Positions 1 to 37,470 of a DNA stretch of 37,470 nt are shown piece after piece (the stretch's first letter is position 1; each line of letters begins with the position of its first letter). The DNA is from a virus. Location: positions 1 to 37,470 of IMG/VR virus record IMGVR_UViG_3300006192_000016, one strand, 5' to 3'. The notes beneath the pieces are model-generated. The model searched no databases. It was not told the DNA's origin and was given only the letters and a program-made list of their open reading frames with translations. The position numbers and the translations under genes are program-made.

Positions 1-594
1 TCTGCCGCCGGTTGCCCGCTCCAGGGCGTAGCGCTCCGCATCGAGGATGGTGGCGCCGCCCACGCGCATCAGCGAGCCGGTCCCGGCTTCGGCCGTGGCA
101 TTGGCGGCCGCAGCGGCGCGGTCCGCTTCGGTCTTTGCCCGGTCGGCTTCGACCTTGGCGCGGGCCGCCTGGCCCTCCCCTTCACTGGTCACCTTCAGAT
201 AACTCGGCACGGTGATCGTCTGCCCGGCCGGGGACTCCAAGGTGACATTGGCATTCGCGGCCCCTGTGAACCATGTCTGGATCTGGGTGAACTGCTTCTG
301 GCTGAACTTCAGTACCTCTGATGTCTGTGCGGCCAGGCTCGCCACGGAGCCCGAGCGTGTCGGGTCGATCGCATACGCTTGACCCGACGCCGTGGCGCCG
401 CTGTAGTTGGTGACCAGGGTCAGACTGGTGTTGCTGTTGACCGTGTCGATCTCATACGGCTTACCATCCGGGCCATAAAACGTGACGCCGGGTGCTACCC
501 CAAATATCAGGTTCTGCCACTGGGTTCCGGTCCCGGTGACCGTCTTGCTGCCGCTGGCGACAGCGACCGTTCCCGCTCTGTACCAAACGCCCAT
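1..594 (-). CDS. Tail fibre-like protein, N-terminal part (cut by window edge)
   Basis: The frame is open from the ATG at 594 to the left edge, so 198 codons are visible and the C-terminus is missing. A strong ribosome site (AAGGGGAG) precedes the ATG. The first 100 residues are rich in Gly, Ser, Thr and Val (start MGVWYRAGTVAVASGS) and look like the virion-attachment part of a tail fibre or tail appendage. Residues about 140-185 are an Ala/Glu/Lys/Arg-rich heptad region (EADRAKTEADRAAAANA) that probably forms a trimeric coiled coil. It lies 44 bp downstream of the J-like tip gene, where lambdoid phages carry side-fibre genes. The role is inferred from position and composition; receptor specificity would lie in the missing part. 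Confidence 0.7.
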   Translation of the reverse strand, partial: MGVWYRAGTVAVASGSKTVTGTGTQWQNLIFGVAPGVTFYGPDGKPYEIDTVNSNTSLTLVTNYSGATASGQAYAIDPTRSGSVASLAAQTSEVLKFSQKQFTQIQTWFTGAANANVTLESPAGQTITVPSYLKVTSEGEGQAARAKVEADRAKTEADRAAAAANATAEAGTGSLMRVGGATILDAERYALERATGGR

Positions 595-638
595 TTAATC
601 TCTCCCCTTAATGATTTACCCATCATACCAGTCGGTGG

Positions 639-3600
639 CTACAGGTATATCAAAACCGACCCAGAATATCCGGTGTTTCTCAAGTAAGCATACAGCCGTG
701 ACGTGCCCGCAGGGACGTCTGACTCCAACCGGTAGCTGTCGTAATTTTTAACCACATACCCCGTCTGCGTGGTTATTTTAACAGCAAACCAAGTCAGTGT
801 GCCTATCGGTGCTATACGGCGCCCTCTGGGGTAAGGGGTTAGGTCAAACGTTGACACCAATCGTTCTGCCGTGCTTGAAACACCGGCGGCATCTATAGAC
901 CAAACCCGCATGACATCGCCTTCTATCTTGTTTGCGTAAATAGTCCCTTTCACATCGCAGTTTTCTTCCACGGTAATGTTGGCGATGCTGCCGCCTGCCG
1001 CCTGCAGCTTGTTGGTGCGGATTGTACCCGAGCTGTCGATGGTGGTGAACCAGTTGGACCCGAACATCGGATAGCTGCCGCCCGCTCCGAAACCCGCCTG
1101 ACCGGATTTGACATTGGTGGCGGTAATGGTCTCGGTGTTCAGGATGTCAATGGTCGCTTTGCGGATGACGGCATCACGAATGATCACCTGCCCCTGGTCT
1201 ATCGCGAAGACGGCCGTCTTGCCGACTGAGTTATCAAACACGAAGAACTGACTGGCGTTGACAATGACCTGGCTCTGGCCCGTAGCTTGGTCTGCGATCA
1301 GGCCGATGCCCGCTGTGATGTCTCCGGCTTGGGCTTTCACCGTCCACATAGCCTGTGCCCCGCCCTCCAAGTTCACGATTGCCTGTGAGTTCTGCTGGAC
1401 GGTCGCCATGGTCCCGTTGAGGCTGCTCTGGACGGTGGATATGGATTGAGACAGGGCCGAGTCCGCGTCCGCCCTTGTCAGGGCTTCCTGCACAATAGAT
1501 GCCTCCGCCTTAGACAGGCCCGTCTCAAATGACGCTTGAACAGTCTCGATCCGCTGTGCTAAGGCCTTTTGGTCATCCACTACAACGTTTAGGTCGGTCT
1601 TTATCTCGGCGCTTGACGTAAGCTGACGAATCTCCCCATCGAAATCTTTTATCGCATTCGACAACGAGGCTTCACCGCTTTTTACCAGCTCGGCTTTTAG
1701 GCCCTCACTTACAGAAGCCTGCGCGGCGTCCGCCGTGGACCTCGCCGCAGCTTCACTCTGGATCGCGGCATTGGCAGAAGCGATGTCTGCCGTGAACTTG
1801 GTGTCCAGAGCACTGATCTGCTGAGCCTGGGCGGCGTCCGCCGAGGACCGCGCAGTCGCCTCGTTCTGGATCGCTGCATTGGCAGAAGCGATGTCTGCCG
1901 TGAACTTGGTGTCCAGCGCCTGCGTGGCCTGCACCTGGGCCGAGTCTGCATCCGCACGGGCCACCGCTTCCTCCTGGATCGCGGCGTTGGCAGAGGCGAT
2001 GTCTGCCGTGAACTTGGTGTCCAGAGCACTGATCTGCTGGGCCTGGGCGGCGTCCGCGGTCGAACGAGCCGTCGCCTCCGCCTGGATCGCGGCATTGGCG
2101 TCAGACAGGCCGTTCGAGAACTTGGTGTCCAGCGCCTGGGTGGCTTGCACCTGGGCGGCGTCCGCCGAGGACCGCGCTGTCGCCTCGTTCTGTATCGCGG
2201 CATTGGCGTCAGACAGGCCGGTCGTGAACTCTGTGTCCAAGGCATTGATCTGCTGGGCCTGGGCGGCGTCCGCTGAGGACCGCGCAGTCGCCTCGTCCTG
2301 GATGGCAGCATTGGCAGAAGCGATGTCTGCCGTGAACTTGGTGTCCAGGGCATTGATCTGCTGCACCTGAGCGGCGTCCGCAGTGGACCGCGCGGTCGCC
2401 TCCGCTTGGATGGCCGCATTGGCCGAGGCGATGTCGGTCGTGAACGCCGTGTCCAAGGCATCGATCTGTTGCGCCAAGGAGGCGTCCGCCGTGGACCGCG
2501 CTGTGGCCTCCTGCTGGATCGCGGCATTGGCAGAGGCGATGTCCGTCGTGAACTTGGTGTCCAGAGCACTGATCTGCTGGGCTTGAGCGGCGTCCGCCGT
2601 GGCCCGCACGGTTGACTCGTTCTGGATGGCGGCATTGGCTCCCGACAGGCCTGTTGTGAACTCGGCATCCAGTGTTTCAATGCGGGAGGCCAGGGCTTGT
2701 TGTTCGTCTGCCAGGACAACCTGGCTGTCCTTGATGGAGGCCTCGGAGACCAAGCGCCGTTCTTCAGACTTGGTTTGCGCCGCCGCCACGCTCAACACCC
2801 CGAGGGCGGCATGTTCGGCCTTGGTGTCCACCAAGTCGATCGATTGCTCGATACTGGGGATCTTGCCGACCTCTTGCTCGATAGCGGGTATCTTGCCGAT
2901 CTCTTGCTCGATAGCGGGTATCTTGCCGATCTCTTGCTCGATAGCGGGGATCTTGCCGACCTCTTGCTCGATAGCGGGGATCTTTCCGACTTCGATCTCC
3001 AGCGCCGGCAGCTTGCCCAGGTCTTCTTGCAGCACGGGTGTCAGCTTGGAGCTGTCGATGAGACCATCCATCTCGTCCAGGATCTGCTGCGGGTCAATCT
3101 TGGTGCGGGCCTCCACGGAGTACCAGCTAGATTTGCCATAGGTGTTGACCGCCCGGATGAAATAAAAATAGGCGGTATCGATCGCAAGGCCTGTGTCCTC
3201 GATGAACACACCCTGGCCGGCCTTGAAGGCGTCGCTCTCTATCTCTGCCTCACGCAACGGCACACGAGATCGCCAGAACTCACAGGGGAAGGTGTCCACA
3301 GCCGCGAACTGAGGCGTCAGCACTATGCTGTTGCGGCGGGCGTTGACCAAGACGGACACAGGTGCTGGCGGGGGCCCGAACTCCACGGCCGCTCCGGGCG
3401 GCAGGCCTGTGCCAGAGTCGCCGATGGCGAAGGTGTGCTCGACGTTGGTCCACGAGCGCAGACCCCCCTTGGTGGCCCACAGTCGGAACCGGATCGCAGT
3501 GGTGTTGCTCGGCAGGATGTCCGCTTTCACCTCGAAACTGGTGATCACGGCGTTGCGCACGACGACCGCATTGGCCAGCCAAGCTCCCCCCACAAAGGCA

Positions 3601-5624
3601 TCCACCTCAAGGGTGTAGCTGGTGCCGGGCTCGGCCGGAACACTGCCACTTTCCCACGGCAGGATGACGGAGGTTTCCAAGATCCGGTTTCGCTCAGACC
3701 ACGAGAAGGCCAGGGGCAGCTGCTTGGCGGAGGGGAACAGGTCACCATTCACCCGCACGTTGGCCGGCGGATACGGACGGAAGGGGCGGTCGGACATAGT
3801 GCCCGAGATCACCGGCGCAAGGCTCGCCTGGAGTTGCCCTTTCGACGTGGTGGGCAACAGGCGGTAGTTCTGCGTCGCACCGTAGGCGGAGAGCTCCTCG
3901 TCGAACCCGTGGCGGTTGTCGTCTGTGATCCAGACCGGAGTGCCGGCGGGCCACTGGCGGGGGCTTGTATCCAGGCAACCGCGGCGCACCACGATCGCAC
4001 CAGAACTGGTGTCAGTAATGAGGCAGATCTCGCCGTTCTGCCCGCCGATGAACAGGTAGTTCCCCACCTCCGCATAGACGCGACCTTTCAGCCCGGTGAG
4101 GGACACCTCGCCCGTTACACCGATCGGCAGGATGTTGACCAACGTGGCGAATCCAACCGGCACGCGGTCGTAGCTGTTCTGCCATACCGGGCCCGTGCCT
4201 GCGATGTTGCCACGCTGCGCCTGCTGGACGTAGGTGTTGGTGTCCTTGCCTTCCGGGGCGGCCATAACCACAGGGTAAACGGCCGGGTACGTCAGGCTCT
4301 GAGCCCTGGTCTCCCCCAGTAGGCGGGCCACCATGAAGTAGGGTGCAGTCATCACCTCCCACGAGACGATCGGCTTGGGGTCCTCCGCGCTGCTCTGCCA
4401 GCGGTCCGGGTTCTGGGCGGTGTAGACCGCGGGCTGGCCGAAGACATCTTCCACCAGCGACGCACGGATCACCATGCTGTCGGGTGTCCCGTAGTCGATG
4501 GTCACCACCCGCATGACGATCTCGGAGAAGTTCAGCTCCTTCCAGTCCACCAGCTTGATGGCGTCACCTGGCAGCAGGCCGAACGCGCTGCGGTCGAAGT
4601 CCACGTCCACCTGCATCAGTGGCTTGGACGCTGCCTGTATTTCTCGCATGGCCACGCGAGTGGCGAGGCCTATGTTGCGGATCCCGTACATGTCGCGGCT
4701 GTCGGCCACGATTGCACCCTGAATGGTGATGTTGGCCGGGTCATGCACGGTGACGACCTCGGACTCTTCCGACTCAGGGTTTGTCCAGCTGACGTTGATC
4801 TCGTTGACGGTTTCATCCCAGCCTTTGCGTTGGGACGACCGAATGGTGCCCTGATTGCGGTTGAAGGCGGGCAGGGTAGCTTGGTCGTAGTCTTCGCGGA
4901 TCAGCTTGAAGTGGAACTTGCCGGTGCTCGGGTTGATGCACATTGTCCCGTTTATGTGGCGCAGGATCTCGGCGATGAAGCTCTCAATGGAGGCCTGCTG
5001 TGCCCACATCAGAGACAGGCCGAAACCTTCCGAGTAGAGCGTGTCGGCCACTTGCCGCATCTGGGCGTCGTCCAGGAATTTCGTGGCGGCGCCCATTCCC
5101 CAGTCGGTGTTTACCAGGCACTCCCGGATGATGTGCATCGGGTTTGCGTCACCGCTGATCATCGCCTTTTCGGGATACCAGGTGCCGGGCTTTGACCGCA
5201 CTTTCACCCACAGCGGTTTGAGATAGGGGTTGTTCGACGCCCACTTGAAGCCCGAGCGGCCGTCTGCCGAGTGGAAGAACAGCGAGAGGATGCCGCGATA
5301 GCCTGGCGCTTTGTCCCGGGCCAGGCCGATGAACTGGGCGATTTTTGAGGGGATAAGCTGGGTTGCGGCGCCGTGCAGAACGGTCATCGTCCCGGCGACA
5401 CCGCCCTCCTTCTTGTTGCCGCCGAACAGACCTTCATTGGAGATCGACACATTGTGCCCGTCGACGGCGCTACCGTCCGCCGGTGATGACGAGCCGGACC
5501 AGGCTACCTTCTCCCCTACCTTGATCTCCAAAACAGCATCCACGGGCCCGTGGCACACGCCGACGTGCGTGGCCAAGTAGTAGTCTGAAACCCGCGTTTT
5601 GCTGCTGCCGCCCCTGCTACCCAT
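639..5624 (-). CDS. Tail tip / central fibre protein, lambda J-like (host specificity)
   Basis: This 1661-residue protein is the last large gene of the tail module and should form the tip that contacts the receptor. The ATG at 5624 follows GAGGAG. The N-terminal ~500 residues resemble the hub domains of gpJ and GTA-type megatron proteins, followed by fibronectin-like beta regions (about 600-860). Six 10-residue repeats (consensus KIPAIEQEVG) follow, then nine 36-residue Ala-rich repeats (residues 984-1307) that must form a long coiled coil. The C-terminal ~250 residues contain a gpJ-type region around QSQVIVNASQFFVFDN, where a beta-rich fibre tip begins. It is longer than lambda J (1132 residues), mainly because of the repeats. 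Family assignment is by recognition, not by a search. Confidence 0.85.
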   Translation of the reverse strand: MGSRGGSSKTRVSDYYLATHVGVCHGPVDAVLEIKVGEKVAWSGSSSPADGSAVDGHNVSISNEGLFGGNKKEGGVAGTMTVLHGAATQLIPSKIAQFIGLARDKAPGYRGILSLFFHSADGRSGFKWASNNPYLKPLWVKVRSKPGTWYPEKAMISGDANPMHIIRECLVNTDWGMGAATKFLDDAQMRQVADTLYSEGFGLSLMWAQQASIESFIAEILRHINGTMCINPSTGKFHFKLIREDYDQATLPAFNRNQGTIRSSQRKGWDETVNEINVSWTNPESEESEVVTVHDPANITIQGAIVADSRDMYGIRNIGLATRVAMREIQAASKPLMQVDVDFDRSAFGLLPGDAIKLVDWKELNFSEIVMRVVTIDYGTPDSMVIRASLVEDVFGQPAVYTAQNPDRWQSSAEDPKPIVSWEVMTAPYFMVARLLGETRAQSLTYPAVYPVVMAAPEGKDTNTYVQQAQRGNIAGTGPVWQNSYDRVPVGFATLVNILPIGVTGEVSLTGLKGRVYAEVGNYLFIGGQNGEICLITDTSSGAIVVRRGCLDTSPRQWPAGTPVWITDDNRHGFDEELSAYGATQNYRLLPTTSKGQLQASLAPVISGTMSDRPFRPYPPANVRVNGDLFPSAKQLPLAFSWSERNRILETSVILPWESGSVPAEPGTSYTLEVDAFVGGAWLANAVVVRNAVITSFEVKADILPSNTTAIRFRLWATKGGLRSWTNVEHTFAIGDSGTGLPPGAAVEFGPPPAPVSVLVNARRNSIVLTPQFAAVDTFPCEFWRSRVPLREAEIESDAFKAGQGVFIEDTGLAIDTAYFYFIRAVNTYGKSSWYSVEARTKIDPQQILDEMDGLIDSSKLTPVLQEDLGKLPALEIEVGKIPAIEQEVGKIPAIEQEIGKIPAIEQEIGKIPAIEQEVGKIPSIEQSIDLVDTKAEHAALGVLSVAAAQTKSEERRLVSEASIKDSQVVLADEQQALASRIETLDAEFTTGLSGANAAIQNESTVRATADAAQAQQISALDTKFTTDIASANAAIQQEATARSTADASLAQQIDALDTAFTTDIASANAAIQAEATARSTADAAQVQQINALDTKFTADIASANAAIQDEATARSSADAAQAQQINALDTEFTTGLSDANAAIQNEATARSSADAAQVQATQALDTKFSNGLSDANAAIQAEATARSTADAAQAQQISALDTKFTADIASANAAIQEEAVARADADSAQVQATQALDTKFTADIASANAAIQNEATARSSADAAQAQQISALDTKFTADIASANAAIQSEAAARSTADAAQASVSEGLKAELVKSGEASLSNAIKDFDGEIRQLTSSAEIKTDLNVVVDDQKALAQRIETVQASFETGLSKAEASIVQEALTRADADSALSQSISTVQSSLNGTMATVQQNSQAIVNLEGGAQAMWTVKAQAGDITAGIGLIADQATGQSQVIVNASQFFVFDNSVGKTAVFAIDQGQVIIRDAVIRKATIDILNTETITATNVKSGQAGFGAGGSYPMFGSNWFTTIDSSGTIRTNKLQAAGGSIANITVEENCDVKGTIYANKIEGDVMRVWSIDAAGVSSTAERLVSTFDLTPYPRGRRIAPIGTLTWFAVKITTQTGYVVKNYDSYRLESDVPAGTSRLYAYLRNTGYSGSVLIYL
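1704..2675 (-). repeat. Nine tandem 108-bp repeats coding 36-residue coiled-coil units
   Basis: Nine consecutive in-frame copies, each 36 codons, lie inside the tail tip gene. A typical unit starts ALDTKFTADIASANAAIQ and ends with ADAAQAQQIS or a close variant. Most change between copies falls at a few positions (D/E/N/Q before EA; S/T after AR; QQIS, QQIN or QATQ at the end). The array gives a shaft of fixed period whose length could change by slippage or unequal recombination. Confidence 0.9.
2841..3015 (-). repeat. Tandem 30-bp repeats coding KIPAIEQEVG-type decapeptides
   Basis: About six in-frame decapeptide units precede the 36-residue repeats in the tail tip gene. Four central copies are nearly identical at DNA level (core ctcttgctcgatagcgggga on the plus strand). 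The Ile/Leu spacing suggests a short helical linker between the beta-rich hub and the coiled-coil shaft. Confidence 0.85.
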
Positions 5625-5627
5625 CGA

Positions 5628-5852
5628 TCACTCCTCAAGTTGTGCGCGTCGTATCCTCGCGTCGATGGCCAATTGTGCCATAGCATCGTCAAGTTTGCGT
5701 AGCTCTCTGATCGACATGCCGTGGTCGATGAAATCCTTGAAATCCAGGCCATGGCCCTTGAACCACGTCCAGCTCCCTGTCGCACACAACCCGGCGGCGC
5801 AGGTGTCTGTGACGGTGACGATCAGGTCGTCGTATTCATCAGTCGGTGTCAT
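5628..5852 (-). CDS. Small tail-tip-associated protein, unknown function
   Basis: This 74-residue acidic protein lies between the small membrane-like tail protein and the tip gene. The ATG at 5850-5852 follows AAGGAG and overlaps the upstream gene by 14 bp; the stop is 3 bp before the tip gene ATG, so the three are translationally coupled. It has two cysteines in TCAAGLCATG, an aromatic stretch (SWTWFKGHGLDF) and a charged helical C-terminus. Its place matches the lambda K/I region, but it has no NlpC/P60 or Mov34 peptidase motif. No firm family is recognised; a role in tip assembly is inferred from context. Confidence 0.75.
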   Translation of the reverse strand: MTPTDEYDDLIVTVTDTCAAGLCATGSWTWFKGHGLDFKDFIDHGMSIRELRKLDDAMAQLAIDARIRRAQLEE

Positions 5853-6057
5853 ATTCGTGGATCTCCTTCGCCCAGTAGCCCAGGAAGTTGGGGGACTTGA
5901 CTGTCATGGTTCCGAACACCACGGGCAGCGGTGTCCCCGCCGAGGCTGTGGGGTTGTCCATCTCTGTGGCCGCCGCTGGGGTTGGCAACTTGGGCCGTGG
6001 TTGCAGCGCATAGCTGACAACGGCCAGGGCGATGGCAAATGCGAGTTGTGCCCACAT
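5839..6057 (-). CDS. Small tail assembly protein with N-terminal hydrophobic helix
   Basis: This 72-residue protein has an N-terminal hydrophobic helix (residues 2-18, WAQLAFAIALAVVSYAL), a Pro/Ala linker and a segment TPLPVVFGTMTVKSPN. That segment resembles a short motif often seen in small tail tip proteins next to J-like hubs (PVVFGTxxVKSPN). The ATG at 6057 follows AAGGAG with good spacing. It occupies the position of lambda I, between the gpL-like hub and the J-like protein. The hydrophobic helix could be a membrane-interacting or assembly segment. The function is unproven. Confidence 0.75.
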   Translation of the reverse strand: MWAQLAFAIALAVVSYALQPRPKLPTPAAATEMDNPTASAGTPLPVVFGTMTVKSPNFLGYWAKEIHEYDTD

Positions 6058-6069
6058 GGGTGTGTCTCC

Positions 6070-6921
6070 TTAGTAAATGCTTCCGCCAGACATCGGGTTG
6101 TCTGTCGGGATCCACGGCATGCCGCCGTAGTTCGGGGCGTTGTTGAACAGATTGGCGCAGGTGTCCAGGCCATGGGTGCAGCCGTGCGATAGTTGCAGGG
6201 TGTCCCCCGCCGACAGGCCGAGGACGGCGCCCATGACTTTCACCTCACTGGTCGACGCGGTGACAAATACATCCACCAGCATTCGCAAGTCGCGCAAGGG
6301 TACCTGCCCCGGCATCCGGCGTGTCCATTCGACAAGGCCTCCCTTGTAGTTGGCAGCGCCGGCCAGCTGGCCCGCTACGGTGACCGTGTCCCCCTGCACG
6401 GATACCACGGTTGCCGTGATGGTGTGCGCAGACTTGACGGCCTTGCATTTATCGCCGTAGAGGACATGCGGGCACAGCCGCTGATAGTTGCGGCGCAGGC
6501 CGGTGCGTTGCAAGGCTGTGCTGATCGGCTCGCACATCAAAGTGGCGGTGCCCGCGTCGTCCTGGTGCGTCACCTGCCGGACACGGCCCGACCAGATCGC
6601 CAGGAACTCCCCCGCCGGGTCCCCGTCGTGGCCGTAGTACATGGTCAAGGAGACCGAGCCACCGAGCGGGTAGTAGCGGAACCACATCGGCACCTGCGAA
6701 TCGGTCGGGACCACAAGTTCAAGGCTCGCCTTGTCCAGGGTCTCACTGGCGGTGAAGGAACCCACCTTGATCGCCTCGGGCATGTAGGTCCCGCCGGCGA
6801 AGGTGACCGGGAAGGCGATGTCCGTGTAGAGGACAGGCGCTGCCACGGCCTCGCTTTCGAACTTGAGCAGGGTGATCGGGGCCCCGGTATACTCCCCGTA
6901 TTCTTGCGTGTTGAAACTCAC
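6070..6921 (-). CDS. Tail hub protein, DUF2163 / BR0599 family (gpL / GTA Orfg13-like)
   Basis: This 283-residue protein resembles the DUF2163 plus BR0599 families of siphovirus and gene-transfer-agent hub proteins. The N-terminal ~165 residues are a beta-rich hub-like domain. The C-terminal part carries four cysteines in two pairs (LCPHVLYGDKC and GCTHGLDTC), then the family signature NNAPNYGGMPWIP. Lambda gpL and GTA hub proteins bind a [4Fe-4S] cluster through such cysteines, so one is inferred here. The start is GTG at 6921, eight bases after GGAGG and overlapping the upstream stop as GTGA. It sits between the Dit-like gene and the tip genes, as in lambda (M-L-K-I-J). Confidence 0.85.
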   Translation of the reverse strand: MSFNTQEYGEYTGAPITLLKFESEAVAAPVLYTDIAFPVTFAGGTYMPEAIKVGSFTASETLDKASLELVVPTDSQVPMWFRYYPLGGSVSLTMYYGHDGDPAGEFLAIWSGRVRQVTHQDDAGTATLMCEPISTALQRTGLRRNYQRLCPHVLYGDKCKAVKSAHTITATVVSVQGDTVTVAGQLAGAANYKGGLVEWTRRMPGQVPLRDLRMLVDVFVTASTSEVKVMGAVLGLSAGDTLQLSHGCTHGLDTCANLFNNAPNYGGMPWIPTDNPMSGGSIY

Positions 6922-8093
6922 TGCGGATCCTCCAAGAGCGTGAACGACAGGTCACACTCAGAAACGGTGTCTGTGAGCCATGATAACACCAGAAGGTCCG
7001 AGGCCAAGCGGCTGCGTGTCATCCAGCTGATCTGCTTCACCGCCAAGGCCAAGGGCCACGGGGTATCGACGCGCACTTCTGTATCGGCCGTGGCCTGCGT
7101 CATGCTCAGAACGCGCCTGTACCAGACGGTTCCGTCAACCCCCTCAATACGGATCGCCCGTTGCACCGCTTGGTCCCAATACTGCATCGCCTCGAGCCCG
7201 GCCACCTTGAATTTATCGGAGTTCTTCACCAGGGTTGCGGTCGGCGGCAGGTCATCCAAGAAGCTCGGCACATAGCAGACCCGCAGGCGGCCTTTCATCC
7301 GCAGGAAGAACTGCAGCACCGCAATGCTGCGAGCCGCGTCCATGTTGCGCATCATCCACTTGGTGGTCGGCCGGTTGTAGCTGACCGGATTGTATCGCTT
7401 CTTGATGCCGCGGCCGAAATCGACGTCGTAGACCTCGTAGTCGTGCGAGAGGTCGACGGAGCTCTGCCAGTTGGGCCGCAAGGTCACCACCTCGATCCCG
7501 GTGAAGGTCTGTGCTGCGGTGCCGGCCTCCGTGGCCGGGGTCTCCGTGGGGTCGGCCTCGAATCGGTTGACCATCGTCGAGACCCGGTCCGTTATGAGCT
7601 GGCTCTGCTGCCCGGATGGGATGTAGCCCTGGTAGGCCAGGTGAACCCGCGTGCCCTCCGGCACTGTCTCCAAGATCGGGCCATTAAGCTGCAGCTGTGT
7701 TGCCGTGGCGCCTGTCAACGTGTAGGCGGGCGACGATCCCGATGGCATGTCGATAATCACCTTCATCCCGACTTTCGCCCCTGGTAGCGCCCAAGAGGTC
7801 GGCAGGGTAGACACCCCCACCGACACCGCGGACGCCACCGGCGCCCATCTCACCCAGTCCGGTTGCCAGAATGGGTACTGCCCCCACAATGTGAGCTGGC
7901 GCCGCAGCTTGATGAGCTCCGCGCCGACCGCGTTGATCCTCGTCTCAACGGCGAAACGCGGCACTCGGCGGAGGGAGCGGCGCTGCTCCCGGCCCGATTG
8001 ACTGGTCACGATGTCGGTCTTGAACTCGTAGTTCTCGACCAACGGTGTCGACCAGTTGTGCGGGTGGTTGAAGACCTCGATGTGCTCGGCCAC
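6918..8093 (-). CDS. Distal tail protein-like (gpM / GTA Orfg12 position)
   Basis: This 391-residue protein is encoded directly after the tape measure gene. The start is GTG at 8093, preceded by AAGGAG. The N-terminal motif TSQSGREQRRSLRRVPR resembles the conserved TxxSGxExR start of DUF2460-like distal tail proteins, which cap the tail tube and join it to the hub. The middle is beta-rich, and the C-terminal part around YNPVSYNRPTTKWMMRN repeats a tail-protein-like fold. It is much longer than lambda gpM (109 residues). Assignment rests on gene order and the N-terminal motif, so it is less certain than the neighbouring hub protein. Confidence 0.7.
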   Translation of the reverse strand: MAEHIEVFNHPHNWSTPLVENYEFKTDIVTSQSGREQRRSLRRVPRFAVETRINAVGAELIKLRRQLTLWGQYPFWQPDWVRWAPVASAVSVGVSTLPTSWALPGAKVGMKVIIDMPSGSSPAYTLTGATATQLQLNGPILETVPEGTRVHLAYQGYIPSGQQSQLITDRVSTMVNRFEADPTETPATEAGTAAQTFTGIEVVTLRPNWQSSVDLSHDYEVYDVDFGRGIKKRYNPVSYNRPTTKWMMRNMDAARSIAVLQFFLRMKGRLRVCYVPSFLDDLPPTATLVKNSDKFKVAGLEAMQYWDQAVQRAIRIEGVDGTVWYRRVLSMTQATADTEVRVDTPWPLALAVKQISWMTRSRLASDLLVLSWLTDTVSECDLSFTLLEDPQ

Positions 8094-8103
8094 CTGTCAC
8101 TCC

Positions 8104-11100
8104 TTATTTCAGTAGGTTCTTGATGGCGGAGCGGTTAGACCGAACCACGTTGATGATCGCCTGCTCGCCGGCGGCTGTGCTCAGGCCTTGGGATACCACG
8201 TCGGATGCGTCGAAGGTGTTGACGATTTTGACACCCATCGGTTGCGCGGGTCCGGATGATTGCTGGCCGGCTCCGTTCAGGATGTTGTTCGGGTCGTCCT
8301 TGGACAGCACCTGCTCGCCCTTCTGCAGAATGGCGGGCACCTCGTCTCTCTTGAGACCCGGGAGCCCGCCGTCGTGGAACCGGGGCGCATTGGCGAACCA
8401 GTTCGGCGACACGTCGCGAGTCCGGTTAGACCGCCCTCCCACGATCCCGCCTGAGTGCTTGACCGGCACCGAGGCGGCCGTCCCCGCACTGGGCACGCCG
8501 CCCATTGCCATCGCCGCACTGGACACGCCGCCCCAGCCTGCCCCTGCGAGGGCGTTGAGCAACATCTGCTGCAGAATGGCCTCCGCTATCTTGAGCAGGA
8601 AGTCCGCGAAGAACTTCTGCACTACAACCCCCAGGTTCTGGAAGGCATCGCCGATTGACATTGTCCCGTGCATAACCTCAACCAAGTCGTGCGCGATGGT
8701 GTTCAAGCTGGTGGACATGCTGTCCAAAACCCCGTTCACGATCATGGTATCCCACTGCGTGTACGTGCCGGTTATGTTCTGCAGCCCTGCTCGCATCGTA
8801 GCGATCTCGGCGTTTATCTTGGCGAACTGCTCGGCCGTCATGCTCGACTGCATGGTACGGGCGAATGCCTCCAAGTTGTCCACCGAGGCCGCAATCGCGC
8901 CGTTTTGCTCGTTGTAGAGCGCGACCGTGCGGGACACCTGCTCGTTCTCAGAGATAACCCCGGCTTCCCGGAGCGCATTGATCTCCTGCAGACGGGACCG
9001 TTTGATTTCCAGTTGCGAGTTGACGTCGTCTTCGAGGCGTTTCAGCTCATCCGTGCGGGCCTTCAGGGTCGCCAGTTCGAGGTTCTGCTTCTTCAGGTCT
9101 TCGAACTGGGTGGCCAGCTTCTGGTCTCCCAGCTTTTTGGCCTTGGCGATCAGCTGGTCATACTGGACAGACACTTTTGCCAGATCGGCCGCCATCCGTT
9201 CAGCGAACGATTTGGTCGGGTCAATCTTGGCCTCCCGTTGCCCGAGAGATGCCTCCATCTGCTCATACTGGTTGCGCAGGGAAAGCAGGGCATTGGCCCG
9301 CTTGTTGTCGTTGGCGGCCCCCTTGGTCGCGTTCTCGAACTCCAGGCGCTCTATCTCCTTGCGCTTGGCCACGATCGCGTCGAGCTGGGCCACCAGCTGC
9401 TTGCCCGCCTCACCCCCCACCTTGTTGGCTTCGGCGTAGCGAGGGGCGAACTCCTCGTCGATCAGCTGCAGCCGGCCTGGCAGGTCCTTGCGCACGAGGG
9501 CCTCTCGGGCGGCTTTGGCGGCCTTGTCAGCCGCTAACCCGAGCTTCTCATACTCCTTGGTCAGGCGGGCAACCTCACGGGAGGCCGCCGTGCTACCGCC
9601 GCCCGGATCCTCGGTGAATTGGAAGCCGGGCCGGGTCAGGGGCGGTGCTTGGGTCTGGGTGCTGAACATGTCAGCGAACCCGCCGGTTGCCCCGGACGGG
9701 GACATCTGCTTGCGGTTGAGCTCATCGATCTTGTCCATCCAGCCGTTGAACTCGGTGTTGACCAAGCCCATGCGGTAGTTTGTGGACGCCGCATGCTTCC
9801 GGTCCATCTTGTCCTGGGCGTCTGCCCACGACTTGGACAGGTCATCCCACAGCTTCGCGGTGTTGCTGACGAACTCACCTTGGTCCTCGAACATGCTCAT
9901 GAAGACATGCTTGGCCCCGCGAGCAGCGTCTTTCAGGGCCTCTGGTATAGTCGCGATGAGGGTGCCGATTAGCTCGATGGCGCCGCGCAGGTACAGGCCG
10001 ACATAGTCCATCACTTTTTGGAAGGTCTCGGACGTCTCGTAGGCCCACTCCCCAAGCGACCATGCGGCCAGGACCAGGCCGATGGCCGGGATCAGCCGGA
10101 GCAGTCCGGCTTTCAGGAACCCAGCCGATGTGTTGGCCGCTATCAACGAGGCGTCCAGGGCGATCATTGACCCTGTCAGCAGTTTGACCTTGCCGACCAG
10201 GTTGGTTACCCCGACCGCCATGCCCACCAGCATCTGGCCGAATTTAAAGAGGGCCAGGGTGACGAGAATGTTCTCGACCTGTTCAAGGTTATCGGCCAAA
10301 TAGATGACCGCATCCGCCACGTGGCTGAATGCCTCGCCCAGCTTGGCCGCCGCCATCTGGCCCTCTGCGCTGTTCAGGAACGTGGTCAGGCGCTCCAGCA
10401 TGGCGGCGTAGTGCTCGATGAAGCCTGAGTCCGCGATAGCCAGCTTGAACAGCACCATGGCCGACTGGAGACGCGCCTCCGCCGCCTGCACGGATCCCGA
10501 TGCCTTCTCCACCAGGGCATCGACCTGCTCGGCGTTTTCCCGGGCGAAGTTGATCACGTCCTCCGACCGGACGGTGCCGAGCTCGAGGGCCTTGGTTAGT
10601 TCCTGGACAGACATGCCCATGCCCTTGGCGAACAGGGCCACGGCCCCCGGCAGTCGCTCACCGAGCTGGCCACGGAGCTCTTCCGCGTAGACCTGGCCTT
10701 TCGACAGCATCTGCTCGAGCGCCTTGAACACCCCGTTCATGTCGTCGGAGCTCAGGGCGAATACCCGGCCCGCCTTGGCGATCGACTCGTAGATGTAGCG
10801 AGTCTCCTGCATGCCGATCCCGACTGCATTGGCTGCCACGGCGAATTTCGTGTAGCTGGTGGCCACCACGGAGAGCTCGATGCCCAGCTTGTTGGCGAGG
10901 CCCACCATGTATTGCCACTGCTCGTTCTGCGCCTCGGCGCTCTGGCCGACCACTGCGCTGATCTTGAGCAGGGCCTGCTGGCGCAGCTTGTAGGCGTCCA
11001 CCGCCCCGCCCGCTAGGTTGATGGTGCCCTGCACCCCGACATAGGCAGTGGCCAGGGCCAACACCTCGCCTCGCAGACGCTGGAAGATGGACAGGGATTC

Positions 11101-12474
11101 ACGACCGCCGTCGCTCAGGCTCTTGAACATCGAGGCGGCGCCCTTGCCAGCTTGCTGCTGTTGTCGCAGAGCGGCCGACACCTGCTGGGCGGAAGTGACA
11201 GTTCGGTTGGCCGTGGCGGTCAGCCTCTCTTGAGCCGCCGACAGCTGACTGGTGTTGATGCCTGCCTGCCGCAGGGCCTCGCGGCTATCCCGGGCGGACA
11301 GGGTGGCGTTGCGCAGGGCGTTGGCCGTGGCTTTCAGGTTCTGCTGCGCGGCGTTGAGTTTGGCCCCCAGTTCACCAGCGTCCGTGCCTGCGGCTTTCAT
11401 CTGGGCCGCCAGGTTTTTAACCTCTTCCCGTGCGGCAACGTATGAAGCACGTGATTCACGTACTACAGCAACCTGCTGCCGGTAGGCGTCTATGCCTCGG
11501 CCCATGTTCAGCAAAGAGGCCTGGGCCGCCCCTAGCTCTTTCAGCTTGGCCGCGCCGTCCTTGAGGTTCTTCCCGCCCCTAGTGATCTCGGAGCTCAGGT
11601 CGGCGACCTGCTTCTCGACACCTGACAGGGTTGACCGGGCGGCCGCCGCCGGAGAGATGATCTGCTGAAGCGACTGCGCGTACCGGCTCTGATTATCTGC
11701 GGTCTTCACGATAACCCGGCCGAGGCTCTGGTAACCTCGGGCTGTCGCAAGGGCTTGGTCCGCCTGCCGCTGCAGGGCCTGCACTACCTGTTCTGCCGCT
11801 GCCCGTTCTGCCGCCGCCTTCTTGCGGGCCTCTATCACCTGCTGGGCGGTGGCCTGCTGCTGTGCCGCCAGTTGGGCGTTGGCCTCCTGCTGCAGCTTGG
11901 CCGCCCGGGATGCCGCCGGCAAGGTGTCCATGGCCTTGCTCTGGCGCTCCAGGGCTGCGTTGACTTGCGCCACCTTGCTGCTGAACTGACTCTGCGCCTG
12001 CGAGGCGTTGGCCGTGTCGATGCCGTAGCGCTTCATCTCGTCGGCGGTGCGGGACAGGGTGGTTCGCCGGGTCTCTTCTGCCTTGGCCGCCCGCTCCGCC
12101 TGTTTGGTGGCGGTCTCCAGGGACTTCTGCTGCTTCTTGGTCAGTGTCTCGACCTTCGACAGCTCATCCGCCAGGGCGGCCTGCTTGTTCTTGGCTTCTT
12201 CAGTGGCTTTGGCCGCGTCCTCTACCGCCTTGCGCTGACGCTCGAACAGCTTGGTCAGGGCGTCCAGCTTGAGGAGCTGTTTCCCTGCGTCCTCCAGGCG
12301 CTGGTATGTCGCGGCGAGATCCTTGTTCGACCCCTCCCCGCGCTCCGCCGCTGCCTGCTGTTCGGTCATCACATCGGTCAGGGTGCCGATGATCTTGGTC
12401 AGCTGGTCCAGGGTCTTCTGCGAGTAGTCCCGCGCCCGGATCCGTAGCTCAACGTCTTTGGACTGGTCAGCCAC
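8104..12474 (-). CDS. Tail tape measure protein (gpH-like)
   Basis: At 1456 residues this is the second longest gene and follows the tail chaperone genes, the usual tape measure position. Residues 1-430 are almost entirely Ala/Gln/Glu/Lys/Arg-rich coiled coil. Around 440-720 is a tape-measure core with hydrophobic stretches, followed at about 720-860 by likely membrane segments (VTLALFKFGQMLVGMAVGV; LIPAIGLVLAAWSLGEWAY). A second coiled coil spans roughly 980-1230. The C-terminus is Gly/Ala-rich with SGGIVGGRSNR, typical of phage tape measures. At about 0.15 nm per residue the tail would be near 215 nm (inference). The start is GTG at 12474 after AAGGAG, overlapping the upstream stop by 8 bp. 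Confidence 0.93.
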   Translation of the reverse strand: MADQSKDVELRIRARDYSQKTLDQLTKIIGTLTDVMTEQQAAAERGEGSNKDLAATYQRLEDAGKQLLKLDALTKLFERQRKAVEDAAKATEEAKNKQAALADELSKVETLTKKQQKSLETATKQAERAAKAEETRRTTLSRTADEMKRYGIDTANASQAQSQFSSKVAQVNAALERQSKAMDTLPAASRAAKLQQEANAQLAAQQQATAQQVIEARKKAAAERAAAEQVVQALQRQADQALATARGYQSLGRVIVKTADNQSRYAQSLQQIISPAAAARSTLSGVEKQVADLSSEITRGGKNLKDGAAKLKELGAAQASLLNMGRGIDAYRQQVAVVRESRASYVAAREEVKNLAAQMKAAGTDAGELGAKLNAAQQNLKATANALRNATLSARDSREALRQAGINTSQLSAAQERLTATANRTVTSAQQVSAALRQQQQAGKGAASMFKSLSDGGRESLSIFQRLRGEVLALATAYVGVQGTINLAGGAVDAYKLRQQALLKISAVVGQSAEAQNEQWQYMVGLANKLGIELSVVATSYTKFAVAANAVGIGMQETRYIYESIAKAGRVFALSSDDMNGVFKALEQMLSKGQVYAEELRGQLGERLPGAVALFAKGMGMSVQELTKALELGTVRSEDVINFARENAEQVDALVEKASGSVQAAEARLQSAMVLFKLAIADSGFIEHYAAMLERLTTFLNSAEGQMAAAKLGEAFSHVADAVIYLADNLEQVENILVTLALFKFGQMLVGMAVGVTNLVGKVKLLTGSMIALDASLIAANTSAGFLKAGLLRLIPAIGLVLAAWSLGEWAYETSETFQKVMDYVGLYLRGAIELIGTLIATIPEALKDAARGAKHVFMSMFEDQGEFVSNTAKLWDDLSKSWADAQDKMDRKHAASTNYRMGLVNTEFNGWMDKIDELNRKQMSPSGATGGFADMFSTQTQAPPLTRPGFQFTEDPGGGSTAASREVARLTKEYEKLGLAADKAAKAAREALVRKDLPGRLQLIDEEFAPRYAEANKVGGEAGKQLVAQLDAIVAKRKEIERLEFENATKGAANDNKRANALLSLRNQYEQMEASLGQREAKIDPTKSFAERMAADLAKVSVQYDQLIAKAKKLGDQKLATQFEDLKKQNLELATLKARTDELKRLEDDVNSQLEIKRSRLQEINALREAGVISENEQVSRTVALYNEQNGAIAASVDNLEAFARTMQSSMTAEQFAKINAEIATMRAGLQNITGTYTQWDTMIVNGVLDSMSTSLNTIAHDLVEVMHGTMSIGDAFQNLGVVVQKFFADFLLKIAEAILQQMLLNALAGAGWGGVSSAAMAMGGVPSAGTAASVPVKHSGGIVGGRSNRTRDVSPNWFANAPRFHDGGLPGLKRDEVPAILQKGEQVLSKDDPNNILNGAGQQSSGPAQPMGVKIVNTFDASDVVSQGLSTAAGEQAIINVVRSNRSAIKNLLK

Positions 12475-13140
12475 TTGTCATCTCCTTGATCATTTTCTGG
12501 AAGGCCTTGCCCCCCTCTTTCGGGTTGAGCGCACTGCCGACCACCGCTTGCATCAAAATGGCCTCGGTGGCCATCTGGTGGTTGATCCGCTTGCGAACGA
12601 TAGTCGCCTCACCCCACACCAGACCTACCGGATATTGCCGGGCGGCCAGGTGCCCGTTTGCCAGCAGCATGCTGACCTCGCTGCGCAGGTTGTGATACTG
12701 GGCGATTATGCGTTCGCGGCCGCTGGTCGGCTCATCATGGCTGCGCTTGCCAGCAGGTTCTCGAACATCGCCATCGTCTTTTTTGCGCCGCCGAAGTCCT
12801 CGAAGGTCAGGGCTCCGATGGTCTGCACCAGTTTCAGTTGAACAGGGATCGGGAGGGAGGAGGCCTTGTCCACCAGGGTCGGTTCATCTGCGGCCAGGGC
12901 GATAGCGTGAGCCACGAGGCCTGGGGCGTCGGTGACAAGGCGCAGCACGAACTGCAGCAGCCCGGCCTCCGTGAAGTTGCCGCCGCTCTTCTCGTAGAGC
13001 TCGATCAGGCCGCCCAGATCGTCGAGATGGACGTGCATGAGCTGGCTGAAGTCCTGGATGCCGAGGCCTCGCACATCGACGGACGCTGTCTTGCCGAGGG
13101 GAACGGTTACTTTGTCTGGGGTGAAGTCTGCAAGTGCCAT
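12467..13140 (-). CDS. Tail assembly chaperone frameshift product (gpGT-like), join of 13140-12778 and 12778-12467
   Basis: A -1 shift at A AAA AAG (12784-12778) joins the first 121 codons of the G-like gene to an overlapping frame that stays open to 12467, giving about 224 residues. The extension is protein-like (GRERIIAQYHNLRSEVSMLL, then LAARQYPVGLVWGEA) and extends well upstream of its first possible in-frame ATG at 12670. That ATG has no good ribosome site, so translation by frameshifting is the better explanation. In lambda, the GT product binds the tape measure through T and tube subunits through G. The stop overlaps the tape measure GTG by 8 bp. Confidence 0.82.
12706..13140 (-). CDS. 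Tail assembly chaperone (gpG-like), unshifted product
   Basis: This 144-residue acidic helical protein is encoded immediately upstream of the tape measure gene. The ATG at 13140 follows AAGGAG. Its place after the major tail protein and before the tape measure, plus the conserved overlapping-frame arrangement, identifies it as the lambda gpG equivalent. Chaperones of this type coat the tape measure before tube polymerisation and are absent from the finished virion. The last 23 codons, after the slippery site, are specific to the unshifted form. The methyltransferase cassette separates it from the tail tube gene. Confidence 0.85.
   Translation of the reverse strand: MALADFTPDKVTVPLGKTASVDVRGLGIQDFSQLMHVHLDDLGGLIELYEKSGGNFTEAGLLQFVLRLVTDAPGLVAHAIALAADEPTLVDKASSLPIPVQLKLVQTIGALTFEDFGGAKKTMAMFENLLASAAMMSRPAAANA
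12778..12784 (-). other. Programmed -1 ribosomal frameshift site, A AAA AAG
   Basis: The heptamer reads GCA AAA AAG in the G-like frame, a perfect X XXY YYZ site of the most slippery kind for E. coli-type ribosomes. After slippage the next codon is GAC at 12778, in the frame that reaches the stop at 12467. A short GCTG/CAGC hairpin lies about 25 bases downstream. Position and frame fit the G/GT frameshift widely conserved in long-tailed phages. Confidence 0.85.
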
Positions 13141-13198
13141 GGTGGGCTCCTTCTGGTTGTCGGACTAATTTAACACGATGGGCACGGTGGGCCGCAAA

Positions 13199-13225
13199 AA
13201 ATAAAAAGCGCCCGAATGGCGCTTT
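13199..13225 (-). terminator. Rho-independent terminator after the methyltransferase gene
   Basis: Perfect 8-bp stem AAAGCGCC/GGCGCTTT with a 5-base loop. On the minus strand it is followed by TTATTTTTT. It begins at the stop codon of the methyltransferase. Its first 18 bases (aaataaaaagcgcccgaa on the plus strand) are identical to the terminator at 14544-14568. Confidence 0.85.
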
Positions 13226-14339
13226 ACCGTGTGTTCTTGTTTGCTTCGTGTTTTATTCGAGTCTTGGCGATTTCAAAGTAGTCCGGGTCCATCTCCATTC
13301 CTATGAAACCGAACCCTTCCCTCAAGGCGGCCTTTCCGGTGCTGCCGCTCCCCATGAACGGGTCGAGCACCACGCCACTAGGTGGCGTGACCAGCCGGCA
13401 CAGGTAGGCCATCAGGTCGGTTGGTTTCACGGTTGGGTGGTTGTTCCCCTTGGTGTCCGTGTTCTCCACCTTGCGCAGCGTGGCGCCATGTTGGAACTGC
13501 GGGCCGGGGTCCTGCAATCCCTCGTTGCGTTCCTTTCTGCTGGCCTTGGCGCAGTAGAAGAAGCGGGCGGCGCTGCCGCTGTCTGCATGGAACGCACCTT
13601 TTACTCTGGCGCGCTTACCGGTGACGCTCCCTGTACTGGCAGCACTATCCTCAGTCCCTTTTACTGGCGCTGCCGCTCCGGCATTGGCGGGGAATGCTGC
13701 CAGCACCTCGTCGCTGCCGTCGTGGATCAGGTTGGCGGGCCAGCGGCCGTTGCGTTCAGAGTGGTCCAAGCCTTCGCGCTGGTCTTGCTTGCGCCCGCTT
13801 TCTTCAGCCGAGGTTTCCCCCGGTCTTTTTGGGAAAGCCCCGTTTGCTCCGCGGGAATGCGTGGAGACCACCTCGTCGCCGACCCGGCATCCGTCGATAT
13901 TCAGACCGCCTGTGCCATGCGCTTGTACGTTGGCCGCAATCGTCCCCTTGAATGGCTTGCGGGCCACCGTGACCGGCTCGAGCGCGGGTTTGAGAGCCGT
14001 ACCCCATCCTTCCCAGTCATTCTTTAGGTTGTGTGACTTGGGGAACCCCGATCCGTATACCCAGGCGATCATGTCCCTGATTTCAAACCCGGCATCCTCA
14101 ATGTTGCAAGCCATTCGGTGCTGGGTACGGGTGCCAGCGAATGCCAGTAGGTGGCCGCCCGGTTTCAGGACGCGCAGGCACTCTGCCCAGATTTCCACGG
14201 CAGGCACATCGTAGTCCCACTTCTTGCCCATGAAAGACAGACCGTAGGGCGGGTCTGTCACAATGCTGTCTACCGAGTTGTCCGGCAGGAACTCCAAGTG
14301 GTCGAGGCAGTTTCCAAGGTACAGTTTGTACTCGCTCAC
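13224..14339 (-). CDS. DNA methyltransferase, DPPY type (N6-adenine or N4-cytosine), beta-like
   Basis: This 371-residue protein has the catalytic motif TDPPYG (D29-Y32) near the N-terminus and the AdoMet-binding motif FMGSGSTG (about 328-335) near the C-terminus, with the usual NHPTVKP element before it. The order, catalytic motif, target-recognition region, then AdoMet motif, is that of beta-class amino-methyltransferases; DPPY suggests N6-adenine. The ~190-residue middle region should set the target sequence. No partner restriction gene is present, so a solitary protective or regulatory enzyme is likely. The start is GTG at 14339, overlapping the upstream stop. It forms a two-gene cassette with the ribbon-helix-helix gene, inserted between tail genes. 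Confidence 0.9.
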   Translation of the reverse strand: MSEYKLYLGNCLDHLEFLPDNSVDSIVTDPPYGLSFMGKKWDYDVPAVEIWAECLRVLKPGGHLLAFAGTRTQHRMACNIEDAGFEIRDMIAWVYGSGFPKSHNLKNDWEGWGTALKPALEPVTVARKPFKGTIAANVQAHGTGGLNIDGCRVGDEVVSTHSRGANGAFPKRPGETSAEESGRKQDQREGLDHSERNGRWPANLIHDGSDEVLAAFPANAGAAAPVKGTEDSAASTGSVTGKRARVKGAFHADSGSAARFFYCAKASRKERNEGLQDPGPQFQHGATLRKVENTDTKGNNHPTVKPTDLMAYLCRLVTPPSGVVLDPFMGSGSTGKAALREGFGFIGMEMDPDYFEIAKTRIKHEANKNTR

Positions 14340-14488
14340 ACCTCACCCCCTTGTGACAGGGCTTTCTTCAGCAGGCGCTCCACCATCTGGTTGAAGCTGC
14401 GTCCTTCTTTTTCCGCCAGCGCTTCTACCTCCGACTTCAAAGTGGGCGGCAGACTCAGCGATCGCTGTTGTTTCTTCTCTTTCTTCAT
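14336..14488 (-). CDS. Ribbon-helix-helix DNA-binding protein (Arc/CopG-like)
   Basis: This 50-residue protein begins at ATG 14488, eight bases after CGGAGG. A longer reading from a TTG at 14545 lacks a ribosome site and is not favoured. The basic start MKKEKKQQRSLSLPP leads into a beta strand and two helices (LKSEVEALAEKEGRSFNQMV), the standard Arc-type ribbon-helix-helix layout that binds DNA as a dimer. Its stop overlaps the methyltransferase GTG, so the two are co-translated. It may control the cassette promoter just upstream (inference). Confidence 0.75.
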   Translation of the reverse strand: MKKEKKQQRSLSLPPTLKSEVEALAEKEGRSFNQMVERLLKKALSQGGEV

Positions 14489-14516
14489 CGCAGACCTCCG
14501 TGGGTTGATTCGGTCT

Positions 14517-14545
14517 ACTTTAACCTGTGCCCCTATCGAAGGCAA
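14517..14545 (-). promoter_or_regulatory. Candidate promoter of the methyltransferase cassette
   Basis: The minus strand reads TTGCCT, 17 bases, TAAAGT, about 30 bases upstream of the ribbon-helix-helix ATG. It lies directly after the terminator of the tail tube gene, as expected for a self-expressed moron cassette. Each box matches the sigma-70 consensus at 4 of 6 positions, so support is modest. Confidence 0.45.
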
Positions 14546-14568
14546 ATAAAAAGCGCCCGAAGGCGCTT
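14544..14568 (-). terminator. Rho-independent terminator after the tail tube gene
   Basis: The minus strand reads AAGCGCC, loop TTCG, GGCGCTT, then TTTATTT. The UUCG loop closed by a GC-rich stem is very stable. It lies 23 bp after the tail tube stop codon and shares an 18-bp identical segment with the terminator at 13199-13225. Late genes beyond it would need read-through or antitermination. Confidence 0.85.
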
Positions 14569-14590
14569 CTCGTTAAACCGTTCAACTGGA

Positions 14591-15730
14591 TCAGCTGAAG
14601 GTGATGTTGGTGCTGGTGGCCGAGACCGGACCTGCCGCAGACTGCACGGTCGCGGTGACCGCGACCACGCCAGCTGTGGTCTTGTTGACGGTGGCGGTCA
14701 GGCTGCCGTCGAAGCCGGTGTTCTCGGTCGGCTCGGACAGCACACCGCTGTTGCTGGCCGTCATGGTGACGGTCTGGCCAGGGACGGTGTTGTTGTTGCC
14801 GTCGCGGACGGTCACGGTGAACGAGATCGGCGTATTGGCCGGGCCGGTCAGCTTGGACGGCATCACTGTCACATAGCGAAGATCCGCCGGGTTGCTGCCA
14901 GCCTCGTCCACGGCACGGATGTCGATGTAGACACGCTCGCGACCCTGCAGTTTCAGAGCATCGAAGGTGAAGCCCATGGATTGCCAGTCGTCGCCCTTCA
15001 GGTTGTAGTCGCCGTCCGGGGACAGGGTGACTTTCGGGAAGAAGTAGTCCTTGTTCTCACCCTTGGCATTGTGCGACACGAAACGCAGGCTGCCCTGGAC
15101 CACATCGTTGGAGGAGATGACCATCTCGCGGGACTGCGCGGCTACGTCGAACTGGACAACCAGTTTGATGTCGCCGTTGATCTCGGTGGAGGTCGGTTCC
15201 AGGTAGAGGCGGCCAAGTTCGAGGTCGACCTCGTAGTTGCCTGCCGCGTCAACGATGGTGACCCCCGGGATCGCACTGATGTCGCCGGTCAGGTTCAAGG
15301 TGGCGGACTTTGCCGCCTTGCCCACCTTGACGTTGGAGACCTTTCGGACGCCGGTAGGGGTGGCATCGGTGGTACCCAGTTGCAGGGTGAGCCCGCGTTT
15401 CCAGTTGGTGAAGACCTCTTTCTGCGCGGTGACAGAAGTGGAGGACTTGGTCAGCAGGTTGCCCAGGAAGAACAGGGCCACGTTCTCACCGGAGATGTTG
15501 TCGCAGTTCATCGAGCCCGAGCTGGAGATCTCCAGCAGGACCGACTCATCCTTCTCGCGCAGGCCGCGATCCGCGTTGAAGTGGTCCAGGGTTTCGACCT
15601 CGTTGGTCAGCGAGTACTCCGGGGTGTTGCCCAGGTAACGCTCACCCTCGCCGATATTGGTGCCGGGTTTGAATTTGTTGAAGAACACCTCGCCGCGGCC
15701 AAGCGTGTACTTCTGGGTTTCATTCGCCAT
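14591..15730 (-). CDS. Major tail tube protein (gpV-like) with C-terminal Ig-like domain
   Basis: This 379-residue protein lies between the tail terminator gene and the chaperone genes, the position of lambda V. Residues 1-290 form the beta-rich tube-forming part. Residues about 290-379 are an invasin/Big-type immunoglobulin-like domain (SFTVTVRDGNNNTVPGQTV through VVAVTATVQSAAGPVSATS). Lambda gpV also carries an Ig-like C-terminal domain that decorates the tail surface. The protein is longer than lambda gpV (246 residues). The ATG at 15730 is preceded by AAGGTGG and lies just after the upstream stop. Confidence 0.88.
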   Translation of the reverse strand: MANETQKYTLGRGEVFFNKFKPGTNIGEGERYLGNTPEYSLTNEVETLDHFNADRGLREKDESVLLEISSSGSMNCDNISGENVALFFLGNLLTKSSTSVTAQKEVFTNWKRGLTLQLGTTDATPTGVRKVSNVKVGKAAKSATLNLTGDISAIPGVTIVDAAGNYEVDLELGRLYLEPTSTEINGDIKLVVQFDVAAQSREMVISSNDVVQGSLRFVSHNAKGENKDYFFPKVTLSPDGDYNLKGDDWQSMGFTFDALKLQGRERVYIDIRAVDEAGSNPADLRYVTVMPSKLTGPANTPISFTVTVRDGNNNTVPGQTVTMTASNSGVLSEPTENTGFDGSLTATVNKTTAGVVAVTATVQSAAGPVSATSTNITFS

Positions 15731-15732
15731 CG

Positions 15733-16254
15733 TTATTCCACCTTCTCAGTTGGATCGATAAGGTTGACCGGCAGGGTGATCCTGATCGGCATGTAAAAGA
15801 AAGCCTTTGCCGACACACCCTCTTGCGCCGGCCTCACAGCGTCTTGGCCGATGTCCAGGTCGGAGATCAAGCCCTTCAGCATGTAGACGCCAGGCCAGCG
15901 TGGCCGGTTCGTACCTTCGTCGAGAGATACTATATCAGACATTCGCCGCTGAACATCCGCCAGAAGCGGGTAAACAGGGTCTGTCGGGTTGCGGGAGTCG
16001 TCATCCGCCCAGCCTTGCACCAGTAACACCAAGGTGTCCCGGCGCAGTGTCTTCTGTTCATCTGCGTAGAAACCGTCCAGTGGAGCGGGGCTTTCGAGAA
16101 GGGACAGCAGCGGCACCTCGTCTGTCGCCCCGAACACCGCCCGGCCCCTGAACACTTTTCCTTTCAGGTCGTGCTGATAACCATTGGTCTTGGTGATCCC
16201 CTCCAAGTGGGCGGTCAGCGCCTTGAGGACTTGCAGTTTTATGTGGTCAGCCAC
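15733..16254 (-). CDS. Tail terminator protein (gpU-like)
   Basis: This 173-residue protein is directly upstream of the tail tube gene, as lambda U is to V. The N-terminus (DHIKLQVLKALTAHLEGI) is a helix typical of tail terminator proteins, and FRGRAVFGATDEVPLLSLLE resembles the family beta region. Such proteins cap the finished tube and allow head joining. The start is GTG at 16254, overlapping the upstream stop by 8 bp, with GAGG upstream. Assignment is by gene order and general resemblance. Confidence 0.75.
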   Translation of the reverse strand: MADHIKLQVLKALTAHLEGITKTNGYQHDLKGKVFRGRAVFGATDEVPLLSLLESPAPLDGFYADEQKTLRRDTLVLLVQGWADDDSRNPTDPVYPLLADVQRRMSDIVSLDEGTNRPRWPGVYMLKGLISDLDIGQDAVRPAQEGVSAKAFFYMPIRITLPVNLIDPTEKVE

Positions 16255-16861
16255 CTGTCAACCTCGCGAATTGTCTGAAAAATTCTGTTGTCACCATGTC
16301 ACCGATTGGGTCGGCAACCTTGTCGGCCACGTCGCTGAACACCTGATCGACAGACGGACCGTAGAGCAGAGCGACCTTCCCCGGGACCAGCCATGCGCGG
16401 TGTGGGGTGTTCTTGTTGAGCCGTTCCCCTGGGGACAGTCGCAGGGCCAGGCCGACGTTGTATTTGTCCTCGGACATCGAGGCCCCGGCTCGCAGCCGCA
16501 CAAGAAACGCCCGCTTCAGGTATGTGGTGCGGCCGCTCTTGATCCTAACCTGAACACCACCCTTCCCGCTCAGGACGGTTGTCCCGGCGGCGAACCGCGC
16601 CAAGCTGGTGGCACGTTTTCGACCGAGAACCACCGCTTCCAGGTTGTTGTTCGTGGCCCGCTTGGCGATGAAAAGCCTGTCCCCGCTGAGGTACCCGGCG
16701 GGGAAGGCCACTTGCGCCATCATATCCTTGCGGATCATCTGCATGCCCTGGCGGCTCACCGTGTCGTTGATGGCCATGCGGGCCGCCGTAGTGGCCGCCT
16801 CCGGCGCTCTCTGGAAGAACTTCTCCAGGTCGCTTAGGCCCTTATTGCTGACGCGGATCAT
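16247..16861 (-). CDS. Minor tail protein Z-like (tail completion)
   Basis: This 204-residue protein occupies the lambda Z position. The ATG at 16861 overlaps the upstream stop as ATGA; a GTG 18 bp further up is possible but less likely. The start IRVSNKGLSDLEKFFQRAP, the helix TTAARMAINDTVSRQGMQMI and the basic beta-rich middle match prophage minor tail protein Z or HK97 gp10-like completion proteins, which act at the head-tail junction. It is basic overall and near the size of lambda gpZ (192 residues). Family assignment rests on recognition and synteny. Confidence 0.78.
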   Translation of the reverse strand: MIRVSNKGLSDLEKFFQRAPEAATTAARMAINDTVSRQGMQMIRKDMMAQVAFPAGYLSGDRLFIAKRATNNNLEAVVLGRKRATSLARFAAGTTVLSGKGGVQVRIKSGRTTYLKRAFLVRLRAGASMSEDKYNVGLALRLSPGERLNKNTPHRAWLVPGKVALLYGPSVDQVFSDVADKVADPIGDMVTTEFFRQFARLTGG

Positions 16862-17211
16862 TTCCGGGCCACCCACCACTTCTGCTCAACCGGCCCTGTC
16901 GCAGGCTCCATCTCCTCGAGCACCAGCACAACGTTCTGGTACAACGGGCCCATGGTAACCGTGTCGCCCCTTTCAAGGTCGATGCCCTTCTCCGCCAGTT
17001 CGTCAAGGTTGAAGACCAGACGGTCGATGCCTTCAATGGTGCTGGCATAGCCGTCCGACGTGCCGTTGCCCTGCAGCACCAGCTTGTTGTGCCAGCGGAC
17101 CATGATGGCGGTGGGGGTGTCGGACCCGTAGGCCCTGTGGTCCGCAGATACAGAAAAGGCCGTATGAACGGCCTTTCTTGCTCTGGCCTTTATCTCAGCC
17201 AAGTTCGCCAT
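16858..17211 (-). CDS. Head-tail joining protein, FII-like
   Basis: This 117-residue protein starts at ATG 17211 (MANLAEIKARARKAVHTAF); the reading frame is open further upstream, but that part overlaps the previous gene in another frame and is not protein-like. The sequence has a helical N-terminus and a beta-rich core (PTAIMVRWHNKLVLQ; DTVTMGPLYQNVVLVLEEM), as in lambda FII, which attaches to the connector and receives the tail. It lies between the FI-position gene and the Z-like gene, exactly the lambda order. A perfect 9-bp hairpin with a short T tract lies within its early codons (17155-17176). Confidence 0.75.
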   Translation of the reverse strand: MANLAEIKARARKAVHTAFSVSADHRAYGSDTPTAIMVRWHNKLVLQGNGTSDGYASTIEGIDRLVFNLDELAEKGIDLERGDTVTMGPLYQNVVLVLEEMEPATGPVEQKWWVARK

Positions 17212-17212
17212 G

Positions 17213-17482
17213 TTAGAGCTCTTCTTCCTTGCCCCGGGTGCCGGCTTTGCCGCCCTTGCCCTGGGTCTTGTCCGGATCCGCCTTGCTGTCGCTTGCGGTG
17301 GTCTTCTCGAGCAGCGCCAGTTCGGCTTCATCCAGCTTACCCAGGCAATCCGGGTTGATCTGGCGCAGCTCGTTGTGTTCTTTTTCGGTCAGGGTAACAA
17401 TTTCACCCGGCGCCACCATCTTCTGGGAACCGTCGCGGTACAGGATGATGGTCTGCAAGGCTTTGCGAATTACATCGGCCAT
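17213..17482 (-). CDS. Small acidic-tailed protein at the lambda FI position
   Basis: This 89-residue protein lies between the major capsid and FII-like genes, where lambda has FI, a helper of packaging and head assembly. The ATG at 17482 follows GAGGA. Residues 1-55 are a small beta/helical segment (QTIILYRDGSQKMVAPGEIV); residues 60-89 are a disordered, Lys/Gly/Glu-rich tail ending KEEEL. No sequence similarity to FI is claimed. The function is unknown and inferred only from place. Confidence 0.65.
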   Translation of the reverse strand: MADVIRKALQTIILYRDGSQKMVAPGEIVTLTEKEHNELRQINPDCLGKLDEAELALLEKTTASDSKADPDKTQGKGGKAGTRGKEEEL

Positions 17483-17511
17483 GTGGCAATCCTCTTATCT
17501 GATGGAGGAGA

Positions 17512-17529
17512 GGCCCGGTCTCCCGGGCC
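17512..17529 (-). other. GC-rich intercistronic hairpin after the capsid gene
   Basis: Perfect 7-bp stem GGCCCGG/CCGGGCC with a 4-base loop, between the capsid stop and the FI-position gene. It has no T tract in either direction, so it is not a canonical terminator. It could stabilise the capsid mRNA 3' end or mark a processing point. Confidence 0.5.
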
Positions 17530-17548
17530 AATCTGATTAGCTCGCTGA

Positions 17549-18595
17549 TCAGGTGCTGGTCTTGATCAGGAAGGAGGCGTTCGGGTCGGACGGGACCATC
17601 AGCGGTGCGCCCTGGGACATCAGGTACTCCACGCTCGGGTCTTCATTCTCCCAGTTTTTCGGGTAGAACGGCAGAGCTTGGTAACCTGCGCCCTTGTCCA
17701 GGATCGCGCCGAAGCAACGGACGCCCTGGATGGCCTCGGAGATACCCACGCAACCGTTCTGCGGCATCAGGTACTGCATCTGGCCCGCTTCATCGGTGTA
17801 CTTGCGAGTGTCAACCCAGATATCGATCAGACCGCCGCCGGTGAAACCGGAGATGCGACCCATGTACTCGATGCCTTCGAAGCCATCCCACAGCTTGGTG
17901 ACGCCGGTGTTGCCGTTGACCTGATTCTTGTCCATCAAGTCCTTCAGGCGGTCCTTCTCGCGAGCGTAGAAGTCCGCCCAAGCGGTACCACCGAACACGA
18001 TCTGGGTGATGGTCGCGCCAGACATGGACTTGTCGTTCGCGATACGGCGAGCGGCATAGATATCGTCCAGCGGCTTGGCGCCCGCGTCTTTCCAGTTGGC
18101 GGTGATGGTCAGGGCTGCGTCACGTCCGAAGTCGACACGGGTGGTCGGGTAGTCTTCGCCAGACACATCCACGTAGCCGTAGATCGCGGCTTGCGCGGCC
18201 ATCCATTCCCAGCGGTTCTCGTGCATGGCACGTTGTTGCTGGAGCAGATAGGTGATCACCGCAGCGCGACGCTGGGCCAAAGACAGCTTGCCCATGGCCG
18301 GGATCTCACCGGGTTGAACCGGCAGGATCATGTTCGGGTCGACCACGTCTTTCGGTTTGACGTAGGCCGGCTTGAACGCCTTGCGATGGAAGCCTTCGTG
18401 CTTGAGCACACGACCCTGCGCGGTGGGCGCAACGAACGGTGCCAGGCGGGCATAGTTCACGTGAACCTTGTCGAAGGCGATGGATTCTTCTTCGAAGTTA
18501 ACCTGGCGGTTGAAGAACTTCAGCCAGAAGCTCGGCAGACGCTTGAATTTGCGCTGCACTTCCAGCAGTTGATAAGTCTGGAAAAGACCTGCCAT
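17549..18595 (-). CDS. Major capsid protein (lambda gpE family)
   Basis: This 348-residue protein matches the lambda gpE family in length (341) and layout. Recognisable features include the extended N-arm, the helix-rich region LSLAQRRAAVITYLLQQQRA, GYVDVSGEDYPTTRVDFGRD, and the C-terminal QALPFYPKNWENEDPSVEYL. It should adopt the HK97 fold and build the icosahedral shell. The ATG at 18595 follows AAGGAG. It directly follows the decoration protein gene, as in lambda D-E. The strong ribosome site fits the high expression expected of a shell protein. Confidence 0.93.
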   Translation of the reverse strand: MAGLFQTYQLLEVQRKFKRLPSFWLKFFNRQVNFEEESIAFDKVHVNYARLAPFVAPTAQGRVLKHEGFHRKAFKPAYVKPKDVVDPNMILPVQPGEIPAMGKLSLAQRRAAVITYLLQQQRAMHENRWEWMAAQAAIYGYVDVSGEDYPTTRVDFGRDAALTITANWKDAGAKPLDDIYAARRIANDKSMSGATITQIVFGGTAWADFYAREKDRLKDLMDKNQVNGNTGVTKLWDGFEGIEYMGRISGFTGGGLIDIWVDTRKYTDEAGQMQYLMPQNGCVGISEAIQGVRCFGAILDKGAGYQALPFYPKNWENEDPSVEYLMSQGAPLMVPSDPNASFLIKTST

Positions 18596-18607
18596 GTTCG
18601 TTGCTCC

Positions 18608-18979
18608 TTACAGCAGTGACTTGATGGCGATGTTGGTGCGCAGGAACGCAGCCTTACGTTTCGCCAGGGTGTCGAGGGAGGAATGCCACACAAGGACTTC
18701 ATGATTGAAGTCACCGCCGATATAACCGGCCACGTGGCCGCCTGCTGCCTGGGTCACTGCGTAGAGCGCGATACCAACAGCTTTTTCAGTACCGTCCGAC
18801 GCGGCGGGGGCGTGCGGGACCGCAGCGCCGGCTGCGTTGACGGCGAATACCTGGTACTGCGCGAGGTCGCCGCCCACCGGGAAGTTATCGGTAACGACGT
18901 CTGCGCTGCCGGCGAACAGTTGAACCGGTGCATAGGAGCCGAGGTCCACGTTGCCTGCGAAGGGAGTGTGTCCGTTCAT
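18608..18979 (-). CDS. Head decoration protein (lambda gpD-like)
   Basis: This 123-residue protein starts at ATG 18979 after AAGGAG and lies directly upstream of the capsid gene. The phrase DGTEKAVGIALYAVTQAAGG, followed by a FNHEVLVWH strand and a C-terminal segment with KRKAAFLRTNIAIKSLL, is typical of the lambda D family (HDPD). These proteins form trimers on the three-fold axes of the expanded capsid and stabilise it against internal DNA pressure. Length (lambda D is 110) and order support the call. Confidence 0.9.
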   Translation of the reverse strand: MNGHTPFAGNVDLGSYAPVQLFAGSADVVTDNFPVGGDLAQYQVFAVNAAGAAVPHAPAASDGTEKAVGIALYAVTQAAGGHVAGYIGGDFNHEVLVWHSSLDTLAKRKAAFLRTNIAIKSLL

Positions 18980-18988
18980 CTCAGCTCC

Positions 18989-19342
18989 TTACTTGGTGAA
19001 GTCGTAGCCGGTGGCGGCGGTGAACGCTTCCATCAGCTCGTTGGCTTGGGTTTTCTCTGCCGACTCGATGGGCTTGCCGTCCGGGCCGACGTTGGGGTGA
19101 TCGTCTTGGTTCATGGCCTCGACGAACTTCTCGTTCTTGGGCTTGGCGGCCTCTTCTGTCTTTTCGACCACTTCGACGTGAGCCACCGGCGCCACGGCCA
19201 AGAGAGCGGCGGCATCGTCGACCGACATGTCGGTGTTCAGGGCCAGGTGGTTTGCCATGGCCTCGCGGCCTTTGGCATTCGGGTGACCGATGATGGCCCC
19301 TACGCGCTGCCGTTCGGCCTGTTTGGCTTCGTTAAGTTCCAT
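18989..19342 (-). CDS. Nested scaffold protein (Nu3-like), internal in-frame start in the protease gene
   Basis: Inside the protease gene, an ATG at 19342 (codon 301) follows GGAG with exactly 8 bases between. Translation would give the last 117 residues (MELNEAKQAERQRVGAIIGH onward) as a separate protein. This part is charged and helical, with an acidic Ala/Glu/Lys middle, as expected of a scaffold. Lambda makes Nu3 from an in-frame internal start in gene C in the same way. The site is seen in the sequence; that it is used is inferred. Confidence 0.7.
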   Translation of the reverse strand: MELNEAKQAERQRVGAIIGHPNAKGREAMANHLALNTDMSVDDAAALLAVAPVAHVEVVEKTEEAAKPKNEKFVEAMNQDDHPNVGPDGKPIESAEKTQANELMEAFTAATGYDFTK

Positions 19343-20242
19343 CAAGGAATCTCCTGTCGTTTCATCGTTTGACGCTTCGCTGGGGCCACCCAGGAACGCC
19401 CGAATAGCCTCAATAGGTGATGCTACACTATCGATCAGCCCTAGCGCCAGTGCATCGTCAGCACTATAGCACCGCGCCTGTGTGTCTTTCACGGCCTCGA
19501 CGCTGAGATTTCTGTTCCTGGCCACCGATTCGACGAACTTGTTGTAAGTAGCGTCCACCGATTTCTGCATGTCCGCCCGGACATCCTCCGGCAGCTCCGC
19601 ATAGGGGTGTCCGTCCACCTTGTGCTCCCCTGCGTGGATCAGGGTGATGTTCAGGCCCCAGTCCTCCAACATCTTGCTCATGTCGACGTGCATGGTGTAG
19701 ACCCCCACGCTGCCCGCGCCGCCTGTCGGTGTGACCACCACCTGGTCGGAAGTGGACGCCAGGGCGTAGGCCGCCGAATAGCATGCGCTGTCGACGACCG
19801 AGATGGTCGGCTTGGTGCCGCGCAGAGCAAAGGACTCGTCCGCCAGTTCGAAACAACCCGCGGCCTCACCGCCGCCTGAGTTCACGTCATAGACGATCGC
19901 CGTGACGTCCGGATCCGCCATGGCGGCATCACGCTGCCGGCGGATGAAGTTGTAACCCGTCACATACCCGTAGCACTGGCCGAACCGGTTAATCAGGCTG
20001 CCGTGGATGGGGATGATGGCCACTCCGTCTTGAAAGGCGAAAGGTTTGTTCTGTGCTTTGCTGTCGAAGCCGTAGGCCGCGCACAGAGACTCCATGACTT
20101 CCGCACGTTTGCGTTCGCCGCTCTCTGGGGTTTCTGCATGCAAGGTCTGCAGGTCCATCTGCAGACTGGATTTGTTGACGGCCACCATCACAGCGGCATG
20201 GTTCATGCGCAGCAGGGCCTGTTGGGATACGGTCACGCTCAT
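18989..20242 (-). CDS. Prohead protease, S49/SppA family (lambda gpC-like)
   Basis: This 417-residue protein has an S49 peptidase domain at about residues 65-290. GVAIIPIHGSLINR opens the fold, VYDVNSGGGEA follows, the nucleophile serine is in DSACYSAAYALAS, and the catalytic lysine is likely in GEHKVDGHPY. It cuts scaffold and connector-linked proteins during head maturation. From residue 301 on, the sequence changes to a helical, charged, scaffold-like region, with an in-frame ribosome site and ATG at 19342 (separate entry). The ATG at 20242 follows GAGGAG and overlaps the portal stop as ATGA. Order portal, protease, decoration, capsid is as in lambda B-C-D-E. Confidence 0.9.
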   Translation of the reverse strand: MSVTVSQQALLRMNHAAVMVAVNKSSLQMDLQTLHAETPESGERKRAEVMESLCAAYGFDSKAQNKPFAFQDGVAIIPIHGSLINRFGQCYGYVTGYNFIRRQRDAAMADPDVTAIVYDVNSGGGEAAGCFELADESFALRGTKPTISVVDSACYSAAYALASTSDQVVVTPTGGAGSVGVYTMHVDMSKMLEDWGLNITLIHAGEHKVDGHPYAELPEDVRADMQKSVDATYNKFVESVARNRNLSVEAVKDTQARCYSADDALALGLIDSVASPIEAIRAFLGGPSEASNDETTGDSLMELNEAKQAERQRVGAIIGHPNAKGREAMANHLALNTDMSVDDAAALLAVAPVAHVEVVEKTEEAAKPKNEKFVEAMNQDDHPNVGPDGKPIESAEKTQANELMEAFTAATGYDFTK

Positions 20243-21834
20243 TCAATTTGCTCCTCGTCTGGCTCTTGCTTGCCCGAAACGGTTGAAGGTTTCTTCTCGA
20301 CCGGCTCCAGCCCGTACTGCTTCATCATCTTCTGCTCACGGGCCCGCTGGCGGATCACTTGGCGCCAGTCTACACCAAGGCGGGCGCACTCGTCCTCCAA
20401 GGTTGACAGCTGGTTGTTCAACCGCAGCTCGGCCGCCTCGGTCTCTTTCTTCTCGTCGATCTGGCCACGGCTTGCACCAATCCAAGTGCAGCATGTCAGC
20501 GCCTCGCGGACCATCGGGTCGTAGAAGTCATCCGGGGTGTAGCCGGGGGGCATCGGGATGTTGCCACGGGCAATCTCCTCCTCCAGCCACAGGGTATAGA
20601 CCTCGGTGGCAAATGCGTCAGCCACGATCTTCTTGCGGCTCTGCATGAACTTCCAGGTCTCGGCCATGGACGCACGCGCAGACGAGTAGTTGGTCTGGGT
20701 GTAATCTCGGGAGAACTGCTCGTAGGACAACCCGAGGGACGCAGCGATCTTGCGCAGCATCGACGCTTCGAAGTCCGTGCCGACACCGCCGGGTGTGCCG
20801 AGCGGTTGGGCTTTATATTTGGTGCCGGGGAACAACACCGGCGCCTTGACCCCATCCACGGCGATGTTCTTGGACGCCGCCATATAGGCGGATAGGCCGT
20901 CCATGTAGGTGGCCAGATACCCCGCAAGCGGAGATTGGTCACCTCCGCCCATGGCTTGGAAGATCATCTCGGTCGGCAGCTCGGACTCGATCACTGCGGC
21001 GTAGCTCGCATTGACCACGGCGTTCTGCAGCGTAACGTCGCTGAACTTCTTGGTCATGTGGAAGTCTTTGAGACTCGCCACCATCTCGGAGATCCCGCGA
21101 GGCTGGCTCGGCAGTAATTGCTCCATGATGTGAATGACCTGACGGCGGCCCCACGCTTTGCGGGCCAACACCGGCTTCCACTTCCACCCGTCGATCTCGG
21201 TCATGTCTCCTGGGAACGATGTGCGGAACCAGTAACGCCACGGTGCGCCATATTCATCGATGTCGATGCCCGACTTACGCCGATCGGTGTCACTCTCCCC
21301 GTCCGGGTTGCTCAACCGGTAGGACGAGACCATCTGCACCGCTGTGCTGAACGGACGGCGTCGGTCGCGGATCCACTCGGCCGTTGCCAGGGCTTCACCG
21401 GCTAGTAGGAAATTGCCAACGGCCATGCGGACAAGACCGGTGAGGGTCTTCTTGCGCTCGGCGTCGAACCAGCAGTTCGGCGAATCGGCGACGAGGTTGA
21501 ACCGGCTTTCCACCAGCTCCTGCCACATCTCCGCCCACTCTTCCGTTACACCGAGCACCATGGCGTTCGGCTTGGCGTTGAGGTTGAACTGGGAGCCGAC
21601 GATGGAATCCCGGTGGATCGCCACCGCCCCTTGGGCCATGCCGCTGTTCTGCACGGCATCCTGGGTGCGGGCATCTGCCATGTCTTTGTCCGCCGCCACC
21701 ATGGCAGACGGTGATATGACAGCTGGTTGCCAGCTCAGTAGCGTCTGGGACAGGCGATCGGCCCCTTCCAATCCGCCCCCGGCCATCTGCGTGGGACCCG
21801 CCTGCTCGAGAGTTTTCACTGTGATGTCTTTCAT
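20239..21834 (-). CDS. Portal protein (lambda gpB family)
   Basis: This 531-residue protein has the size (lambda B is 533) and features of the lambda-type portal: VGSQFNLNAKPN, then SYRLSNPDGE, and the motif LGLSYEQFSRDYTQTNYSSAR near residue 380. It forms the dodecameric ring through which DNA enters and leaves. The start chosen is ATG 21834, overlapping the gpW stop by one base (TGATG); no clear ribosome site precedes it, so reinitiation after gpW is likely. A GTG 45 bp upstream would add 15 residues. The C-terminal ~40 residues are charged, as expected for a portal tail removed by the head protease. Confidence 0.92.
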   Translation of the reverse strand: MKDITVKTLEQAGPTQMAGGGLEGADRLSQTLLSWQPAVISPSAMVAADKDMADARTQDAVQNSGMAQGAVAIHRDSIVGSQFNLNAKPNAMVLGVTEEWAEMWQELVESRFNLVADSPNCWFDAERKKTLTGLVRMAVGNFLLAGEALATAEWIRDRRRPFSTAVQMVSSYRLSNPDGESDTDRRKSGIDIDEYGAPWRYWFRTSFPGDMTEIDGWKWKPVLARKAWGRRQVIHIMEQLLPSQPRGISEMVASLKDFHMTKKFSDVTLQNAVVNASYAAVIESELPTEMIFQAMGGGDQSPLAGYLATYMDGLSAYMAASKNIAVDGVKAPVLFPGTKYKAQPLGTPGGVGTDFEASMLRKIAASLGLSYEQFSRDYTQTNYSSARASMAETWKFMQSRKKIVADAFATEVYTLWLEEEIARGNIPMPPGYTPDDFYDPMVREALTCCTWIGASRGQIDEKKETEAAELRLNNQLSTLEDECARLGVDWRQVIRQRAREQKMMKQYGLEPVEKKPSTVSGKQEPDEEQIE

Positions 21835-22067
21835 CAGAAGGTGAACCGTATCGGGCCCCGAGCGGCCGGTGCGACGCAAGTAGATCCGTCTGTCATCTGG
21901 CTTCGAAGCTGATTTATGTAGCTCAAGAGAGCCTGTTTATTCGCGGCCGTGTACTCGACGCGCTCCCCGTTCTGGTCCACAAAGACGCGAACCGATAGGC
22001 CCAGCATCAGCTCGTGGTACACCTTTTCGGCTTCCGCCAATTTTGCCTGAATGTCAGTGCAGCTCAT
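21834..22067 (-). CDS. Head-tail connector protein gpW
   Basis: This 77-residue protein is a close match to the lambda gpW family in length and pattern: an N-terminal helix (IQAKLAEAEKVYHELMLG), the hairpin VRVFVDQNGERVEYTAANKQ, a second helix (LLSYINQLRSQM), and a C-terminal RGPIRFTF resembling the family end. gpW binds the portal after packaging and prepares it for FII. The ATG at 22067 overlaps the terminase stop (TAATG), and its own stop overlaps the portal ATG. Confidence 0.9.
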   Translation of the reverse strand: MSCTDIQAKLAEAEKVYHELMLGLSVRVFVDQNGERVEYTAANKQALLSYINQLRSQMTDGSTCVAPAARGPIRFTF

Positions 22068-24124
22068 TACGCTAATGCCTCCGCAAATTTACCGAAGTCG
22101 ATCTGCTTGGGTTGGGCCATAAAACGGGTCGGGTCTTCTCGACTTCGCACCAGGGCATTCTTGTCCCAAACGTCGGCCCATGCCGGCGGGTTTTCCCAAT
22201 CTATCATTTCGACGTTGAGTAGTTTCGGCGAAATGCACACGCCAAGGCAATAGTAACTCAAGTCCCACGCCTCGTTTCGCAGTTTCTGGGGGTTCTCCCA
22301 GCCCTTCTCTGTTCTGACCTCGGCGCACATCTCCGCATACCACGAGTCCGGCAGCCACTTCGGATAGTGGAACATACCCCGCCCCGGCTCGATGACATCC
22401 AGTCGGCCGTTGAGGGCATCCTTCAGCATGTTCGGGTTGAACATGAGAAGCGGGATGTCGCCGCGGGCGGCGGACTTGTTGTCCTTCTTCTGGCTATCTG
22501 GGTAGGAGATCCGTGTCCGTGGGGCGGACGGGTTGCGGTCGCCCTTCACCAGGATGAACCTGCCGTTCTCGCCGCGCTCTCGCAGCCAGCGGTAGAAGTC
22601 GTAGGCTCGATCTGTAACACCGACCTGACCACCCGAGTCACAGGTCGTGAATTTCACCTTCATCATCCGGCCGGACCCGTCCCCCAGCTCATACTCCTTG
22701 TCCATGACCTGCTCTTTGAGCAGCTGCCAGTCGTCCAGGTAGGCGTTGGGTTTAACTAGCTCCGGATCCCCGTCTTCGTCCACACGCTTGGACTTTGAGA
22801 TGTTGAAGCGGTCTATCACCACCACGTCGTGAGGGCGCCCTGGCAGGATGCCATGCACCTGCACCACGAAGGCGTTTTTCTGCACGTCCACGTTGGCCAC
22901 GATGAACCGAACGCCCTCTGGCACCATTTGCTCCGGCAACTCTTCCGCCCGAGACTTCATGGCCTCTGGCAGGCGGATGCTGTCGGTGATCTTCGGGACA
23001 TAGGGCTCGCCCATGTCGTTGTTCCAGAATTTCTTGAGCGATTCTTCTGATCCGGTGCGCTCGTGCTCGTCGTGGGCATCGAGATAGGTCAGGACCAGCT
23101 TCGGCCAAGTCACAAACGCCGCCGCCGTGCCACGTAGCCAGTAGCTGGCGAAGGTCGTGCGCGGTCGCTTACCTGCGAGCTGCCCCTTGTTGTTGACGTG
23201 CATGCCCTCCGGTACCCACATGCCCCACTGTTGCATCTCGTGGCGCTCGTCCGGGTGGATCATCGTTCCGCAGTGCGGGCAGGCCATATGGGCCGTCGAT
23301 GCCTTCTCCAAGTTCGACTCGGGCTTGTCGTCCCAGACGAGCAGGTCAAATTTGCCCTCGAACCATGTCCAGCAGTGCAGGCAGGGCCACTGCCAGCGAC
23401 GGCGGTCACCCCTGTTGTAGAGCGCCATGATCCCCGTGCAGGGCGGCGCCTCGTGCGGGCTGCGCGGGATCCACTTATGGTCGAGGATCGGATGGGACGG
23501 CGAGCTCTCGGCCGCACACATGGCGAAGGTGCCGAAGGTGGTGGTCCGCTTGGTCGCCAGGTCGAAGGCGTTACCGTCACCGCCCACGTCGATCGGCATC
23601 CGGTCGAAATCGGTCATGATGATGCGCCCGACCGGTCGGCCCGCGAGTTCGGTGACGGACGGCCAGCTGATCGTGAAGATCATGCCGGTCACGTAGTGCT
23701 TGTCCATCACGTTGTCCGCGTCCCGCCCCTTCAGCAGCATGGCACCGATCTCGGGGGAGTGCCGGTGAAGACGGTCAACCCGTCGGATCGAGAAGTCGCG
23801 GGCGGCCGAGTTGGTCGGGCAGAACAGCATGGTGTCCATCGGGTCGACTTTCACCGAGTAAGCGAGGCCGTTGATTACGATTGAGTCCGTTTTCCCTGAC
23901 TGGGCCGGCCCGACAAACGCCATATTCGAATAGTCCCGAGACGCGAAGGTGTTCATCGGCTCAACCATGTAAGGGGCTGTGCTGTTGTCCCACTGGCCGA
24001 CGTAGGCCCCTGGCTGGTTGATGAACCGGTACTTCTCGGCGGCCTTGGCCACCGTCATCCGCTCTGGCGGCCTCATGTTCTCGGCTAGGGTGCGGACTAT
24101 CTCTCGAAGCGACTTATAGCTCAT
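22067..24124 (-). CDS. Terminase large subunit (lambda gpA-like)
   Basis: This 685-residue protein is the packaging motor and nuclease. The Walker A motif is GPAQSGKT (residues 72-79); a Walker B-like acidic stretch (IIMTDFDRM) follows near 180. The nuclease domain begins around ANVDVQKNAFVVQVHG with its conserved aspartates, and KWLPDSWYAEMCAEVR matches the gpA family C-terminal region. The chosen start is ATG 24124 (MSYKSLREIV), four bases after GGAGG and overlapping the small subunit gene; an upstream reading adds 14 basic residues without support. Length (lambda A is 641) suggests cos-type packaging. Confidence 0.93.
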   Translation of the reverse strand: MSYKSLREIVRTLAENMRPPERMTVAKAAEKYRFINQPGAYVGQWDNSTAPYMVEPMNTFASRDYSNMAFVGPAQSGKTDSIVINGLAYSVKVDPMDTMLFCPTNSAARDFSIRRVDRLHRHSPEIGAMLLKGRDADNVMDKHYVTGMIFTISWPSVTELAGRPVGRIIMTDFDRMPIDVGGDGNAFDLATKRTTTFGTFAMCAAESSPSHPILDHKWIPRSPHEAPPCTGIMALYNRGDRRRWQWPCLHCWTWFEGKFDLLVWDDKPESNLEKASTAHMACPHCGTMIHPDERHEMQQWGMWVPEGMHVNNKGQLAGKRPRTTFASYWLRGTAAAFVTWPKLVLTYLDAHDEHERTGSEESLKKFWNNDMGEPYVPKITDSIRLPEAMKSRAEELPEQMVPEGVRFIVANVDVQKNAFVVQVHGILPGRPHDVVVIDRFNISKSKRVDEDGDPELVKPNAYLDDWQLLKEQVMDKEYELGDGSGRMMKVKFTTCDSGGQVGVTDRAYDFYRWLRERGENGRFILVKGDRNPSAPRTRISYPDSQKKDNKSAARGDIPLLMFNPNMLKDALNGRLDVIEPGRGMFHYPKWLPDSWYAEMCAEVRTEKGWENPQKLRNEAWDLSYYCLGVCISPKLLNVEMIDWENPPAWADVWDKNALVRSREDPTRFMAQPKQIDFGKFAEALA

Positions 24125-24692
24125 CGTCCTCCGCCTCCGGCTCTTTGAACTGCTCGACCAGATCATCGGCCATGTCGTTCAAGGCCCCATCGATGAGCGA
24201 GCTGATCTTGTCGCGCTGCTGCGCCGTCAGCATGTGCTCGCGCTCCACCGCGTCTTGGATCAGCAGCATCGACATGCGCAGGCGTTTGAAGACATCGCCC
24301 ATCACCCCGATGACCTGCTCCGTCGGCCACAGTTCGCCTTCTTTGAGCTGGTATTCCTGCTTCGCCCGCATGCCAGCCCAGAACTCCTTGGACAGGTGTT
24401 TCGGCAGGTCGTTGTGGTGCATCCGCTTGAGGTAGGTCTCGATGTCGTAGAGCGGCTTGACGAGGTACGGGGCCACCTCGTGGATTGCATAGATAGGATA
24501 CCCCGCACGGGAACCGCACGGGGTGATGGGGGATTCGGCAAGTTTGGCGGCGATGTCCCGCCTATCCATTCGGAAGATCTTTACCAGCTGCGACTGCGTG
24601 CAGCCCTGGAAGATCATCTCTTCAGATTTTTTGTCGATCTGGTTGTTGCGGAGGGCATTTAAGCCCTCCTTGACGGTTTCAGCTTTAGCCAT
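24114..24692 (-). CDS. Terminase small subunit (Nu1-like)
   Basis: This 192-residue protein begins at ATG 24692 (MAKAETVKEG); GGGAGC precedes it. A helix-turn-helix segment at about residues 31-51 (CTQSQLVKIFRMDRRDIAAK) matches the DNA-binding part of Nu1-type small subunits, which bind cos and recruit the large subunit. The middle (ALNDM, LRMSMLLIQDAVERE) is helical, and the tail is acidic and ends EPEAEDDEL. The start overlaps the 38-codon gene upstream by 8 bp, and its stop overlaps the large subunit start, so translation is coupled. Confidence 0.85.
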   Translation of the reverse strand: MAKAETVKEGLNALRNNQIDKKSEEMIFQGCTQSQLVKIFRMDRRDIAAKLAESPITPCGSRAGYPIYAIHEVAPYLVKPLYDIETYLKRMHHNDLPKHLSKEFWAGMRAKQEYQLKEGELWPTEQVIGVMGDVFKRLRMSMLLIQDAVEREHMLTAQQRDKISSLIDGALNDMADDLVEQFKEPEAEDDEL

Positions 24693-24801
24693 CGCTCTGC
24701 TCCCGCTGCTTCCACCAGTCCGCGAGTTGCTGGTAATTCCAGGCTTCTGCCCCGTCTCTGGCTTTGTCTCGTTTTTCTTCACACCATTCGCTTGCCGTCA
24801 C
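24685..24801 (-). CDS. Tiny 38-residue protein between helicase and terminase
   Basis: A GTG at 24801 follows GGAGG and overlaps the helicase stop as GTGA. The frame runs to 24685, overlapping the small terminase ATG by 8 bp. The product is hydrophilic with three or four tryptophans (SEWCEEKRDKARDGAEAWNY, then LADWW). The same frame is open further upstream inside the helicase gene but is not protein-like there. The perfect stop-start overlaps at both ends suggest it is translated. The function is unknown; it may be a translational coupler or a small DNA- or protein-binding peptide. Confidence 0.55.
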   Translation of the reverse strand: MTASEWCEEKRDKARDGAEAWNYQQLADWWKQREQSDG

Positions 24802-26288
24802 AGCATGTCCTCCATCGCTTCTCGTTCTTTTTGGCGCTTGCGGGCAAGGCGTTTGAGTCGCTGGAACAGCCATTCTTGGGTGTCCCGTTTCTCTTTGAGG
24901 CGAACTACCACTTTCTCGTCCGCCGTGCCTTTCGCCACCAGGTGATAGAGCAACACCTGCCTCGTCTGGCCCTGGCGGTGCAAGCGACCGATCACCTGCT
25001 GGTATGTCTCGAGGCTCCAAGGGATGTCGTAGAAGATCATCACCCGCCCGCCCTTTTGCAGGTTGAGGCCATGTCCTGCGCTCTGCGGGTGGACCAGTAG
25101 CTTCTTGATCTTGCCCTTGTTCCATGGTGTCACGGCATCTCCAGACTTGTCCATGGCGACGGCATCTGGGAACCGGGCCAGCAGGCGCTCCAATGTCGGC
25201 TTGAAGTGATAGACGATCATCACATTCTCCCCATCCAGTTGCTCCAGTAGGGCCTCCAGAGCGTCCATCTTGTGGTCGTGCAGCTGGTGGGCCGTGCGGT
25301 TGAGCTTTGGTTTGCCATTCACCAGCTCTCGTTCTGAGTGGTAGATGAACCCGGACGCCATCTGCAGCAGCTTGCTTGCCAGGGTGGCGGCCGTCTCAGC
25401 CTCGATGACCAGCGATTCGCCATCCTCTTGAATAACCTCTGTCAGGAAGTCCTCTTCCATCGCATTGTAGCGGCTCATCTCAGCGTCAGAGAGGTAGACA
25501 GGGCTTTCGATGTGTTGCGGCTGTTTCATGTCCAGGTAGTCTTCCGCCTTCATGACAAGGCAGATGTCCTGGATCTTGGACGTGATCTCCTCCTTGGCCC
25601 CTGGGCGCAGGTCCCACTTCATCGACCAGCGGTTCTGGGTGAAATACTTTTCCCGGTAGCTGGTGACTGTCTTGCCGAGTCGTTCGCCCTGATCGAGCAG
25701 GTAGATCTGGGCGAACAGGTGCAGATATGACTCGGCCGCCGGTGTGGCGGTCAGTTGAACCATGCGCTTCATATATTTGCGGACATTCTTGAGCGCCTTG
25801 AACCGCTTGGTTGTGTGGTCCTTGAACGCAGAGCTCTCGTCGATGATCACCATGTCGTATGGCCATTTGGTGCGCCACTGGTCCACCAGCCACTCCACGT
25901 TCTCCCGGTTGATGATGTGGATGGCGGCCTTGGACTTGATGGCCTGAGCCCGGGTCTTGGCGTCCCCTGTCAGCACCTGATAGTTCATGCAGCAGGTGTG
26001 CTCCCACACGCTGAACTCGTCGGGCCAGGTCTTGTTGGCCACCTTCAGCGGGGCGATGATCAGCACCTTGTTCACTTCGCCGTTCATCAAGAACTCGGCC
26101 GCTGCCGTCATGGCGGTGACCGTCTTGCCCAAGCCCAGGTCAACGAACAGGGCACAGAACGGGTTGTCGCGGATGAACTGCAGGGCCGTGTGCTGGTAGG
26201 CATGCATGTCGCTCTCGACACGCTCGACGTTTTTGCGGCGGGAAGCCCGCCACTTGTCAAAAGAAGTCCAGATCTGATTTCGCATCAT
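24798..26288 (-). CDS. SNF2/DEAD-like helicase of the replication module
   Basis: This 496-residue superfamily 2 helicase has motif I DLGLGKT (50-56), motif II IIDESS (D-E-S-S), motif III LTATP, and motif VI QQVIGRLHRQGQ, all in the SNF2 order. It probably remodels DNA during replication or recombination. The start is uncertain: ATG 26288 overlaps the VRR-NUC gene by 32 bp and has no clear ribosome site, while ATG 26207 (MHAYQHTALQF) better matches typical family starts. The C-terminus is basic (RLKRLARKRQKERE). Pairing with DUF2800, DUF2815, PolA and VRR-NUC genes is a recurrent phage replication module. Confidence 0.9.
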   Translation of the reverse strand: MMRNQIWTSFDKWRASRRKNVERVESDMHAYQHTALQFIRDNPFCALFVDLGLGKTVTAMTAAAEFLMNGEVNKVLIIAPLKVANKTWPDEFSVWEHTCCMNYQVLTGDAKTRAQAIKSKAAIHIINRENVEWLVDQWRTKWPYDMVIIDESSAFKDHTTKRFKALKNVRKYMKRMVQLTATPAAESYLHLFAQIYLLDQGERLGKTVTSYREKYFTQNRWSMKWDLRPGAKEEITSKIQDICLVMKAEDYLDMKQPQHIESPVYLSDAEMSRYNAMEEDFLTEVIQEDGESLVIEAETAATLASKLLQMASGFIYHSERELVNGKPKLNRTAHQLHDHKMDALEALLEQLDGENVMIVYHFKPTLERLLARFPDAVAMDKSGDAVTPWNKGKIKKLLVHPQSAGHGLNLQKGGRVMIFYDIPWSLETYQQVIGRLHRQGQTRQVLLYHLVAKGTADEKVVVRLKEKRDTQEWLFQRLKRLARKRQKEREAMEDML

Positions 26289-26544
26289 CGAAATTGTCCC
26301 ATACTCGAACTATTGCGCCGTGTGCCCGCATCTCTTTGTGTCGAAGGAGCTGCTGCGGGGTGGGTATCTCTCCGGGGCGCTTGATCTCCCCGAACAGGTG
26401 GACGCCTTTTCTGATAAACAGGCGGTCTGGTACCGCCCGTTTACCTGGTGAGGTGAACTTGGCCACCCACCAGCCCGTCGCTTCCGCCCATTCCCGAATG
26501 TCCTTTTCAACCTTCGACTCTCGAATGACAGGTGGTTTGGCCAT
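26257..26544 (-). CDS. VRR-NUC domain nuclease
   Basis: This 95-residue protein is a stand-alone VRR-NUC nuclease of the PD-(D/E)xK fold. Catalytic elements are KRAVPDRLF (Asp), GEIKRPG (Glu and Lys), and PTPQQLLRHKEMRAHGA, followed by a VRVWDN strand. Phage VRR-NUC proteins are thought to cut branched DNA such as Holliday junctions. The ATG at 26544 follows AAGGA, and the frame overlaps the helicase gene. It begins 3 bp after the end of the polymerase C-half gene. Confidence 0.92.
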   Translation of the reverse strand: MAKPPVIRESKVEKDIREWAEATGWWVAKFTSPGKRAVPDRLFIRKGVHLFGEIKRPGEIPTPQQLLRHKEMRAHGAIVRVWDNFDDAKSDLDFF

Positions 26545-26546
26545 GG

Positions 26547-27365
26547 TTAATCCTTGCGATAGTGTGATCCGACAAAGCCTGCCGCTCCGAGAGGTAACCC
26601 TGGCGCCCAGCTGATCGGAGCTGTCATGCAGCGATGGACGAAAGCCAAGGCCTGCTCATCGTCCGCCTCTTCGTCAACCTCGTTCACCAGTTCGTCGTGG
26701 ATGTGCATCACGGTCTCAATGTCCCAGGGGAGGTGCTCATGGCTCAAACCGTGCTTGTCTACACGGGACATGCCGATCGCCAGGACATCACGGGCGACGG
26801 CCTGGACAATGTTCTCAACCAGTTTGCCGCCGTGGGAGTAGACCCTGACCCAGCCATTGCCTTGCATCGGCTTGGACATGTAGCTGAAATTGGCCTTTGT
26901 GTACTCCTCCCCATCTTTCCCTTTCATGGTGCGCTGTTCCATCTTCGGGTCGAAGTAGTAGAGCCGGCGCCCGGACGGGAGCTTGATGCACAGGAATGGC
27001 TTGCGATATTCGATAGTCAGCGGCAGCTCGTAATCCGGTCCGTCGTCGCAGCGGCGGATGACCTTCACATCCTGCTTTGTGCTCAGGCAGCGCTTCACGG
27101 CATTCTCCAAGGCATACCAGGTCTGCACTATCTCCGGGCACAGCTCGCGAAATGCCTGCACGGATGAATGGGCCTCCTCCTTGGTCATGAAGACGCCCAT
27201 GTTCTCGCCGTAGGCCCACAGGCCGGTCTTCTTGCCGTCATCCATGAGGTCCCCACCACCTAATCGGTAGCCGCAGTTGTGCGCCACTGCGACTTCACCT
27301 TCGCTGTTTCGGACCATGAATCGGTTGCGGGGCCCCGCGTTTATGATGTCGTAGACTTTAGTCAT
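26547..27365 (-). CDS. Family A DNA polymerase, C-terminal half, preceded by C-intein
   Basis: This 272-residue protein starts at ATG 27365 (10 bases after GGGAG). Its first 30 residues are a C-terminal intein half: block F VYDIINAGPRNRFMV and block G VAHN, ending before Cys31. From CGYRLGGG on, the sequence is polymerase: the rest of motif B and motif C (HIHDE, residues 221-225). It cannot act alone, because motif A and half of motif B are on the other gene. Trans-splicing with the N-half should give about 698 residues. Its start overlaps the GIY-YIG gene end by 8 bp. The gene in which the split lies is identified by motifs A, B and C; splicing itself is inferred. Confidence 0.92.
   Translation of the reverse strand: MTKVYDIINAGPRNRFMVRNSEGEVAVAHNCGYRLGGGDLMDDGKKTGLWAYGENMGVFMTKEEAHSSVQAFRELCPEIVQTWYALENAVKRCLSTKQDVKVIRRCDDGPDYELPLTIEYRKPFLCIKLPSGRRLYYFDPKMEQRTMKGKDGEEYTKANFSYMSKPMQGNGWVRVYSHGGKLVENIVQAVARDVLAIGMSRVDKHGLSHEHLPWDIETVMHIHDELVNEVDEEADDEQALAFVHRCMTAPISWAPGLPLGAAGFVGSHYRKD
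27276..27365 (-). other. C-terminal half of a split intein
   Basis: Thirty codons encode block F (VYDIINAGPRNRFMV) and block G (VAVAHN), with the conserved penultimate His and last Asn, followed by Cys as the first residue of the C-extein. It starts with its own ATG and ribosome site. Length agrees with known split inteins (about 30-40 residues). Confidence 0.93.
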
Positions 27366-28167
27366 TGGTTACAAACTCCCAGTCGGGTGATGGCGGGTAC
27401 GGCGCTTTGCCATTCAATCGGCGCGACATGGTGGCAATGCTGACCCCATGTTTTTTACTAGCAGAAGTGAGTGAGTCAAAAACCTCACCTGTCGGCTTAT
27501 GCCTGACTCTCTTTTTAGTTTGCTCGGCCACCTTGGCTTGCGCGGCTCTTGTCATTGCTAGAAATGCCGGGTCTGCCATCTTGGCGATCATACGGGCTCT
27601 AGATTTTTCCCTGAACTCAGGTGTCCTCGTCGCTTTAGCCGCCGCTTCTTTTCGCCGCGCCTCAATGTCCGGGTCCGCCCGCAAACGACGCATTGATTTC
27701 GTGCCTGAAGATCGCAATATCGCAGACCCCTCTTCGGTCTTCGCCCATTTGCGCCACGCTTTGAGTGCCTTCTCACGATAAACAGGATCTGTGAATTCAG
27801 ACCCGGCATCGGGCCTACTAGCCCCGAGAAGAGGCGTATCAACCGGCGCTAGTTTGTTGAAAGTCTTAACGCCTTGGCGTCGATACATATCAAGGATCGC
27901 TTGTTCCATGCGGGTTAAATCGTCTGTGGATGAACACCGTGCGATCATTGCGAACTCGAAGGCGTCCTCTCCGTGCTTATTGAACGAGCTCTGCAAATGT
28001 TTGTTGCAGTGATTTCCTTTGCGTAGGAATTTCCTGTGATCAGTTACCCGCTGCCCGACATTAACGGACTGCCCTATGTAGACAGCCCCAGTTCTCGTGT
28101 TTTTAATCCGGTAGATGCCGGCTCGCCCATCCGAATACGGAACCCACGTCTGCGCTTTCTGCTTCAT
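27358..28167 (-). CDS. Free-standing GIY-YIG homing endonuclease between polymerase halves
   Basis: This 269-residue protein starts at ATG 28167, after GGGGA, overlapping the N-half gene by 65 bp; its stop overlaps the C-half start by 8 bp. The nuclease domain has GIY (17-19), YIG (30-32), a downstream Arg/His region and a catalytic Glu (in RMEQAIL). The middle has two or three NUMOD-like segments (DPVYREKALKAWRKW; TPEFREKSRARM), and the C-terminus is a NUMOD1-type HTH (ASKKHGVSIATMSRRLNG), as in Seg-type phage enzymes. It should cut intein-free polymerase genes and drive spread of the whole insertion. It is not fused to the intein, unlike normal homing inteins. Confidence 0.92.
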   Translation of the reverse strand: MKQKAQTWVPYSDGRAGIYRIKNTRTGAVYIGQSVNVGQRVTDHRKFLRKGNHCNKHLQSSFNKHGEDAFEFAMIARCSSTDDLTRMEQAILDMYRRQGVKTFNKLAPVDTPLLGASRPDAGSEFTDPVYREKALKAWRKWAKTEEGSAILRSSGTKSMRRLRADPDIEARRKEAAAKATRTPEFREKSRARMIAKMADPAFLAMTRAAQAKVAEQTKKRVRHKPTGEVFDSLTSASKKHGVSIATMSRRLNGKAPYPPSPDWEFVTND

Positions 28168-29734
28168 GCCAATTTTCCCCGTCGAAAAACTTATGATCAG
28201 GTGTGCATTCGACGCCGTTGAAGTCCATAGTCTCCTTGTCGCCCATGTACTGGACGCCGCCGTGTGCAACCCACTCCTCTCCGTCCCAGAGCAGATCGTC
28301 ATCGGCGACGTCTACTATGGGCACCCAGCCACGGTTTGTCAAAACCTCGACGCTCGGCGCTAGGCATCCTAGAGTAGCAGGTTTTGCTTTGCTTCGGTGA
28401 GGTTTTGTTTCTCCATAGGGGAGATTTAGCCATTCGCCAGCGAACGCTCGGTACAAGTCTTTTCCGGACTTCAGGGTGTCCATGAACCATTTGCAGTTGG
28501 TGATCCAGCCGATTACTACCGATTCAATGGATGACAGGTCACACACCACGAACTTCTTACCTTCGCCGGGGACGAACGCTGAGCGGATGCACCCTGTTAG
28601 TGTGTCCATCGGTTCACCGTTCAGCAGCTGCAGACCGGACAGGTCCCCTGCGCGGATCATCTCGTTGGCCCAGCTGAGGGGGGTTACGTCCTCGAGCGCC
28701 TTCGGCGTGCGCGGCAGGTTCTGTGTCTGGATCCGGCGACCCGCCCAGCGGCCTGTGCGTGATGCACCGTGGAACTGCAGGGAGAAGCGGAACCGGCCAT
28801 CTTCACCGGACGCGTCCAGCATGGTCTGGTACTTGGCCAGGCTGCTCTTGTTGGAGTTCTGGCGCATGCGCAGCACGTTTACCGCGACCGGCTCGATGCC
28901 GTTATGGTCGGCCTCACGGATCACCTTCTTCACGGTGTCCGCCCGCAGGTCTTGGAACGGGTAGCCGTTGGCCTGCAGCCACGGGAGCAACTGCGGGGTT
29001 GACCCGGGGTTCGCACAGCCGGTGATCCGCTTCATCTGGGCAATGATGGCCGGCTTGCGCCGTTCCGCCAGGGCGAGCGCCTGCTTGGCGAAGTGCGTGT
29101 CGATCTGCACACCACGGTCATTGATGCGTTGGTCGATGGCGTACATGTGCCACTCGCGCTCGGGAATAGGGTATTTGTCGCTGTCCAGCTTCGCCTTGAT
29201 GGCCATCTCGGATACCACGTCCTGCCGGTTGTATCCGCCGAAACTGCTCCACTCTTCCGGGTTGGTCAACGCGTCAAGCCAGCGGCAAGGCTGGTTCTTA
29301 GTCGGTTTCTTTGGCTTGCAGAACATCTGGATCAGCTTCTTGCCCTCATCCAGTTTCAGTTTGTCCTGCGGCAGGCCCATCGCCTTGCCGATCATCGCGA
29401 GGTCTCCAGAGAAACCCATCATGTAGGCCAATATCATGGTGCAGCGCCAGCTCTCGTATGGCGTTTCGATACCCCACCGGCGCAGCGTCATGATGCGCTC
29501 GAACTGAGCGTTGAACGCCCACTTCACGACATCGGGATCAGCTAGTGCCTCTCGCAGCTCTGCTGGTGGGCGTTTGCTCTCGGTGATGTCCCAGTATTGG
29601 ACGCGGCCACCGTTAACCGACCATGCGGACATGATGATCTCGGTTGACGGGTCTGCAGAATAGCGGTCAAGTCCGTATTTTTTGAGGTCCACTTCGGAAC
29701 GGGATTCGAAGTCGAGGTTGATGAAGTCGGGCAT
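28103..29734 (-). CDS. Family A DNA polymerase, N-terminal half, followed by N-intein
   Basis: This 543-residue protein holds the 3'-5' exonuclease domain: motif I LDFES (D8, E10), motif II around FNAQFE, motif III YNRQDVV. It also holds polymerase motif A (CDLSSIE, Asp at about 399) and the first part of motif B (HRSKAKPATLG). At residue 457 it changes to an 87-residue intein half starting CLAPSVEVLTNRGWVPI and holding block B TPDH. Motif C is missing. The ATG at 29734 follows AGGA. Exonuclease, then polymerase, then intein order leaves no doubt that it is the front of one split polymerase gene. The HNH gene lies 16 bp upstream. Confidence 0.93.
   Translation of the reverse strand: MPDFINLDFESRSEVDLKKYGLDRYSADPSTEIIMSAWSVNGGRVQYWDITESKRPPAELREALADPDVVKWAFNAQFERIMTLRRWGIETPYESWRCTMILAYMMGFSGDLAMIGKAMGLPQDKLKLDEGKKLIQMFCKPKKPTKNQPCRWLDALTNPEEWSSFGGYNRQDVVSEMAIKAKLDSDKYPIPEREWHMYAIDQRINDRGVQIDTHFAKQALALAERRKPAIIAQMKRITGCANPGSTPQLLPWLQANGYPFQDLRADTVKKVIREADHNGIEPVAVNVLRMRQNSNKSSLAKYQTMLDASGEDGRFRFSLQFHGASRTGRWAGRRIQTQNLPRTPKALEDVTPLSWANEMIRAGDLSGLQLLNGEPMDTLTGCIRSAFVPGEGKKFVVCDLSSIESVVIGWITNCKWFMDTLKSGKDLYRAFAGEWLNLPYGETKPHRSKAKPATLGCLAPSVEVLTNRGWVPIVDVADDDLLWDGEEWVAHGGVQYMGDKETMDFNGVECTPDHKFFDGENWHEAESADVGSVFGWASRHLPD
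28106..28366 (-). other. N-terminal half of a split intein
   Basis: Eighty-seven codons, from Cys1 (28366) to the stop of the polymerase N-half. Block A is CLAPSVEVLTNRGWVPI. Block B is GVECTPDHKFF with the conserved T-x-x-H. With the C-half the total is 117 residues, the size of a mini-intein without endonuclease. The insertion follows PATLG in polymerase motif B. Confidence 0.93.
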
Positions 29735-29750
29735 TGTGGGTGTCCTATGG

Positions 29751-30482
29751 TTATTTGTTTTTGTATGCCTTCAGTTTTCTACAAAGAGCGGCCGGGCTTA
29801 TCCCAGCCTCACGTGCTATCTGCGCTTGGCTCTTTTTGCCTTTCAGGGCCTCTTGTATGACCAGTTCCCATTGCCAGTTTTTCAACTTTGCCGCTGGGTT
29901 GTTTTCACCGGACACACCGTTCTTGGCTACGGCCGTTGGGTCATCCCGCAGGGCAATAGCTTCTTCTAGCGTTGTTGTTGACCCAAGAAACTCTCGCTTT
30001 CCGGTTGCCCTGTTATACCGTCTGGCTCGGTATTTCTGAGTTTTTGCGTCAAAGCTGATGCCCTTTTCTCCGGTTTTGTTTTTTCGGTCCCTTTTGTTCA
30101 AGGCTTGCGCCTTGTACGTGGCCCACCGGCAGTTGTTTGGGGCGTAATCTCCGTCGTTATTTACCCTGTCCAATGTCATCCCTTCCGGCCTCTCGCCCAT
30201 ATCTCGCAAAAATGCTTGGAAGGACCTGTCCCATCTGGGACACACTTTTATTCCTCTCGCTCCATAGTTTTTATAACTTATGTGTTTTTCATTTTGACAC
30301 CGCGCTCTCATCGTTATCCACGTTGGGTACAAAGGGTGTGTCTTGTTGCCCCCTCCGTACTCACGCTCCCTCTCTACCTCCAAGGTTCCGTACTTCTTAA
30401 TGCGCCGATAGTGTTTCTGGCACATCCCTTTTGCGTGGATTTTGTCCGTGCATCCGTCTACTTCACACATCTCGATGTGCAT
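29751..30482 (-). CDS. HNH/AP2-type homing endonuclease
   Basis: This 243-residue protein has an N-terminal zinc-binding-like set (CEVDGC ... CQKHY), an HNH core (TLDRVNNDGDYAPNNCRWAT), an AP2-like DNA-binding segment (GISFDAKTQKYRARRYNRAT ... REFLG) and a C-terminal helix-turn-helix (SQAQIAREAGISPAALCRKL). Such phage enzymes are free-standing homing nucleases. The ATG at 30482 follows GGGGAG. It sits between the terminator of the DUF2815 gene and the polymerase N-half, so it may have its own promoter (a TATAGT hexamer lies at about 30525). Its target may be in or near the polymerase gene of related phages (inference). Confidence 0.88.
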   Translation of the reverse strand: MHIEMCEVDGCTDKIHAKGMCQKHYRRIKKYGTLEVEREREYGGGNKTHPLYPTWITMRARCQNEKHISYKNYGARGIKVCPRWDRSFQAFLRDMGERPEGMTLDRVNNDGDYAPNNCRWATYKAQALNKRDRKNKTGEKGISFDAKTQKYRARRYNRATGKREFLGSTTTLEEAIALRDDPTAVAKNGVSGENNPAAKLKNWQWELVIQEALKGKKSQAQIAREAGISPAALCRKLKAYKNK

Positions 30483-30540
30483 ACCGACTCCCCGTTTACC
30501 CGTGGCCCTTGTTCAACGCCTACTATAACCAGTGGTTGGG

Positions 30541-30569
30541 TAAAAATAAAGCCTGCGATTGCAGGCTTT
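30541..30569 (-). terminator. Rho-independent terminator after the ssDNA-binding gene
   Basis: Perfect 9-bp stem AAAGCCTGC/GCAGGCTTT with a 4-base loop. On the minus strand it is followed by ATTTTTA. It lies 20 bp after the DUF2815 stop and upstream of the HNH gene, which separates the two. Confidence 0.85.
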
Positions 30570-30589
30570 TACTATTTACTGTTTAGGCT

Positions 30590-31228
30590 TTACAGGTCAT
30601 CATCGTCGTCATCGGACGGCTTAGACTTCTTGCCGCTGGACTTCGGCGCTTCATCGTCGTCATCCCACAGCTCGTCATCGTCGATACGGCCTTCTCCGAA
30701 CTGCTCGCCGTCCGCACGGAACTTAACGGAAAGCAGGTTCGCGTTACATCTGCGACCGAAGCTATTATCTTGAAACCACGGTCGGATGATGATATCCACG
30801 TAGCAACCCGGATAGATAACATCGGCGATCTCATCGACCTCAAGCAGGTCACCGTTGCCATCGCGGACCTTCGGACGCTTGGTTTCACGGGCCGAAATGG
30901 TCCACATGCCCTCGCACTCTTCCTTGTCGCTGTCATCACCGTTCTTGATGAACAGCTTGTCCTTGGACACCTTGGCGTTTTTGTTGGCCTTCTTGAGGTC
31001 TTCGATAACCTCAAGGCAGGCTTCCTTGACTTCCAAGTGGGTGGACTTATCCGCAAGACCCAGGATGGAGAACTTCGGCTCACCGCCGTCATCCCCTGCA
31101 TAGGGTTTGTCCAGGTGCGGGTAGCTGGCACGGACGTTCAGGATCTTGATGATGCCGCCCTCGTAGAGAGCGCCGATCACTTCAGAGCCGTTTTTCAGTT
31201 TGCGGATAATCGCGGGGCCTTTTGCCAT
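30590..31228 (-). CDS. ssDNA-binding protein, DUF2815 family
   Basis: This 212-residue protein resembles the DUF2815 phage proteins, thought to bind single-stranded DNA like T7 gp2.5. Clues are the beta-rich core (IIKILNVRASYPHLDKPYAG; SVKFRADGEQFGEG), the GCYVDIIIRPWFQ strand and a strongly acidic C-terminus ending SKPSDDDDDDL. Acidic tails of this kind in SSB proteins recruit partner enzymes. The ATG at 31228 follows AAGGA. It is encoded between the DUF2800 nuclease and the polymerase and ends in a terminator. Identification is by recognition and context. Confidence 0.85.
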   Translation of the reverse strand: MAKGPAIIRKLKNGSEVIGALYEGGIIKILNVRASYPHLDKPYAGDDGGEPKFSILGLADKSTHLEVKEACLEVIEDLKKANKNAKVSKDKLFIKNGDDSDKEECEGMWTISARETKRPKVRDGNGDLLEVDEIADVIYPGCYVDIIIRPWFQDNSFGRRCNANLLSVKFRADGEQFGEGRIDDDELWDDDDEAPKSSGKKSKPSDDDDDDL

Positions 31229-31270
31229 TTTACTGTCCTTACCGTTTTATCGGTTTAATCGATCTACTTG

Positions 31271-32635
31271 TTACAGCTCGTCGTCTTCATCGTCGAACAT
31301 CCCCTCGTCATCCCAGAGGGTTTCTTCATACGCTTCCAACTCAGGGCGCTTGTCCGACAGGGGCACCAGTGTGGGTTTCCCAGCCGGCTTTCTCACATAC
31401 CGTTCCAGTGCCTCGTGGGCCACCTTCTTCGGTAATTTGAGCTCGTTCCGCAAAACCTCCTCCGCCTGGGTCGGCGACAAGATCTTGCGAGTGTAAATCT
31501 GGTCCTCTTCGAGACCGTAAAGGATCAACAGGTCGGCGGCCTTGGCCTCGTCTACATACTCGCGATTGGTGCGGGCCTCAACCAGCTTCATCCCCGGCAC
31601 CTTCTCGCCTTCCAAGGCTCGGCGCTCCAGGTTCTCATCCATGGTGCGCCACCACGACTCTACCAGGCGGCGGTATGGCCGCAGCTTGGCCAGTTGCTCT
31701 GTTGTAAATCTGCTCACGTCTGCGGGCCTCACTCTGTATTTGCCGCGGCCGATCCAGTCAGCGAACTCGTCCAGTTCTTCGCCGGTGTATTCCCGGCCAA
31801 TGTCCTTGAAGTTGCCCTCAATGAGAGCGTGCTGCAGTCTCGCCAGGGCAACACAATCGGACTTGACCTTGCACCACTGGCAGGCCTTCTCGCCGGGGCT
31901 CCTTGGGGCATTTGGCTGCCATGCGGCGGCGGCCCGTGCCTTGAGATAATCAGAGAACTCCAGTAATTCAGCCCTGCTGATCGTCCAGCTGTCGAAATGT
32001 CCGAGCCGTGGCTGGGCAATCCGCATCTCGATCACTTCGAAGTGATAGAGATGGTCGTACTTCAGGAAGAACCCGAGGGCATAAATCCGCGCCTGAGTAT
32101 TCCCCTCCGCAAACACCTGGATCCCTTTCCCATATTTCAGGTCGGTGATCACCAGTTTGCCCGGTTGGCACGCTGCGTGGTCAGCCGTTCCTGACTGGTT
32201 AGGGAGCGGTGTCAGCTCGCTGAAGAACACCCTGGTTTCGGTGTAATGCTCACCTGGTTCGAACATGCACCAGTCAACGTACTCTTGGACATAGTCCATC
32301 ATGACTTGGGTTACAGGTATCTCGAACCTAAAACCTCGCTCCTCAACGACCTGTACGGTGCCTAGGAGCTCTTTCGGCTTCCGGCCTGACCTCAGCCATG
32401 TCTCAGCGACGAAATGCGCCACCGTGCCTTCTGCGGCTTCTGGCGAGGTTCTGTCCTCTTCCATCATGTTCGCGATAAGGCTTCCGGCGCAGTGAAGCCA
32501 CATTGCTGAACCGGACGGTGAAAATACTGAGTGCCCTGATTTGTTTATTTCCTCGGCCAGTTTGGCTAAGGCTGTCTTGTCGGTGATAAGTCTGGCCTTT
32601 CGGCCAGACTTACGGATGCGAGGTGTGACCGTCAT
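31271..32635 (-). CDS. PD-(D/E)xK nuclease, DUF2800 family
   Basis: This 454-residue protein is a DUF2800 phage nuclease. Early features are SPSGSAMWLHCAGS and AAEGTVAHFVAE; the catalytic part includes GTADHA and VITDLKYGKG (Asp and D-x-K). Four cysteines, one in LHCAGS and three in CQWCKVKSDC, fit the C...CxxCx5C iron-sulfur layout of AddB/Cas4-type nucleases. It probably resects or processes DNA ends during recombination-dependent replication. The tail is acidic (MFDDEDDEL). The ATG at 32635 overlaps the upstream stop as TAATG. The next gene down is the ssDNA-binding protein, a logical partner. Confidence 0.88.
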   Translation of the reverse strand: MTVTPRIRKSGRKARLITDKTALAKLAEEINKSGHSVFSPSGSAMWLHCAGSLIANMMEEDRTSPEAAEGTVAHFVAETWLRSGRKPKELLGTVQVVEERGFRFEIPVTQVMMDYVQEYVDWCMFEPGEHYTETRVFFSELTPLPNQSGTADHAACQPGKLVITDLKYGKGIQVFAEGNTQARIYALGFFLKYDHLYHFEVIEMRIAQPRLGHFDSWTISRAELLEFSDYLKARAAAAWQPNAPRSPGEKACQWCKVKSDCVALARLQHALIEGNFKDIGREYTGEELDEFADWIGRGKYRVRPADVSRFTTEQLAKLRPYRRLVESWWRTMDENLERRALEGEKVPGMKLVEARTNREYVDEAKAADLLILYGLEEDQIYTRKILSPTQAEEVLRNELKLPKKVAHEALERYVRKPAGKPTLVPLSDKRPELEAYEETLWDDEGMFDDEDDEL

Positions 32636-33066
32636 TACAGGTCTTCTTCCTCTTCCTCTTCCTCTTCCTCGTCGTCGTTGCCGCCGCCTTCCAGCAGCAT
32701 TTTCGCCAGCTCAAGCACCTTCTCGGCATGTTCTTGGGCCAGGTTGGCCATCTTGGCTTCCGGCACACCGGCTTCCTTCATGATGCGACGGGCTTCGGCG
32801 ATACCAAGGTTCTCGTCGTCCTTGACGGCGATCAGCGCGTCCTTGGCTTCCTGCAGGCTCACCTTCGGCTCTTCCTTGGCAGCGGGTTTGGCAGCAGGCT
32901 TACGGGCAGCCGGTTTCTTGGCCGGTACCGGGTCTTCTTCCGGTCCAGCGGCTTTCTTGGCCGGAGCGGTTTCCGCTTTGGCGGCAGCTTCGCCTTTCAG
33001 AATGGACAGGATGGTGGCGGCGTTATTTTCGAATTGTTCGGTGGTGAAAGTAACCTGGATGCTCAT
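32635..33066 (-). CDS. Lys/Ala/Pro-rich protein with acidic tail (histone H1-like linker)
   Basis: This 143-residue protein starts at ATG 33066 after CGGAGA; an earlier start adds 27 residues without support. Residues 1-25 are a short folded head. Residues 30-70 are a Lys/Ala/Pro repeat (PAKKPAARKPAAKPAAK) like the tails of H1 histones. Residues 75-125 are a helical domain (LQEAKDALIAVKDDENL; EARRIMKEAGV). The C-terminus is GGGNDDEEEEEEEEEDL. A DNA-coating or replication-scaffold role is possible; no family is recognised. It is coupled to the DUF2800 gene. Confidence 0.75.
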   Translation of the reverse strand: MSIQVTFTTEQFENNAATILSILKGEAAAKAETAPAKKAAGPEEDPVPAKKPAARKPAAKPAAKEEPKVSLQEAKDALIAVKDDENLGIAEARRIMKEAGVPEAKMANLAQEHAEKVLELAKMLLEGGGNDDEEEEEEEEEDL

Positions 33067-33177
33067 GGCAATCTCCGTAATCAGTTTGGTTGGTTTTTGT
33101 CTTGACTTGACGAGGTTGAAGATACGCTTGGTGCGCAAACCTGTCAACCTCCAATTTACGTTATTTGACGACCTTTG

Positions 33178-35628
33178 CTATAACTCATCGTCGTCATCAT
33201 GCATTCCACTGTCGTCGAATCCGGCAGGCGCACTACCGGCCAACGGTGGCATGTTGAACACCCGCCGTCCGCCATGTGTCTTGCGCGACTCGCCCGCTAG
33301 GCGTCTTAGGATGTTGCCTGCCGTTCTGGCTAGCATCTTGGTGGGATTCTTGTAGCCGATCACCTTCAGCACTTCGGTCGCGGTCATACGGGCGCCCTCC
33401 CATTTCTCCTGGGTGTCGGACGCTGACTTGTAGTGGTTTGGTGTCCAGTCGAACTCCTCCAGGATCGCCTCTTCAATCGGGTCTGTGCTCTCGTGGTCAC
33501 GGTTATGCTCGATGAGCGCCTTGTTTTCCTCGGCGGTGAGCCACCACTGTTCTCCGCCTCGGTACAGCTCGTACACTTCAGCCCACAGCTGCTGCATGTC
33601 GATGTCATGATCGTGGTGGACAGCGGTTACCGGGATAGTCCACCAGCGGGTGTTGCCGGTCTCGTCGACCAGGAAGTTATGCTCGTTCACCGATGCAAAG
33701 AACACCGTGCGGCGGGCATACTCCGATGCCCTGCGGTCATAAGGCATCCGCACTTTATCTGTGCCCTGGGACACAAACGCCTTCATCCGGGCGATGTCTG
33801 ACCTGCGAAACGTCGCATCCAGTTCGCCCAGCTCGCATACCCAGTGGGTGAGCGCGTTTATCACCGTGTCCTTGTTATCCGGGTCAACAGCAACGCCCTC
33901 CATCACCAGGTTCTGGTCTTCTGGCCCGAGCCGGAGCGCCCAGCGCGTCTTGCCCATGTACTGGCCGCCAACGAACACCAGGACGCCGCGGGCCTGCCGA
34001 CGTGCGTTGCCCCCGTCGACCCCCATGGCGACGGCCGAGACCAGCCAGCGGCGGATCAACGTCTCTTTGAGCCGCAGGTTCATAGGGCTTTCCACGGTTC
34101 GGTAGAGGTCTTTGAGGCGCGAGACCCCGTCCCATGGCTTCGACTTGACCCACTCTTCCACCGGGTTGTAGCGGTTCTGATCCGCCAGGGTGCGCAGGAA
34201 CTTGTCCGTTGAGGCCGTGGACATGGTGTTCAGGCTGCACAGCGACTCGACGACATAGAGCTCGCAGTTGGCCCGGTTGTCCATGCTGAATGCCTTGCCG
34301 ATACCGGTCAGGCGCTGCTCTTTGCGGATCTCATCGTAACGGCAGGTGATCCCGTATTCGTTGAGGAGATATGCCATGTTGTCGATGGTGTTAAGGGGTG
34401 TGCCGCGGTCTGACAGATTCGGGAACCCGAACTTGTTGATCGGCTCGGAAAGGTCTATGCCGCTGGACTTAACTCGCTCCCATGCGGCATTCGCGGCCTC
34501 TTTGGCTTGCGCTTCAACCGCGTGGCTCAAGGTCAGTTTGGCGAGGCGTTTGCGCCACACGTCCCATGTCTCTTTGGTTTCGCAACGATTGAAGCCCGGG
34601 ATCACCTTCTCCAGGGCCTTCTTGTCGTCTTCTGCCCACTTCACCCACTTTCGGATATCGTTGATCTTCGACACAGGCGTGTCTTTAGACACGGCCACTC
34701 GTCCGAAATTGCCGTTATCCCACTTGTGCTCGAATGCGTCTTCGTCGAAGTTCGGGGCTTTGGCCGACCAAGCGCGGGCCAGCTCCTTGAACTCATCAGG
34801 CTCGCGTTCGCCGTCCTTGATCGCCGCCAAAACTGCCACCCAGCGGCCGTACTCCGTCTCCGCTGGCAATTTTTCAAGAAATCCGGCCAGTTCCTCGACC
34901 GTTCCGTCCCAGGTGTCTCGCAGATCCTCGGTGAGCTCGTCTTCCTCGTCGAAATCGGCGTCCAATACCGGCTTTTCAGGTTTTTTGCCGATCACATGGC
35001 CACGGGTTGGTGAGGCTTTCGGGTCTTTTTCCCAGCCTTGCGCCTTCGCAAGCGCATCAAACTCGTCGCAAATCGCACGGGCCGCAGGGAGATCGATCTC
35101 GTTCAGGTCGAAATTGGCGTCGTGGTTGAGCGGGCTGTCACCGTTTGGCCATGTGAATGGCTTGCCTGTGCCGGGGTGGGTGCCGAAGGCTACGAACTGT
35201 TGACCGTGGCCCAAGATCTCCACGGCGCAGCGATCACCGTCATCGTTGATCCAGGTGTGTGATTTAACCTTGGCAAATGGCTTGTCTGTCCGATAAACCA
35301 AGAGTTTCTTGGGGGCCCGTCCGATCCGCAGTGGCGCGGGCCCGAGCAGATCGACAACAAACTCGGCCATCTGGTCGGACAGGGCTTTGTCCAGGACGTC
35401 AATATCGACAGCTGGGGTGTGCGCCGTGTTAATGCCGATCCCGCAGTGCGCCCTGGAGTGGGCCCACTTCGTGATGTCCTCTTCGGTTGCGGTGTGTTCC
35501 TGCCACCCTTTGAGAGCGGGGGCTTTGCCTGGACTGGAATGGTCTTTGGCGTCGTGGGGGACTATCGGGAGGATGTTGAACCCATTTTCTATCAGGGTTT
35601 TCCCGTACTCTTTGAAATTGTTCGCCAT
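33178..35628 (-). CDS. Primase-helicase: prim-pol domain plus VirE-type ATPase
   Basis: This 816-residue protein starts at ATG 35628 (MANNFKEYGK) after GGAGA. Residues 1-230 look like a bifunctional prim-pol domain (FNILPIVPHDAKDHS; PAVDIDVLDKAL, with the D-x-D metal ligand; VEILGHGQQFVAFGTHP). A middle region (EYGRWVAVLAAIKDGEREPDEF) resembles a PriCT linker. The C-terminal half is a virulence-associated-E (VirE/VapE) ATPase with Walker A GGQYMGKT and downstream ELGELDATFRRSD. It likely opens and primes phage DNA. The end is HDDDDEL. It is the first enzyme gene of the replication module. Confidence 0.9.
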   Translation of the reverse strand: MANNFKEYGKTLIENGFNILPIVPHDAKDHSSPGKAPALKGWQEHTATEEDITKWAHSRAHCGIGINTAHTPAVDIDVLDKALSDQMAEFVVDLLGPAPLRIGRAPKKLLVYRTDKPFAKVKSHTWINDDGDRCAVEILGHGQQFVAFGTHPGTGKPFTWPNGDSPLNHDANFDLNEIDLPAARAICDEFDALAKAQGWEKDPKASPTRGHVIGKKPEKPVLDADFDEEDELTEDLRDTWDGTVEELAGFLEKLPAETEYGRWVAVLAAIKDGEREPDEFKELARAWSAKAPNFDEDAFEHKWDNGNFGRVAVSKDTPVSKINDIRKWVKWAEDDKKALEKVIPGFNRCETKETWDVWRKRLAKLTLSHAVEAQAKEAANAAWERVKSSGIDLSEPINKFGFPNLSDRGTPLNTIDNMAYLLNEYGITCRYDEIRKEQRLTGIGKAFSMDNRANCELYVVESLCSLNTMSTASTDKFLRTLADQNRYNPVEEWVKSKPWDGVSRLKDLYRTVESPMNLRLKETLIRRWLVSAVAMGVDGGNARRQARGVLVFVGGQYMGKTRWALRLGPEDQNLVMEGVAVDPDNKDTVINALTHWVCELGELDATFRRSDIARMKAFVSQGTDKVRMPYDRRASEYARRTVFFASVNEHNFLVDETGNTRWWTIPVTAVHHDHDIDMQQLWAEVYELYRGGEQWWLTAEENKALIEHNRDHESTDPIEEAILEEFDWTPNHYKSASDTQEKWEGARMTATEVLKVIGYKNPTKMLARTAGNILRRLAGESRKTHGGRRVFNMPPLAGSAPAGFDDSGMHDDDDEL

Positions 35629-35716
35629 CTGTGTCTCCAGCTGGGAGTATGCACAGTTGCTGAAGCGCCCTATCAGGGCTACTATCGACTCCGTGCATGC
35701 CACATGCGTGTTTTAG

Positions 35717-35750
35717 AGGGCCTTGAGTTTTTCTCAAAGGCCCTTTTTTT
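35717..35750 (+). terminator. Rightward-type terminator hairpin between regulator and primase genes
   Basis: The hairpin AGGGCC-TTGAG, T5 loop, CTCAA-A-GGCCCT (one bulged A) is followed by seven Ts on the plus strand. On the minus strand the U tract is poor. It overlaps the stop of the AlpA-like gene. It may act bidirectionally, but the strong direction is opposite to the genes. Confidence 0.65.
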
Positions 35751-35976
35751 CTGGTTGTTTTCTTGCTCGCAACCAATCAAAACCTGCCTTCCGTGCCCAC
35801 TCCACGATATCGACCTCGTACCAGCGGATGACACGGCACCCGAGTTTGATGGGTTCTGGGAACGTAGGCAAGTTCGGCACCTGTCCTTGCCGCCAGGCAT
35901 GCAGCGTCTGTCGGCTGATCCCTATCGTTTCGCAAATATCTACTGCCGACACCAGTCGGCCCCCTGTTGGCTTCAT
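35734..35976 (-). CDS. AlpA/excisionase-like helix-turn-helix regulator
   Basis: This 80-residue protein has a MerR/AlpA-type HTH in its first half (SAVDICETIGISRQTLHAWR), then a basic, Pro-containing wing (QVPNLPTFPEPIKLGCRVIR) and a helix (WYEVDIVEWARKA). Such small phage proteins act as transcription regulators or recombination directionality factors. The ATG at 35976 follows AAAGG. It is the first recognisable gene after the control region and the only regulator in the early module. Whether it controls early transcription or excision cannot be told. Confidence 0.8.
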   Translation of the reverse strand: MKPTGGRLVSAVDICETIGISRQTLHAWRQGQVPNLPTFPEPIKLGCRVIRWYEVDIVEWARKAGFDWLRARKQPEKKGL

Positions 35977-36189
35977 GATCTGACCTTTCTGTGAGGTTTG
36001 TCCGAGTTAGTAAAGTACACCAATGGCGTCGCCGTGGCAATAGGATGGTGTTCCGCCGAAGAGAAACATCGAAGCACACCATTGACGTGCTTCGAACGCG
36101 TCATGTTTCGGCCCGTACTTTTTGCGGTTTTGTAGCACGTCACTGCCCCGCGATCCCGATCCCTTCTCCACGAGCACTCGATGATAACG

Positions 36190-36220
36190 AAAAACAAAGC
36201 GGCGGATCGTTTGATCCGCC
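36190..36220 (-). terminator. Leader terminator (attenuator-like) for leftward transcripts
   Basis: Perfect 8-bp stem GGCGGATC/GATCCGCC with a 4-base loop; on the minus strand it is followed by GCTTTGTTTTTCG. It lies about 170-200 bases downstream of the leftward promoter candidates and before any gene, so it could set up a short leader RNA or an antitermination switch. Confidence 0.65.
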
Positions 36221-36241
36221 ACGTTCTTCTCTCAGGCCATT

Positions 36242-36274
36242 GGAGGCTGAGTTTTAACGCCTCCGTGTTTTTTT
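36242..36274 (+). terminator. Rightward-type terminator hairpin
   Basis: Stem GGAGGC/GCCTCC with an inner GTT/AAC pairing, followed by GTG and seven Ts on the plus strand. It points against the gene direction and would end any plus-strand RNA started left of it. Confidence 0.6.
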
Positions 36275-36396
36275 GCCTGCAAGTCGTTGATTCTGAAAGA
36301 TTTTTAGCAGAGTTTTGTGAAAGCATGGTGGCGAGGCGGCACATAGTTCACACATCCCGTAATATTAGAATACACACTAAACGATAACATATATCA

Positions 36397-36425
36397 ATTA
36401 GAACAATCTGGTGATCTTTTATCAA
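36397..36425 (-). promoter_or_regulatory. Leftward sigma-70-type promoter candidate P1
   Basis: The minus strand reads TTGATA, 17 bases, TCTAAT. Each box matches the consensus at 5 of 6 positions with ideal spacing. It lies in the AT-rich stretch and would start the early leftward transcript near 36390. Confidence 0.65.
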
Positions 36426-36457
36426 ATACTCTGCCTCCTAAGACTCCATCTACAATA

Positions 36458-36485
36458 CTTATATAAATATACCCTTATAGATCAA
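36458..36485 (-). promoter_or_regulatory. Leftward sigma-70-type promoter candidate P2
   Basis: The minus strand reads TTGATC, 16 bases, TATAAG (4 of 6 and 5 of 6 matches). It is about 60 bp upstream of P1. The plus-strand octamer CAATACTT occurs twice here (from 36453 and 36483), a possible operator pair. Confidence 0.55.
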
Positions 36486-36766
36486 TACTTTAGTAGTCAT
36501 AGAAGTTGGTTTTAAAGGGAGGCTAAAGGGGAGGCATGGCTGGCGGCATTGATTTTCTCTGTCTCCAACACCCCTGGAGGCGCTCTGAGCCGACAATGGC
36601 TGACCACACCGACACACCCAAAAACTGAAAACAGGCAGAGGGGCTATGGCGGATCCGGTAGCAAGTGTCACCCCGCGAGTCCGCGCCCTCGCACGCCTCG
36701 AACCGACCCGGGAGGGACCCGCAAGCCCTTGATTTATAAGCAATCCTCTTTAGGATCCGCAGACTC

Positions 36767-36793
36767 ATGGAGGCAATGGAGGCAATGGAGGCA
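36767..36793 (+). repeat. Three tandem ATGGAGGCA units
   Basis: Three perfect 9-bp copies coding Met-Glu-Ala in one plus frame, about 65 bp before the large 9-bp array. The shared unit length suggests the same slippage process. Confidence 0.85.
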
Positions 36794-36857
36794 GATATTA
36801 AGAAAACGTGTCAGATGAACACCCAAACGATAACGGCGATCAAACTGCCCGCCGTGC

Positions 36858-37470
36858 CAGCCAGGACAGCCAGGGCAGACAGGACAGCCAGGGCAGACAG
36901 GACAGCCAGGACAGCCAGGACAGCCAGGGCAGCCAGGACAGCCAGGACAGCCAGGGCAGCGGGGACAGCCAGGGCAGCGGGGACAGCCAGGGGCAGCCAG
37001 GACAGCCAGGGGCAGACAGGACAGCCAGGACAGCCAGGACAGCCAGGACAGCCAGGACAGCCAGGGCAGCCAGGACAGCCAGGGCAGCCAGGGGCAGCCA
37101 GGACAGCCAGGGGCAGACAGGACAGCCAGGACAGCCAGGACAGCCAGGACAGCCAGGACAGCCAGGGCAGCCAGGACAGCCAGGACAGCCAGGGCAGCCA
37201 GGACAGCCAGGGCAGCCAGGACAGCCAGGGCAGCCAGGACAGCCAGGGCAGCCAGGGCAGCGGGGACAGCCAGGGGCAGACAGGACAGCCAGGGCAGCGG
37301 GGACAGCCAGGGCAGCCAGGACAGCCAGGACAGCCAGGGCAGCCAGGACAGCCAGGACAGCCAGGGCAGCCAGGGCAGCGGGGACAGCCAGGGCAGCGGG
37401 GACAGCCAGGGCAGCGGGGACAGCCAGGGCAGCGGGGACAGCCAGGGCAGCGGGGACAGCCAGGGCAGCG
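36858..37470. repeat. Array of about 67 nine-base repeats (CAGCCAGGR), running off the window
   Basis: Units are CAGCCAGGA, CAGCCAGGG, CAGACAGGA and CAGCGGGGA, head to tail from 36858 to the end. Five units have an extra G (CAGCCAGGGG). A block of 11 units (101 bp) at 36984-37084 is repeated at 37085-37185 with one change. The last 100 bp alternate CAGCCAGGG and CAGCGGGGA. All six frames are open. Plus-strand frames read Gly-Gln-Pro/Arg (collagen-like), Asp-Ser-Gln or Thr-Ala-Arg; the extra Gs shift frame. The role is unknown. Confidence 0.92.

What the first reader, a model, noticed from the sequence alone, without database searches (positions are those of the whole stretch)
26547..29734. 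Fractured DNA polymerase: split intein halves with a GIY-YIG homing endonuclease gene between them
The polymerase N-half ends in an 87-residue N-intein (blocks A and B, TPDH). The C-half begins with a 30-residue C-intein (blocks F and G, ending His-Asn before Cys). A separate GIY-YIG endonuclease gene lies between, overlapping the first half by 65 bp and the second by 8 bp. All three are translated separately, so polymerase function needs trans-splicing, and mobility comes from a nuclease outside the intein. Fractured-gene arrangements with split inteins are known from some phage and metagenome genes; this family A polymerase with a GIY-YIG enzyme may be a new case, and the split intein may be fast and naturally short.
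Basis: partly seen in the sequence, partly recalled or inferred. Interest (0 to 1): 0.93.

Follow-up and report, generated by a model that had tools for sequence, protein, structure and literature searches.

The report
Phage polymerase split by trans-splicing intein
In this bacterial virus the gene for the DNA-copying enzyme is cut in two inside its active site by a selfish DNA-cutting gene, each half carries half of a self-splicing protein segment that should join them, and relatives suggest how such splits arise, because in every full-length relative surveyed the cutting gene is hidden in a different reading frame of an unbroken intein.

Summary
A family A phage polymerase is encoded as two genes. 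The first ends in an 87-aa N-intein, the second starts with a 30-aa C-intein, and a GIY-YIG homing endonuclease gene (HEG) in a third frame lies between, overlapping them by 65 and 8 bp. Profiles built without the window find each half (E=1e-26, 4e-12). Many stops in both polymerase frames rule out a single frameshift. Two sister phages have the intact gene with no insertion. The site is the O-helix of the active site, and the exteins are under normal purifying selection (dN/dS about 0.06), so trans-splicing is the best reading.

Fractured genes with a GIY-YIG HEG are known (AceL NrdHF), and so is a naturally split polymerase intein (Aes123 PolB1). This case is a new variant. The unexpected context is its intein family: all 148 distinct full-length contiguous relatives surveyed carry an HNH HEG out of frame with the intein (none in frame). 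Splits arose about four times in this family. The window is the only one with GIY-YIG. I found no description of out-of-frame HEGs in inteins, but could not read one relevant 2025 preprint. Splicing and homing are untested.

The parts
28367..29734 (-). N-extein: residues 1-456 of the family A DNA polymerase, ending ...HRSKAKPATLG in motif B (O-helix)
   Evidence: 93% identical to residues 1-456 of Aeromonas phage phiWae15 polymerase; phrog_17 DNA polymerase 6e-85; motif B aligned to Klenow
28106..28366 (-). N-intein, 87 aa, starts with Cys1, contains T-P-D-H (block B); stop codon 28103-28105
   Evidence: profile built without the window E=1.2e-26; tblastn to Pseudomonas phage MR14 Pol intein 49%, 8e-16
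27358..28167 (-). GIY-YIG homing endonuclease gene, 269 aa, in the +1 frame relative to the N-half
   Evidence: Pfam GIY-YIG 1.7e-10; TIGR01453 group I intron endonuclease 58.1 bits, cut-off 56.05; I-TevI catalytic domain 1MK0 3e-9, Arg40 aligned with I-TevI Arg27
28103..28167 (-). 65-bp overlap of N-half end and HEG start
   Evidence: coordinates
28176..28180 (-). Shine-Dalgarno-like GGGGA upstream of the HEG ATG, inside N-intein coding sequence
   Evidence: sequence
27376..27380 (-). Shine-Dalgarno-like GGGAG upstream of the C-half ATG, inside the HEG
   Evidence: sequence
27358..27365 (-). ATGACTAA: C-half start codon and HEG stop codon overlap by 8 bp
   Evidence: sequence
27276..27365 (-). 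C-intein, 30 aa, VYDI (block F) to AHN (block G), with its own ATG
   Evidence: profile built without the window E=4.2e-12
26547..27275 (-). C-extein: 242 aa of polymerase beginning with Cys+1 (codon 27273-27275), with motif C HIHDELV; includes stop codon
   Evidence: 95% identical to phiWae15 residues 457-698; the +1 residue is Ala in the intein-free close relatives

Best explanation
The DNA polymerase is made as two polypeptides that assemble through a class 1 split intein of 87 + 30 aa. Cys1 of the N-intein, the His of TPDH, the last Asn of the C-intein and Cys+1 splice them into a 698-aa polymerase with a complete O-helix. The GIY-YIG enzyme, translated from its own start between the halves, probably cuts intein-free polymerase alleles, so that repair copies the split intein plus HEG into them. 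The arrangement most likely arose from a contiguous intein of a phage family whose endonuclease is encoded out of frame: loss of the intein frame plus a separate start for the C-half fractured it, and the HNH gene usual in this family was replaced here by a GIY-YIG gene. Shown: anatomy, homology, site, selection on the exteins, and the relatives' architecture. Inferred: splicing, cutting, homing, and the order of events.
For: Both intein halves are found by independent profiles. C1, the block B T and H, and the terminal N are invariant across 12 relatives. A 109-aa mini-intein of the family is predicted with pLDDT 97, and its best solved matches are nearly all inteins, including gp41-1, Npu DnaE and AceL NrdHF. 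Sisters phiWae15 and L005 have zero insertion. The site lies inside motif B, aligned with Klenow AKAINFGLIYGM, so unspliced halves would lack a continuous O-helix. Extein dN/dS is 0.061 and 0.053 against 0.052 between the intein-free sisters, with no stops. Stops in both frames rule out a one-frame gene. SD-like sites precede the HEG and C-half starts. N-intein net charge -14 is lower than in all 184 contiguous relatives, and the three HEG-bearing splits are all high in charge difference between halves, which fits charge-driven assembly of split inteins (PMC13014065). Flanks next to the insertion are unusually divergent and +1 is Cys where intein-free close relatives have Ala, as co-conversion would give. 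Split relatives L098, L100, L303 and L181 imply, with the window, four changes on the tree.
Against: No splicing, cleavage or homing data. One metagenomic contig without reads. The GIY-YIG gene has no close relative in IMG/VR or the phage records, so mobility cannot be traced. The sisters also show some excess divergence at the site, so co-conversion is not the only explanation. The splicing-domain tree has only 100 columns and weak support.
Confidence: 0.88

Rival explanations
1. The halves act as a non-covalent two-subunit polymerase and the intein remnants are relics, as in Aeromonas phage 25 gp43A/43B or Aeh1 NrdA, which work although split.
For: Split phage enzymes without splicing exist and the phage 25 halves co-purify with activity (PMC2988022).
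Against: Both intein halves keep the catalytic residues and a strong family score. The break is inside the O-helix, and each half would carry extra residues in the active site. N-intein charge is extreme in the direction expected for active split inteins.
Confidence: 0.06
2. Assembly or sequencing error: a contiguous intein with an out-of-frame HEG, as in the relatives, appears broken.
For: Contiguous relatives with nested HEGs are common, and L216 and L331 look like frameshifted copies.
Against: 23 stops in the N frame and 13 in the C frame across the region would need many errors; the C-half has its own ATG and SD-like site; L098 and L100 show the same plan independently.
Confidence: 0.02
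3. The insert is a group I intron with a GIY-YIG ORF, removed from RNA.
For: The HEG scores above the cut-off of a group I intron endonuclease model; SO-1 depositors called a relative a type I intron.
Against: No Rfam match up to E=5 in 25500-31500. Both ends of the insert encode intein blocks in frame with the exteins.
Confidence: 0.01
4. The interrupted polymerase is dead or decaying and another polymerase serves the phage.
For: The window also has a primase-polymerase/VapE-like gene at 33178-35703; a related phage with an intact polymerase has one too (AVP3).
Against: dN/dS of the split exteins equals that of intact sisters; no stops; the motif A and motif C regions are intact.
Confidence: 0.03

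Closest known systems
AceL NrdHF split class 3 intein (fractured nrdHF; PMC7891396)
   Same: Phage-like contig; split intein halves on two genes with a GIY-YIG putative HEG between; shown to splice in trans.
   Different: Class 3 (Ala1, internal Cys), 98+48 aa, in a ribonucleotide reductase. Here class 1 (Cys1), 87+30 aa, in a family A polymerase.
Aes123 PolB1 split intein (parent of the CL and CLm inteins; PMC13014065)
   Same: Naturally split intein in a DNA polymerase, split at the HEN position.
   Different: Serine-1, cysteine-less, 120+39 aa, in a PolB (family B, by name); another intein family. I did not look at its gene neighbourhood.
Fractured genes of Dassa et al. 2009 (gp41-1, NrdJ-1, IMPDH-1 and others)
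   Same: By title, new split inteins with a homing endonuclease in a fractured gene.
   Different: Title cites a new homing endonuclease family, not GIY-YIG; other host genes (from memory). The paper itself was not held, only citations to it.
Contiguous Pol A inteins of phages MR14, EBPR siphovirus 2, Sodalis SO-1, Jerseyvirus, APSE
   Same: Same intein family (38-49% identity to the N-intein) in polymerase motif B; those checked (MR14, EBPR siphovirus 2, SO-1, VT223) have a separately encoded HEG.
   Different: The intein is one open frame; the HEG is HNH and nested out of frame.
ShiLan domain (PMC11855218)
   Same: HNH endonuclease hidden out of frame in an insertion that stays open in the host frame.
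   Different: ShiLan has no intein splicing motifs and is not thought to splice; the family here is a true intein with a Hint fold.
Aeromonas phage 25 gene 43A/43B with seg43, and Aeh1 nrdA with mobE (PMC2988022)
   Same: A phage replication enzyme split in association with a homing endonuclease gene.
   Different: No inteins; the halves reassemble without splicing.

Membership tests
Intein (Hint protein-splicing domain), class 1 | Cys1, block B TxxH, terminal Asn, nucleophile at +1 | tested here: met
   C1, TPDH, AHN|C; C1, T, H and N invariant in 12 relatives
Intein (Hint protein-splicing domain), class 1 | Hint fold | tested here: met
   for a 109-aa family member about 40% identical, not the window itself: pLDDT 97 and intein matches in PDB; the window's own halves could not be joined for folding
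Intein (Hint protein-splicing domain), class 1 | Splices | not testable with these tools
   needs expression
Naturally split intein | Halves encoded by separate genes, not joinable by one frame | tested here: met
   three frames; 23 and 13 stops
Fractured gene with HEG (Dassa arrangement) | HEG between split-intein halves of a gene that is intact elsewhere | tested here: met
   GIY-YIG gene between; phiWae15 and L005 intact
GIY-YIG homing endonuclease, group I intron type (TIGR01453) | GIY...YIG, catalytic Arg and Glu, score above family cut-off | tested here: met
   G17IY, Y30IG, Arg40 aligned with I-TevI Arg27; 58.1 bits vs 56.05; the Glu falls outside the alignment and is inferred
GIY-YIG homing endonuclease, group I intron type (TIGR01453) | Cuts the intein-free allele | not testable with these tools
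   needs enzyme assay
Group I intron | Conserved intron RNA core | tested here: not met
   no Rfam match at E<=5
Out-of-frame-HEG intein architecture (defined here) | Intein frame open across an HNH HEG in another frame | tested here: not met
   the splicing domain is of the family, but the intein frame is broken and the HEG is GIY-YIG

The most novel reading that the evidence does not exclude
The window is one of about four independent fractures in a large phage intein family with an architecture that, as far as I could search, is undescribed: the homing endonuclease is a separate protein encoded out of frame inside an unbroken intein, so one DNA segment codes for two proteins. Because the HEG does not need the intein frame, loss of that frame plus a start codon for the C-half turns the contiguous intein into a split one. 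This offers an evolutionary route to natural split inteins.
Probability: 0.6. Interest if true: 0.88.

Novelty: new variant of a known kind. Interest (0 to 1): 0.78.

Why it matters
Natural split inteins are key protein-engineering tools, and how they arise is unclear. This case adds a short class 1 split intein (87+30 aa) and gives a testable evolutionary path: contiguous inteins with an out-of-frame endonuclease gene, mini-inteins without it, and several independent split forms, all in one family. It also shows that many phage polymerases hide an endonuclease gene that annotation misses or misnames.

Tried and rejected
Group I intron: no Rfam match. One-frame gene broken by error: stops in both frames. 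Search for relatives of the HEG in IMG/VR: none; phages: best about 30% over 70% of the query, mostly the catalytic domain only. Curated intein models: NCBIfam intein_Nterm only 13 bits, below cut-off, and phmmer against PDB only E=0.3, so family profiles were needed. AlphaFold of the HEG alone failed (pLDDT 50). L216 and L331 were set aside as probable frameshifted nested copies. In-frame HNH domains in the full-length contiguous inteins: none of 148; three in-frame middles match phrog_93 'endonuclease', which I take to be misnamed intein-bearing polymerases because VT223's intact polymerase carries that label; this was not checked further.

Full report
What is there. The window is a 37,470-base virus record. 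Its nearest named relative found is Aeromonas phage phiWae15; related phages such as AVP3 are classed as Casjensviridae. An Aeromonas host is an inference from that kinship. On the minus strand lie, in order: a 543-codon gene (456 aa of family A polymerase plus 87 aa of N-intein), a 269-codon GIY-YIG endonuclease gene, and a 272-codon gene (30 aa of C-intein plus 242 aa of polymerase). The genes overlap by 65 and 8 bp and lie in three frames. The HEG and C-half each have a Shine-Dalgarno-like site. The N frame meets 23 stops from 28105 to 27343 and the C frame 13 stops before its ATG.

The insertion is exact. phiWae15 and the IMG/VR contig in L005 have the same polymerase uninterrupted, with zero extra bases. 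The break falls after the Gly of RSKAKPATLG|CGYRLGG, which aligns with Klenow motif B, AKAINFGLIYGM, the O-helix of the fingers. The intein-free close relatives have Ala at +1, the window Cys; Cys at this place occurs in more distant uninterrupted polymerases. The 120 nt at the junction are the most divergent stretch of the gene (40 differences against a mean of 16; no shuffle of 2000 reaches it), which fits co-conversion of flanks; the two sisters also differ more than average there (0.044), so this is suggestive only. The exteins evolve as in the intact sisters (dN/dS 0.061, 0.053 and 0.052).

The intein family. tblastn with the N-intein finds 342 phage records, the listed hits being mostly DNA polymerases. 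Alignment of 12 splicing domains shows invariant C1, block B T and H, and terminal N. Profiles made without the window find its two halves at 1.2e-26 and 4.2e-12. A 109-aa mini-intein of the family is predicted with pLDDT 97 and matches solved inteins, including split ones.

An unexpected architecture. The contiguous relatives carry their endonuclease out of frame. In a survey of IMG/VR and GTDB genomes (plus phage records) I classified 195 distinct N-inteins: 184 contiguous, 7 with N and C parts in different open frames, 4 cut by contig ends. Of the 184, 148 are at least 250 aa, and in all 148 an HNH profile matches another frame: 77 in +2, 71 in +1, none in frame. The other 36 are 106-186 aa. 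Three controls support coding in that frame. (a) Among 99 distinct full-length inteins of the first survey, the longest out-of-frame ORF averages 254 aa against 79 aa after codon shuffling, and in 98 at most 1 of 200 shuffles reaches it. (b) 35 of 35 diverse out-of-frame ORFs match phrog_374 HNH endonuclease, best 5.6e-61; in-frame middles match no HNH family, three match phrog_93 'endonuclease'; 95% of out-of-frame pairs are similar by BLASTP against 19% of in-frame middles. (c) Substitutions between near relatives in the middle fall by HEG codon position as 914/702/2080 and 581/388/1445, while in the splicing part they follow the intein frame, 485/325/974 and 231/172/648. The HNH profile was built from 35 of these ORFs, so the 148 of 148 count is partly circular; the PHROG match and the substitution pattern are independent of it.

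Splits. Besides the window, L098 (HNH between, Pol site QIGKV|CDLS), L100 (HNH between, Pol site KLCEN|CVQA), L303 (a 138-aa ORF of unknown kind between, site RSGRF|SGRI) and L181 (same site, no gene between) are split. On a tree of splicing domains the split state needs four changes, with weak support. L181 could still be a frameshift error. In L098 the N and C parts lie in one frame with seven stops between, in L100 in one frame with five, as expected if stops broke a contiguous intein; in the window the two parts are in different frames. Charge is a further sign of adaptation to splitting: N-intein charge is -14 in the window (lower than in all 184 contiguous ones), -12 in L098 and -9 in L100, against a mean of -5.0; this was a single after-the-fact test on few cases.

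How it works. Most likely the halves associate and splice as a class 1 intein, restoring the O-helix, and the GIY-YIG enzyme drives the element into empty alleles. Splicing, cutting and homing are inferred. The closest precedents are AceL NrdHF, a split class 3 intein with a GIY-YIG HEG, and Aes123 PolB1, a split polymerase intein. Split phage enzymes that work without splicing exist and are the main rival.

Novelty. The arrangement is a known kind; family A polymerase with a split intein and GIY-YIG was not found elsewhere in what I searched. An out-of-frame HNH has been published for a phage insertion that is not an intein (ShiLan). I found no paper on out-of-frame HEGs in true inteins, but the preprint on non-canonical actinobacteriophage inteins cited there was not held and may cover it. 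The depositors of Sodalis phage SO-1 annotated the nested gene and called it a type I intron.

Noticed in passing
L085 (Sodalis phage SO-1), L086 (MR14), L087, L089, L090-L092, L036-L038, L040-L045 and many more loci: Contiguous inteins with an HNH homing endonuclease encoded out of frame; 148 of 148 full-length members surveyed. Annotated in SO-1 as a type I intron and not annotated in the other phage records looked at (MR14, EBPR siphovirus 2, VT223).
   Followed up: yes
window 29751-30482 (-): A 243-aa HNH endonuclease gene (phrog_374, 6e-45) directly upstream of the polymerase; phiWae15 has a same-length gene there although its polymerase is uninterrupted.
   Followed up: partly
L303 1752-2169 (ORF), N-intein at 1511, C-intein at 2184: A split intein at another polymerase site (RSGRF|SGRI) with a 138-aa ORF of unknown family, no HNH match, between the halves; the same polymerase has a second, contiguous mini-intein.
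   Followed up: partly
L181 2237-2628: Split intein at the same site as L303 with no gene between; the two open frames overlap by about 35 nt. Could be a frameshift error.
   Followed up: partly
L090 and L092: Polymerases with two inteins of this family each, at different sites.
   Followed up: no
L091 (and, by its flanks, L127 and L174): The same intein family in a SNF2-type helicase gene (site QIS|CG), not only in polymerases.
   Followed up: partly
L089 (Salmonella phage VT223) and phrog_93: An intein-bearing polymerase is named 'endonuclease', probably through a PHROG label, although its in-frame part shows no nuclease.
   Followed up: partly
L216 (Eubacterium plexicaudatum ASF492) 3000-3926: Intein frame broken by a frameshift soon after block A, with the HNH ORF intact: decay or sequencing error.
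   Followed up: no
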